From Candidatus Saccharimonadota bacterium (GTDB taxonomy: Bacteria > Patescibacteriota > Saccharimonadia > Saccharimonadales > Saccharimonadaceae), in NCBI GenBank assembly GCA_017447485.1, contig JAFSNI010000015.1:1-45904 (forward strand): a DNA stretch of 45,904 nucleotides. Direction: 5' to 3'. Below the pieces are notes generated by a model that saw only the letters and a list, made by a program, of their open reading frames with translations, ran no database searches and was not told the origin of the DNA. Of the stretch, positions 1 through 45,904 are shown piece by piece (position 1 is the first letter of the stretch; every line of letters begins with the position of its first letter). Position numbers and translations under genes: made by a program.

Positions 1-345
1 GGAGTTCATGTCCTGGATTTTAGTAGTGCGAAGGTTGATTGAGAGGACTTCGCCGATATTATCGCCATATTTAATAAAATCGCCAATATCGTAATAGTTA
101 TCTGCGACGATTTCAAGGCCGCGGAAAATGTCTTTCATGGCGTCTTGAAGTGCGAAACCGATAATGATGGAAGCGATACCAACGCCGGCAAGCATGGAAC
201 TAACGTTGATGCCGAAAAATTGAAGAATGATTAGAATAACGATAATGACAGCGACAGCGCAAATGACACTTTTTAACATCCGAAGATAAGTTTTGCGTTT
301 TTTGTTGGCAAAGACTTTCGGTTTTTTGTCTTTTTTGTCGCTCAT
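1..345 (-). CDS. MscS-family mechanosensitive channel, N-terminal part (cut by window edge)
   Basis: Small-conductance mechanosensitive channel of the inner membrane, which releases solutes on hypo-osmotic shock. About 115 residues are visible. A lysine-rich start is followed by a hydrophobic segment, then a pore-helix-like stretch (GVGIASIIIGFALQDAMKD) and the start of the beta domain (FIKYGDNIGEVLSINLRTTKI), the usual order for MscS TM3 and the following domain. The N-terminus is short, with only one clear membrane helix before TM3. The C-terminus lies beyond base 1. The ATG is 2 bases after the stop of the preceding thioredoxin-fold gene. No Shine-Dalgarno is seen, but TACAAT lies 6 bases before the ATG. 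Confidence 0.85.
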   Translation of the reverse strand, partial: MSDKKDKKPKVFANKKRKTYLRMLKSVICAVAVIIVILIILQFFGINVSSMLAGVGIASIIIGFALQDAMKDIFRGLEIVADNYYDIGDFIKYGDNIGEVLSINLRTTKIQDMNS

Positions 346-347
346 GG

Positions 348-602
348 TTATATTGTATAATACAAAACTTCATTTATCAATGGTAGGTTGCGACCGCGCC
401 ACATGGCGAGAACTTCGCCATTGTTGCCGAGAGCAATGATAGTCGGGTATTCCACAATGTCGTAAGTTTCGCAAAAACTGGTATTCTCGTCTGGGTTCAT
501 GGTTTCGATTTCTTTGCCGGTTTGGCGACGAAAATTCTCAAGCCAGTCCGTTACGCTTCTTGTATAATCTTCGTTGTCCCTAAAAATACATACCACCCGC
601 AT
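348..602 (-). CDS. Small thioredoxin-fold protein without CxxC
   Basis: 84 residues. The C-terminal half (YDIVEYPTIIALGNNGEVLAMW) has the pattern of the thioredoxin cis-proline loop (V-x-x-x-P-T) followed by two strands and a short helix. The place where a CxxC redox site would be reads FRDNEDYT, so there is no dithiol; the only cysteines are at residue 5 and near residue 44. A thiol-disulfide role is therefore unlikely as written. It lies between nrdR (4-base gap) and the mscS-like gene (2-base gap) and is probably co-transcribed. Its function is unknown; the fold assignment is from pattern only. Confidence 0.6.
   Translation of the reverse strand: MRVVCIFRDNEDYTRSVTDWLENFRRQTGKEIETMNPDENTSFCETYDIVEYPTIIALGNNGEVLAMWRGRNLPLINEVLYYTI
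352..357 (-). promoter_or_regulatory. Candidate leaderless promoter -10 of the mscS-like gene
   Basis: TACAAT lies 6 bases before the ATG, inside the last codons of the upstream gene. No TG extension and no Shine-Dalgarno. The spacing matches the other leaderless candidates of the window, but co-transcription with the upstream gene is equally possible. Confidence 0.35.
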
Positions 603-606
603 AAGT

Positions 607-1056
607 TTATCTTTTTCCCTTTTGTTCTTTTAAAATGATTTCAAAATCTTCAAGAGTTTTAAATTCGCGAAAAACGCTGGCGAAACGGACGTAGGCAACT
701 TCGTTGACTTCAGCGAGAACATCAAGGACGGCTTCGCCGATTTGTTTGGAGGTGATTTGGTCAGTGCCGAAACTATATAAAATATCCGTAGCACGGTTAA
801 CGACGTTTTCAATCTCGAGTTCGGAGTTGAAAAACTTGCCAACGCTACGCTTAACGGCGAGGAGAAGCTTATCGCGATCATAGATTTCTTTGTTGCCACT
901 ACGCTTTGTGACCGTGAGTTGCGGCATCTCAATGCGCTCATAAGTGGTAAAACGACGACCGTCGGTAGCTTCGCGGCGACGGCGAATCATTTTTCCGTCC
1001 AAAGTCTCGCGACTTTCTAGAACCTTACTGTCACCGATACGGAAGTTGAAATCCAT
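607..1056 (-). CDS. nrdR: Transcriptional repressor NrdR, zinc-ribbon cysteines lost
   Basis: NrdR represses ribonucleotide reductase genes, sensing ATP/dATP through an ATP-cone. At 149 residues it is normal length. The family signature RRRREx..RRFTTYE is present near residues 25-41, and the ATP-cone follows (VTKRSGNKEIYDRDKLLLAV onward). The four zinc ligands expected at about residues 3, 6, 30 and 33 are Phe, Arg, Ala and Gly, so the DNA-binding zinc ribbon lacks its metal site. The start is well fixed: a strong AAGGAGG lies about 6 bases before the ATG, and no upstream in-frame extension carrying cysteines is present. It follows ftsZ by 9 bases. Confidence 0.9.
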   Translation of the reverse strand: MDFNFRIGDSKVLESRETLDGKMIRRRREATDGRRFTTYERIEMPQLTVTKRSGNKEIYDRDKLLLAVKRSVGKFFNSELEIENVVNRATDILYSFGTDQITSKQIGEAVLDVLAEVNEVAYVRFASVFREFKTLEDFEIILKEQKGKR

Positions 1057-1065
1057 GGACCCTCC

Positions 1066-2220
1066 TTAATCTTTTTTCTTCTTGCTCCTTAAGCGTTCGC
1101 GGAGAGACGGCGGAACGTCCATCTCATCATCGCTGGCGACTGGCTCTGGTTCTGGTTCACTCTTAATAGAATCCCACATGTTGGACTTGTTCTCGACAGC
1201 AAAATCTTTTGGCTCGGCAGTTGGAGCGCCGAGCTCCTCGGTTTGCGGCTCGGTGGCCACAGGTTCATTATAATAATCAGAGTCAAATCCGGTCGCGACC
1301 ACGGTAACGACAATTTCGTCCTCAAGTTCTGGGCGAATTGAAGCACCGAAAATAATGTTAGCATCCGGAGAAACGGCGCCAGTGATAACTTCGGCGGCTT
1401 CTTGAACTTCACTCATAGACATATCATAACCACCAGCGACACTAAAGAGCACGCCGCGGGCACCTTCGATTTTAACTTCAATCAGCGGAGATTCAACGGC
1501 TTGCTGCGCAGCGATAACGGCGCGATTTTCACCAGAAGCACGGCCGATGCCCATGAGGGCGGAGCCAGCGTTTTTCATGATAGCTTTAACATCGGCGAAG
1601 TCGAGGTTAATCAAAGAATGCTCAGTAATGAGTTCGGAAATACCCTGGACGCCTTGGCGAAGGACGTCATCGGCGATTTTGAAGGTTTCAAGAAGAGGAG
1701 TGCGAGGATCGATAGTCTGGAGTAGTCTATCGTTTGGAATTGTAATAAGGGCATCAACTTGGCGAGCGAGTTTATCAATCGCGAGGTCAGCATTGGCGCG
1801 ACGGCGAGCGCCCTCAAAAGTAAATGGCTTCGTCGCAACACCGACCGTTAAGATGTCCTTCTTGCGAGATTCTTCAGCGACGATTGGGCCAGCGCCAGAA
1901 CCAGTACCGCCGCCAGCGCCAAGCGTAATAAAGACCATATCCGCACCGTCAAGGGCTTTGTCGATTGCCTCGCGGCCTTCTTCGGCGGCTTCACGACCTT
2001 TTTCTGGGTCACCACCGGCACCAAGACCTTTACCGATATGAACTTTGACATCTGCAGAAGAATGGTGCAAAGCCTGTGCATCAGTATTAATGGCTACGAA
2101 TTCCACCCCAGTTAAGCCCACTTCTTTCATTCTTTCAACAGCGGAGCCACCGGCACCACCAACGCCCACAACTTTAATGCTTGCTTTGCTTTCCACCTCT
2201 GTCGGTTTAACTTCTGGCAT
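1066..2220 (-). CDS. ftsZ: Cell division protein FtsZ
   Basis: Tubulin-like GTPase that forms the cytokinetic ring. 384 residues, normal length. The nucleotide-binding signature GGGTGSG is at residues 103-109 and the T7 catalytic loop NLDFADV at 205-211. A variable acidic linker (about 315-365) leads to a conserved C-terminal tail, DVPPSLRERLR followed by a lysine cluster, which in the family binds FtsA. Start supported by GAGG about 8 bases upstream. It lies directly downstream of ftsA, the common division-gene order, with nrdR immediately after it. Confidence 0.97.
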   Translation of the reverse strand: MPEVKPTEVESKASIKVVGVGGAGGSAVERMKEVGLTGVEFVAINTDAQALHHSSADVKVHIGKGLGAGGDPEKGREAAEEGREAIDKALDGADMVFITLGAGGGTGSGAGPIVAEESRKKDILTVGVATKPFTFEGARRRANADLAIDKLARQVDALITIPNDRLLQTIDPRTPLLETFKIADDVLRQGVQGISELITEHSLINLDFADVKAIMKNAGSALMGIGRASGENRAVIAAQQAVESPLIEVKIEGARGVLFSVAGGYDMSMSEVQEAAEVITGAVSPDANIIFGASIRPELEDEIVVTVVATGFDSDYYNEPVATEPQTEELGAPTAEPKDFAVENKSNMWDSIKSEPEPEPVASDDEMDVPPSLRERLRSKKKKD

Positions 2221-2281
2221 AAAATTTCCTCGCTTTATATATCTTTAATATACACCTTGTAGCGGTTTTTCGCAAGGGGTT

Positions 2282-3517
2282 TTAGAACTTTGAGAAGATT
2301 TTTTTGAAGAAGCTGGGGGCTTTGGGAAGTTTGAGAGACTTTTTAGATTTTTTATTAGTTGGAACATCCAGGGCGACTTCTTCAGCGGCAAGCAAGGCGA
2401 GACCAACAGCAACGGCAAACTCTGGTTTTTCGACGGCCTCAGAAACGCCACCAAAGCCTTGCGGAACACCGATTTTAACCGCGGCTTCCAAGGCCTGTTT
2501 AGCAAAAAGGTCGATATCGCGCATCTTGGCGCCGCCGCCAGTTAGAATAATTCCTTCCGGGAGACGTTGGTCGTAGCGTGCGGCTTTTAGCTTCTTTCTG
2601 ATTTCGCCAAAAATTTCATCGAGACGAGCTTTAACGACTTCTTCAACTTCTTTTCTTTCAAAGGCGCGTTCGGTTTTCCCTTCTTTGCCGATTCTAATGA
2701 CTGGATTTTTATCAGAATCAAACTTTCCGGTCACGAAACGGGTTTTAATTTCTTCGGCCATTTCTGGGTCGATGGCAAGGACAATGGCAAGGTCGTTCGT
2801 AATGTTGTTTGAGCCAGCCGGAACGACGCCAACATATTGTAAATCACCTTCTTCATAGACCGCAACGGAAGTAGTAGCGGCACCCATATCGATAACTGCA
2901 ACACCATTTTCTTTTTGACGTTCGGTCAAAACGGCTTTTGCGGCAGCAACGACGCTTGGGATAAGTCTCTTTGCTTCAACGTCAGCGGCCATGGTCGCTT
3001 TTTTCAAGTTTTCACAATTTGGGGTGAGGGCGGAAATCACGTTCGCGCGCATCTCTAATCTCGCACCTGACATACCGAGGGGGTCTTTGATGCCGCCTTG
3101 GCCATCGAGAGCATATTCAAGGGGGACGACGTCTAGAACATCACGGTTAGCAGGAATGCGACCGGTAACAGCGACATCCTCGACGCGGTCTAAATCTTGG
3201 TCGTTAATTTCATGTTCAACTGTACCAACGGCAATCATGCCTTCGGTTTTGGTAGAAAGAATCTGAGAACCGTTAATTGAAACATAGGCATTTCTAACCT
3301 CATAACCACTCATGCGTTCAGCTTCGCCGAGCATTTTGTCAATCGAGCTAGCTGGACCAGTCAAATTGGCAGGAACGCCTTTTCGCATACCGGCGGTTTT
3401 GCCTTCGTTGTAGCCAACTACGGCGACAGCGCCGTCCTTATTGACGGTAGCAATGATGGTGCGGACATTTTCGGTGCCCACATCGAGGCCAGTAACAAAG
3501 CGCTTATCGTTATCCAT
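2282..3517 (-). CDS. ftsA: Cell division protein FtsA
   Basis: Actin-like ATPase that anchors FtsZ to the membrane. 411 residues. It opens with FVTGLDVGTENVRTIIA (phosphate-1 motif), has the SHS2/1C region with NVISAL, a second phosphate motif (VAVIDMGAATTSVAVYEEG) and the adenosine motif IILTGGGAKMRDID. The extreme C-terminus (SFFKKIFSKF) is a short amphipathic helix, the usual membrane-targeting sequence. It is preceded by TGC-TACAAT exactly 6 bases before the ATG, with no Shine-Dalgarno, so the transcript may be leaderless. ftsZ follows after 61 bases. Confidence 0.96.
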   Translation of the reverse strand: MDNDKRFVTGLDVGTENVRTIIATVNKDGAVAVVGYNEGKTAGMRKGVPANLTGPASSIDKMLGEAERMSGYEVRNAYVSINGSQILSTKTEGMIAVGTVEHEINDQDLDRVEDVAVTGRIPANRDVLDVVPLEYALDGQGGIKDPLGMSGARLEMRANVISALTPNCENLKKATMAADVEAKRLIPSVVAAAKAVLTERQKENGVAVIDMGAATTSVAVYEEGDLQYVGVVPAGSNNITNDLAIVLAIDPEMAEEIKTRFVTGKFDSDKNPVIRIGKEGKTERAFERKEVEEVVKARLDEIFGEIRKKLKAARYDQRLPEGIILTGGGAKMRDIDLFAKQALEAAVKIGVPQGFGGVSEAVEKPEFAVAVGLALLAAEEVALDVPTNKKSKKSLKLPKAPSFFKKIFSKF

Positions 3518-3523
3518 AAGCTT

Positions 3524-3532
3524 ATTGTAGCA
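3524..3532 (-). promoter_or_regulatory. Candidate leaderless extended -10 promoter of ftsA
   Basis: TGC-TACAAT with 6 bases between the hexamer and the ATG. Transcription starting 7 bases downstream of the -10 would begin at the A of the ATG. It sits in the short gap after map. Confidence 0.55.
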
Positions 3533-3534
3533 TA

Positions 3535-4311
3535 CTAGTCCGGCAACGTCAAAACTTCGTAACCGTCTTTAGTGACAAGGATAGTATGTTCACAGTGACA
3601 ACCGATGGAGCCATCATTCATTTTGACGGTCCAGTTGTCGTCGCCTTCGATGTGGTTCGCGGGTTTACCGAGACAAGACATCGGTTCGATGCAGATGGTG
3701 TCGCCTTCAACCAGTTTATAGCCGTGGCCCTTTTTACCATAATTCGGAACTTCTGGGGCATCGTGCATTTCTTTGTCGATGCCGTGGCCGACGTAATTTT
3801 CAATCACGCCGAGGTGACCTTTTCGTAAAACATTTTCGACGGCGGCACCGATAGTACCGATAGCGACGCCAGGCTTAACTTGTTCAATTCCCTCCCACAT
3901 GGCAGATTCAGTCACGCTAATCATTTTTTTCACGGCTGGCGAGCCTTCGCCACCGACAAGCATGGTAAAGGCGGAATCAGTGAAGTAGCCTTTATAATAT
4001 ATATCTAGGTCAAAAGAGACTTTGTCACCGACTTCAAGCGGCTCGTCTTTTGGTGCGCCGTGGACGAGTTCGTCGTTAACGGAGATACAAATTGCACCTG
4101 GGAACTCTTCGTCAAGCATATCGTAGGCAACTCCAGCGCCACGCTTTACAATTTCTTTGCGCACCCAAGCATCAATTTCTTTGCCAGTCATGCCGGGCTG
4201 AACGTAGTTTTTGAGATCCCTAAGGAGATTACCGAGGATTTTGCCGCCTTCACGCATGGCGGTAATTTTTTCTTGAAGTTTTTCTGGAGCAGTATTATTG
4301 ATGTTGAGCAT
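3535..4311 (-). CDS. map: Type I methionine aminopeptidase
   Basis: Removes the initiator methionine from nascent proteins. 258 residues from the chosen ATG; the open frame extends further upstream but only as a shadow of adk. Metal ligands are visible: Asp in SFDLD, Asp in FTDSAFT, His in GHGI, Glu in CIEPM and Glu in CEHT. A substrate-pocket His lies in VHGAP. GGAG 8 bases before the ATG supports the start, and the gene begins 1 base after the adk stop, so the two are translationally linked. The adk-map pairing is a frequent arrangement in bacterial ribosomal-protein regions; here it has been separated from them. Confidence 0.95.
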   Translation of the reverse strand: MLNINNTAPEKLQEKITAMREGGKILGNLLRDLKNYVQPGMTGKEIDAWVRKEIVKRGAGVAYDMLDEEFPGAICISVNDELVHGAPKDEPLEVGDKVSFDLDIYYKGYFTDSAFTMLVGGEGSPAVKKMISVTESAMWEGIEQVKPGVAIGTIGAAVENVLRKGHLGVIENYVGHGIDKEMHDAPEVPNYGKKGHGYKLVEGDTICIEPMSCLGKPANHIEGDDNWTVKMNDGSIGCHCEHTILVTKDGYEVLTLPD

Positions 4312-4312
4312 G

Positions 4313-4906
4313 TTATTCTCCGTAACTTTTTTCGATTTCTCCACCGTTGACGTCATCTTTTTGGAGGGTGGCGTTTGGATTAAACTTTTGGACCGTGGCG
4401 ATAAGACGGCCGGTAACAGTGCCAATTTCGCCAACGCCATTGACGTGTGCAACTGGGATATGATGTGCTTCCAACAGAGGCAGAATTGAACAAATATTTT
4501 GTTCAAAGATGGCGAAGCGACGGTCAATGCTTTCCTTTTCTTGATCGTCGTCACGACCACGGAGAGTGAGGCGGGCGTAGAGTTCTTCTTTCGGGACATC
4601 GAGGATGATAGCGCCGTCAATTTTATCTGCCATGTGGTCAGTGAGATATTTCGCCTGGGCCTCAGTGCGAGGATAACCGTCCAGGATTACGTCAAAACCT
4701 TCGGCTTCGGCTTTTGCAATTTGTCTATCCATGAGTTTAATCACATCTTCATCTGGGATAAGGTTGCCTTTGTCGATAACCTCAGCATACTCACCAGTGT
4801 CACGAATAGCTTGGCCGACTGAAAGCCAGCGCCAGCCGAAAAATTCAGAGAGGGCCTTGCCCTGGGTGCCTTTGCCTGAACCTGCTAAACCAAATAAAAT
4901 AATCAT
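4313..4906 (-). CDS. adk: Adenylate kinase family protein (short LID)
   Basis: Interconverts ATP + AMP and 2 ADP in the cytosol. 197 residues. P-loop GLAGSGKGTQ at residues 6-15, the AMP-site motif DGYPRT near 98, and an RLTLRGRDDDQ segment at the LID entrance. The LID is short and has no zinc-binding cysteines. The C-terminal 40 residues diverge from the classical enzyme, so a related nucleoside monophosphate kinase activity is possible. It has its own promoter (TGC-TATAAT about 21 bases upstream) and an AGGAG Shine-Dalgarno, unlike the leaderless genes nearby. Confidence 0.85.
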   Translation of the reverse strand: MIILFGLAGSGKGTQGKALSEFFGWRWLSVGQAIRDTGEYAEVIDKGNLIPDEDVIKLMDRQIAKAEAEGFDVILDGYPRTEAQAKYLTDHMADKIDGAIILDVPKEELYARLTLRGRDDDQEKESIDRRFAIFEQNICSILPLLEAHHIPVAHVNGVGEIGTVTGRLIATVQKFNPNATLQKDDVNGGEIEKSYGE

Positions 4907-4927
4907 TTTAACTCCTTTTGTATATAT

Positions 4928-4936
4928 ATTATAGCA
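4928..4936 (-). promoter_or_regulatory. Extended -10 promoter of adk-map
   Basis: TGC-TATAAT, followed after about 21 bases by the adk ATG. The leader carries AAAGGAG, so this unit is not leaderless. Confidence 0.55.
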
Positions 4937-4944
4937 TCAAAAAT

Positions 4945-4963
4945 CTCCCCGAGGGGAGTTTTT
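4945..4963 (-). terminator. Rho-independent terminator after rpsU
   Basis: A GC-rich hairpin (CTCCC / GGGAG with a CGAG loop) is flanked by an A-run on one side and a T-run on the other. It lies in the 58-base gap between the rpsU stop and adk, directly after rpsU. Confidence 0.75.
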
Positions 4964-4964
4964 G

Positions 4965-5183
4965 TTATTTAAGACCAAGTTTGATGCGTTCAGTCTTTTC
5001 GGCCTTGCGTGCCTCACGGATGATAGCCTTAACGCGGCGCTCACGCTTGGAAATAGGCTTTGCGAAGCGCATCTGAGACTTCTTCAAAGGCATAATACCG
5101 CTCTGAAGAACCTTGCGATTAAAACGACGAATGATGTTTTCATTCGCTTCACCCTGATCTTTTCTAGTAACTTTAATTGCCAT
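4965..5183 (-). CDS. rpsU: 30S ribosomal protein S21
   Basis: Small basic ribosomal protein of the 30S platform. 72 residues, with the family pattern NIIRRFNRKVLQSGIMP followed by a lysine/arginine-rich helix (SKRERRVKAIIREARKAEK). It stands alone: a promoter lies directly upstream, and a terminator directly downstream. No Shine-Dalgarno is visible. TGA-TATAAT lies 9 bases before the ATG, giving a leader of only 2-3 bases at most. Confidence 0.93.
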   Translation of the reverse strand: MAIKVTRKDQGEANENIIRRFNRKVLQSGIMPLKKSQMRFAKPISKRERRVKAIIREARKAEKTERIKLGLK

Positions 5184-5192
5184 ATTATATAT

Positions 5193-5201
5193 ATTATATC
5201 A
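5193..5201 (-). promoter_or_regulatory. Extended -10 promoter of rpsU (near-leaderless)
   Basis: TGA-TATAAT with 9 bases to the ATG and no Shine-Dalgarno between. Confidence 0.5.
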
Positions 5202-5221
5202 CAGTTTATTTAATAAAACAA

Positions 5222-5298
5222 TGGCGGATCCGACGAGACTCGAACTCGCGACCTCTGCCGTGACAGGGCAGCGCTCTAACCAACTGAGCTACGAATCC
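5222..5298 (-). tRNA. tRNA-Asp (GTC)
   Basis: A full cloverleaf can be folded: acceptor GGATTCG/CGGATCC, D-stem GCTC/GAGC, anticodon stem CTGCC/GGCAG with loop CTGTCAC (anticodon GTC), T-arm GCGAG TTCGAGT CTCGT, discriminator G. The CCA end is encoded. Length 77 bases. Confidence 0.97.
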
Positions 5299-5312
5299 AC
5301 TTTATGGATAGT

Positions 5313-5341
5313 ATTATAACGCATCTTAAGGATAAAATCAA
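5313..5341 (-). promoter_or_regulatory. Promoter of tRNA-Asp
   Basis: TTGATT (5336-5341) and TATAAT (5313-5318) with a 17-base spacer. The -35 overlaps the stop of the DHH-like gene, and the -10 is 14 bases before the tRNA 5' end. Confidence 0.7.
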
Positions 5342-6966
5342 GGGTTGTTTTGTGGTGGCATCATGGTGCTGCTAAAATCAATCGGCGGGGTCGGCGGAGG
5401 CGGTAAGATTTCATCATTTGAGGCTGGCGCGTAGTTGATCTCTGGGACGCCATTGATTTCTGGCTCGGTTGGAGCGGATGGCGCTAGAGAAGCGGCAGGG
5501 TTAGCAGTCTGGCTAGCGTTATTAGCTTCAGCGAGAGCATCTTCTAACATTTGACCATAGCGGTTGGAATTTTCGCTTAAATTGTCGGTGGTAAAATCGG
5601 CCGATGGCGCGATAGTAGTTTCAGGGCTTGAGAGAACCGACGGGGTTGCAAGCGAAGGCTCTGGGATGGCTGGGGCTTCTGGGGCTTGTGGCATTTCCGG
5701 CGCTTCTGGAGTGGCTGGCGCGGCTGAGATTTCTGGGGCAGTTGGGATTGCAAAATCTGAGGCCGGAGCCGGTTCAGACGAAGCTGGCGCGGTTGGGGCT
5801 AAAGTCGGCGTTGGTTCGAGAATTGGAGCGGGAGATTCTGGTTGCTCTGAGACAATTTCATTCCCTGCGGCGTCAATGCGCAATGGTTCGTTGGTCGCTT
5901 CTGGGGTGGTGACACTACTACCTTGAGCTAGGCCAGCGGCGACGGCTTGGAGATCGGCCAAGAGTTCGGAATCTTCGGACTTGTCTGATGCAGAATCAGT
6001 AGATTCAGACTCGGTTTTAGACTCGGAGCCGGTAGCAGAATCAGGGTTGGAGCTAGTTTCAGAATCTTCTTCTGGATTGTGGTCAATGTTAAGTGAAGCT
6101 AGTGAATCTTCGTTCGTATTGTCCTCTCTGAAGCCTTTAGCGGATGAGAACATAAACATATTGTCAGATTCTAGAGAAATATTATCGGCGATTAGTTGGC
6201 GGTCGGCGCCAGACTTCATAAGTTCAGAAGCGATTTGTAGAGTGGTAGCAGTGGTTTTAGCGTTAGAGAAATGATCTGTGGCGGAGACTATGCCGGTTAA
6301 GAAGGCAGTAGCTTCTTCTCCAGTGAGAGCATCTTTACCACCGATACTATAAATCAACCTGGCGGCCATCTCAGAGACCGAACTGGCAGTTTTGTCACTC
6401 CATTCAATGTCGCCAAATTTGCCTGGATTGCCGGTGGTGATGTTGGCGACGGTAGCGTCGTGCATGACGCGGCCATGTTCACGGAGAGCGTCATCAAGGT
6501 CGATGCCGTTGGCGACATTCAAAGCCAACACGAATTCAATATTAAAATCGCCGTAGGAAAATTCAAGATCATCATTATCAATGCGGGTTTTATATGGCGT
6601 GATAAAAATCTTCACGAAATCGCCGTCTAACTTGTAGCGGAGATGGTCAGCCTTTTCTTTATTCAAGGCGATGACAAAATCTTTCAATACATCCGCGGTG
6701 GTTTCAAAAGTCTCTTCTGGCTTCAAAAATTCAAGGGCGTTTGGGGTTTTGCCAGAGTAAATCGAGGTGGCACGTTTACCAACGCGATCAAGACAAATCG
6801 AAAGGCCAATGGCAGCGGCGATTTCATCAACGGATGGGTCAGACGACAAGGCGATCAAAATATTATGCACTTCAGAAATCTTACCAGCGATCTCCTTCAT
6901 CATATCCTCTGGCGTTGGGGCGTTGTTATCTGGGGTGATATTTTCTGTTTTTTCTTGATCAGGCAT
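5338..6966 (-). CDS. DHH/NrnA-like protein with degenerate active site and long disordered tail
   Basis: 542 residues from the ATG preceded by GAAAGG; the frame is open further upstream without support. Residues 1 to about 300 follow the layout of DHH-DHHA1 phosphoesterases (NrnA type). SSDPSVDEIAAAIGLSICL sits where the first Asp motif (H-N-P-D-G-D) should be, FGDIEWSDKTASSVSEMAARL matches the post-DHH block, and FLTGIVSATDHFSNAKTTATTLQIASELM matches the next block. The metal-binding residues are not kept: motif I lacks His and its first Asp pair, and the DHH itself reads MHDATVAN. Enzymatic activity is therefore doubtful. From about residue 335 to the end the chain is low-complexity, rich in Pro, Ala, Glu and Ser, probably disordered. 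Role unknown. Confidence 0.65.
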   Translation of the reverse strand: MPDQEKTENITPDNNAPTPEDMMKEIAGKISEVHNILIALSSDPSVDEIAAAIGLSICLDRVGKRATSIYSGKTPNALEFLKPEETFETTADVLKDFVIALNKEKADHLRYKLDGDFVKIFITPYKTRIDNDDLEFSYGDFNIEFVLALNVANGIDLDDALREHGRVMHDATVANITTGNPGKFGDIEWSDKTASSVSEMAARLIYSIGGKDALTGEEATAFLTGIVSATDHFSNAKTTATTLQIASELMKSGADRQLIADNISLESDNMFMFSSAKGFREDNTNEDSLASLNIDHNPEEDSETSSNPDSATGSESKTESESTDSASDKSEDSELLADLQAVAAGLAQGSSVTTPEATNEPLRIDAAGNEIVSEQPESPAPILEPTPTLAPTAPASSEPAPASDFAIPTAPEISAAPATPEAPEMPQAPEAPAIPEPSLATPSVLSSPETTIAPSADFTTDNLSENSNRYGQMLEDALAEANNASQTANPAASLAPSAPTEPEINGVPEINYAPASNDEILPPPPTPPIDFSSTMMPPQNNP

Positions 6967-7029
6967 AATTACCTTTCTACTTTTTATATTAGCATAAGCG
7001 TTCGGATTTGGCAACCACTGTTTTCGCCC

Positions 7030-7058
7030 TTTACTTTTCAGAGAATATGGTGTATAAT
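7030..7058 (+). promoter_or_regulatory. Promoter of rpsT
   Basis: TTTACT (7030-7035) and TATAAT (7053-7058), 17-base spacer. An AGGA Shine-Dalgarno just before the ATG at 7098 completes a conventional leader of about 33 bases. Confidence 0.7.
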
Positions 7059-7097
7059 AAATAAAAGTCATTAATTTTTAATCTATATAGGAAAAAA

Positions 7098-7346
7098 ATG
7101 CCGATTATTAAATCTGCCAAGAAGGCCGCTCGCCAAGCGACGAAGCGCACAGAACACAATGTGGAAATCAAAAAAGATATTAAAGCTGCAGTTAAAGCTT
7201 TTAAGGCTAAACCAAGTGCAAAAACTTTGGCAAAAGCACAATCTGAGTATGATAAAGCGGTGAAAAAAAATCTTTTGAAGAAAAATACGGCTTCGCGTCG
7301 TAAAGCTGGGCTTCACGCATTCCTCAAGAGCGTTAGCGCAAAGTAG
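7098..7346 (+). CDS. rpsT: 30S ribosomal protein S20
   Basis: Primary 16S rRNA-binding protein. 82 residues, strongly basic, with the S20 pattern PIIKSAKKAARQATKRTEHN at the start and the C-terminal KKNLLKKNTASRRKAGLHAF. It is monocistronic, with its own promoter. Its last 14 bases overlap the end of the convergent holA-like gene, and no terminator is visible between the two. Confidence 0.95.
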   Translation: MPIIKSAKKAARQATKRTEHNVEIKKDIKAAVKAFKAKPSAKTLAKAQSEYDKAVKKNLLKKNTASRRKAGLHAFLKSVSAK

Positions 7347-7941
7347 AAAGTTCTAGCAAAAATGATTCTACTAACAACCAAGGTTCGACCTTGGTTGTTT
7401 TCATTTCGAGGTCTTTTTTAGCGAGGAGCTTTAAGGCCTGCTTTTCTTTTAAGCCTGGGTGAGCGGAAAAATCTTTAAGCGCCTGCGAGACGAGGAGGCC
7501 GGTAAACTTAATCGGGTCTTCGGTTGGTTTGATTTTTTCGAGCATTTTAAGCGCTTTTTTGCCATCGGTTTTGGCGGTACGATAAATATCAAAAATCAGG
7601 CGAAAATCTTGATTTTCGGGAAGTTTAAACTCTCTGAACTCGAGTTTATCTTTTAAGTTTTTGTAATTTACTGTGCGCTTATCGAGTTTGGATTCGAAAA
7701 GAATGATGTTATGTGGAGTGTTTAGATAATTTTCGAGTGCCTCGTAGGCAGGCTTGTTGGTGGTAAAATCGCGAATTAAGATATTGCGTTTGTCGGTAAA
7801 AAGCGAAAGACCGAGAAAAATGGAAGGGAGGTCGTTTAAATTAATGTCGGGGCCATCGAGGATTTCGTAGTCACTGCCGAGAAGTCTGACGATTTCCTGC
7901 TTGGCTTTAACGCGATCGTCTCCGTAAAAAACTTTAATCAT
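7333..7941 (-). CDS. holA: DNA polymerase III delta subunit-like protein, short
   Basis: Likely clamp-loader delta subunit. 202 residues from an ATG with AAGGA upstream; the longer open frame is a shadow of mutM. The start (KVFYGDDRVKAKQEIVRLLG) and the segment SIFLGLSLFTDKRNILIRDF followed by HNIILFESKLDKRT resemble the N-terminal domain of HolA. Typical HolA has about 330 residues with a C-terminal helical collar, most of which is missing or reduced here. Its start overlaps the mutM stop by 8 bases, so translation is probably coupled. The assignment is tentative beyond the N-terminal pattern. Confidence 0.65.
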   Translation of the reverse strand: MIKVFYGDDRVKAKQEIVRLLGSDYEILDGPDINLNDLPSIFLGLSLFTDKRNILIRDFTTNKPAYEALENYLNTPHNIILFESKLDKRTVNYKNLKDKLEFREFKLPENQDFRLIFDIYRTAKTDGKKALKMLEKIKPTEDPIKFTGLLVSQALKDFSAHPGLKEKQALKLLAKKDLEMKTTKVEPWLLVESFLLELSTLR

Positions 7942-8821
7942 CTGATTTCCTTTGGCAATGCGGGCAGATGTGAGTACCGCGACCAGCAACTTTAATTTTA
8001 ATGATTTTTTCGCCGCAAACTGGGCAGTTCTTCCCCTCGCGATGGAAAACTTGGGCGAATTTTTCAAGGTAGTCGCCTTTAGTGCCGTCGGCTTTGACGT
8101 AAGTTGCCATAGTGGAGCCGCCTGAGGCGATGGATTTTTCCATAACTTCTTTGGCGGATTTTAGCAATAGTTCAGCTTCTTTTTTAGTAACGGAACCGGA
8201 CTTTCGTTCGGGATGGATGCGCGCCATAAAAAGAGACTCGTCGGCATAGATATTGCCGAGACCACAAATAATAGTTTGATCAAGAATCGTGGCTTTGACA
8301 CAAGAATTTTTATGCTTTTGGAGTTTTTCGTAAAGTTCGTCAGCGGACATGACCCAAGGCTCGGGTGCGAGTTTTTTAATAAAAGCGTCGTTTTCGACTT
8401 CTTTTGTCGGCAAGACTTTGATAAAGCCAAACTTGCGTTGGTCGTTAAAATAAAGGGTGCCGGTATTAAATTCTAAAATTACGCGAGTCTGTTTGTTGGG
8501 AAGGTCCGCGGTGAAATTGTCGCTCGGGTGGCCAGCGGCGTAACGCGCGCCGATTTGGAGCGGGCCAGCGCTAGAAGTCGTGGACTTATCGCTGTCAAAA
8601 ATAAGTTGGCCAGTCATGCGGAGATGAATCATGAGAGAGAGGCCGTTGTCCAGGTCAATAACTAAGGCTTTGCCGAAACGGCGGATGTCTTTGACGGTGC
8701 CGGCGGCGGGAGCGCCGATGAAAGATTTTTCACATAGAATGGTGGTGCTTTTTAATGCTTTTTTAACAATAAATTTTGAGAGGCCGCGACGAATGGTCTC
8801 AACTTCTGGCAATTCAGGCAT
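7934..8821 (-). CDS. mutM: Formamidopyrimidine-DNA glycosylase (MutM/Fpg)
   Basis: Base-excision repair enzyme that removes 8-oxoguanine and nicks the abasic site. 295 residues. It begins with the catalytic PELPEVE (the exposed Pro is the nucleophile), carries the helix-two-turn-helix region around QTIICGLGNIYADESL, and ends with an intact zinc finger CPVC...CPHC (about residues 265-289) including the DNA-binding GRGTHICP loop. Both ends overlap neighbours by 8 bases (the PLC-like gene before, the holA-like gene after), so the three form an operon. Confidence 0.96.
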   Translation of the reverse strand: MPELPEVETIRRGLSKFIVKKALKSTTILCEKSFIGAPAAGTVKDIRRFGKALVIDLDNGLSLMIHLRMTGQLIFDSDKSTTSSAGPLQIGARYAAGHPSDNFTADLPNKQTRVILEFNTGTLYFNDQRKFGFIKVLPTKEVENDAFIKKLAPEPWVMSADELYEKLQKHKNSCVKATILDQTIICGLGNIYADESLFMARIHPERKSGSVTKKEAELLLKSAKEVMEKSIASGGSTMATYVKADGTKGDYLEKFAQVFHREGKNCPVCGEKIIKIKVAGRGTHICPHCQRKSDD

Positions 8822-9452
8822 GGTTACTCCTCAAATAATCATTAGTAAAGCTTTCGATCATATCTTCCATGAGATTATCAAGAGATGCCTTGGAATAAAA
8901 AATGTAGTCATCATTTTTAATATGGTCATTGATGTCTTTACGTTTTAAGATGGCGTCGATTTCAAGAATATCATCAGCGGTGATTTGAATGACGTTAATT
9001 TTACTCGCCTTGTCGGCGATAGCTTCGGCATTCTCGCGGCTAATATTCAATTCGTGGTGGAAATTGGTATCATAGAGCCAAAAATCATGGTGTTTAATGC
9101 TGGCTTTCTCGTCATGGGTCTTATTTTCTCCAAGTGGATGGCGCTTGATGGTGCGATAAAAATCGTAGTTGAAAAAGCCGTCAGTATAAAGATGGAAAAG
9201 ATAACCTAGATAGATGGGGACTTTAGCATCAATTTGGGGCTTGTTTTCGGCGTAAAAATTGAGAGAGGATTTTTGGTCGTGAGCGTAATGAGTTTCGTGA
9301 TGCGGCTTGATGATTTTCGGGTTATTGATGTAACCATTATTGATGTCAGGGAGAAGGCAGCCAAAAAGAAACTCCTGCTTTTTGGTTTTATCAAAGCGGA
9401 GTTTCTTGGCGATGCGTTCGCCAGCCTCTAAATGTATATTCCAACTCGGCAT
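8814..9452 (-). CDS. Zn-dependent phospholipase C-like metal hydrolase
   Basis: 212 residues. The N-terminus MPSWNIHLEAG, then FLFGCLLPDINNGY, HHETHYAHD and YLGYLFHLYTDGFF give the spaced Trp/His/Asp pattern of the zinc-dependent phospholipase C/S1-P1 nuclease-like fold. No signal peptide is seen, so it acts in the cytosol or at the inner membrane face. The substrate cannot be told from sequence. It is the first gene of the operon with mutM and the holA-like gene, and is preceded by TGG-TATTAT 7 bases before the ATG without a Shine-Dalgarno. Confidence 0.65.
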   Translation of the reverse strand: MPSWNIHLEAGERIAKKLRFDKTKKQEFLFGCLLPDINNGYINNPKIIKPHHETHYAHDQKSSLNFYAENKPQIDAKVPIYLGYLFHLYTDGFFNYDFYRTIKRHPLGENKTHDEKASIKHHDFWLYDTNFHHELNISRENAEAIADKASKINVIQITADDILEIDAILKRKDINDHIKNDDYIFYSKASLDNLMEDMIESFTNDYLRSNHA

Positions 9453-9459
9453 TATTTAT

Positions 9460-9468
9460 ATAATACCA
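9460..9468 (-). promoter_or_regulatory. Candidate leaderless extended -10 promoter of the PLC-like-mutM-holA operon
   Basis: TGG-TATTAT, 7 bases before the ATG at 9452, in the 19-base gap after the NrdD-like gene. Confidence 0.45.
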
Positions 9469-9471
9469 TAT

Positions 9472-9909
9472 TTAGCGAGCGTAGGCAATGTTCTGCTCCA
9501 TGGCTTGCGTTTCGAGCGCAACAAGACGCGCGGCGTCATCAATAGCAGAGTTGACACAGTGCTTGACGCGGGCGGCCTCTTCAGCCTTTTTGGCATCATT
9601 CCAGCGGTCCAAAGTGCCGACGAGATAGCCGGTGATGCGGCGAAGACGCTCAAACTTGCCCTCGTCGAAATATTCTGCATGAGCGTTAAAGTATTCTTCA
9701 GCGGCTTTTTCGCCTTTTTTCTCAGCGATAAGACGCATGCCGACTTCTACGAGGCAAGAGACGTGCATGGTTTCATATTGTTCAAAATCCGCCAGAGCGG
9801 CTTCAGCTTCCTTTTCGGAGATTTTGGCATATTGATCGAGAGATTTAACAAAACGTTTAATGTCGAAATTCTCAGCGTCGTTTGAGTTTCTGTAAATGAT
9901 TTTCTTCAT
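9472..9909 (-). CDS. Small protein with NrdD-like glycyl-radical C-terminal motif
   Basis: 145 residues from the ATG with AAGGA upstream. Residues about 88-117 read FERLRRITGYLVGTLDRWND then AKKAEEAARVKH, which closely follows the C-terminal glycyl-radical region of class III ribonucleotide reductase (R-[VI]-x-G-Y-L, W-N, G/A-K-x-x-E). The first Gly of ITGYL would be the radical site. The N-terminal part (KKIIYRNSNDAENFDIKRFVKSL) vaguely resembles a degenerate ATP-cone. The catalytic barrel and the Zn cysteines of NrdD are absent, so it cannot be a complete reductase. It may act with another subunit or as a spare radical domain (compare GrcA for pyruvate formate-lyase). The paired NrdR-box-like sites over its promoter support an RNR link. 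Function is inferred. Confidence 0.55.
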   Translation of the reverse strand: MKKIIYRNSNDAENFDIKRFVKSLDQYAKISEKEAEAALADFEQYETMHVSCLVEVGMRLIAEKKGEKAAEEYFNAHAEYFDEGKFERLRRITGYLVGTLDRWNDAKKAEEAARVKHCVNSAIDDAARLVALETQAMEQNIAYAR

Positions 9910-9963
9910 GGTTTTTCCTTGTCCGTCTGGACTTATTTTTGTTATAAGCATTACCTGAAATCT

Positions 9964-9992
9964 ATTATAGACGCTAGATGTGGTGGCGTCAA
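9964..9992 (-). promoter_or_regulatory. Promoter of the NrdD-like small gene
   Basis: TTGACG (9987-9992) and TATAAT (9964-9969) with a 17-base spacer. This is the best -35/-10 match of the window. The spacer is filled by an NrdR-box-like sequence. Confidence 0.8.
9971..9986 (+). promoter_or_regulatory. NrdR-box-like operator 1
   Basis: 16 bases, ACGCTAGATGTGGTGG, keep the core of the published NrdR box (acaCwAtATaTwGtgt): C, A, AT, T and G positions all match. It occupies the whole -35/-10 spacer of the minus-strand promoter, so binding would block RNA polymerase. Confidence 0.55.
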
Positions 9993-10002
9993 GTAGTTTT
10001 TG

Positions 10003-10018
10003 ACGCTAAATATGGAGT
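10003..10018 (+). promoter_or_regulatory. NrdR-box-like operator 2
   Basis: 16 bases, ACGCTAAATATGGAGT, in the same orientation as operator 1 and exactly 32 bp from it (about three helical turns). Known NrdR boxes come in pairs with this spacing. It lies just upstream of the -35. Confidence 0.55.
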
Positions 10019-10029
10019 TTTCCACAATT

Positions 10030-12357
10030 TTATAGTTCACCCCAGTTTTTGCCAATCGTGACTTCGACGGCTAGTTTAACTGGAAGTTCGGGGGCGACAT
10101 TTTCCATTTTTTCTTTGAGAATTTTCGCAACTGTTTCAGCTTCTTTGGCCTCACATTCGACGATGAGGGAATCGTGAACCTGCATAACGAGGTGAGCGGT
10201 TTTAGGGAGAGCCTGGTCAACATTAACCATGGCGCGCTTCATAAGGTCAGCCTCAGTGCCCTGAATTGGCATATTGGCGGCGGCACGTTCAGCTGCTTGA
10301 CGAATGACGAAGTTGGGGGACTTGACGTCCGGGGTCGGGCGGCGGCGGCCATAGAAAGTTTCAACATAGCCTTCTTCCCTAGCCTGTTTCAAAATACTTT
10401 CGAGTTTTTGCTTAATCGGAGCACGGAGCTTGAAATAGTTATCGATGAATTGTTTAGCTTCGTAAATTGGCATATTGGCGGCCTCGGCAAGACCTTTAAC
10501 GCTCATGCCATAAAGGATGCCGAAATTGATGACCTTGGCGGCGCGGCGCTGGTCTTTGGTAACTTGGTCGAACGGAATGTTGAAGGCCTCAGAAGCAGTT
10601 TTGGTGTGGATGTCGATATCGTTATTGAAGTCATTGATGAGATTCTGGTCGTTTGAGAGAGCGGCGGCGAGGCGAAGTTCAAATTGAGAATAGTCGGCAG
10701 AGACTAGGACTTTGCCTTCCGGCGCGATAAAGCCGGCGCGGATGCGCTTGCCCTCTTCGGTGCGGACTGGAATGTTTTGGAGATTTGGGTCTTTGGAGCT
10801 TAAGCGGCCAGTCGCGGTAACGTTTTGAGTGAAAGTGGTGTGGATGCGACTGTTTTTGTCGGCGAGTTCTGGTATTGGGATAATATAGGTCGAGAGAAGT
10901 TTCGCGGCCTCGCGGTATTCAATGATTTTCGGAATGATTGGATGGAGATTTTTGAGTTTGTCGAGCTCTTTGGCGCCGGTCGAATAGCCGCGGGAGGTTT
11001 TTTTGATACCTTTTACTGGTAGCCTGAGGTCGATAAATAAAATTTCGGAAAGTTGAATAGGCGAATTCAAGTTAAAACTTTTGCCGGCGAGGCTGAAAAC
11101 TTCTTGTTCGAGTTTCGCGACTTCGGCAGTATATTCTTGACGGAGGTTGGCAAAATAAGCCTTATCGACGAGCATGCCCTTCTCTTCCATTTTATACAAG
11201 ACCGGGATGAGTGGAAGATCAAGCTCGGTTAAAACTTGATAAAGTTTTGGCGATTTTTCAAATTCTTGTAATTGTTTTTGATATTCTTCTTCGGGAACAA
11301 TGAGCTTTGGCTCGGATTTTTCGAGAGGATTTAAAAGGAAGGCGGCTTGTGATAAGTCCCAGAAAGGTTCTTTGTCGCGCAAAATCTCTTCGGCGATTTT
11401 TTTATTGCTGTGCATTAAGCCTTTGATATCATAATTTATAATAATATCTTTTTGAATTTTAATGTTATGTTTTGAAATTTCAACATCATGTTTTTCATTA
11501 ATTAATTCATACTTACGGATGAGGGAGTTGAAGCGGAGTTTTTCGAGAGCGGAGATGGTTTTTGCGCGGTCGAAGGAGAAACCCGGAATTTGGTTTAAGT
11601 CGAGCGGGGCGTCGAACATGATTTTAGCGAGTTTCCTTGAAAGATAGGCACTATCTTTGCCATTTTCAAGTTTAGTTTTGGTTGCGCCGGAGATTTTATC
11701 TATATTATTATATATATTGTCGAGGTCGCCGAAATCGTTTAAGAGTTTTGCGGCGGTTTTTTCGCCAATGCCAGGGACGCCAGGAATATTGTCGGAAGAG
11801 TCGCCCTTCAAGGCTTTCAAATCTAGGAACTGAGATTTTTTGATGCCATATTTTTGTTCAATTTCCGGGATGTCGATTTGTTCGATATTAGTAAAACCCT
11901 TCAAGATGCGCCACATATGGGTGTTGTCGTCGACAATTTGGAGCATATCGAGGTCAGAAGAAATAATAAAGGTTTCGTAATCGCCAGCCTCGTCAGCCTC
12001 GCGGGATAAAGTGCCGATAATATCATCAGCCTCATAATCGTCGAGTTCAATAAAAGTCCAGCCGAGATTTTTAACGAGTTCCTCGAGGAGTGGGATTTGA
12101 GCATAAAAATCATCGCCGGGTTTAATGCGGCCAGCCTTATAATCTTTGAAAAGAGCGCGGCGCTTGCTGGTTGAGGTCTTAGAATCCCAGGCGACAACAA
12201 CTTTGGTTGGGCTCAATTTCTTGACGATTTCCATAGCAATGGCGGCAAAACCATAAACGCCACCGGTCGGCGTGCCGTCGGGGAGGCTCAAGGCGCCCAT
12301 GGCGTAATAACCGCGATAAAAAACTGATTTGCCGTCAATTAGAACTAGCCTTTTCAA
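10030..12357 (-). CDS. polA: DNA polymerase I without a functional 3'-5' exonuclease
   Basis: Repair and Okazaki-fragment polymerase. 775 residues. N-terminal 5'-3' exonuclease (LVLIDGKSVFYRGYYA, then SSDLDMLQIV and LKGDSSDNIPGVPGIGEKTA), then a shortened middle domain (about 300-375) lacking the Asp/Glu exo motifs, then the polymerase with motif A SADYSQFELRLAA, the O-helix RRAAKVINFGILYG and motif C VMQVHDSLIVE. The start is TTG: the frame begins at the TTG overlapping the stop of the upstream kinase by 4 bases, with AAAGGAG about 9 bases before it. The Phe in the O-helix resembles enzymes that discriminate against dideoxynucleotides. Confidence 0.95.
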   Translation of the reverse strand: MKRLVLIDGKSVFYRGYYAMGALSLPDGTPTGGVYGFAAIAMEIVKKLSPTKVVVAWDSKTSTSKRRALFKDYKAGRIKPGDDFYAQIPLLEELVKNLGWTFIELDDYEADDIIGTLSREADEAGDYETFIISSDLDMLQIVDDNTHMWRILKGFTNIEQIDIPEIEQKYGIKKSQFLDLKALKGDSSDNIPGVPGIGEKTAAKLLNDFGDLDNIYNNIDKISGATKTKLENGKDSAYLSRKLAKIMFDAPLDLNQIPGFSFDRAKTISALEKLRFNSLIRKYELINEKHDVEISKHNIKIQKDIIINYDIKGLMHSNKKIAEEILRDKEPFWDLSQAAFLLNPLEKSEPKLIVPEEEYQKQLQEFEKSPKLYQVLTELDLPLIPVLYKMEEKGMLVDKAYFANLRQEYTAEVAKLEQEVFSLAGKSFNLNSPIQLSEILFIDLRLPVKGIKKTSRGYSTGAKELDKLKNLHPIIPKIIEYREAAKLLSTYIIPIPELADKNSRIHTTFTQNVTATGRLSSKDPNLQNIPVRTEEGKRIRAGFIAPEGKVLVSADYSQFELRLAAALSNDQNLINDFNNDIDIHTKTASEAFNIPFDQVTKDQRRAAKVINFGILYGMSVKGLAEAANMPIYEAKQFIDNYFKLRAPIKQKLESILKQAREEGYVETFYGRRRPTPDVKSPNFVIRQAAERAAANMPIQGTEADLMKRAMVNVDQALPKTAHLVMQVHDSLIVECEAKEAETVAKILKEKMENVAPELPVKLAVEVTIGKNWGEL

Positions 12358-12920
12358 AAATCAATCTCCTTTAAAATTTCGTCGAGGCGGGAGTAGATTT
12401 CTTCTTTTGGACCGTTGTTTAAGATATAGTAGTCCGCGGCGGCGATTGGGCCACCTTTTTCGAGATTTTCGATCTCAGAGCGGTCGCGTTCACGAATGGC
12501 GGCGGAATCGAACGGGCGATCTGGGCGCTCAGCGACGCGCTTGTAACGCAACTTTTTATCGACTACGATGGCAATGAAAGTGAGGCGGGTCGGAAATTCA
12601 TGCTTCAAGGTTTTATATTCAGTCCAGGAATAGACGCCGTCTAAAATAATACGTTTTTGGCCGGCGGCGATTAAGTCTTTCGTCTCAGCGATGACTTGGC
12701 GAACGACCCAATCCTTCCCTTCGGTTTCGCGAATTTCTTCGCGAAACTTTTTTTCGGTTTCGCCATCCTCGGAACGAGGAATACCGCGCTTTTCCATTTC
12801 TTTGTAAATCATGCCGCCGAAATGAACTTTCGGATAACCTTTATCTGCTAAATAATCTACTGCGACAGATTTGCCACTGCCGCTCATGCCTACTAATGCT
12901 AGAATTTTTACGTTGTCCAT
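12354..12920 (-). CDS. CoaE-like / UPF0200-type P-loop kinase
   Basis: 188 residues. P-loop GMSGSGKS at about residues 11-18. A C-terminal pattern (RPDRPFDSAAIRERDRSE ... AADYYILNNG) resembles dephospho-CoA kinase and the archaeal CoaE-like UPF0200 family, which phosphorylate a small nucleotide or CoA precursor. Which substrate applies cannot be decided here, and no other CoA gene is in the window. It is translationally coupled to polA (4-base overlap). TGC-TATAAT lies 6 bases before the ATG with no Shine-Dalgarno. Confidence 0.65.
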   Translation of the reverse strand: MDNVKILALVGMSGSGKSVAVDYLADKGYPKVHFGGMIYKEMEKRGIPRSEDGETEKKFREEIRETEGKDWVVRQVIAETKDLIAAGQKRIILDGVYSWTEYKTLKHEFPTRLTFIAIVVDKKLRYKRVAERPDRPFDSAAIRERDRSEIENLEKGGPIAAADYYILNNGPKEEIYSRLDEILKEIDF

Positions 12921-12926
12921 GATAAG

Positions 12927-12935
12927 ATTATAGCA
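12927..12935 (-). promoter_or_regulatory. Candidate leaderless extended -10 promoter of the CoaE-like gene and polA
   Basis: TGC-TATAAT, 6 bases before the ATG at 12920. It fills the 16-base gap to the divergent phosphotransferase gene, whose own -10 (TAAGAT at 12923-12928) would overlap it. Confidence 0.6.
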
Positions 12936-12936
12936 T

Positions 12937-13749
12937 ATGAAAAGTTATTTTACGGAAGATGAACCACTAGATAAGACTATCGCGGAAACATTGCCGGATC
13001 GAAGAATTATTGAGACGAAGCATATTTTGACGGGGTGGACTAATATCGTGATTGAGGTGACGACGGATAAGGGTGCGTATTTTTTCCGGTTTCCACGCAA
13101 TCCGTTTTGGTCGCGGATGATTGTGAAAGACGCGGCGGTGTGTAATTTTGTGGACGGGAAGACTTCGTTTTATACGCCGCAGATGAAACTTTGTTATGAT
13201 GCGAAAAGGCGGCCGTTTTCGGTACATGAGAAAATTGAGGGCTATACGCTGGGGGATCGGATTTATCATTTGTCGCACACGGCGCTGACCGGTGCGGCGT
13301 ATGATGTGGCAAAGTTTATCAAGGAGCTGTCGGGAATTGATTTGCGCGGAGCGCCGAAGGAAGTGAAATATCCGCTTTCGGATTTTTTGCACGAACTAGA
13401 CTATGAACATTATGAAAAGCATATCGACGCGGACCATAATTATATTAAGAAAACTGAGATGGACAAGTTGGTGCATGGGGATTTGAATCTCGGGAACATT
13501 TTGCTAGATGAGAACGATAAGGTGATTGGGGTGATTGATTTTTGTTTTGCGGGGACGGGTAACCCGAATATGGACGTGGCGCGGATTGTGTCGCGACCGG
13601 CGCCGGAAGAGTTTGAAAAAGCGTTTTTGGCGCAGTTCGAAAATGGTGATGAAATCTCAAGGATGAAGACGGCTTGGAAGCACATCGACAATGGTTATGC
13701 CGAGCATATCCGGACGCATTTTCCGGAAATAAATCTAAATCAACTTTAG
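12937..13749 (+). CDS. APH/choline-kinase-like phosphotransferase
   Basis: 270 residues with a protein-kinase-like fold. VHGDLNLGNILLDE (catalytic Asp and Asn) and VIGVIDFCFAG (metal Asp) near residues 180-208 are the hallmark of the APH family, which includes aminoglycoside, choline, homoserine and fructosamine kinases. A basic GAYFFRFPR strand lies where the nucleotide Lys is expected. The substrate is unknown; nothing suggests antibiotic resistance. It is divergent from the CoaE-like gene (16-base gap), and its 3' end overlaps the convergent zeta-like gene by 15 bases. No Shine-Dalgarno is seen. Confidence 0.75.
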   Translation: MKSYFTEDEPLDKTIAETLPDRRIIETKHILTGWTNIVIEVTTDKGAYFFRFPRNPFWSRMIVKDAAVCNFVDGKTSFYTPQMKLCYDAKRRPFSVHEKIEGYTLGDRIYHLSHTALTGAAYDVAKFIKELSGIDLRGAPKEVKYPLSDFLHELDYEHYEKHIDADHNYIKKTEMDKLVHGDLNLGNILLDENDKVIGVIDFCFAGTGNPNMDVARIVSRPAPEEFEKAFLAQFENGDEISRMKTAWKHIDNGYAEHIRTHFPEINLNQL

Positions 13750-14535
13750 ATATTCTATTTTTGCGGAACGGCGGGCGTCGTCGTCTGGCTTTGGGAGGGA
13801 TTCCCTGCTGGAGTAGTCGGCGAAAATGTCGAGAGCGTTTTTAATCGGGCCGTCGTAAATTGGCGGCTTGTCGTAAACACTCCAGAGAATAATGCGCTCG
13901 TCGCCGGCGTTCTCGGCGTAGAAGTTAAGCGCTTTTTTAGTGGCGCGGATAAACTCTTCCTCGGTTTCTTTAGTGTGGCGCCAGCTGCGGCCACCGAGAA
14001 AATGCTCAGTAACGGCGGGCGAAGTTGCAATCATGAGAAGCAAAGTTTTATAGTTATTTGCTTTTAGGGCCTGAAGTAAAATCTGCTCAACGGCCGGGTC
14101 GAGCAAAGTAACGTCCAAAATGATGTCGTAACCTTGGTCGGTCAGCGCCCGCAAAGTCAAAAACATCATGATGGTACTAAACTCGTCGGTCTTTTTGCGG
14201 AGATTCTCGGCGCCGTATTCGTCGAGGATTGCTTGATAGTGCGGATGATATTCGACAAAAAGACGGGCGGCAACGAGAACGGGATTTAGATTTTGTTTTT
14301 CGCAGTAGGCTTCCACGGCCGGGAGGATTTGGGTGGTCTTGCCGGAGCCGGAAAGGCCGGCGATGCGGATGAAACGACGATTTTTAGTTTTGTCTTTGGC
14401 AAAATCTTGTAAAACTTTTTTGGTAATTTCGGGATATTCTTCAAGTTTTACTTGCCACTCCGGCTTTACGTCGCTCGGCCAGTGCGCCTTCATGTATTCG
14501 ATGATTTTTTGTAGGGCTTTGTCGTCAAGATTCAT
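13735..14535 (-). CDS. Zeta-toxin-like P-loop kinase
   Basis: 266 residues. Walker A GLSGSGKTTQ at about residues 59-68, then FVEYHPHYQAILDEYG (compare the zeta substrate-binding region), IILDVTLLDP and a Lys/Arg-rich lid. The family phosphorylates UDP-N-acetylglucosamine (toxins) or other small substrates. No epsilon-type antitoxin frame lies next to it, so a housekeeping kinase is as likely as a toxin. AGGA precedes the ATG. It follows the lipid kinase gene by 9 bases and ends inside the convergent phosphotransferase gene. Confidence 0.6.
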   Translation of the reverse strand: MNLDDKALQKIIEYMKAHWPSDVKPEWQVKLEEYPEITKKVLQDFAKDKTKNRRFIRIAGLSGSGKTTQILPAVEAYCEKQNLNPVLVAARLFVEYHPHYQAILDEYGAENLRKKTDEFSTIMMFLTLRALTDQGYDIILDVTLLDPAVEQILLQALKANNYKTLLLMIATSPAVTEHFLGGRSWRHTKETEEEFIRATKKALNFYAENAGDERIILWSVYDKPPIYDGPIKNALDIFADYSSRESLPKPDDDARRSAKIEYLKLI

Positions 14536-14544
14536 AGTAGATTC

Positions 14545-15450
14545 CTATTTATGAATTACTTTAATATATTGACCGGGTTTTTTAACTAAAATTGTTTTTA
14601 CGTTTTGAAAAGTTTTATACTCGCCTTCGGCCTGAAGTTCGACAGTGGCAGGCGCCAAAAACTCCAAAAGGTCTTCTTTCGTCTCGGTGCCGGGGGTGCG
14701 CTTAAACATGCTGATCATCATGAGTTTTGAAAGGCGCCAAAAGTTGATCAGACGGCAATTTTCGCTACGGAAAACTTTGGGTTTCAAATAATCGTCGCCG
14801 CCTTTCATGACGCGGCACATAGATTTTCCGGAAAGTGCGCAGTAGTCGCTGACGCCATTTTTAGTTGGTTTGCCGTTTAACGTAAACGGCGGAAGGAAAA
14901 CTTTTTTACGGCGATTTTTAAAATACCACTCGGCGAGTTTTAGGTAGGAACGCCAGGAGCTTTTGTGGCCTTTTTGCATGTATCTGCGGAACTTCGGCTC
15001 GTCGAAGACTTCGACGGCTTCGGCGGTCATGCCGGCCGTGACGTAGCAGGTCGCGTAGCGCCAATGCTTGCCGTCAACAATGATGTCTAAAGGATATAAT
15101 TTTTTAACTTTTTGTTTAAGAAAATCGTCATCATATTTCATGGTGCCGAGGGTGCGGGCGAGGTCGTTGAAGTTGCCATAAGGCAGGACGCCGAGAGTGA
15201 CGTCTTTTTTGGATTCCAAAATCGCGTTCGCGGTGACAGCTGCAGTAGCGTCACCACCAGCAGCGATGGCAATGTCGCCACTCCGGAGAACTTTTTTAAG
15301 ATTTTTGACGTTTTCTTCGAACGGAATTTTTTCAATGGCAAACTTGCCAATCATATAACCGTTTAATTTCATAACGCGAAAAATGACTTCGTCTCTAACG
15401 CGACGATAGTTTGACGAGTGCGGGTTGTAGATGAGTAATAGCCTTTGCAT
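14545..15450 (-). CDS. Diacylglycerol/lipid kinase family protein
   Basis: 301 residues. YNPHS at the start, the glycine-rich AIAAGGDATAAVTANAIL (about 80-98) and LGVLPYGNFNDLARTLG (about 107-123) are the DAGK catalytic motifs. Members phosphorylate diacylglycerol, sphingosine or related lipids at the inner membrane. The C-terminal half is diverged, so the lipid cannot be named. It lies between the VirB2-like gene (2-base gap) and the zeta-like gene. Confidence 0.8.
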   Translation of the reverse strand: MQRLLLIYNPHSSNYRRVRDEVIFRVMKLNGYMIGKFAIEKIPFEENVKNLKKVLRSGDIAIAAGGDATAAVTANAILESKKDVTLGVLPYGNFNDLARTLGTMKYDDDFLKQKVKKLYPLDIIVDGKHWRYATCYVTAGMTAEAVEVFDEPKFRRYMQKGHKSSWRSYLKLAEWYFKNRRKKVFLPPFTLNGKPTKNGVSDYCALSGKSMCRVMKGGDDYLKPKVFRSENCRLINFWRLSKLMMISMFKRTPGTETKEDLLEFLAPATVELQAEGEYKTFQNVKTILVKKPGQYIKVIHK

Positions 15451-15452
15451 AA

Positions 15453-15833
15453 CTAACTGCCGAAGTTCGGAAGAATAAATTTCAAGATGGCATAGATGAG
15501 GACGTAAGCGGCGAGGCCAATGACGATTTCAAAAATGCGACGCTTGGCTTTTCTAGTTTGCTCCTCGCTGCCACCGGCGGTGAGATATTGAATGCCGGCG
15601 ACGCCGATACCGATAGTGGCCAAAATGCCTACCCCAATAGTCATAATATCAATGACGAATTCTAAAATACAAATTATGCCGCCACCGTCTGCGTCATCGG
15701 CTTTGCTGGCGCAATCTTTTAAGATAGCAGCTTCGACGCCAAAAGTCTCTGGGGTAGTGGTGGCAAAAACTGGTTGCGTGCACACTGATAACCCGAGGAT
15801 AAAAGCGACGGCTGATATTAAAAATTTCTTCAT
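15453..15833 (-). CDS. TrbC/VirB2-like pilin-type membrane protein
   Basis: 126 residues. Signal peptide (MKKFLISAVAFILGLSVCTQPVFA, cleavage after ALA-like VFA), a short Cys-containing loop, then two hydrophobic segments (IDIMTIGVGILATIGIGVAGIQYLTAGG and IFEIVIGLAAYVLIYAILKFIL) joined by a basic loop (SEEQTRKAKRR). This is the layout of the small VirB2/TrbC family. No other type IV secretion gene is in the window, so it may be an orphan or work with a system elsewhere. It sits between rpoD (8-base gap) and the lipid kinase. Confidence 0.6.
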   Translation of the reverse strand: MKKFLISAVAFILGLSVCTQPVFATTTPETFGVEAAILKDCASKADDADGGGIICILEFVIDIMTIGVGILATIGIGVAGIQYLTAGGSEEQTRKAKRRIFEIVIGLAAYVLIYAILKFILPNFGS

Positions 15834-15841
15834 GTGGTCTC

Positions 15842-16813
15842 CTATCTTAAATATTCGTGTAATTTTTTAGTGTCTTTATTCTTGCGGAGTTTTGAGAGGG
15901 CTTTCGCTTCAATCTGGCGAATACGCTCGCGGGTGACGTCAAATTCGTTGCCGACTTCCTCGAGTGTGTGCGGACGGCCGCCACCAATACCAAAGCGGAG
16001 GCGAATAATTTTTTGCTCACGGTCAGTTAAAGTGGCGATGATTTCGGAAAGTTGCTCTTTTAAGATTTGGTTTGCGGCGGAATCTTCAGGCGAATCACGC
16101 TCTTCGTCTTCGACAAAATCACCAAGCACAGAATCTTCATCGTCGCCTTCGCGGCCGACGGAAGCATCGAGCGAAGCGATGTCTTGTTTAATGCGCATAA
16201 CGTAGTCGATTTTTTCTGGCTCGAGGCCGAGCTCCTCGGCGATTTCTTCGTTGGTTGGTTCACGGTTTAGTTCGGTAGTGAGCTTACGGGTCGTGCGCAA
16301 AACTTTGTTGATGGTTTCGACCATGTGAACTGGAATGCGGATGGTGCGGGCTTGGTCAGCGATAGCACGGGTAATGGCCTGGCGCACCCACCAGGTGGCG
16401 TAAGTTGAGAACTTGAAGCCTTTGGCCGGATCAAATTTTTCAACAGCGCGCAAGAGACCAGTATTCCCTTCCTGAATTAGGTCAAGGAAATCGAGGCCGC
16501 GGCCGCCATAACGCTTGGCGATAGAGACGACGAGGCGCATATTGGACTCGACCATTTTGTCTTTGGCTTTTTTGTCACCCTTGACAATGCGGTCAGCAAG
16601 GTCGGCTTCTTCTTCAGGCGTTAAAAGCGGGATTTTACCAATTTCGCGGAGGTAGAGGCGTACCGAATCATCTGCGAAAGCGTCGACATTCTCAGCAGTA
16701 ATCGCAAGATCCTCGTCGGAAAGTTCCTCTTCGTTTTCAAGATCGTCAGATTCTGGTTCATCAAAATCGAGAGCCAAATCTTTTACGTTCAAAATATCAT
16801 CGTTAGAGCTCAT
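15842..16813 (-). CDS. rpoD: Primary sigma factor (sigma-70, RpoD/SigA)
   Basis: 323 residues from ATG 16813; a TTG 9 bases earlier is less likely because it abuts the -10. Region 1.2 ([21 protein letters not shown]), region 2 with [23 protein letters not shown] and [18 protein letters not shown], region 3, and region 4 with [12 protein letters not shown] and the C-terminal LHEYLR are all present. Region 1.1 and the non-conserved insert are missing, replaced by a short acidic leader, so this is a minimal primary sigma. TATACT lies 8 bases before the ATG. The dnaG-rpoD order is the classical macromolecular-synthesis pairing. Confidence 0.96.
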
Positions 16814-16821
16814 TAGGTACA

Positions 16822-16827
16822 AGTATA
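16822..16827 (-). promoter_or_regulatory. Candidate near-leaderless -10 of rpoD
   Basis: TATACT, 8 bases before ATG 16813, in the gap after dnaG. No Shine-Dalgarno. Confidence 0.4.
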
Positions 16828-16835
16828 GTCTATTT

Positions 16836-18470
16836 TTAAGTTTTTTGCAAGTCGGCGATATCTTTCAAAGTTTCCAAATATTCGTCACTGTCTTCGTCGA
16901 GAGAGGCGAGTTTTTCATTCAATTCAGCGATTTTTTGTTTGTTTAGTTCCATCTCATAACGTTTCATCAGTTCGGCAGCCTCTTTTTCATAATCTAGAGC
17001 ATTAATCCCCTCGTGCTCGCGGTTAAAAACTAGTTCAAGCTCATCGATTTTAGACTCATCTTCCGGCAAATCAAAAGGAATGTCGGTTTTAACGATGCCA
17101 CCAAAAATCTTAAGAGCTAGCAAACTATCTTCAAGTTTTTTAAGGTTGTCGGATTTCAGCTCGGTTTTAGGTTTTTTGAAATGTCTGCGCGAGGCGGACT
17201 GTTCTAATTTTTTGTTCAGGCGGTCGCCTTTTTCGCGCAAGATTTCAACTTCGACGCCGAGTTTTTTAGCAACTTTTTCTTCATAACTAGCGCGTTCGAT
17301 TTCGTCTTTAACATAAGACAAAAGTTTTAGAGCGACGTCGGAATATTTTTTCTTATCTGGGGCGAGGCGGAGGTTTAAGTTTTCTTCGTATTTATTAAGG
17401 AGCCAATCAACAGCGGGGACACGCTCCTCGATGGCGGCTTGCCAGAGCTTTGGATCTTTTTGAATCAGCTCATCAGGGTCTTTGGCGCCGTGGTAGTTTG
17501 AAATGACGGTGAGATCGATGCCAAGGTCACCGGCAAGCATGATGGCGCGCTCGGTGGCTTTAATGCCAGCAGCGTCGCCGTCATAAGCGAGGCGAATGTC
17601 AGAAGTGAGGTTTGAAAGCGATTTTAAATGTTGTTCGGTCATGGCAGTACCGGAAGTTGCAACGGCTTCTTTAACGCCGGCTTGGTGGGACGAAATAACA
17701 TCCATGTTGCCTTCGACGATGACAACAAAACCGTTTCTCCTGATAGACTCTTTGGCGTTGTGAAGACCGAAAATGAAGCGAGATTTATTAAACAAAATAG
17801 TTTCGGGAGTGTTTAAGTATTTGGGTTCACCTTTATCCAGGATGCGGGCGGTGAAGCCGATGATATTGCCGGTGGTATCGATAAATGGAACCATCATGCG
17901 GCCTTTGAAGAGGTCGGTTTTGAAGCGGTTGAGGAGCCCGGCGTCATCTAGTTCCCTTTCCGAAAAGCCACGTTTTTTTAGGACTTCGAGTAGAGCTTTT
18001 CCGGAGGCAGGAGAATAGCCGATTTTAAATTCTTCGATGGTTTTTCGGACCATGTGGCGCTTGTAAAAAACGTAGTCGCGAGCATCCTTACTGCGAACGA
18101 GGCAGGCCTGGTAATATTTAGTGGCGAGAGTTAAAGCTTCTTTGGCGCGAAGTTTACGTTTAGTGACGGCGGAGTCACCACCATGGTATTTTGAGAGGTC
18201 AACGCCGGCCTGGGCGGCGAGTTTCTCCATGGCTTCGCGGAAAGAGATGCCTTCGACTTCCATGACGAAGGTGAAGATGTCGCCACCCTTGTTGGCGGAA
18301 AAATCGTGCCAAATGCCTTTTTCAGGCGAGACCATAAAGCTTGGGGTTTTGTCGACACCCCAAGGAGAGTGCCCCTTCAAAGTGCGGCCGGCACGTTTCA
18401 ACTCTACGTATTGGCCAACGACGTCCTCCACCGCGAGACGAGATTTGATTTCTTCTTTCGCGTCTTGCAT
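16836..18470 (-). CDS. dnaG: DNA primase DnaG lacking zinc-binding residues
   Basis: Makes RNA primers at the replication fork. 544 residues. The N-terminal zinc-domain fold is recognisable ([17 protein letters not shown]...KGGD), but all four ligands are replaced: Ser35, Gly38, Asp56 and Ala59 stand where Cys, His, Cys and Cys belong. The RNA-polymerase domain follows, with TOPRIM motifs [10 protein letters not shown] and AYDGDAAG. A short C-terminal helical region would bind DnaB. Total length is below the usual 580-600. It is divergent from the membrane-protein gene at 18489, with 18 bases between. Confidence 0.94.
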
Positions 18471-18474
18471 ATGA

Positions 18475-18487
18475 TATAATTATAGCA
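18475..18487. promoter_or_regulatory. Overlapping divergent extended -10 promoters (dnaG minus, membrane protein plus)
   Basis: The 18 bases between the two ATGs form an imperfect palindrome holding two TATAAT boxes: 18475-18480 on plus (preceded by TGA) and 18479-18484 on minus (preceded by TGC). They share two bases, and each lies 8 bases from its ATG. The two promoters cannot be occupied at the same time. Confidence 0.6.
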
Positions 18488-18488
18488 T

Positions 18489-19097
18489 ATGGATGGACAA
18501 GATTATCTGAATCAAATCTCGGCGACGGTGCGGCCGGCGAAAAAGTCGAAAATGAGTTTCATGAATTCGACAATTTTTAAGGTGATTGCTGGGGCGGTGG
18601 TAGCGTTTATTCTGATTGCGATCGTGGGCGGGATTATTAACGGTGGCAAAGCTGGAGCAAAAGACCAAGCAATTGCCCTGAAGCTTAACATAGACAGCAC
18701 TCTTTCAGTAATTTCGAAATATCAGCCGAGCGTAAAGTCATCTGACCTGCGTTCTTCTTCGGCGTCTTTGTATTCGGTTTTATCTAATACAAGTCGGGAG
18801 TTGACGAGTTTTATTACGGAGAAATATGAGTATAATGCAAAAAATGACGATAAAAAATTTGCGGACGATGTGGATTTAGAGCGTGACGGGCTAGAGTCGG
18901 CGCTGTTTGAAGCGAAGATTAATGGGGTTTTGGACCAGGTCTATGCAAATAAAATGGCGTATGTGGTTTCGCTGATTTCTGCAAGGGAGACGGGCCTTTA
19001 TAATGCGACCTCAAACGAGGACTTGCAATCTTTGCTGACGACATCTTATAATAGCTTGAAGAATCTTTACGATAAGTTTAATGATTTTCAAAAATAA
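18489..19097 (+). CDS. Unknown single-pass membrane protein
   Basis: Not recognised. 202 residues: a short cytosolic head with a basic patch, one membrane helix (about 29-49, VIAGAVVAFILIAIVGGII), then an extracytoplasmic helical domain of about 150 residues rich in Ser, Asp, Lys and Leu with no cysteine. It is probably co-transcribed with mscL, 12 bases downstream, which suggests an envelope or turgor-related role but does not show it. It shares an overlapping divergent promoter with dnaG. Confidence 0.7.
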   Translation: MDGQDYLNQISATVRPAKKSKMSFMNSTIFKVIAGAVVAFILIAIVGGIINGGKAGAKDQAIALKLNIDSTLSVISKYQPSVKSSDLRSSSASLYSVLSNTSRELTSFITEKYEYNAKNDDKKFADDVDLERDGLESALFEAKINGVLDQVYANKMAYVVSLISARETGLYNATSNEDLQSLLTTSYNSLKNLYDKFNDFQK

Positions 19098-19109
19098 GAA
19101 AGGAGTTTT

Positions 19110-19541
19110 ATGGCGGAAATCAAAGCAAAAGAAAAATTTGAAGAGGCACGGGCGCGGAATTCGAAGTTTAAGGACGAGTTCATTGAGTTTATTAACCGTG
19201 GGTCGGTAGTTGACCTTGCAGTAGGCGTCGCAGTGGGCGGGGCGTTTACGGCGATCGTTAATTCCCTAGTGAACGATATCGTGATGCCGATTGTGGGCTT
19301 GATTGGTGGGGGTGTCGATTTTACCGATCTTAAAATTGTGATTCCGAATTTCTTTGGCGGGAATACGGAAGCGGTGATTGCATATGGTAATTTTATCCAA
19401 AATGTGGTGCAATTCTTAATTATCGCTTGGGTGATTTTCATGATTATCAAAGCGATGAACCGGATCAACCGCCGCAAAGAAGCACGCGAAGCGAAAGCTG
19501 CAGCCAAAAAGGCAGAAAAAGCAGAAGCAGTGAAAAAATAA
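19110..19541 (+). CDS. mscL: Large-conductance mechanosensitive channel MscL
   Basis: Pentameric safety valve of the inner membrane. 143 residues. N-terminal helix ending in FIEFINRGSVVDLAVGVAVGGAFTAIVNSLVNDIVMPIVGL (TM1, with the gate-forming small residues), a periplasmic loop, TM2 (FIQNVVQFLIIAWVIFMII) and a Lys/Ala-rich C-terminal coil. AAAGGAG precedes the ATG. Its terminator lies inside the next, convergent gene. Confidence 0.96.
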   Translation: MAEIKAKEKFEEARARNSKFKDEFIEFINRGSVVDLAVGVAVGGAFTAIVNSLVNDIVMPIVGLIGGGVDFTDLKIVIPNFFGGNTEAVIAYGNFIQNVVQFLIIAWVIFMIIKAMNRINRRKEAREAKAAAKKAEKAEAVKK

Positions 19542-19847
19542 TTAGCTTAAATTATAGCTTAAGCGGACGAGGTCTTCTAGCTCGTCCGTTTTTAGTTGAT
19601 CGCCGGCGAGGACGATTTCGATGCCACCGCGGCCAAAGTAACGCGACTCCATGACTGATTCATATTTTTCGGTTAATAACTTGCGGAGTTCAGCGTCGGT
19701 GCGGACTTCGATGGTGTTTTTGTTGACAACGAGAAAAACTTTGTCGGCTTTATAGAAAAGGTCGCGGGATTTTTCGCCGTTTTCAGAAGTTTCGGTTTTT
19801 TTCTCGTAATTGCCGATGCCGGTTACTTTAGAAAGGTCAAATACCAT
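19542..19847 (-). CDS. MmcQ/YjbR-like small protein
   Basis: 101 residues. The KVFLVVNKNTIEVRTDAELRKLLTEKY region and the C-terminal DELEDLVRLSYNLS follow the MmcQ/YjbR family, whose cellular role is not settled (a double-wing DNA-binding-like fold is described). Start supported by AGGAG 8 bases upstream. The first 25 bases overlap the end of orn, and the stop abuts the stop of mscL. Confidence 0.6.
   Translation of the reverse strand: MVFDLSKVTGIGNYEKKTETSENGEKSRDLFYKADKVFLVVNKNTIEVRTDAELRKLLTEKYESVMESRYFGRGGIEIVLAGDQLKTDELEDLVRLSYNLS
19564..19593 (+). terminator. Terminator of mscL, inside the convergent coding region
   Basis: An 8-bp stem CGGACGAG / CTCGTCCG with a 9-base loop, followed by TTTTT. 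It starts 23 bases after the mscL stop and lies entirely within the last codons of the minus-strand YjbR-like gene. Confidence 0.8.
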
Positions 19848-20347
19848 TTTAATTCTCCTATTGAGCCTTCAATGTCATCGAGCGCGCGATGAGTTTCAGG
19901 CTTGGTAAATTTTTTGTTCAGGGCGTTTTCAAAGTAAATTTTCCAGGCAGAGACGTCAAGCATACGATAATGAAGCCTTTGGTTTAAGAGCGGCATTTCC
20001 CTTTCGATGAATTTGCGGTCTTGATGAATGGAATTGCCGGCGAGATAAACTTCTTTACCGAAATATTGATCGAGAAAATCAAGAAGTTCGCCCTCAACGG
20101 CTTTAATTGGTTGGCCCTTAGTGTTTTGAGCAAAAAGTGCATCGCGAGTTTTTTGGTTTTTATCCCAAAACTCGCCTTGCATGCGAGTTTGCATGAGTTT
20201 TTCGTCAACTTTGACAACGGCGGTCATGCGAGCGATTTCGTTTAATTTCATGTCGGTCGCGATAGCGGCGACTTCGAGAATTTTGTCTTTTTCTGGCTCA
20301 AGGCCGGTCATCTCTAAATCGATCCAAAATAGTTTGGCTTTTTTCAT
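19823..20347 (-). CDS. orn: Oligoribonuclease
   Basis: Degrades short oligoribonucleotides, the last step of RNA turnover. 174 residues, close to the usual 180. DEDDh exonuclease motifs are visible: WIDLEMTGLEPEKD (Exo I), LAGNSIHQDRKFI (Exo II) and HRALDDIEGSI (Exo III with catalytic His and Asp). The ATG shares one base with the argS stop (TAATG), so translation is coupled. Confidence 0.95.
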   Translation of the reverse strand: MKKAKLFWIDLEMTGLEPEKDKILEVAAIATDMKLNEIARMTAVVKVDEKLMQTRMQGEFWDKNQKTRDALFAQNTKGQPIKAVEGELLDFLDQYFGKEVYLAGNSIHQDRKFIEREMPLLNQRLHYRMLDVSAWKIYFENALNKKFTKPETHRALDDIEGSIGELKWYLTFLK

Positions 20348-21981
20348 TACATTTCCTCCGGAATTTTAATGCCAAGAATGTCGAGGCCGTGGGTCATGAT
20401 GGCTAGATATACTTTGACAATTTTTACACGTTCAGATTCTTCTTTAGCGCCAGCGACCTGGCAGTTTTCGTAGAATCTCGAGAAATCTTGAGCGAGTTCG
20501 TATAGATAATTTGCGACTTTGTGTGGGGCCATTTCGGCGACCGACTCTTGTAAAACGTTTTTATATTCTAGGAGTTTTTTGATGATGTTTTTCTCATATA
20601 TATTATATATATATTCATCAATTTGGGTCTGGTTGTTGCAATTTGACAAAATTTTCTTAGCACGGACGGCGGAATAGAGGAGATACGGGCCGGAGTTGCC
20701 GGTCATTTTGACCGATTCTTTCGGGTCGAAAATGATATCGCCACCCATTTTGTATTTTAAGAAAGCATATTTCGTGGCGGCGAGAGAGACTTTTTCGTCG
20801 GTCGAATCATAGGCAGATTTTAGTTCGTCTCTCACGAGGTCGAGAACGTCGACGGCCTTTAAGAAGTTCCCTTTCCGCGAAGACATTTTGACATTGCCTG
20901 GAAGTTTAACGAGACCATGAGTCAAATGCGTAGTTTTTTCAACCAGTTCTGGCGCGTATTGCTCAACAGATTTCAGGACGACAGCCATGTAATCTTTTTG
21001 CTCGTTGCCGGTGATGACGACGGATTTGTCGAAATGGTAGTCTTTATCTTTCGTGAAAATCAGTCCAACATCTTTAGCTTCGTAGGTTGGGACGCCTTCT
21101 TTGTTGATGAAGACGCGGGTGTGGAGGCCGTATGGCTCGCCCTTAAAAACGACGGCGCCGTCAGATTTTTCGTAGACACCAGCTTCGAGTTCGCGTTTTA
21201 CGGTTTCAAGACCGAGTTTTGCGACGGTAGACTCTGGGTAGTATTTATCGAATTTCACGCCGATTTTAGCATAAAAATCGTTAAAATATTCGTAGCTTAA
21301 CTCGCGACCTTTCCAGTAAACTTCGGCAAGCTTGGAATCGTGGAGATTTTCGGAATTGATTTTGTAGATTTCTTTGTTGAGCTTCGTGATTTCTTGTTTA
21401 GCGGCTTCGTCTTCTTCATAAGCAGCCGTGCCTTCGACATAACTTTTTGCGATGTCTTCGATTGTTAGATTGTCGATGTCTTTTTGGAGCAGAATGTACA
21501 TGGTTTTCGCAACATGGAGGCCGACGTCGCCGCCGAAGTTGGCGCGGATAACTTTGGCACCGGCGTATTCGTAAAGGCGAGAAATCGAGTCACCCATGAT
21601 GGACGTATAGAGGTGGCCGACGTGGAGGACCTTGAATGGGTTTGGGTCGCTAAACTCGCAAATTACCGTTTTGCCAGCGAAGTTGCTTGAGACGATTTCG
21701 TTTGCAAAATCGTCGTTTAATGCGTCGAGTTTTTGATTGAGATATTTGTCTGAAAGTTTAAAGTTCAAAAATCCAGGGTTAGAAATTTCGGCATCTAATT
21801 CATTGTTTAATTCCTCGGCAATTTGCATCGGAGATTTATGTAAGTCTTTCGCGAGCCTTAACGGAGCGTTAGTGGAGTAATCGGCATCAATGTTCTCTGG
21901 AGACGGGGTGATTTCAGGGTCAAAATCAAGATTGTATAAATTTTTTATAGCTTGTTTTAAATTTTCCCTGATTTCGTCCAT
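20347..21981 (-). CDS. argS: Arginyl-tRNA synthetase
   Basis: Class I synthetase charging tRNA-Arg. 544 residues. HIGH-type motif LHVGHLYTSIMGD at about 120, KMSSRKGN near 375, and an all-helical DALR anticodon-binding domain at the C-terminus (SAVRAKKIL ... LAQDFSRFYENCQV). The N-terminal additional domain is present but short. It heads an operon with orn and the YjbR-like gene. TGG-TATAAT lies 11 bases before the ATG, giving a very short leader without Shine-Dalgarno. A tRNA-Arg lies 1.2 kb away. Confidence 0.96.
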   Translation of the reverse strand: MDEIRENLKQAIKNLYNLDFDPEITPSPENIDADYSTNAPLRLAKDLHKSPMQIAEELNNELDAEISNPGFLNFKLSDKYLNQKLDALNDDFANEIVSSNFAGKTVICEFSDPNPFKVLHVGHLYTSIMGDSISRLYEYAGAKVIRANFGGDVGLHVAKTMYILLQKDIDNLTIEDIAKSYVEGTAAYEEDEAAKQEITKLNKEIYKINSENLHDSKLAEVYWKGRELSYEYFNDFYAKIGVKFDKYYPESTVAKLGLETVKRELEAGVYEKSDGAVVFKGEPYGLHTRVFINKEGVPTYEAKDVGLIFTKDKDYHFDKSVVITGNEQKDYMAVVLKSVEQYAPELVEKTTHLTHGLVKLPGNVKMSSRKGNFLKAVDVLDLVRDELKSAYDSTDEKVSLAATKYAFLKYKMGGDIIFDPKESVKMTGNSGPYLLYSAVRAKKILSNCNNQTQIDEYIYNIYEKNIIKKLLEYKNVLQESVAEMAPHKVANYLYELAQDFSRFYENCQVAGAKEESERVKIVKVYLAIMTHGLDILGIKIPEEM

Positions 21982-21992
21982 ATATAATATAT

Positions 21993-22001
21993 ATTATACC
22001 A
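21993..22001 (-). promoter_or_regulatory. Extended -10 promoter of argS
   Basis: TGG-TATAAT with 11 bases to the ATG at 21981 and no Shine-Dalgarno. It lies back to back with the tRNA-Gly promoter. Confidence 0.5.
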
Positions 22002-22016
22002 TATCTTATAAAAATG

Positions 22017-22025
22017 TGGTATAAT
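22017..22025 (+). promoter_or_regulatory. Extended -10 promoter of tRNA-Gly
   Basis: TGG-TATAAT ending 10 bases before the tRNA 5' end. Confidence 0.6.
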
Positions 22026-22035
22026 AGGGGTAGCT

Positions 22036-22110
22036 GCGGGTATCGTATAGCGGCTATTATGTATCCTTCCCAAGGATGAGATTGGGGTCCGACTCCCCAT
22101 ACCCGCACCA
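22036..22110 (+). tRNA. tRNA-Gly (CCC)
   Basis: Acceptor GCGGGTA/TACCCGC, anticodon stem TATCC/GGATG with loop TTCCCAA (anticodon CCC), T-arm TGGGG TCCGACT CCCCA, discriminator A and encoded CCA. Length 75 bases. Confidence 0.95.
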
Positions 22111-22111
22111 A

Positions 22112-22132
22112 CGCCTCTCGGGGCGATTTTTT
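22112..22132 (+). terminator. Terminator of tRNA-Gly
   Basis: CGCCT / GGGCG stem with a CTCG loop, then A and six T. The T-run touches the stop codon of the convergent foldase gene. Confidence 0.75.
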
Positions 22133-23138
22133 ATTCGTTCGGGGTGATGGTGACGAATTCTTGGATTTTGTTTTCGTCGCGGAGGGCGGCCATGCGGCTG
22201 TTAAACTCAGTGAATGGGACTTTGATCGAAACGAAGTTAACCTCGGTGTCGGTTTTGGCGATGAGTTTGACGAAATAGTAGCCGTCGCCACTCATAGAGA
22301 TAAAGCGACCAGATTGCTGACTAGGCTCAAGTTTGAAGGCTTCGGCTGCGCGGCCGCCGTCGATGTTTTGGTTCGGGACCATGCCGCCAGTTTCCTCATA
22401 AATAATGGCATCGCCAAGAGTTTCGGCGACAGCGGTGTAATCCCCGCCATTTTCAGCGAGCAGAGCTTCAACTCTCGCGGCGGTTTTGTTTGCGGTTTCA
22501 TCAATAGTAATTTCAACCTTAGACTTTAAAAGGGTTAGATAGAGCATTCTTTCATATTCGCTTTTATCTAGACCAAAGTTATCGCTAACGATCTTCATGA
22601 AACTTTCTTCGCTACGCTCGGTGCCGCCAATACTCAAGTGACGGGCAAACTCATTAGCAACTTCTTCGTCGGTTACTTCAAGCTCTAATTCTTTGGCAAG
22701 TTTCGCTGCATAGGTAAAATCTTCAGACTCGGAGAGAGCAGCGCGCTTATACTGGAGACGCAGGTCGTTTTCGTTGCCTTGATTGTCAACATTGCCGGAT
22801 TGGCGTTCAATGGAAGTCATGCTGCTGCGATAAAACATGAGATAATCTGAGAAGGCGACGTTCTCGCCGTCAACAGTGGCGACCGGAACTGGCAAAATTT
22901 TGGTGACGCGGTAAAGCATTTCGTCGGTCATGCCAAATTGGTAAAGCGCCAGCCAACCACTAGTGAACAAAATTGCAATAACGATAACTGCGATTAAGAT
23001 AGTATTGATAACGACGCGGTGTTTGGTCCACTGAAGTGGGTATTTAAACTTGCGGCCGCGTGCGAGAACCTCCTCACGGCGCTCGTCGACCTTTTCCTGC
23101 TCGGTTTTTTTATTATCTTTTTTCTTGAACAAATTCAT
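22131..23138 (-). CDS. Membrane-anchored SurA/PrsA-like foldase
   Basis: 335 residues. A basic cytosolic head is followed by one membrane helix (about 43-66, VINTILIAVIVIAILFTSGWLAL). The outer part has a SurA N-like helical region (VATVDGENVAFSDYLMFYR ... YAAKLAKELELEVTDEEVANEFARH) and a parvulin-like rotamase region near the end (AEAFKLEPSQQSGRFISMSGDGYYFVKLI). It probably folds secreted or pilus proteins; the PPIase active site is too diverged to call catalysis. TGA-TATAAT lies 6 bases before the ATG. Confidence 0.75.
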   Translation of the reverse strand: MNLFKKKDNKKTEQEKVDERREEVLARGRKFKYPLQWTKHRVVINTILIAVIVIAILFTSGWLALYQFGMTDEMLYRVTKILPVPVATVDGENVAFSDYLMFYRSSMTSIERQSGNVDNQGNENDLRLQYKRAALSESEDFTYAAKLAKELELEVTDEEVANEFARHLSIGGTERSEESFMKIVSDNFGLDKSEYERMLYLTLLKSKVEITIDETANKTAARVEALLAENGGDYTAVAETLGDAIIYEETGGMVPNQNIDGGRAAEAFKLEPSQQSGRFISMSGDGYYFVKLIAKTDTEVNFVSIKVPFTEFNSRMAALRDENKIQEFVTITPNE

Positions 23139-23144
23139 ATATTT

Positions 23145-23153
23145 ATTATATCA
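23145..23153 (-). promoter_or_regulatory. Candidate leaderless extended -10 promoter of the foldase gene
   Basis: TGA-TATAAT, 6 bases before the ATG at 23138, between that gene and tRNA-Arg. Confidence 0.6.
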
Positions 23154-23156
23154 AAT

Positions 23157-23232
23157 TGGTGACTCGGGTGCGACTTGAACGCACAACCTTTTCCTTAGGA
23201 CGGAACTGCTCTATCCATTGAGCTACCGAGCC
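23157..23232 (-). tRNA. tRNA-Arg (CCT)
   Basis: Acceptor GGCTCGG/CCGAGTC (one G-T pair), D-stem GCTC/GAGC, anticodon loop GTCCTAA (anticodon CCT, reads AGG), T-arm GTGCG TTCAAGT CGCAC, discriminator A, encoded CCA. The first pair of the anticodon stem is a G-A mismatch. Length 76 bases. Confidence 0.94.
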
Positions 23233-23241
23233 ATATTTATT

Positions 23242-23250
23242 ATTATATCA
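23242..23250 (-). promoter_or_regulatory. Extended -10 promoter of tRNA-Arg
   Basis: TGA-TATAAT with 9 bases to the mature tRNA 5' end, so the transcript begins almost at the tRNA itself. Confidence 0.5.
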
Positions 23251-23256
23251 TTATTA

Positions 23257-23265
23257 TGGTATAAT
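23257..23265 (+). promoter_or_regulatory. Candidate leaderless extended -10 promoter of the ABC transporter operon
   Basis: TGG-TATAAT, exactly 6 bases before the ATG at 23272, no Shine-Dalgarno. Confidence 0.65.
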
Positions 23266-23271
23266 TAAAGC

Positions 23272-24153
23272 ATGAGCAAGAAGGTGAAAGAAAGTAAGTT
23301 TAGCAAATTTAAGAAGAAGTTTTCCTGGAAAACTTGGGTTGGGCTTTTGGTCGTGGCGGCGTGTTGTGCGGCGGGAGCGCTGGTTGCGATTAAAAATAAC
23401 GAGCGGGTAGATTACATTGTTGAGACAAATGCGTTTTTTGCGCCGTTTGAGTTTTATGAAGGACGAAAGATTGTAGGCGTGGATGTTGAAATTATCAAAA
23501 AAGTTGCAGAGAAGATGGATAAGAAAATTGCGATTAAAGATGTTGAATTTGACGTAATTATTGATAACGTTGAGGCGGGAAAAATTGCGGATGCGGGGGC
23601 GGCGGGACTGACAATTACGCCGGCGCGAGCGGAAAAAGTGAACTTTAGCATTCCGTATTATAATTCGGTGCAATATATTATATATAGTAAGTCGGCGGCG
23701 CCGGAGATGCGCGACGGGCATGTGATTTGGGAAGAGCTCAAGGGTAAGACCCTCGGGACGCAGACTGGGAGCACGGGATATCTGTTTGCGTCCGACGAAA
23801 TTGATGAGGGGGTGCTTAAAGGGACCGGGACGACAGTGAAAGGGTTTGATTCGCACCAGCTCGCGGCGGATGCAATTAGTGCACAGATAATTGACTATGC
23901 GATTGCGGATCAGCTGGCGGCGGAATTTATCGTGGCGAAAAATGATACGCTGGCGGCGGTACCACTTTATTATTCGGGCGAGCCAGATTATCCGGTTGAG
24001 GAAGCTTATGCGATTGCAGTAAATAAGGAACGGACCGAGCTTTTAGACGCGTTTAATGAAGTCTTAACAGAAATGACAAAGAAAGATCCAAAAGGAATTT
24101 CGGAGATTGATCGATTAGTAGTTAAATATATGGGGCTTAGCGAAGACGAATGA
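23272..24153 (+). CDS. Amino-acid ABC transporter, substrate-binding protein
   Basis: 293 residues. A long basic cytosolic head (about 20 residues, many Lys) precedes one hydrophobic segment (WVGLLVVAACCAAGALVAI); the two Cys there are not in a clear lipobox, so it looks like an uncleaved membrane anchor. The rest is a family 3 solute-binding fold: APFEFYEGRKIVGVDVEIIKKVAEKM, DAGAAGLTITPARAEKVNFSIPYY and GKTLGTQTGSTG. It overlaps the permease gene by 4 bases (ATGA). The transporter probably imports a polar amino acid scavenged from a host or community. Confidence 0.88.
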   Translation: MSKKVKESKFSKFKKKFSWKTWVGLLVVAACCAAGALVAIKNNERVDYIVETNAFFAPFEFYEGRKIVGVDVEIIKKVAEKMDKKIAIKDVEFDVIIDNVEAGKIADAGAAGLTITPARAEKVNFSIPYYNSVQYIIYSKSAAPEMRDGHVIWEELKGKTLGTQTGSTGYLFASDEIDEGVLKGTGTTVKGFDSHQLAADAISAQIIDYAIADQLAAEFIVAKNDTLAAVPLYYSGEPDYPVEEAYAIAVNKERTELLDAFNEVLTEMTKKDPKGISEIDRLVVKYMGLSEDE

Positions 24154-24848
24154 ATGATTTTTTCGGCAAATTAGTTGAGCTTTTTACAACGCCGGAATAT
24201 ATTGATTCCCTGCTCCACGGTTTTTTGCTGACGCTTGAGATTTCATTCTTTGCGATTATCGTGGCGTTTATACTCGGGACTATAATTTCGTTAATCGAAA
24301 CGGCGAGACCATCAAAATGGATGGTGGTGCCGAAATTTATTTGCCGAGTTTATGTGGCGGTGATTCGTGGAACGCCGATGGCGTTGCAGCTCTTTATTAT
24401 GTTTTTTATTATTTTCGCGATTCGGGACTTTCCGGAACTTGTAACGGCAGTTTTAGCGTTCGGTTTTAATTCGGCGGCATATACTTCTGAAATTATCCGA
24501 GGCGGAATTTTATCGGTTGACGTGGGCCAAACCGAAGCGGGGTTAGCACTAGGTTTGAAACGTGGTACAATTTTTTGGCGAATTGTGGTACCGCAAGCGG
24601 TGAAAAATATCATTCCGGCGCTCGGGAATGAAATTATCACTGTGTTTAAGGAGACAGCGATTGTGAGTATGGTCGGGATGTACGACCTTAATATGGCGGC
24701 GAAAGATATTGGGTCGGGACAAAATATGGCGAGCTATATTGTGCCGATGTTCACGGCGGCACTATTTTATCTTGCGACGGTATATATAATTACGTTTTTT
24801 GTCAGGCGAATTGAAAAAAGATTAAGAAAAAGCGACGTGAGGTCATAA
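24150..24848 (+). CDS. Amino-acid ABC transporter, permease
   Basis: 232 residues, HisM/GlnP family. Four to five membrane helices. The EAA loop is visible as [33 protein letters not shown], which contacts the ATPase, and the N-terminal [20 protein letters not shown] and [14 protein letters not shown] blocks are typical. It is the middle gene of the three-gene operon. Confidence 0.93.
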
Positions 24849-24852
24849 AGTT

Positions 24853-25584
24853 ATGATGAACGGGAAAATTATTACGATTAAAAATTTGAAAAAGAACTTT
24901 GGGAGGAACAAAGTTCTGAAAGGTATTGATTTTGAACTTAATGCGGGAGAAAAAGTTGTGGTTCTGGGGCCAAGCGGTTCTGGAAAGTCGACGTTCCTCC
25001 GCTCAATTAATCGATTGGAAGAACCGAGCGCGGGCGAAATTTATTTTCACGATACTTTGGTGACTGATAAAAATGTGCGGGCGGTGCGAGAAAAGGTGGG
25101 GATGGTGTTTCAGCATTTTAATTTAATTAGCAATTTGACGGTGATGGAGAATTTGACGCTAGCGCCAGTGAAATTGAAACTGATGGATGAGGATGCTGCC
25201 GAAAAGAAAGCGCGAGGACTCTTAAGACATATTGGGCTGCTCGAAAAGGCTGAGGCGTTTCCGGCATCGCTTTCGGGCGGGCAAAAACAGCGCGTAGCAA
25301 TTATTCGAGCATTAATGATGGAGCCAGAAGTAATGTTGTTTGATGAGCCAACATCGGCGCTTGATCCGGAATCGATTGGAGATGTTTTGGCTTTGATTCG
25401 CGAAGTGGCAGATAACGGAATGACCATTATGATTGTGACGCACGAGATGGGGTTTGCGAAAGAAATTGCATCGCGAGTTGCATTTATCGACAATGGGCGA
25501 ATCATTGAGGAAGGCAAACCGGACGAACTCTTTGTGAGGCCAAAGACGCCACGAGTGAAAGAGTTTTTAGATAAAGTTTTGTGA
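24853..25584 (+). CDS. Amino-acid ABC transporter, ATP-binding protein
   Basis: 243 residues, GlnQ/HisP family. Walker [10 protein letters not shown] at about 37-45, Q-loop VFQHFNLI, signature [15 protein letters not shown], Walker [16 protein letters not shown] and the H-loop IVTHEMGFA. Two adjacent ATGs are possible (24853 or 24856). It completes the transporter. Confidence 0.95.
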
Positions 25585-25590
25585 TATAAT
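25582..25590 (+). promoter_or_regulatory. Extended -10 promoter of ackA
   Basis: TGA-TATAAT overlapping the stop of the ATPase gene. The ATG is about 29 bases downstream, behind an ATAGGAG Shine-Dalgarno, so this leader is conventional. Confidence 0.6.
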
Positions 25591-25618
25591 AGACGTAATA
25601 TATATTATAGGAGCAAAA

Positions 25619-26812
25619 ATGAAAGTACTCTGCGTTAATGCTGGTTCGTCGTCTTTAAAGTTTCAACTTTATGAAATGCCGGCGGAGATATCTATTATTG
25701 GTGGTTACGTCGAAAAAATCGGGGCGGCGGATAGTTTTTACACCATTAAATTTGAAGGTAAGAAAACCGAAACAAAAAGAGCCATCAAGGATCATTCTGA
25801 AGCGGTGGCAGTGATGCTGGAAGAGCTAGTGAATTACGGCGCGGTGGCCGATCTCAGCGAAATTCGGGGCGTGGGACACCGGGTACTGCACGGCGGAGAG
25901 AAGTATGCAGATTCAGTCGTGATTGATGACCAGGTGCTTAAAGATATTAAAGATTTGACAAAACTCGGGCCACTGCATCATCCGGGAAATATCGCCGGAA
26001 TTAAGGCGATGCAAAAGGCGCTGCCAGACGCGGTGCAGGTCGCAGTGTTTGACACGGCGTTTCATCAGACGATTCCAAAAGAACAGTTTATGTATCCGGT
26101 GCCAATGGAGTGGTATGAAAAATATGGCGTGCGGAAATATGGTTTTCACGGGACTTCGCACAAGTATATTACTGAAGTGATGCAGAAGAAACTCGGCAAA
26201 GAAGATATCAATTTGATTATTTGTCATGTTGGCTCAGGTGCGTCAATTACGGCGGTGAAAGATGGTAAAAGCTATGATACGACGATGGGTCTCACGCCGC
26301 TTGATGGGTTAATGATGGGGACGCGGTCCGGTTCGATTGATCCGTCGATTATCAAGTATATGATTGATGAAGCTGGAATGACCTATGATAAGGTTGATGA
26401 AGCTTTGAACAAGAAGTCAGGGTTACTCGGGGTTTGTGGGTTTAATGATAACCGCGACGTGGAAAAAGCGATTGAGCGGGGCGATGAAAATGCGCGACTG
26501 GCGCTTGATATGTATGTGGACCGGATTGACCGATATATTGCGGAGTATTACTTGGAACTTGGTGGCAAAGTGGACGCGATTGTGTTTACGGCCGGCGTGC
26601 TGGAGAACGGGGCGGAAACACGCGAATCGATTATCGAGGGGCTAGCGCCACTCGGAATTAAGATTAATTACGATGTGAATAATGCGATTGCGAGCTTTAA
26701 GGAAATTACAAGCGGGATTATCACGACGGAAGATTCGACGGTGCCGGTGTATGTAGAGCCGACCAATGAAGAAGTGATGATTATTCGCGACGCATATAAG
26801 TTTTGTAAATAA
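25619..26812 (+). CDS. ackA: Acetate kinase
   Basis: Acetyl phosphate + ADP to acetate + ATP, a substrate-level phosphorylation step that fits a fermenting, respiration-poor cell. 397 residues. The signatures VLCVNAGSSSLKFQLYE (start), AVFDTAFHQTIP, KYGFHGTSHKYIT, LIICHVGSGASITAVKDGKS, TPLDGLMMGTRSGSIDPSI and the C-terminal FTAGVLENG are all intact. No phosphotransacetylase gene is adjacent. Confidence 0.97.
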   Translation: MKVLCVNAGSSSLKFQLYEMPAEISIIGGYVEKIGAADSFYTIKFEGKKTETKRAIKDHSEAVAVMLEELVNYGAVADLSEIRGVGHRVLHGGEKYADSVVIDDQVLKDIKDLTKLGPLHHPGNIAGIKAMQKALPDAVQVAVFDTAFHQTIPKEQFMYPVPMEWYEKYGVRKYGFHGTSHKYITEVMQKKLGKEDINLIICHVGSGASITAVKDGKSYDTTMGLTPLDGLMMGTRSGSIDPSIIKYMIDEAGMTYDKVDEALNKKSGLLGVCGFNDNRDVEKAIERGDENARLALDMYVDRIDRYIAEYYLELGGKVDAIVFTAGVLENGAETRESIIEGLAPLGIKINYDVNNAIASFKEITSGIITTEDSTVPVYVEPTNEEVMIIRDAYKFCK

Positions 26813-26821
26813 TGATATAAT
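26813..26821 (+). promoter_or_regulatory. Candidate leaderless extended -10 promoter of the recombinase gene
   Basis: TGA-TATAAT, 6 bases (GGGGGT) before the ATG at 26828. The G-run could also act as a weak Shine-Dalgarno, but it is too close to the ATG. Confidence 0.55.
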
Positions 26822-26827
26822 GGGGGT

Positions 26828-27766
26828 ATGGATATCGCTGAGTTAATCGAAGATTTTTTGGAGCATCTCGAGATTGAGTCGGGGCGGAGTAAGCGGACGA
26901 TTGACAATTATCGGTTGTATCTTGAGCGGTTTTTGATAATTGTGCAAGAGATTCTAAACAAAGATGAAGTTAAGCCGGCCGAGATTACGCGGGAAGTGTT
27001 ACGAAAATATCGGCTGAGGTTAAACCGGCTCGGGTCAGATGAGGGGGGCGATGATTTGAAGACGATTACGCAAGCATATCACCTGATTGCGCTCAGGGGG
27101 TTTATGAAATATCTGGCGCGCAGAGAAATTCGGTCACTAGACCCGTCTCTTATAGAACTGCCGCACGTAGTGCGAAAACAAGTAACGTTTTTGCATTTTG
27201 ACGAAGTGGAAGATATGCTGGAGGAGATTGACTTATCCACGGAATCAGGGTTGCGTGACCGAGCAATCATTGAACTTTTATATTCGGGGGGGCTGCGGGT
27301 TTCGGAGCTGGTGGGGCTAAATCGCGATTCGATAAATTTAGGGCGACGGGAGTTTATGGTGCGCGGAAAAGGGTCAAAAGACCGACCGATTTTTATTTCG
27401 GAAACTTGCGCGGACCGGGTGCGAGATTATCTCGATGCGCGGACTGATTCCCTGCCGGCGCTGTTTTTGAATAACTCGCGGAATCTGCAAACGGTAGATA
27501 CGTCGGGTGATTATCGCCGGATGACAGCGCGATCGGTGGAAAGGATTGTGGAGAAGTATGCGCGGTTGGCGGGGATTACGAAACACGTGTCGCCACATAC
27601 TTTAAGGCATTCGTTCGCGACGGACTTACTCATGAACGGGGCGGATTTGCGCTCGGTGCAGTCGATGCTGGGGCATTCGGATATTTCGACTACGCAAATT
27701 TATACGCACGTGACGGATGCGCATCTTAAGGAGATTCATAAGAAGTTTCACAGTGAGACGAATTAG
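26828..27766 (+). CDS. Tyrosine recombinase, XerC/XerD type
   Basis: 312 residues. N-terminal SAM-like core-binding domain (LIEDFLEHLEIESGRSKRTIDNY), then a catalytic domain with the Arg in YSGGLRVSELVGL, Lys in GKGSKDR, HTLRHSFATDLL, GHSDISTT and the nucleophile in QIYTHV. Such proteins resolve chromosome dimers; FtsK, their partner, is encoded at the other end of the window. No att sites, cargo or second recombinase surround it, so a mobile-element integrase is less likely. The stop overlaps the convergent pilin gene by 4 bases. Confidence 0.88.
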   Translation: MDIAELIEDFLEHLEIESGRSKRTIDNYRLYLERFLIIVQEILNKDEVKPAEITREVLRKYRLRLNRLGSDEGGDDLKTITQAYHLIALRGFMKYLARREIRSLDPSLIELPHVVRKQVTFLHFDEVEDMLEEIDLSTESGLRDRAIIELLYSGGLRVSELVGLNRDSINLGRREFMVRGKGSKDRPIFISETCADRVRDYLDARTDSLPALFLNNSRNLQTVDTSGDYRRMTARSVERIVEKYARLAGITKHVSPHTLRHSFATDLLMNGADLRSVQSMLGHSDISTTQIYTHVTDAHLKEIHKKFHSETN

Positions 27767-29712
27767 TAAGAATTATCGGCACTGGAGGAGCGAGTGCCTT
27801 TATAAATAATACGACCGTCTTTATAGGCGAAAACATTCCAAACGCGACCGCTACCGGTGGCATTGCTGGCATAATAAGTATGGGTGCCAACATATGGGCC
27901 AGAAACTGTAACGGTAGCATTGGTGATGCTGGAATCGCTGGAAAAATTGCGAACAGAATAATAATAGTTGCGGCCACCGAGTGTGTTGATGGTAAAGGTT
28001 TCCACGCCGTAGCCTGAAGTAACATCTTTGTCGAGACTGGCGATGGTAAGACCACTGACATCGCTACCAACTCTGTTGCCGTAATAGGCAGTGAAAGAAG
28101 TGCCATCAGATTTTTGACCGGTAACATAAGAGTCAAGATCTTTAGGACTACTACTCCAACTTAATTTAACGGTGATAGTTTCGTTTTGGGTTTGCCAGAC
28201 GGCGTAGAGGGTTTTGTTGCCGGTGATGGTGACTTCGCTGCCGGCGGAATATTTGGCGGAAGTAGCCGAAGAAGAGTCAGCCCAACCGAGGAATTTATAG
28301 CCAGAGCGGGATGGCGCGCTGGAAGTAACATAGCATTTTTGGATGGTGGAGAGATAGCAGCTTTGGGCGGCCGGGGCGTAGCTACCGCCATTGGCGTCAT
28401 AAGTTAAAGTGTAGGGGACGGCACGCCATTGAGCGTAAAGATTGACGGTTTGTTCGTTCAAAATGTCTGGCGAGGCTTCGTAGCGGACGCCGTTATTGTA
28501 GTTGGTGCCAGTGCCGTCGGCCTTGGTGCTCCAATGGTCAAAAGCGTAACCGGTGCGAGTAAAGGCGTTGGCGGTGATATACTGGCTGGTACCAGCGGCA
28601 ATACGTTGAGTGTTCATGGTGCCAGTGCCGCCGTTGGCATTGAAGGCGAGATTAACCTGGAGAACTTCCCACTGCGCGTAGAGGGTGACGGCGGAACTAG
28701 TGGTGATGTTGGAGGCGACGCGATAAATGTTGCCTGGGTCGTATCTAGTGCCGGTGCCGTCGGCGTTGGTGGTCCAATATTTAAAGCGGTGGCCTGGCCA
28801 GACAAACTGGTTGCTTAAAATGGTACCGGATTCGCCAGCAAAAATGTATTGCTGGGCCATGGCGCCAGTGGAAGCGCCGTTGCCGCCGTAGCGAATGAGG
28901 ACGCCTTTTCTTTGGTATTTGTTGATAGAGATGGCATCTGGGTCATAGAGGCGAATAGCGGTGGAGATGGTGGAGGCGCGGTCGGCGCTAGGGGTAAACC
29001 AGCAGCTACGAATGTAAAAGTCAATATAGGCAGATTTGACGGTGGTGGAATCGCCGGAGTCGGAGACGATAATGGTGCCGTCTTCATCGCGGACGGCGAT
29101 GATGTAAATGCCTTCGGCATTGGTGATGCTGAATGAGCTGGAAGAATCGTCTGGACCGTAGAGGGCGTCCGAGGTAACGCCGTTATAAATTACACGTGGA
29201 TAGGTGGCGGCGGTGCGGAAAGTGCCCGGCGCGTAGCCTACGACAATTTTGCTGAGATCGTTTGAGCTCATGGCGCGGGTGTTGATGATGAAGGCGTGCT
29301 GACGTTTCAGAGTGCCCCAGCCGGCAGAATCGGAAGAATCGTAGAGCGTGTCACAACTAACAGGATTGTATTTTAAGACCAAGTCGCGGTCGGCACTGGA
29401 GAGGCTAGAGAGGTCAATAGCACGGTTGGCGATGGTTTGCCAGAGGCTGGCGTATTTGGTTGGGTTGGATTCGTCGATTTCGCCACCGGCGACGTAGGCA
29501 GATTGGATGAAGCGAAGAGCTTCAGCTTGACCGTCAATTTCTTCGCGAGTAATGGTAGATTCTAGAGAGGCTTGGGCGCCGGTGGTGCTACCATTGATGA
29601 CGGAGACAGCGGCGATGGCGACCATGGAAAAAATACCAATCGCAAGCGAAACCTCGACAAGCGTATCGCCTTTAATGCGTTTTTTATGTTCCCTGCCCGC
29701 GAAACTAATCAT
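27763..29712 (-). CDS. Type IV prepilin fused to three InlB-like repeats (putative tip adhesin)
   Basis: 649 residues, far larger than the usual 130-200 of a pilin. Residues 11-40 are a class III-like prepilin signal: KRIKG, then DTLVEVSLAIGIFSMVAIAA with Glu at +5. Residues to about 270 form the pilin-like region. Three tandem repeats follow (about 270-350, 351-430, 431-508), each with the InlB B-repeat/Listeria-Bacteroides pattern: FNANGG, GY-F--W and a closing LYAQW. The last 140 residues form a beta-rich domain (TVKLSWSSSPKDLDSYV ... WNVFAYKDG) like those in secreted adhesins. Function at the pilus tip is inference. It overlaps pilD by 4 bases and may have its own leaderless promoter. Confidence 0.85.
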   Translation of the reverse strand: MISFAGREHKKRIKGDTLVEVSLAIGIFSMVAIAAVSVINGSTTGAQASLESTITREEIDGQAEALRFIQSAYVAGGEIDESNPTKYASLWQTIANRAIDLSSLSSADRDLVLKYNPVSCDTLYDSSDSAGWGTLKRQHAFIINTRAMSSNDLSKIVVGYAPGTFRTAATYPRVIYNGVTSDALYGPDDSSSSFSITNAEGIYIIAVRDEDGTIIVSDSGDSTTVKSAYIDFYIRSCWFTPSADRASTISTAIRLYDPDAISINKYQRKGVLIRYGGNGASTGAMAQQYIFAGESGTILSNQFVWPGHRFKYWTTNADGTGTRYDPGNIYRVASNITTSSAVTLYAQWEVLQVNLAFNANGGTGTMNTQRIAAGTSQYITANAFTRTGYAFDHWSTKADGTGTNYNNGVRYEASPDILNEQTVNLYAQWRAVPYTLTYDANGGSYAPAAQSCYLSTIQKCYVTSSAPSRSGYKFLGWADSSSATSAKYSAGSEVTITGNKTLYAVWQTQNETITVKLSWSSSPKDLDSYVTGQKSDGTSFTAYYGNRVGSDVSGLTIASLDKDVTSGYGVETFTINTLGGRNYYYSVRNFSSDSSITNATVTVSGPYVGTHTYYASNATGSGRVWNVFAYKDGRIIYKGTRSSSADNSY

Positions 29713-30536
29713 AAGTTTATTATACCATAACTAGAAATTATAAGCGTAAGAATGAAGGCAAAGACGAGGAAGGGGCCAAAATAAATGGTGTGGTTTTTAC
29801 GTTTTCTGACTTTTGGATACATGACAAGACAGGCGGAAAAATTGGCGATGAAGAGAGTAACGAGGGCGAGCCATGGCGTGCCGAGAACGAGGGCGATAAT
29901 GGTGCCGAGAATCCAGTCGCCGTCGCCGACCCATTTCCCTTTGGAGACGAGATATAGTACTAGGTAGATGCCGCCGAGGATGAGGACGGCAAAGAGACAG
30001 TCTAGGATTGGTTGCCAAGAGAAGTTCTCAGCAACGGAAAAGAAACTCCATAATTTCAGGATTACTATAATTATAGCACAGATACCTGAAAAAGTCAAGC
30101 ATAAGCATGGTAGCTCGCCATAGAGGCCGTCGTAGATAGATAAAAAGATTAAGCTTAAGATAAGCAAAAGCGTAGTAATATAAACGGCCCAAATGGAGAT
30201 GCTCCAGAGCGAGGGGACGCCTGAATTATAGATAAAACCGCTGGTGAAGCCGAGAAAGGCAAGGCCAGTGGCGAGTTCAGCAAGGATTTCAGCGGCGCCG
30301 ATTTTTTTGCCGCATTTTCGGCACTTCCCTCTCTGGAGAAGCCATGAAATGATGGGGAGATTTTCATACCATTTTAGTTGATGTTTACAATGCGGGCAGA
30401 CGGAGCGGCGACCGAGCGACGGTTTCTTTTTTTCTTTTAGCCGTAAGCGGCGAGCTTGGCAACATAAAAATGAGCCGAGGCAAGCGCCGATAATAAATAC
30501 TAGAATATAGATCAGAACGTAAAACACCACCTGCAT
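29709..30536 (-). CDS. pilD: Prepilin peptidase / N-methyltransferase
   Basis: Cleaves and methylates prepilins at the inner membrane. 275 residues, many membrane helices. An intact cytosolic zinc site CPHC...CRKC (about 47-75) lies in the N-terminal methyltransferase part, with the family line NLPIISWLLQRGKC. The catalytic aspartates are in IYDGLYGELP (about 133) and WVGDGDWILG. TAAAAT with TGG in front lies 6 bases before the ATG. It would process all four prepilins of the window. Confidence 0.95.
   Translation of the reverse strand: MQVVFYVLIYILVFIIGACLGSFLCCQARRLRLKEKKKPSLGRRSVCPHCKHQLKWYENLPIISWLLQRGKCRKCGKKIGAAEILAELATGLAFLGFTSGFIYNSGVPSLWSISIWAVYITTLLLILSLIFLSIYDGLYGELPCLCLTFSGICAIIIVILKLWSFFSVAENFSWQPILDCLFAVLILGGIYLVLYLVSKGKWVGDGDWILGTIIALVLGTPWLALVTLFIANFSACLVMYPKVRKRKNHTIYFGPFLVFAFILTLIISSYGIINL
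29719..29727 (-). promoter_or_regulatory. Candidate leaderless extended -10 promoter of the pilin-adhesin gene
   Basis: TGG-TATAAT, 6 bases before the ATG at 29712, embedded in the last codons of pilD. Translation coupling through the ATGA overlap is an alternative. Confidence 0.5.
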
Positions 30537-30542
30537 GGTTCA

Positions 30543-30551
30543 ATTTTACCA
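30543..30551 (-). promoter_or_regulatory. Candidate leaderless extended -10 promoter of pilD
   Basis: TGG-TAAAAT, 6 bases before the ATG at 30536; divergent from the pilin gene at 30594. Confidence 0.5.
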
Positions 30552-30581
30552 TAAGTGGGTTGAAATTTCGAGGAGTTAATT

Positions 30582-30587
30582 TATAAT
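30582..30587 (+). promoter_or_regulatory. Candidate leaderless -10 promoter of the pilin gene at 30594
   Basis: TATAAT, 6 bases before the ATG. An AGGAG at 30571-30575 lies 19 bases before the ATG, too far for a normal Shine-Dalgarno. Confidence 0.5.
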
Positions 30588-30593
30588 TATAGT

Positions 30594-31163
30594 ATGGAAG
30601 AAAAAAATTTTGATGGGTTCACGATGATTGAAGCGGTGTTGACGCTGGCAATCGGTGGTTTGATATTTTCTCTAGTGTTTTTGGCGTTGCCGTCGGTGCT
30701 AGCGAACGCGCGGGACGGCGAGAGGCGCGATGACCTGCTCTTGACGGTGAATAAACTGAAAAACTTTCAAGCGAACAATAACCGCGGGGCGTTACCGACC
30801 GACCGCATTACGAACGGAAACGGACTTTATATTAACGGGAGCGGGATTACTTTTGGCGCGACGACTGGGGTGACTTGGGCGGACTTTTACAAAAGCTTTT
30901 TTGACGATAGTTATACAGATCCGCAAGGAACGCGCTATAACTGGCGGATTGTGAACTGCGAAGGAAGCGGGACGGGGTCGGAGTGCGCGAATTCGAAGTT
31001 GGCGAGCTTTATGAATGGCACGTTTGACGCGAATAATTTCACGATGTATTTTGTGATTGGTGCGACTTGTAATGGCGACACGGCGGTTTCAACGCCAAAT
31101 AGCCGAATGGTTTCGGTTTTATATAGACTGGAACGCGCTGGAACGTATTGCGTAAATACTTAA
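30594..31163 (+). CDS. Type IV prepilin-like protein
   Basis: 189 residues. Prepilin motif NFDG then FTMIEAVLTLAIGGLIFSLVF with Glu at +5. The globular part has two C-terminal cysteines (ATCNGDT and GTYCVNT) that could close a disulfide loop, as in the two paralogues downstream, with which it shares the TWA(D/Y)FYK and DPxGxxYN blocks. It is more distant from them than they are from each other. It is probably a minor pilin or a variant subunit. Confidence 0.9.
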   Translation: MEEKNFDGFTMIEAVLTLAIGGLIFSLVFLALPSVLANARDGERRDDLLLTVNKLKNFQANNNRGALPTDRITNGNGLYINGSGITFGATTGVTWADFYKSFFDDSYTDPQGTRYNWRIVNCEGSGTGSECANSKLASFMNGTFDANNFTMYFVIGATCNGDTAVSTPNSRMVSVLYRLERAGTYCVNT

Positions 31164-31193
31164 AAAGTTCAATCAAAAACCCGGTTAACATAA

Positions 31194-31222
31194 AAATATC
31201 GCTCCTTGTCGGAGCGATATTT
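31194..31222. terminator. Bidirectional terminator between convergent pilin genes
   Basis: A 12-bp stem AAATATCGCTCC / GGAGCGATATTT with a 5-base loop. The T-run is better on the minus strand. Read on the minus strand it differs at only two positions from the terminator at 32689. Confidence 0.85.
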
Positions 31223-31235
31223 CTTGTCGTGCTAA

Positions 31236-31853
31236 TTAGTTAGCGATACAAATAGTACCACCACCGTCGCGCTTGTAAACCATGGCGATATCATGGAGAC
31301 CAGCCGAAGCAACGGAAGCTTCACCGTCACATGCTGCGCCGAGGACTACTAAGATAGTGTGATCCTGAGCGGCAAAGGTGGAGCTGTATCTTTGGGCAGC
31401 GGCCTTGCAGTCCGCGCCGGCTGTCGTGCCTTTATCTGGATCGGCTGCCGTGCCACTAGCGCCACAATAGACAACTTGCAAGTTGTAAGGGCTACCATCT
31501 GGATCTTGGAAGGTGTCGCCGCCAGCAAGCAAGTAGTTCTTGTAGAAGTATGCCCAAGTGCCGCGAGTGTTAACTTTGGCGTTGGAATCAATTGACGCAC
31601 CAGTAATCGTGACCGTAGCGTTGTCATTTTTGGCGCTCGCACCTGGAATAGCATTGGTGTTGTTAGTTTTAAAGTTGGTAATTTGCGTAGACAGACGCGA
31701 GATGTCGGTTTGCCTCTGGGTATCTTGTTGTGACCTTTGGAGCGCTGGAAACGCCACAAAAACCATCAAGAAAATGAGGCCGGCAATTGCGAGCACGAGC
31801 ACGACTTCGATGATCGTAAAGCCTTTGTTAGTTTTTCTTTGCTTGCTTGGCAT
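31236..31853 (-). CDS. Type IV prepilin, copy A of an inverted pair
   Basis: 205 residues. Prepilin signal KTNKG then FTIIEVVLVLAIAGLIFLMVF, Glu at +5, followed by the usual N-terminal helix (ALQRSQQDTQRQTDISRLSTQI). The C-terminal domain has paired cysteines, VVYCGAS and ADCK early and AACDGEA with the terminal GTICIAN. The paralogue at 32056 shares the N-terminal 35 residues and the C-terminus almost exactly. AAAGGA precedes the ATG, and a 22-bp near-palindrome lies 27 bases upstream. One of the pair is likely the major pilin. Confidence 0.93.
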   Translation of the reverse strand: MPSKQRKTNKGFTIIEVVLVLAIAGLIFLMVFVAFPALQRSQQDTQRQTDISRLSTQITNFKTNNTNAIPGASAKNDNATVTITGASIDSNAKVNTRGTWAYFYKNYLLAGGDTFQDPDGSPYNLQVVYCGASGTAADPDKGTTAGADCKAAAQRYSSTFAAQDHTILVVLGAACDGEASVASAGLHDIAMVYKRDGGGTICIAN

Positions 31854-31880
31854 GGTTTCCTTTCGTTAATTTTTAATGCG

Positions 31881-31902
31881 TCGCACAACAATTATTGTGC
31901 GA
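31881..31902. repeat. 22-bp near-palindrome, copy A
   Basis: Arms TCGCACAA and TTGTGCGA around a 6-base centre (CAATTA). It is the exact reverse complement of copy B at 32002-32023, and lies in the leader of the minus-strand pilin, about 9 bases after the expected transcription start. Confidence 0.9.
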
Positions 31903-31917
31903 AGTATCTTTTCTTTC

Positions 31918-31923
31918 ATTATA
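31918..31923 (-). promoter_or_regulatory. -10 promoter element of pilin copy A
   Basis: TATAAT on the minus strand, followed by a leader of about 58 bases containing the near-palindrome and the Shine-Dalgarno. Confidence 0.55.
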
Positions 31924-32001
31924 TTAAAAGAAGTTAAAAAAAACAAGAGCTTTTTGAGCATTTTTTATTTTTTGCGTTTATGTTTGTCCCTTATTTTAAT
32001 G

Positions 32002-32023
32002 TCGCACAATAATTGTTGTGCGA
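32002..32023. repeat. 22-bp near-palindrome, copy B
   Basis: Same 8-bp arms as copy A in the opposite orientation (centre TAATTG). Here the arms extend to 12 bp (flanks AATG and CATT). It lies 32 bases before the plus-strand pilin ATG. It could be an operator or a leader hairpin. Confidence 0.9.
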
Positions 32024-32055
32024 CATTATCGAAAACTAATAAACGAAAGGACAAT

Positions 32056-32676
32056 ATGCCTAAAAATATAAAAGTTAAAAGTGGGTTCACAATCATTGAG
32101 GTTGTGCTTGTGCTTGCTATCGCAGGCTTGATTTTTCTAATGGTTTTTGTGGCGTTTCCAGCTTTGCAGAGATCGCAACAAGATACACGGCGGCAGAACG
32201 ACGTGTCCCGTCTGTCCACCCAAATTACGAATTTCAAGACAAATAATACTAATGGGATTCCGGGCATGGGTAATAAAAATGATGGTGACACTGGCACCAT
32301 TGAAGGCGCGACAATTGATTCTAACGCCAAAGTTAACACTCGCGGCACGTGGGCATACTTCTACAAGAACTACTTACTTGCTGGTGGCGATACGTTTGAA
32401 GATCCGGATGGTAGTGAGTATAATTTAAAAGTCGTACGTTGCAGTAATGACGCTGCCGCCAGTGCAAGTAAGCCAAGCGCTGGTCTGAGTAACGGTGACG
32501 ACTGTCAAAGTGACGCTCAGAGATATGAGACTACTTTCGCCGACCAAGACCACACTATCTTAATCGTTCTTGGTGCGAAGTGCAACGGCGAAGCTTCTGT
32601 TGCTTCGTCTGGCGCTAGGGATATTGCTCTAGTCTATAAGAAAGAAGGTGGTGGTACGATTTGTATTGCTAACTAA
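32056..32676 (+). CDS. Type IV prepilin, copy B of an inverted pair
   Basis: 206 residues from the ATG with GAAAGGA upstream; the longer open frame has no support. KVKSG then FTIIEVVLVLAIAGLIFLMVF, Glu at +5. It is nearly identical to copy A in the first 35 mature residues, in the NAKVNTRGTWAYFYKNYLLAGGDTF block and in the C-terminal GEASVAS and GGGTICIAN; the segments between (residues about 70-90 and 140-160) differ most, as surface loops do. Four cysteines as in copy A. Confidence 0.93.
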   Translation: MPKNIKVKSGFTIIEVVLVLAIAGLIFLMVFVAFPALQRSQQDTRRQNDVSRLSTQITNFKTNNTNGIPGMGNKNDGDTGTIEGATIDSNAKVNTRGTWAYFYKNYLLAGGDTFEDPDGSEYNLKVVRCSNDAAASASKPSAGLSNGDDCQSDAQRYETTFADQDHTILIVLGAKCNGEASVASSGARDIALVYKKEGGGTICIAN

Positions 32677-32688
32677 CCAAAGCCTAAC

Positions 32689-32723
32689 AAAAAATATCGC
32701 TCTGACGAGGAGCGATATTTTTT
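32689..32723. terminator. Bidirectional terminator between pilin copy B and pilC
   Basis: A 14-bp stem, AAAAAATATCGCTC / GAGCGATATTTTTT, loop of 7. It would stop both convergent transcripts. It is almost the same sequence as the terminator after copy A. Confidence 0.88.
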
Positions 32724-32733
32724 ATGTGTAGTT

Positions 32734-33945
32734 TTAGGCGGTGACGGAGTTGACGAGGGAGTAAATCGGGAGGAGGGTACCGCCGACAACGATACCAATG
32801 AGGCCGGCCATGATGACCATGAGGATTGGCTCGATCATAGTGGAAATGTTGTTGATTTGTTCGTCGAGCTCGTTTTCGTAAACTTGGGCGGCCTTGCCAA
32901 GCATTTCGTCGATTTTACCGGACTGTTCGCCGATGCCAGCCATTTGCGGAATGAGCGGAAGCATATAATCAAGACCAGAAAGGGCGTCGGAAAGTGGCTT
33001 ACCGGATTTAATGATATCAAGCGCTTTGCTGTATTCTTTTTCGACGACGACGTTAGAAACGGCGTTGATGGCGATAGTGATAGACTCAAGCATTGGGACG
33101 CCGGTGGCAATGAGCATTTCGGCGGTGCGGGCAAAACGCGAAACGTAGAGCTTCCGGAAGAGGCCACCGAAAATTGGGACGTGGATTTTGAAAGTATCGG
33201 CAACTTCGCGGCCTTTTGGAGTGTGCTTAACAAATTTCCAAGAGCCCCAAATAGTAGCCCCGACAATACCAATGACTAGCCACCAGAATTGGCCGAAGAA
33301 CTCGGTGATATTGACGAGAGCCTGAGTTAGAGCTGGGAGTTCCTGACCCATGTCGTGATAGAGATCGCGAACTTGCGGAACAACGGCAATCAACATAAAA
33401 GCGAGCACAGCGATGATGACCACAAGGATAATAGCTGGATAAACGAGAGCGCCTTTGATCTTGCTCATCATGGAGGCGTCTTTTTCTTCTTGCTCGGCTA
33501 AGCGCCGCAAGGCAAGATCTAGCGTACCGGAAGCCTCACCGGCTTGGATGAGCGAAATATAGACGTTGTTAAAAATTTCTGGATGGGCAGAAAAAGCTTC
33601 ATAAAGACTTTTGCCGGATTCGACGGCGGTGATGATTTCTTCAGCAACGGCGCGCATGCCCTTTGACTCGGTTTGATCGGCGACAGTGCGGAGCGAAGCG
33701 GAGAGCGGAAGACCAGCACCAACGAGAGTGGCAAGCTGGCGCGTGAACATGATGCGGTCTTTAGTGGTGATGCGCTGAGCGGATTTGCCGAGCGGGTTAT
33801 TAGCACCTTCTTCAACGACGGATTCTGGGATGTAACCTTGTTCAATCAAGAGTTTGCCAGCGATAGATTCGGAATCTGCCTGGATATTTCCCTTAACAGT
33901 CTTCCCTGTGCTTTTGTCTCTGGCTTTATAATTAAACCGCTTCAT
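32734..33945 (-). CDS. pilC: Type IV pilus inner-membrane platform protein PilC
   Basis: 403 residues, GspF/PilC family. N-terminal FNYKARDKSTGKTVKGNIQADS, then two repeated cytosolic helical domains (FTRQLATLVGAGLPLSASL ... and FARTAEMLIATGVPMLESI ...) and three membrane helices (near 170-190, 215-240 and 375-398). The family line EPILMVIMAGLIGIVVGGTLLPIY ends the protein. Its ATG shares a base with the pilT stop. Confidence 0.97.
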   Translation of the reverse strand: MKRFNYKARDKSTGKTVKGNIQADSESIAGKLLIEQGYIPESVVEEGANNPLGKSAQRITTKDRIMFTRQLATLVGAGLPLSASLRTVADQTESKGMRAVAEEIITAVESGKSLYEAFSAHPEIFNNVYISLIQAGEASGTLDLALRRLAEQEEKDASMMSKIKGALVYPAIILVVIIAVLAFMLIAVVPQVRDLYHDMGQELPALTQALVNITEFFGQFWWLVIGIVGATIWGSWKFVKHTPKGREVADTFKIHVPIFGGLFRKLYVSRFARTAEMLIATGVPMLESITIAINAVSNVVVEKEYSKALDIIKSGKPLSDALSGLDYMLPLIPQMAGIGEQSGKIDEMLGKAAQVYENELDEQINNISTMIEPILMVIMAGLIGIVVGGTLLPIYSLVNSVTA

Positions 33946-35021
33946 TAGCCCCTCACTAGACGGTCTAATTCGTTAATGTCAACAGCGTATTCGCGGGCAG
34001 CTTCGTAAGAAATGGTGCCAGCTTGGACATATTTTGCGAGGGTGCGATCCATGGTCTGCATACCTTGGTCGGCGCCGGTTTGGATAGCGGTATCGATTTG
34101 GAAAGTTTTGCCGTCGCGAATGAGTGAACGAATGGCGGAGTTGGCGACCATGATTTCAGCGACACAGATACGGCCGCCGGCAATGGCCGGGACGAGGCGC
34201 TGAGCACAAATAGCCATAAGGATGCTAGAAAGTTGGGAGCGAATCTGCGGTTGTTGGTGCGGTGGGAAGACGTCGATCATACGATCGATAGACTGCGCGG
34301 CGGAGTTGGTGTGGAGGGTAGCGAAAACAAGGTGGCCAGTTTCAGCAATGGTAATCGCAGCCTGAATAGTTTCAAGGTCGCGCATCTCACCAATTAACAC
34401 AACGTCCGGATCTTCGCGAAGCGCGGACTTAAGCGCAGCAGAAAAGCTAAAAGTATCATAATGAACTTCGCGCTGAACTACGACGGAGCGCTTGGACTTA
34501 TGCGTGAACTCGACTGGGTCTTCAATGGAAATAATGTGACGAGATTTTTCGGTGTTGATTTTGTCAATCAAAGCGGCAAGGGTGGTGGACTTACCGGAAC
34601 CGGTTGGGCCAGTAACGAGGACGAGGCCGCGTGGAAATTCAGCAAAAGTTTCAACTACTTGTGGCATACCGAGAGTTTCGAGAGCTGGGATTTGGTTTGG
34701 GATAAGACGAAAAGCGGCGGCCATTTTGCCACGTTCATGAAAAGCGTTGACGCGGAAGCGAGCGAGGTCGCCAAAGGCAAAAGAATAATCAAACTCTTTA
34801 TCTTTCAAAAAAATCTTTTGCTGGTCTTCGTCCATAGTGGCGAAAATCAAAGTTTTTAGCATTTCTTCGTTCAAAACCGGAGTGTTTGGAATTGCAACGA
34901 GAGCGCCATCGACACGCAAAATCGGTGGCAGACCATATTGAATATGAATATCAGAAGCCTTGCGACGAACGCATTCTTCGAGTAAAGTTTCGATTTTGAT
35001 TTGTTGATTGCCCGTTTCCAT
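33945..35021 (-). CDS. pilT: Type IV pilus retraction ATPase PilT
   Basis: 358 residues. Walker A GPTGSGKST at about 134-142, Asp box IIIISIEDPVEF-like (HIISIEDPVEFTHKSK), Walker B VVLIGEMRDLETI and the His box FATLHTNSAAQSIDRMIDVFP. The C-terminal helix with AIRSLIRDGKTFQI is the PilT-type end. Retraction of the pilus would pull the cell to a host or surface. It follows pilB by 21 bases, with its own leaderless-type promoter in the gap. Confidence 0.96.
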   Translation of the reverse strand: METGNQQIKIETLLEECVRRKASDIHIQYGLPPILRVDGALVAIPNTPVLNEEMLKTLIFATMDEDQQKIFLKDKEFDYSFAFGDLARFRVNAFHERGKMAAAFRLIPNQIPALETLGMPQVVETFAEFPRGLVLVTGPTGSGKSTTLAALIDKINTEKSRHIISIEDPVEFTHKSKRSVVVQREVHYDTFSFSAALKSALREDPDVVLIGEMRDLETIQAAITIAETGHLVFATLHTNSAAQSIDRMIDVFPPHQQPQIRSQLSSILMAICAQRLVPAIAGGRICVAEIMVANSAIRSLIRDGKTFQIDTAIQTGADQGMQTMDRTLAKYVQAGTISYEAAREYAVDINELDRLVRG

Positions 35022-35027
35022 AGTTCT

Positions 35028-35036
35028 ATTATACCA
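35028..35036 (-). promoter_or_regulatory. Candidate leaderless extended -10 promoter of pilT-pilC
   Basis: TGG-TATAAT, 6 bases before the ATG at 35021, in the only real gap of the pilM-pilC gene run. It would uncouple retraction from assembly. Confidence 0.6.
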
Positions 35037-35042
35037 TAAGCA

Positions 35043-36806
35043 TCACGATAAATCACTCGCAACGCGATTAACTTCTTCCATTGATGTGATGCCCGACAAA
35101 ACTTTTAGCATACCGTCTTGACGCATAGTGATAGTTCCCTTTGATTTCGCGAGGCGCATGATTTCGGCAGAAGTGGAATGGCTAATAATAAGCTTTTGGA
35201 TTTCTTCATCCACGACGATAGTTTCGTAAAGACCGGCACGGCCTTTGTAACCACCAGGAGTCTCTTTAGTAATCATGCCTTTCGCGAGCATATATTTATC
35301 GTCGTTTTTGACTGGAAGACCTGGGTAGCCGAGATCTTCGCTGACGGAAGCGACATCTGCGTCTTCTTGCGGGAGCAGGTCGCCGACGATAGAGTTAATG
35401 GCTTCGGTTTCCATTTCGGAAGATTTATAAAGTTCGCGCTTTTCAGTGATACGACGGACCAGGCGCTGGCCGATGACGACGTTCAAAGTGGAGGCGAGGA
35501 GAAACGGTTCGATGCCCATGTCGAGAAGACGCGGGAGAATACCGGCGGCAGAGTTGGTGTGGAGGGTGCTGAAAACGAGGTGGCCAGTGAGGGCGGCCTG
35601 AACGGCGAGCGAGGCAGTTTCAGAGTCACGAATCTCCCCGACCATCACCGCGTCTGGGTCCTGACGAAGAATGGAACGAAGGCCAGAGGCGAAAGTGAGA
35701 CCAACGTCGGTGTTGACTTGGATTTGGTTGATGCCGTCCATTTTATACTCGACCGGGTCTTCCAACGTCACAATGTTGATTTCTTCGGATTTGATTTGTT
35801 GAATCAGAGCGTAGAGAGTGGTGGACTTACCAGAACCGGTTGGGCCAGAAGTTAAAATCATGCCGTTTGGCTGTTTAATGCCGTGAAGGACATCGCGGAG
35901 AGCGTGACCAGTCATACCCATTTTTTCAATGTCCATCGAGGTTCCAGTTTTATCGAGAAGACGAATCACAACCTGCTCGCCCCAAGTAACTGGAGAAATG
36001 GAAATACGCAGGTCGATTTCCTTGTCGTCAACAAGGACGGTGAACTGGCCGTCTTGCGGGATGCGGTGCTCGTCGATTTTAAGGTTGCTCAAAATCTTAA
36101 TGCGGGAAACCAGCGCCGGCGCGACGGTTTTTGGAAGATCCATAACTTTACGAAGGACGCCGTCAATGCGGCAACGAATGATTAAAGAATCTTCAAGTGG
36201 CTCGATATGAATATCAGAGGCTTTAGTCTTGGCGGAATAACTTAAAATTGTGGTAAGAGCCTTCGAAATCGGTGAATCCTGAACGATGGTTTTAACGTTG
36301 CTTTGGGCTTTTTCGGCAACTTCAGTATTAGTTTCTTTGACGGCTTCTTTAACGCTAGAAAAATCGCCATGGTTTTTGGCAATCATTTCGCGAACGCCAC
36401 GCTCGGACGACATCCAGACACGAATTGGACGGTTAATGAGGTTGGAGATGTAGTCGGTAACCTGGACGTTAGTGACGTCGGTCATGGCAACATTGAGAAG
36501 TCCGTCTTTTTCGCCGAGCGGAATAGCAAGAGCGCGTTTTTGGGCTTCGTATGGAATAATCGAGAGAATGTCTTGGTCGATGGTGATGTTTTTAAGTTCG
36601 ACATAAGGAACACCAATGATAGCGGCGGTGGCGTGGGCAACCATATCATCGTTAATGACGCCGCGATTTTTAAGCTCGGTGACGATGGACTTGTTGGAGC
36701 CGGCGATTTCGTTTTCGATGTTTCTGACTAGGTTAACGTCGGCGAGCCCTTCCCCCATGAGTAGGGAGACGATTTTTTCTTCGGCAGCCTTAGTCAACAG
36801 TGCCAT
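35043..36806 (-). CDS. pilB: Type IV pilus assembly ATPase PilB, without zinc cysteines
   Basis: 587 residues. An N-terminal GspE-N-like domain (1-150) is followed by the ATPase: Walker A GPTGSGKST, Asp box IVTLEDPVEYKMDG, Walker B AVMVGEIRDSETASLAV and the His box FSTLHTNSAAG. The region between GQRLVRRI and GYKGRAGLYE, which in most GspE/PilB proteins carries a tetracysteine zinc site, is an acidic insert here with no cysteine. The protein overlaps the preceding small gene by 17 bases. Confidence 0.96.
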   Translation of the reverse strand: MALLTKAAEEKIVSLLMGEGLADVNLVRNIENEIAGSNKSIVTELKNRGVINDDMVAHATAAIIGVPYVELKNITIDQDILSIIPYEAQKRALAIPLGEKDGLLNVAMTDVTNVQVTDYISNLINRPIRVWMSSERGVREMIAKNHGDFSSVKEAVKETNTEVAEKAQSNVKTIVQDSPISKALTTILSYSAKTKASDIHIEPLEDSLIIRCRIDGVLRKVMDLPKTVAPALVSRIKILSNLKIDEHRIPQDGQFTVLVDDKEIDLRISISPVTWGEQVVIRLLDKTGTSMDIEKMGMTGHALRDVLHGIKQPNGMILTSGPTGSGKSTTLYALIQQIKSEEINIVTLEDPVEYKMDGINQIQVNTDVGLTFASGLRSILRQDPDAVMVGEIRDSETASLAVQAALTGHLVFSTLHTNSAAGILPRLLDMGIEPFLLASTLNVVIGQRLVRRITEKRELYKSSEMETEAINSIVGDLLPQEDADVASVSEDLGYPGLPVKNDDKYMLAKGMITKETPGGYKGRAGLYETIVVDEEIQKLIISHSTSAEIMRLAKSKGTITMRQDGMLKVLSGITSMEEVNRVASDLS

Positions 36807-37134
36807 TGTCGTCTTCCTCGGTATTTTCTTCAGGAGTGTCGTTATTTGGAGTTTCTTCGGTATTTTCTTCGGACTCTAAGATGCTATTGTCAATACAGTT
36901 GCCGTTTTCATCGTAAGTTTCGCAACCATCGCCAACATAAACCTCGACAGTTGGGTTAATCGCGCGGTAGTTAAAAACCTCTATGTCTGGATCGACCAAG
37001 GTGGCGTCACTATCAATATTAATAGTTTTAAGATTAAAATCTTCGATGCCAGGAACAATCATATTGCAGGTGATGAAAGAAATGACGGCGCCAACGATAA
37101 AAATCGCGACTGAGGTGAGTAGGCTAGATTTCAT
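36790..37134 (-). CDS. Small acidic membrane protein of the pilus operon
   Basis: Not recognised. 114 residues: one N-terminal membrane helix or signal anchor (about 5-30), an extracytoplasmic beta-like segment (VEVYVGDGCETYDENGNCID, with two cysteines that may pair) and a strongly acidic Glu/Asp/Asn/Thr tail. Its place after the PilO-like gene is where pilP lies in other bacteria, but there is no lipobox and no clear sequence link. It overlaps the neighbours by 4 and 17 bases. Confidence 0.7.
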   Translation of the reverse strand: MKSSLLTSVAIFIVGAVISFITCNMIVPGIEDFNLKTINIDSDATLVDPDIEVFNYRAINPTVEVYVGDGCETYDENGNCIDNSILESEENTEETPNNDTPEENTEEDDNGTVD

Positions 37135-38090
37135 TCTTCTTCTCCTTCATCCGTGGTGCTACTGGTGTCGGTGGCACCGTATTTAATGGTTTTAGTTTCT
37201 TCGGTAACGGCGGTTGGCAAAGTGTAATAAGCAGTGAGTTCAGAGTTAAGCGTGAGACCGGCTTCGCTGCTCCATTCAATTGAGGCACGCGTAACGTCAA
37301 ATTCACGAATCGAGCGTTCGATATTGCTTAAGACTAACATAGTGGTGGCGGCGTCAGCGTCGACAGAGAGTTGAAATGGGATAGTGTAAAGATTGTTGCC
37401 AAAGCTGGCTTCGTCGTAAGTGCCGGCTGGGCTTAAGCCTTCTGGCTCCCAGTTGGACATAATGAAAATGCGGTTAAGACTGGAAAGAAGAGCTTCTTCA
37501 TTACGGAAGCCAGGCAAGGCGTCTGGAATAACGCGGAGGGCCGAGCAAATCTGGATGAGTTCGGTAGCGGCAGCGATAGTTTGGGTGTCTCCGCTGCTAA
37601 CGGCTTCACTATAAAATTCGTTAAGCTCGCCATAAGTGTAATTCTTGCCGGTGGAAGAGTTGACACAGTAAGATAAATCTTGTTTTGGAACAGAGTTCAA
37701 AGCGACGTTGGCCGCCATATTTTGAAGGATATTGGAGCGAAGCGTGCCTTGGACAGATGAAACGTCGATGTCGTTTGGACTGCAACGACGTAGTTCGTCG
37801 TCGGTGTAAGTGCTGCCTTTTGGCGCAGTGCAGATACCGATATTCTTAATGGTATCCGACAAGCTGACGATGGTTTGGTCTTCGGCAGCAATGACGGTGG
37901 CGTTGAAAGAAATCTGATTGATAAAATGGATGATGAGGGAGATGGCGGCGCCGAGGAAAATACTAGCGCCAAAGACGGCAATTAAAGTGTATTGTTGCGC
38001 TTCGGAAATTTTATTGGCTTTTGAGATGGCCTTGGAATCGCCGTTCCCTTTTAGATTGAATTTGAGACTCAGTTTTGAACCTGCTGCCAT
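37131..38090 (-). CDS. pilO: PilO-like type IV pilus alignment protein
   Basis: 319 residues. A cytosolic head of about 35 residues, one membrane helix (YTLIAVFGASIFLGAAISLIIHFI), a coiled region, then a C-terminal ferredoxin-like segment (LYTIPFQLSVDADAATTMLVLSNIERSIREFDVTRASIEW), the part that in PilO pairs with PilN. Four cysteines in the middle suggest disulfides outside the membrane. The assignment rests on position between pilN and pilB and on this layout. Confidence 0.75.
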   Translation of the reverse strand: MAAGSKLSLKFNLKGNGDSKAISKANKISEAQQYTLIAVFGASIFLGAAISLIIHFINQISFNATVIAAEDQTIVSLSDTIKNIGICTAPKGSTYTDDELRRCSPNDIDVSSVQGTLRSNILQNMAANVALNSVPKQDLSYCVNSSTGKNYTYGELNEFYSEAVSSGDTQTIAAATELIQICSALRVIPDALPGFRNEEALLSSLNRIFIMSNWEPEGLSPAGTYDEASFGNNLYTIPFQLSVDADAATTMLVLSNIERSIREFDVTRASIEWSSEAGLTLNSELTAYYTLPTAVTEETKTIKYGATDTSSTTDEGEEE

Positions 38091-39322
38091 TAGTTGCCTC
38101 CGTTCTGGTTACAAGTAGTGTCGCCTGGTTGACAATCGGCGGCGCGTTTGCCGAACATATTTTGAATTTGGACATAAGAATCTGTAACGTTGTAACGATT
38201 GGCTGGGCCAATGGCGATGACGTGCTTGTTGCTGAACTCGAAGATGTCTGGGTTCAAAGTGATGGTGGCGGAAAACCTGAGCACGAGCTGGCTGTCGGAG
38301 TCGCGACCGTTAGAGGAGTTCGAGATGACGATGCCGTCGTTTTCGCTCATGTCGATAAGGTTACAAGAAGAGTTGGTGCCAACCCAAGTGATGCCGTTGA
38401 TGGTTTGATAGACAGTTTCGGATGAACTGCCGGAGCTTTGATAATCCTCGACGCCGCTGTAAGTGATGCAAGAGCTTTCAAAGTGGGCGACGTTTTCAAT
38501 GGTGCCGCCGAGATCCATATATGGAGCACCGTCAATTGGATTTTCGCTATACCAGTCGGCAAATTGTGGCGTGCGCCAGACCTTAACGACGGTTTGGTCT
38601 TCATAGATTTCAGTTTCATAGCCGAGGATAGCTTCGGACTCGTTATAAATCATTTCGCCTTCGTCGTCATATTCAACGGTAGCTTCGTAGGTTGGGTTGC
38701 AACCTTCGCCAGTGATGAGCCAGTATGCGTATTGGCCTTTGTCGGTGTCATAGAAAGTCGAGCCGTCAGTGGCAGATTCAATCATACAATAAGCTGGGAT
38801 TTCGGTGCCGGCTTTATCAACATAATAACCATAATCATAACGCAGATATTGCATACTCTTTTTGAAGGCGTCGAGCACATTATAGTCAATGTATGGCGGG
38901 GTCAAAGCGTCGGCCTGAGCGTCAAACGAGATGGCAACTGGGCTGAGTGAAAGGTCGAGGCTGAGCTCAGAAATTTCAATTTTGTCGCCACTGGTTGGAA
39001 TGAGGGCGGAGAGAACGTTAAAGAGACGCGAAAAGACTTTTTTGTTGGTGGAGATTTCAGATAGGTTGCCGAGTTGGTCTTTAATGGTGAGGAAATCGGA
39101 AAGGTCGCTATAGTCGGTGATTTTGGAAGTGAGATTTTCAATAGTGCCGTTTTTGCTATCAACGATGGCCTGTTGACCGCCGGCGATACTAGCAAAAACG
39201 AGCGTAGTGGCAACCGAGGCTGCTGCGACGACAATACAGATGAAAAAGATTAAATTACGAAGCTTGATAGCTTTAATCATGTCATTTTTAATATCTGGAA
39301 CGAGGTTAATTTCGCGAGCCAT
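38090..39322 (-). CDS. pilN: PilN-like type IV pilus alignment protein, enlarged
   Basis: 410 residues, about twice the usual PilN. The start MAREINLVPDIK is the PilN signature that docks into PilM. One membrane helix (about 24-47), a coiled segment and a PilN core follow (VLSALIPTSGDKIEISELSLDLS ... ). From about residue 140 to 370 there is an extra Tyr/Asp/Ser-rich domain with several cysteines. The core strand pattern resumes near LVLRFSATITLNPDIF. The ATG shares a base with the pilM stop. Confidence 0.85.
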   Translation of the reverse strand: MAREINLVPDIKNDMIKAIKLRNLIFFICIVVAAASVATTLVFASIAGGQQAIVDSKNGTIENLTSKITDYSDLSDFLTIKDQLGNLSEISTNKKVFSRLFNVLSALIPTSGDKIEISELSLDLSLSPVAISFDAQADALTPPYIDYNVLDAFKKSMQYLRYDYGYYVDKAGTEIPAYCMIESATDGSTFYDTDKGQYAYWLITGEGCNPTYEATVEYDDEGEMIYNESEAILGYETEIYEDQTVVKVWRTPQFADWYSENPIDGAPYMDLGGTIENVAHFESSCITYSGVEDYQSSGSSSETVYQTINGITWVGTNSSCNLIDMSENDGIVISNSSNGRDSDSQLVLRFSATITLNPDIFEFSNKHVIAIGPANRYNVTDSYVQIQNMFGKRAADCQPGDTTCNQNGGN

Positions 39323-40368
39323 TAGTCGTTACTCCTTTCCGAAAGGCCGATAACTACGGCAAATTCGCTGGCGACTGAAGCGAGGGCACGTTGTTGCTCC
39401 GGAGTGGTGCGGACGGATTGCCATGGATTGCCACGCATGGTTGGGATATTGGTACGAGCTTCAATATATTCAGAGAAAAGTGGAATCATGCCGGCATAAC
39501 CAGAAAGGACGATACCGCCGACTTTGCCGTTTAGATAGTTGGTCTGGAAGAAGCGGACGGATTTGGTGAGCTCGCCGGCATAGGTTTCAAGCGGACGGCT
39601 TAAGATTTTGAATACTTGGCCTTCGATTTTATCTTCGGCGAGACCAAAGCGAAGGATGAATTGGCGGGCTTGGTCCTCTTTGACGTCGAGACCGACAGCT
39701 AAAGTTTGGACGAAATTGCCAAAACCGCCTGGGATTGAGCGGACGAGACGCGGTTGGTTTTTATAAACGACAACGAGGTCGGTAGATTTTTCACCAAAAT
39801 CAACTACCATAGTGGCGTCCATAGCGCCTGGGATTGAGAGTGAACGCGCCATAGCGAGCGGTTCTGGCTCCATCGCGACGATATTGAGACCAGCTTTTTC
39901 GATGGTTTCCATGGTGGTTTCAGCATAAGCCTTCTCGACGGAAGAGACTAGAACTTCAGTTTTAGCAGGGTCGTTTGGGCTTGGCCCTAAAATAATATAG
40001 TCAGCTTTGGCTTCGCTCATTGGCATTGGGACGTATTTATCGATTTCGTATTTGAAAGCTTTGGCAAGCTCCTTTTTTGGTAAAGTGTCAGTCTCGACAA
40101 TAGAAGTAAAAGTCTTGCTGGCTGGAAGACCAACAGCGATGTTTTTGGTTTTAATGCCGGCTTGTTCAACCGCGCCCATGATGGCTTCGCCGAGACGCTT
40201 TTTGCCGACGTCAGATTGGTCAGAGGTAAGTTTTTCGCTGATTGGAACGTAAGCATATTTAGAAAGCGCCCAGCCACGTTTTTCATCGCCCAAAAGCTGC
40301 ACGATGCGCATCGAGTTAGTTCCGATATCCAGCGAGAAGAAGTCGCCCACGCCATGCAATAAGTTCAT
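39322..40368 (-). CDS. pilM: Type IV pilus assembly protein PilM
   Basis: Actin-like cytosolic protein that binds PilN. 348 residues. FFSLDIGTNSMRIVQL (phosphate 1), KNIAVGLPASKTFTSIVE, ATMVVDFGEKSTDLVVVYKN (phosphate 2) and GGIVLSGYAGMIPLFSEYIE (adenosine) match PilM. First gene of the pilM-N-O-x-B-T-C run. TATAAT lies 7 bases before the ATG inside a perfect AT-rich inverted repeat (40369-40387). Confidence 0.95.
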   Translation of the reverse strand: MNLLHGVGDFFSLDIGTNSMRIVQLLGDEKRGWALSKYAYVPISEKLTSDQSDVGKKRLGEAIMGAVEQAGIKTKNIAVGLPASKTFTSIVETDTLPKKELAKAFKYEIDKYVPMPMSEAKADYIILGPSPNDPAKTEVLVSSVEKAYAETTMETIEKAGLNIVAMEPEPLAMARSLSIPGAMDATMVVDFGEKSTDLVVVYKNQPRLVRSIPGGFGNFVQTLAVGLDVKEDQARQFILRFGLAEDKIEGQVFKILSRPLETYAGELTKSVRFFQTNYLNGKVGGIVLSGYAGMIPLFSEYIEARTNIPTMRGNPWQSVRTTPEQQRALASVASEFAVVIGLSERSND

Positions 40369-40375
40369 ACCATAT

Positions 40376-40381
40376 ATTATA
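40376..40381 (-). promoter_or_regulatory. Candidate leaderless -10 promoter of the pilM operon
   Basis: TATAAT, 7 bases before the ATG at 40368, no TG extension and no Shine-Dalgarno. It is centred in an inverted repeat with arms ACCATATA / TATATGGT. Confidence 0.5.
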
Positions 40382-40393
40382 TATGGTTATGGT

Positions 40394-40954
40394 TTATTTT
40401 GCAAGCTTCAAATAATAAAATCTTTCGACGTTGCCGTGCTTGCCGGCCAGGGCGTTGTCGCGTTTTTTGATGATGATAAAGCCATTTGACTTGAGCCACT
40501 GCTCGAAGTTTTTAATGATGGCGCGACGAATCTTTTCGTTCTTGACGATTCCCTTGTTTAGCTGGTCTTCGCGGGCTTCAAATTGGGGTTTTAACATCAT
40601 AAGGAGGTCGGCATTTTTATTTGGCAATTTTTTGAGATAATATAAGATTTTGGTAAGTGACAAAAATGAAACGTCTGCGACGACGACGTCGATTTCTTGG
40701 CTGAGTGCAAAATCAAAGATGTCGGTTTTTTCGTGGAGGTCGATTCTGGGGTCGAAGCGGAGAGGGGCTTTCATCTGGTGAGAGCCTTTCTCTACTGCGA
40801 TAACTTTTTTGGCGCCGTTTTTTAGGGCGAACTCGGTGAAGCCACCGGTCGAGGAGCCGATGTCGAGGACGGTTTTATTTTTGAAGTCAAAATTGAAGGC
40901 GCGCGCGGCGCCTTCAATTTTAAGATAGCCCCTATTTACGTCCGCGGTATTCAT
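40394..40954 (-). CDS. TlyA-like rRNA 2'-O-methyltransferase domain without S4
   Basis: 186 residues from the ATG at 40954 (a start 10 codons upstream is possible). FtsJ/RrmJ-type fold with the SAM motif VLDIGSSTGGFTEFAL, acidic AVEKGSHQM, VVVADVSFLSL and LLMMLKPQFEA, all as in TlyA, which methylates 16S and 23S rRNA cytidines. The usual N-terminal S4 RNA-binding domain (about 60 residues) is absent. The start overlaps the efp end by 23 bases, so translation is coupled. Confidence 0.82.
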   Translation of the reverse strand: MNTADVNRGYLKIEGAARAFNFDFKNKTVLDIGSSTGGFTEFALKNGAKKVIAVEKGSHQMKAPLRFDPRIDLHEKTDIFDFALSQEIDVVVADVSFLSLTKILYYLKKLPNKNADLLMMLKPQFEAREDQLNKGIVKNEKIRRAIIKNFEQWLKSNGFIIIKKRDNALAGKHGNVERFYYLKLAK

Positions 40955-41489
40955 AGGTTTCAGTGTCGACGGAGACGACGTCACCTTCCTTAATGAATGC
41001 TGGAACTTTAACGACCACGCCGGTTTCCAGAGTTGCGTCTTTCATGACCGAGCTAGTGGTGTCGCCCTTGACGGCAGTTTCGGTATAAGTGACCGCGAGC
41101 CAGAGATTTTTCGGAAGTTGGAGGTTGATTGGAGTGCCATTATAGAACTGGATTTCCATTTCATCGCCATCTTTCATGAAATCTTTAGAATCGCCGACCA
41201 TGTCGCTCATGAGTTCGTATTGTTCGAAAGTTTCTGGATCCATAAAGTAAAACTTTTCGTCGTCTTTATAGAGATATTGAACTTTACGAGTGGTGACTTC
41301 GGCTGGTTCGATTTTTTCTTGGCCCTTGAAAGTCTTTGGAAGCAGGGCACCGGTGATTAAGTTTTTAACCTTGACGTTCACGATCGAACCACCGCGGCCC
41401 ATAACCTTTTGGGAATATTCTACTACTTTATACGGCTGGCCGTCTAAAGTGATAAGGGTGTTTTTCTTTAGATCTGTTGGTCCGTACAT
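40932..41489 (-). CDS. efp: Elongation factor P
   Basis: Helps ribosomes through polyproline stretches. 185 residues in the normal three-domain layout: KOW-like domain I, then two OB folds, closing with TGVVVKVPAFIKEGDVVSVDTETYEY. The tip loop reads KVMGRGGS with Arg at position 32, where many bacteria have a modifiable Lys. The Pro before the tip Gly is also replaced. AGGAG precedes the ATG. It lies after rpsR. Confidence 0.95.
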   Translation of the reverse strand: MYGPTDLKKNTLITLDGQPYKVVEYSQKVMGRGGSIVNVKVKNLITGALLPKTFKGQEKIEPAEVTTRKVQYLYKDDEKFYFMDPETFEQYELMSDMVGDSKDFMKDGDEMEIQFYNGTPINLQLPKNLWLAVTYTETAVKGDTTSSVMKDATLETGVVVKVPAFIKEGDVVSVDTETYEYRGRK

Positions 41490-41498
41490 TTTTTCTCC

Positions 41499-41696
41499 TT
41501 AGTTATTAGCTACGAATGGCAAAAGCGCAATGTGGCGCGCGCGTTTAACGGCGATAGCAAGTTGGCGCTGTTGTTTAGCGGAAAGACCAGTTTTAGCGAT
41601 TGGCTCAATCCGACCATAAGCATCGACATAACGTTGCAAAGTTTTAACATCGCGATAGTCGAAGTATAAATTTGGGTCATTCTTATATTTTTTCAT
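41499..41696 (-). CDS. rpsR: 30S ribosomal protein S18
   Basis: 65 residues. [51 protein letters not shown] is the S18 core; the variant without N-terminal cysteines. It binds S6 in the 30S platform and is encoded with it here (rpsF-ssb-rpsR). Confidence 0.95.
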
Positions 41697-41722
41697 ATAT
41701 TCTCCTTCGTTCTGACGGGCTG

Positions 41723-42169
41723 TTAAAACGGCACGTCACTTAAATCAATTTCTTCTGGGATATCATCTGGGACGTCTGCAGGAGCGCTGGAAGCTGGAGC
41801 CGCGCTATAGCTTGAGCCACCATCACGGTTGCCAGCTGCAGTACCGGTGAAGTTAAAGTCTTCAACGACGATTTCGACGCGAGAACGCTTGCCGCCGCCG
41901 TTTTTGTCTTCCCAGGTGCGCTGAGAGAGGCGACCAGAGACGAGTACGCTGCTGCCTTTTTTGGCATAGCTCGCGATCATCTCGCCGAGTTTGCCCCAGG
42001 CAGAACAATCAATAAATGAAACATCTTCTTTATTTTCGCCGTTAGCGTCTTTATAAACGCGGTTGACGGCAACCGAGAAGCTACAGACGGACGAGCCGCT
42101 TGGAGTGCTTCTGAGTTCTGGGTCACGAGTGAGATTCCCAGCGATAATAGCTTTTGAAAAACCGCGCAT
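41723..42169 (-). CDS. ssb: Single-stranded DNA-binding protein
   Basis: 148 residues. OB fold (residues 1-105) with [22 protein letters not shown] and [32 protein letters not shown], a short Gly/Ser/Ala linker and an acidic C-terminal tip ending DLSDVPF, the partner-docking peptide. It sits between rpsF (TAATG overlap) and rpsR, the classical order. Confidence 0.97.
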
Positions 42170-42525
42170 TAAGCCTCCTCTTTAGTTTCTTCAGTGGCTT
42201 CTTCGGCTTTTTCCTTGCGGCGAGCTTCGTATTTCTCTTTGCGATCGTCTTTTCTGACGAGGAGATAGCGAAGAACTTCGTCGGTGATGTTAAGGACGCC
42301 ACTCATTTTTTGCGGAGCTTCGGCTGGGAGCTGGAGCTCATAAAAATGATAGACGGCAAATTCTTGGCCTTTAACAGTATAAGCCATGCGCTTTTTGCCT
42401 TCGGCTTCTTCCTTGATGATTTTGCCTTTGCTCGTTTCGATGAGGTTTTTGACCTTGTCGAGAGCAGGATCCAGATTCATTTCGAGATCTGGGTGGAATA
42501 GGACTACTAGTTCGTAATCTTTCAT
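42169..42525 (-). CDS. rpsF: 30S ribosomal protein S6
   Basis: 118 residues. YELVVLFHPDLE at the start and KKRMAYTVKGQEFAVYHFYELQLP in the RNA-binding face are typical, with an extended Lys/Glu-rich tail (about 98-118). First gene of rpsF-ssb-rpsR, with an AAAGGAG Shine-Dalgarno and a leader hairpin upstream. Confidence 0.96.
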   Translation of the reverse strand: MKDYELVVLFHPDLEMNLDPALDKVKNLIETSKGKIIKEEAEGKKRMAYTVKGQEFAVYHFYELQLPAEAPQKMSGVLNITDEVLRYLLVRKDDRKEKYEARRKEKAEEATEETKEEA

Positions 42526-42542
42526 GTTACTCCTTTGGTTAA

Positions 42543-42569
42543 AGCAAACACAGACTAGGCTTGTTTGCT
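42543..42569 (-). promoter_or_regulatory. Leader hairpin of rpsF-ssb-rpsR (possible S6:S18 binding site)
   Basis: 8-bp stem AGCAAACA / TGTTTGCT with an 11-base apical region (AGCCTAGTCTG in the transcript), between the promoter and the Shine-Dalgarno. S6:S18-responsive leaders are known upstream of rpsF in many bacteria. The published consensus cannot be checked fully here, so the function is inference; the hairpin itself is plain. Confidence 0.5.
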
Positions 42570-42588
42570 GAGCTGATATTATCTTTCC

Positions 42589-42617
42589 ATTATAGCACAG
42601 ATTATCTCAAAAGTCAA
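42589..42617 (-). promoter_or_regulatory. Promoter of rpsF-ssb-rpsR
   Basis: TTGACT (42612-42617) and TATAAT (42589-42594), 17-base spacer. The -35 overlaps the stop codon of metK. Confidence 0.78.
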
Positions 42618-43576
42618 TCCCAAGGGAAGCTGTGGCCGTAGTGGCCATAACGGGCGGTTTGTTCGTAAATTGGGCGTTTTAAGTCGAGAGCTTTAATGAT
42701 GCCGTTCGGGGTGAGGTCGTAGCCTTTAATTTCTTCTGGTTTACCATCGATGACAACGGTTTTTTCGAGGGGCTGTTCATAGCCAATCGCGTAGGCAAGA
42801 CGGACGAGGACTTCGTGGGCGTTTCTGGACCTCAGATAGTCAGTAGCGATTTTGCGAGCCATATAGGCGGCCGAGCGGTCAACCTTGGACGGGTCCTTAC
42901 CAGAATAACAGCCGCCGCCGATAGGGATGCGCGGGCCGTAATTATCGACGATGAGCTTGCGGCCAGTGAGACCAGTGTCGGCGTCGAAGCCACCCTGAGA
43001 CCAGTCGCCAGCAGGATTCAAATGAAGTTCTAATTTACCGGATAGATTTTCGGTTTGAATAAACTCTCGCACGAGTTTTTCAAGTTCCTCCTTGGGGACA
43101 TTCTGGAAGCTGGCGACGATAGAATCAATCGTGCCGTCTGGGGCGATGGTGACTTGGGTCTTGCCGTCATACGGATGCTTTTCGTAGATAAATTCGTTGA
43201 GATGGCGCGAAAGAACGACTTCACGCGGGAGGAGTTCCTCGGTTTCGTCGGTAGCGTAGCCAATCATAATGCCCTGGTCGCCGGCACCGCCGGTGTCAAC
43301 GCCTTGAGCGATTTCTGGGGATTGTTTAACGATTTTGGTGTGGACTTCAATATCGTCGCCAGCGATGCGATGGACGATTTTTTCAATATCAATATCTTTT
43401 GCGGTCGAGGTGATTTCACCGGTGACGAAAACGACGCCGTGGCCGCCACAAGTTTCAGCGGCAACGCGGGCATCTTTATCCTGCGCAAGGTAGGCGTCCA
43501 AAATCGCGTCGGAAATTTGGTCGCAAAGTTTGTCTGGGTGTTTTGGAGAAACGCTCTCTGCAGTTCTATAGAACAT
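42614..43576 (-). CDS. metK: S-adenosylmethionine synthetase, compact form
   Basis: Makes SAM from methionine and ATP. 320 residues against the usual 380-400. Motifs are kept: SPKHPDKLCDQISDAILD at the start, the hexapeptide GAGDQG in TGGAGDQGIMIGYATDE, and GGGCYSGKDPSKVDRSAAYMARKIA, the P-loop-like motif with Cys-Tyr in place of the common Ala-Phe. The C-terminal FPWD is typical. The shortening comes mainly from lost loops in the middle of the protein. It lies 11 bases after ftsK. Confidence 0.94.
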   Translation of the reverse strand: MFYRTAESVSPKHPDKLCDQISDAILDAYLAQDKDARVAAETCGGHGVVFVTGEITSTAKDIDIEKIVHRIAGDDIEVHTKIVKQSPEIAQGVDTGGAGDQGIMIGYATDETEELLPREVVLSRHLNEFIYEKHPYDGKTQVTIAPDGTIDSIVASFQNVPKEELEKLVREFIQTENLSGKLELHLNPAGDWSQGGFDADTGLTGRKLIVDNYGPRIPIGGGCYSGKDPSKVDRSAAYMARKIATDYLRSRNAHEVLVRLAYAIGYEQPLEKTVVIDGKPEEIKGYDLTPNGIIKALDLKRPIYEQTARYGHYGHSFPWD

Positions 43577-43587
43577 ATCTTTCCTTT

Positions 43588-45816
43588 CTACGTGTTAGCT
43601 AGCTGATCAAATTCATCCATGGATTGAATGAGAAGGTCGCGAGGCTTGTTGCCGTTTTGCGGGCCGATGACGCCGATTTCTTCAAACCAAATCGCGAGAC
43701 CAGAGACGAAGCCGTGGCCTTTGCCGAGGTAAGTTTGGAGCATGGCAGTGCTGAATTTGCCTTTGTTTAGGCTGATTTCGACGGCCTTTCGGACGATTGG
43801 GTCGTTCGGATCATAACGGCGGCCGAGGCCATCCATGCCGCCAACTTCGCCAGTCATGCCTTTAATGGCAACTTGCTGGGCGACAACTTCGTCGTTGTAT
43901 TCTGGCGGACGCTGGGCTCTTAAGAAATCCGTGACCTTGTTAATATCGTCGTCGGAAGCCCAAGCGCCCTGGATGCGGCGAGGCTTTCCCATCATTTCGG
44001 TCGTTAATAGAAGCATGTCGCCTTTACCAAGAAGTTTTTCGGCGCCGCCTTGGTCGAGCATGATGCGGGAATCCATTTGAGAGCCGACAGCGAAGGCGAT
44101 ACGGCCTGGGATGTTGGCCTTGATGAGGCCGGTGATAACTTTGACTTCTGGACGCTGGGTGGCAAGGACGAGGTGGATGCCGGCGGCACGGCCCTTTTGG
44201 GCGATGCGGACAATTAGCATTTCAAGGTCCTTCCCTGCCATCATCATGAGGTCGGCCATCTCGTCGATGATGATGACGATGTATGGCATTTTGCCTTCTT
44301 TTTCGGCGTTTTCGGCGGCAGTTTTAGCCATTTTGGCGTTGTAGTCGGCGATATTTTTGACCTTTTCCTCGGCCATAAGAGAATAGCGGCGCTCCATTTC
44401 ACCGACCGCCCATTTCATGGCGGAGAGAGCTTTATCCGTGCTGGTGATGATTGGGGTTAAGAGGTGCGGAATGTCTTGATACTGAGCCATTTCGACCTGT
44501 TTTGGGTCGACGATGATAAGTTTCATGTCGGACGGGGCGTTGCGATATAATAATGACGTAATAAGGGTATTGGTCATAACGGACTTACCCGAGCCGGTCG
44601 TACCGGCGATCAAGAGGTGCGGCATTTTGGCAAGATTGGCGACGACGGCGTGGCCAGAAATGTCCTTACCGACGGCAAAGGTAAGTGGGTCGGTGGCCTT
44701 TTTCCAATCTGGACTCTCAAGGACGCCGCGAAGGCGGACGTCAGCGGAGCGGGCATTCGGGATTTCGACACCGACACTGCGGGTGCCAGGAATCGGGGCT
44801 TCAATACGGATTTTATCAACGGCTAGGTTCAGCGCAAGTTCCTTGTCGCGAGCGAGGATTTTACTGAGGTTGACGCCGGCCGGCGGTTTCATGGTATATT
44901 GCGTAACGCGCGGACCAACGTTGGCGCCTTCCATTTCGACGTCAATGCCAAATTCGGCGAGGGTGGATTTAATAACGTAGGCGTTTTGTTGGATGTTGCC
45001 GGCGTCAGCTGGGGATTGTTTCTTTTCAAGCAAGTCGGTGGTTGGCATTTTCCAATCTGGGTCGTTAATGGCGACGAGGGCTTTTTCTTCGGTGGGTTTT
45101 TCAGGCAGTTTGGCTGGGTTTTTGGCTGGTTCTTCTGGAAGGTCTTTTGACTTGTGGATGAAAAGGCCTTTTGATTTTTTCGGAGCCTCTTGGCTCGGCG
45201 CGAGGCTAGAATTGACTTTGATTTCGAGCTGACCAAGTTTTTTGCCGTTTTCTTCGGCAGGCTGTTCAACTTTTTTATTGGTCTTGACGAGATTCTTAGT
45301 GCCTTTAAAGAGCGTGATGGGGGAAAGTTGAAGGATGAAGGCAGTAGTGATGAAAATGAGGATAATATAAATAAAAATGACGAAGCCTTGGTCGAGGGCT
45401 TTGGTCATGATGGTGTTCAGCCAACTGCCGACGAGGCCGCCGTGATTCCAGATGGCGCCGACGCCGGCGACCCAGAGAATCATAAGAATTGACGCGATGT
45501 AAACAGGGATGGCGACGCGGTTGTTTTCGGACTTGAAAATACGGACGGAGAGGTAAACGAGGAGGAACGGGATGGCATAAGTGGCAACGCCGAGGCCTTT
45601 CATGATGGTTTCGTGGATTTTGTTGAAGTCGGAACCACCGTGGCCGAACCAAGTGATGACAAAGAAGAGTGCCAGGGCAATCATTAAAATCGCGACAATT
45701 TGACGCCAGAAACCGCCAGGAAGTTCGTGCTCGACAGGAGCTTCTTTTTTGGCACTTCTGCGGGCGGATCTCGTAGTTTTTCTGGTTTTGGTAGATTTTC
45801 GTCTTGATGCTGGCAT
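43588..45816 (-). CDS. ftsK: DNA translocase FtsK/SpoIIIE
   Basis: Pumps the chromosome terminus through the septum and activates Xer recombination. 742 residues from ATG 45816 (a GTG 6 codons upstream is less likely). A Lys/Arg-rich head, four membrane helices (about 46-65, 80-103, 112-132 and 150-170), a Lys/Pro/Glu linker, the alpha-beta motor with Walker A LLIAGTTGSGKSVMTN and Walker B VIIIDEMADLMM, and the winged-helix gamma domain at the C-terminus (VRKAVEISLNKGKFSTAMLQ ... WFEEIGVIGP). The linker is short, as in the SpoIIIE type. Confidence 0.96.
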   Translation of the reverse strand: MPASRRKSTKTRKTTRSARRSAKKEAPVEHELPGGFWRQIVAILMIALALFFVITWFGHGGSDFNKIHETIMKGLGVATYAIPFLLVYLSVRIFKSENNRVAIPVYIASILMILWVAGVGAIWNHGGLVGSWLNTIMTKALDQGFVIFIYIILIFITTAFILQLSPITLFKGTKNLVKTNKKVEQPAEENGKKLGQLEIKVNSSLAPSQEAPKKSKGLFIHKSKDLPEEPAKNPAKLPEKPTEEKALVAINDPDWKMPTTDLLEKKQSPADAGNIQQNAYVIKSTLAEFGIDVEMEGANVGPRVTQYTMKPPAGVNLSKILARDKELALNLAVDKIRIEAPIPGTRSVGVEIPNARSADVRLRGVLESPDWKKATDPLTFAVGKDISGHAVVANLAKMPHLLIAGTTGSGKSVMTNTLITSLLYRNAPSDMKLIIVDPKQVEMAQYQDIPHLLTPIITSTDKALSAMKWAVGEMERRYSLMAEEKVKNIADYNAKMAKTAAENAEKEGKMPYIVIIIDEMADLMMMAGKDLEMLIVRIAQKGRAAGIHLVLATQRPEVKVITGLIKANIPGRIAFAVGSQMDSRIMLDQGGAEKLLGKGDMLLLTTEMMGKPRRIQGAWASDDDINKVTDFLRAQRPPEYNDEVVAQQVAIKGMTGEVGGMDGLGRRYDPNDPIVRKAVEISLNKGKFSTAMLQTYLGKGHGFVSGLAIWFEEIGVIGPQNGNKPRDLLIQSMDEFDQLANT

Positions 45817-45873
45817 ATATATTATATATAGCACGGTTTTGGGGAGAAATCAAGGCGTAAGGGGAATAAAAAA

Positions 45874-45904
45874 TGGCTAGGCTGGCAGGATTCGAACCTG
45901 CGAA
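45874..45904 (-). tRNA. tRNA, 3' part only (possibly Gln)
   Basis: T-arm GCAGG TTCGAAT CCTGC, acceptor 3' strand CAGCCTA, discriminator G and encoded CCA. The anticodon is beyond the window. A 5' strand starting with T and a G discriminator would fit tRNA-Gln, which is a guess. Confidence 0.8.

Follow-up and report, generated by a model that had tools for sequence, protein, structure and literature searches.

The window, a 45,904-nucleotide (45.9 kb) contig from a Candidatus Saccharimonadota bacterium, carries an nrdR gene whose product has no cysteine in any of its 149 residues. NrdR has been described as a repressor made of a Zn-ribbon and an ATP-cone, with two conserved CxxC motifs. The window protein is the only NrdR found in its genome, and it can be said with good confidence that it is a vertically inherited orthologue which lost its zinc site, most likely once, and kept its job. 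Most likely it is a repressor of the genes for ribonucleotide reductase (RNR), the enzyme that makes DNA building blocks, which is switched by dATP/ATP and works like any NrdR, without the metal. Saccharibacteria are ultra-small bacteria. Neither the window protein nor 94 relatives have a single cysteine, so under a strict definition which includes zinc it is named here a zinc-free variant descended from NrdR, one which very probably works like NrdR.

The nrdR gene and its product

The features of the nrdR locus are:
607..1056, minus strand: nrdR, encoding the cysteine-free NrdR of 149 aa (ORF and translation; PF22811, PF03477, TIGR00244)
928..1056, minus strand: putative N-terminal DNA-binding domain without zinc ligands, residues 1-43 (alignments; predicted strands 11-17, 23-29 and 35-41)
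973..984, minus strand: RRRR DNA-contact motif, residues 25-28 (invariant in alignments; S. coelicolor complex, PMC9110341)
655..915, minus strand: ATP-cone, residues 48-134 (PF03477, 56.7 bits)
1060..1067, minus strand: Shine-Dalgarno AAGGAGGG (sequence; overlaps the ftsZ stop codon)
1066..2220, minus strand: ftsZ, conserved neighbour upstream of nrdR (ORF; synteny in Cys-free and Cys-bearing relatives)
348..602, minus strand: thioredoxin-like ORF, conserved downstream neighbour, after nrdJ if that is present (weak Pfam similarity; synteny)

The gene starts at an ATG at 1056, with 9 nt separating it from ftsZ upstream, and the protein begins MDFNFRIGDSKVLESRETLDGKMIRRRREATDGRRFTTYERIE; beyond the gene lie the thioredoxin-like ORF and an mscS-like ORF. 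The preliminary description had the coordinates and the absence of cysteine right, and left out the strand. It read the old ligand positions 3, 6, 30 and 33 as F, R, A and G, which is what stands there, but compared with known NrdRs the window protein is one residue short on each side, so the old Cys6 aligns best with F5, not R6. It also took the ATP-cone and the arginine/RFTTYE signature to be intact, and indeed RRRR and RFTTYE are kept, PF03477 matches at the score given above, and the cone is present in 59/59 aligned relatives. The best named relatives are metagenome genomes of Candidatus Saccharibacteria, many of them from ruminant guts; identity to RGIG5750, from sheep ileum, is 97%. No viral relatives were found.

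Although the protein misses the TIGR00244 cut-off, scoring 112.1 bits against an equivalog cut-off of 124.65 with a match that starts at profile position 10, past the first CxxC, the chance that this is an artefact (a wrong start, a frameshift, or a copy decaying beside a normal nrdR) is negligible. Upstream of the ATG there are three in-frame codons (GGS) and then a stop, and the ribosome site at 1067-1060 is of the strong AAGGAGG type. With a stop three codons upstream and this Shine-Dalgarno, a cysteine-bearing N-terminus is impossible, and the start is as it had first been called. The upstream stop, the ribosome site and purifying selection together rule out a missed N-terminus, a frameshift and a pseudogene, and the same sequence pattern recurs in 94 distinct proteins. 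The second, cysteine-bearing nrdR which might have undone the case was not found, either in the 612-kb genome of the window, which is 87% complete, or, at a relaxed threshold, in the congeners G060, G022, G026 and G163 (98-100% complete). The PF22811 profile matches the window protein at 38.1 bits, above its gathering score of 27.2, over profile positions 10-42 only.

Distribution of cysteine-free NrdRs

The loci fetched from the order yielded 94 different Cys-free NrdRs and 59 different Cys-bearing ones, the latter tally also including E. coli; the loci from the contig profile scan are its best 80 and give no measure of frequency. Cysteine counts are all-or-none, at least 4 or 0, with no convincing intermediates and with a few exceptions that resemble fragments or wrongly chosen starts. 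The TIGR00244 cut-off is passed by 145 of the 199 family genomes, and 54/199 have no match above it. A minority of family genomes match TIGR00244 from profile position 1 or 2, and those that were read carry four cysteines. Apart from incomplete genomes that lack a normal TIGR00244 match, the congeners searched each have one nrdR, with a match starting past the first cysteine; this covers nearly all of them. Annotation based on TIGR00244 overlooks cysteine-free NrdRs.

The trait does not extend to Patescibacteria as a whole. It is clade-wide in one Saccharibacteria family, while outside the family, where 287 phylum genomes were covered, each of the 15 best-scoring loci fetched has at least 4 cysteines; separate losses of the zinc site may exist among matches scoring below those 15. 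The proposed zinc-free form of NrdR is supported by the comparison, with one replacement motif shared by the 94 distinct Cys-free proteins, and the sequences support its extension beyond a single gene to a clade with conserved candidate target sites.

The contigs L111, L115 and L157 are labelled Nomurabacteria or Chlamydiae, but their nrdR and ftsZ group inside Saccharibacteria, and they are probably mislabelled or misbinned. Many genomes of the order also have a second, divergent, Cys-bearing NrdR-like protein, called NrdR2 here (L062-L067, L199-L205). This paralogue has WRRR for RRRR, scores about 43-84 bits to TIGR00244 and lies far from RNR genes, and several of its loci show a similar ACAATATGTTG-like stretch immediately before the start codon.

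Orthology and history of the zinc-site loss

The cysteine-free NrdR is the positional orthologue of the zinc-type NrdR, on the basis of shared gene order and trees. With gene names assigned by similarity (nrdJ being a class II-like RNR gene), the order in most Cys-bearing relatives is adk-map-ftsA-ftsZ-nrdR-nrdJ-trx, and in Cys-free relatives it is adk-map-ftsA-ftsZ-nrdR-trx, without nrdJ. The nrdJ gene is also missing at the nrdR locus of some Cys-bearing lineages. In the ftsZ tree the Cys-free genomes sit among Cys-bearing lineages, which means that the zinc site was lost rather than yet to be gained.

The number of losses was judged from several trees. Two changes are given both by a tree of the ATP-cone only (115 columns) and by the free ftsZ search, as would be seen if zinc was lost twice in parallel or the trait spread by transfer; the functional reading would be unchanged. 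This history seems unlikely. When the Cys-free rows were held together in the ftsZ tree the log-likelihood was higher by 19.3 (pAU 0.74), so that a single Cys-free clade is not rejected by the ftsZ data and one loss is favoured, not proven. The full-length NrdR tree, in which the trait columns were included, separates all Cys-free sequences from the others at a single branch with an SH-aLRT of 99, and the replacement motif is common to the Cys-free NrdRs.

Two outside causes of the loss were considered and rejected. Dependence on class III RNR does not fit, since class I/II RNR occurs in Cys-free lineages, and a Cys-bearing lineage (G119) has NrdD. Coupling to a zinc loss in the DnaG primase does not fit either. 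The DnaG of the window (16836-18470, minus strand) is without CHC2 zinc ligands, as are nearly all DnaGs of the order that were read (L236-L265); since this includes zinc-type NrdR lineages, the DnaG loss is an older and separate one.

The DNA-binding domain and the old metal site

In the S. coelicolor NrdR-DNA complex the backbone is gripped by R12, R26-29 and R37, and the residues at the bases are D15 and R17 (PMC9110341). The window equivalents are K11, R25-28 and R35 for the backbone and E14 and R16 for the bases. Apart from position 11, which is either K or R, these residues do not vary in the clade alignments, and zinc-type Saccharibacteria as a rule also have Glu in place of Asp15; K/R at the first contact and Glu for Asp at the second are both conservative changes. 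Median dN/dS is 0.046 for the DNA-binding domain and 0.100 for the ATP-cone, from only 11 usable pairs with high dS, which suggests stronger purifying selection on the DNA-binding half.

With the zinc ligands gone, and zinc reported to enhance DNA binding by E. coli NrdR (PMC4898720), the N-terminal domain might no longer bind DNA at all. The protein would then be a dATP/ATP-sensing ATP-cone whose target might be RNR itself or, by way of the ftsZ operon, cell division, and another regulator would read the boxes described below. This is quite improbable given that the contact residues are invariant or nearly so, that the domain changes more slowly in evolution than the ATP-cone does, and that boxes are kept in genomes in which searches found no further NrdR. 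The cysteine-free NrdR appears still to work because both its DNA-contact residues and its target sites are preserved.

The old metal site has been filled in a regular way. In a set of 62 Cys-free sequences with domains of the same length, selected via the DG motif, 56 have F, Y, I or L in place of the old Cys6 and 61 have S, T or A in place of the old Cys31. The old Cys34 has become the Gly of a DG turn, and a separate alignment of N-terminal domains shows this Gly in every sequence and the Asp in nearly every one. The N-terminus has been remodelled to IGDS. From these patterns we infer that the metal cage was replaced by a hydrophobic residue at the old Cys6 and a DG turn at the second CxxC. 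It is very improbable that the domain still holds a metal through other ligands, such as Asp/Glu or the backbone: the acidic residues D9, D20 and D32 are conserved, but D20-G21 and D32-G33 resemble turn motifs, D20 is away from the old metal site, and the domain has no conserved Cys or His.

Structure prediction, which had been suggested as a check, was consistent with an NrdR fold of the whole chain. The whole-chain AlphaFold2 model (59 aligned sequences) has a pLDDT of 90.3 and the three strands listed above, and it matches the solved E. coli (9fxk) and S. coelicolor (7p37) NrdRs with Z 15.6, although AlphaFold may recreate the family fold from homology. The domain-alone model (43 Cys-free sequences) has the same three strands at pLDDT 86, but as an isolated 46-residue domain its match to NrdR (VIA-align, Z 4.6) is not clearly better than that to an unrelated chain (4.3).

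NrdR boxes and putative RNR targets

Boxes were scanned for with the NrdR-box consensus, which we take to be acaCwAtATaTwGtgt. The features at the putative target in the window are:
10003..10018, minus strand: candidate NrdR box 1, ACTCCATATTTAGCGT (box scan; 32 bp from box 2)
9971..9986, minus strand: candidate NrdR box 2, CCACCACATCTAGCGT (box scan; fills the 17-bp promoter spacer)
9964..9992, minus strand: putative promoter TTGACG-17-TATAAT around box 2 (sequence; spacer analysis)
9472..9951, minus strand: stand-alone glycyl-radical domain protein, putative NrdR target (Pfam NRDD 532-562, 31.1 bits)

The pair at 9971-10018 is the best in the whole window, with a score of 37 and a maximum of 36 in 40 shuffles, and it sits just before the glycyl-radical ORF, whose homologues start at an internal Met, residue 15. 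Box pairs stand in front of 10/10 fetched homologues of this gene. No convincing pair was found within the window at ftsA, ftsZ or nrdR, and control of these three genes by NrdR was rejected on that ground.

The class I/II RNR large subunit (PF02867) is absent from all 14 tested genomes of the window's genus, which might suggest an orphan NrdR without an RNR, but all 14 have the class III NrdD. Tandem boxes 31-33 bp apart lie upstream of nrdD at 16/18 loci (p = 0.003); for the remaining two the script chose another ORF, and a plain scan found the pairs. One of the 18 loci, L224 (G119), is of a Cys-bearing NrdR lineage, and the other 17 are Cys-free. In 7 Cys-free genomes with class I/II RNR, tandem boxes also precede the RNR genes (p 0.003-0.023), and in most Cys-bearing genomes they precede nrdR-nrdJ. 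Box positions carry a mean information of 1.30-1.62 bits, compared with 0.40-0.88 for the linker and flanks. In 24 of 26 promoters (elements with at least 9/12 matches) one box fills the 16-18 bp spacer between -35 and -10, a placement which reads as the layout of a repressor site.

The class III RNR itself appears to be split, between the window's 9472-9951 (minus strand) and G000:C5:9994-11769 (L216), and both nrdD and the gene of the small glycyl-radical protein have candidate NrdR boxes. The main NrdD is without its C-terminal glycyl-radical part (profile 530-562) in G000, G001, G003, G026, G060 and G219, and a separate small protein carries the glycyl-radical piece (RRITGYLVGTL). A full-length NrdD occurs together with the small protein in G016, G017, G027, G034 and G070, and a full-length NrdD only in G005, G022, G032 and G163. 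The variants look like a series towards a two-piece enzyme.

Proposed mechanism and its meaning

The zinc site would have disappeared, most likely in one event, from the ancestor of a single Saccharibacteria clade, the CxxC...CxxC cage giving way to a small, three-stranded, presumably metal-free domain with a hydrophobic residue at Cys6 and a tight DG turn. The Arg/Glu DNA-contact surface is retained, as the sequence shows. As in the NrdR family, the ATP-cone would sense dATP/ATP and switch between oligomers. When dATP is plentiful a tetramer would bind a pair of NrdR boxes spaced by about three helical turns, usually with one box of the pair within the -35/-10 spacer, and would turn off the RNR genes. 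The putative targets are the class III nrdD and the stand-alone glycyl-radical protein in the window's genus and, in the rest of the clade, class I/II RNR genes.

No paper on NrdR with Saccharibacteria or Patescibacteria, and none on a metal-free NrdR variant, was found in the open-access literature searched. It is likely that a large Saccharibacteria clade has as its fixed form an NrdR which is metal-free by nature, which binds canonical paired boxes and which represses RNR, including a split class III RNR in the window's genus. If so, zinc is dispensable for the NrdR DNA-binding domain and its DNA-bending mode, and in the window's genus NrdR controls a class III RNR with a separately made glycyl-radical domain. 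A natural, conserved, cysteine-free NrdR whose targets are of the usual kind uncouples the surface that reads DNA from the metal believed to form it, and lets the role of zinc be probed, whether in fold, in dimerisation, or in redox and zinc sensing. It would be a compact natural case of a small metal-built DNA-binding domain made without metal.

Comparison with known systems

With the NrdRs of S. coelicolor (7p37, 7p3f, 7p3q) and E. coli (9fxk, 9fvr, 9fzf, 9gex) the cysteine-free NrdR shares the domain order, the ATP-cone, RRRR, RFTT(Y/F)E, the DNA-contact residues, the predicted fold, and paired boxes about three turns apart before RNR genes. It differs from them in having no zinc ligands; in having one residue fewer before the second turn, and in many members also within it; in the hydrophobic residue at Cys6, the small residue at Cys31 and the Gly at Cys34; and in Glu for Asp15, which is common to zinc-type Saccharibacteria. 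The zinc-type Saccharibacteria NrdR (L145, L033, L012) has the same locus after ftsZ, E-R plus RRRR, and the same box type, but it keeps its four cysteines and is mostly followed by nrdJ. NrdR2 is similarly a zinc-ribbon and ATP-cone-like protein, but it has CxxC motifs, its own WRRR and another location, and was not found in the window's genus.

A role kept without zinc by a protein with a zinc site is also known from DksA2 and from alternative ribosomal proteins. Those, however, are second copies for times of zinc scarcity, whereas the zinc-free NrdR is a fixed form and, unlike such stand-ins, the only NrdR found in the window's genus.
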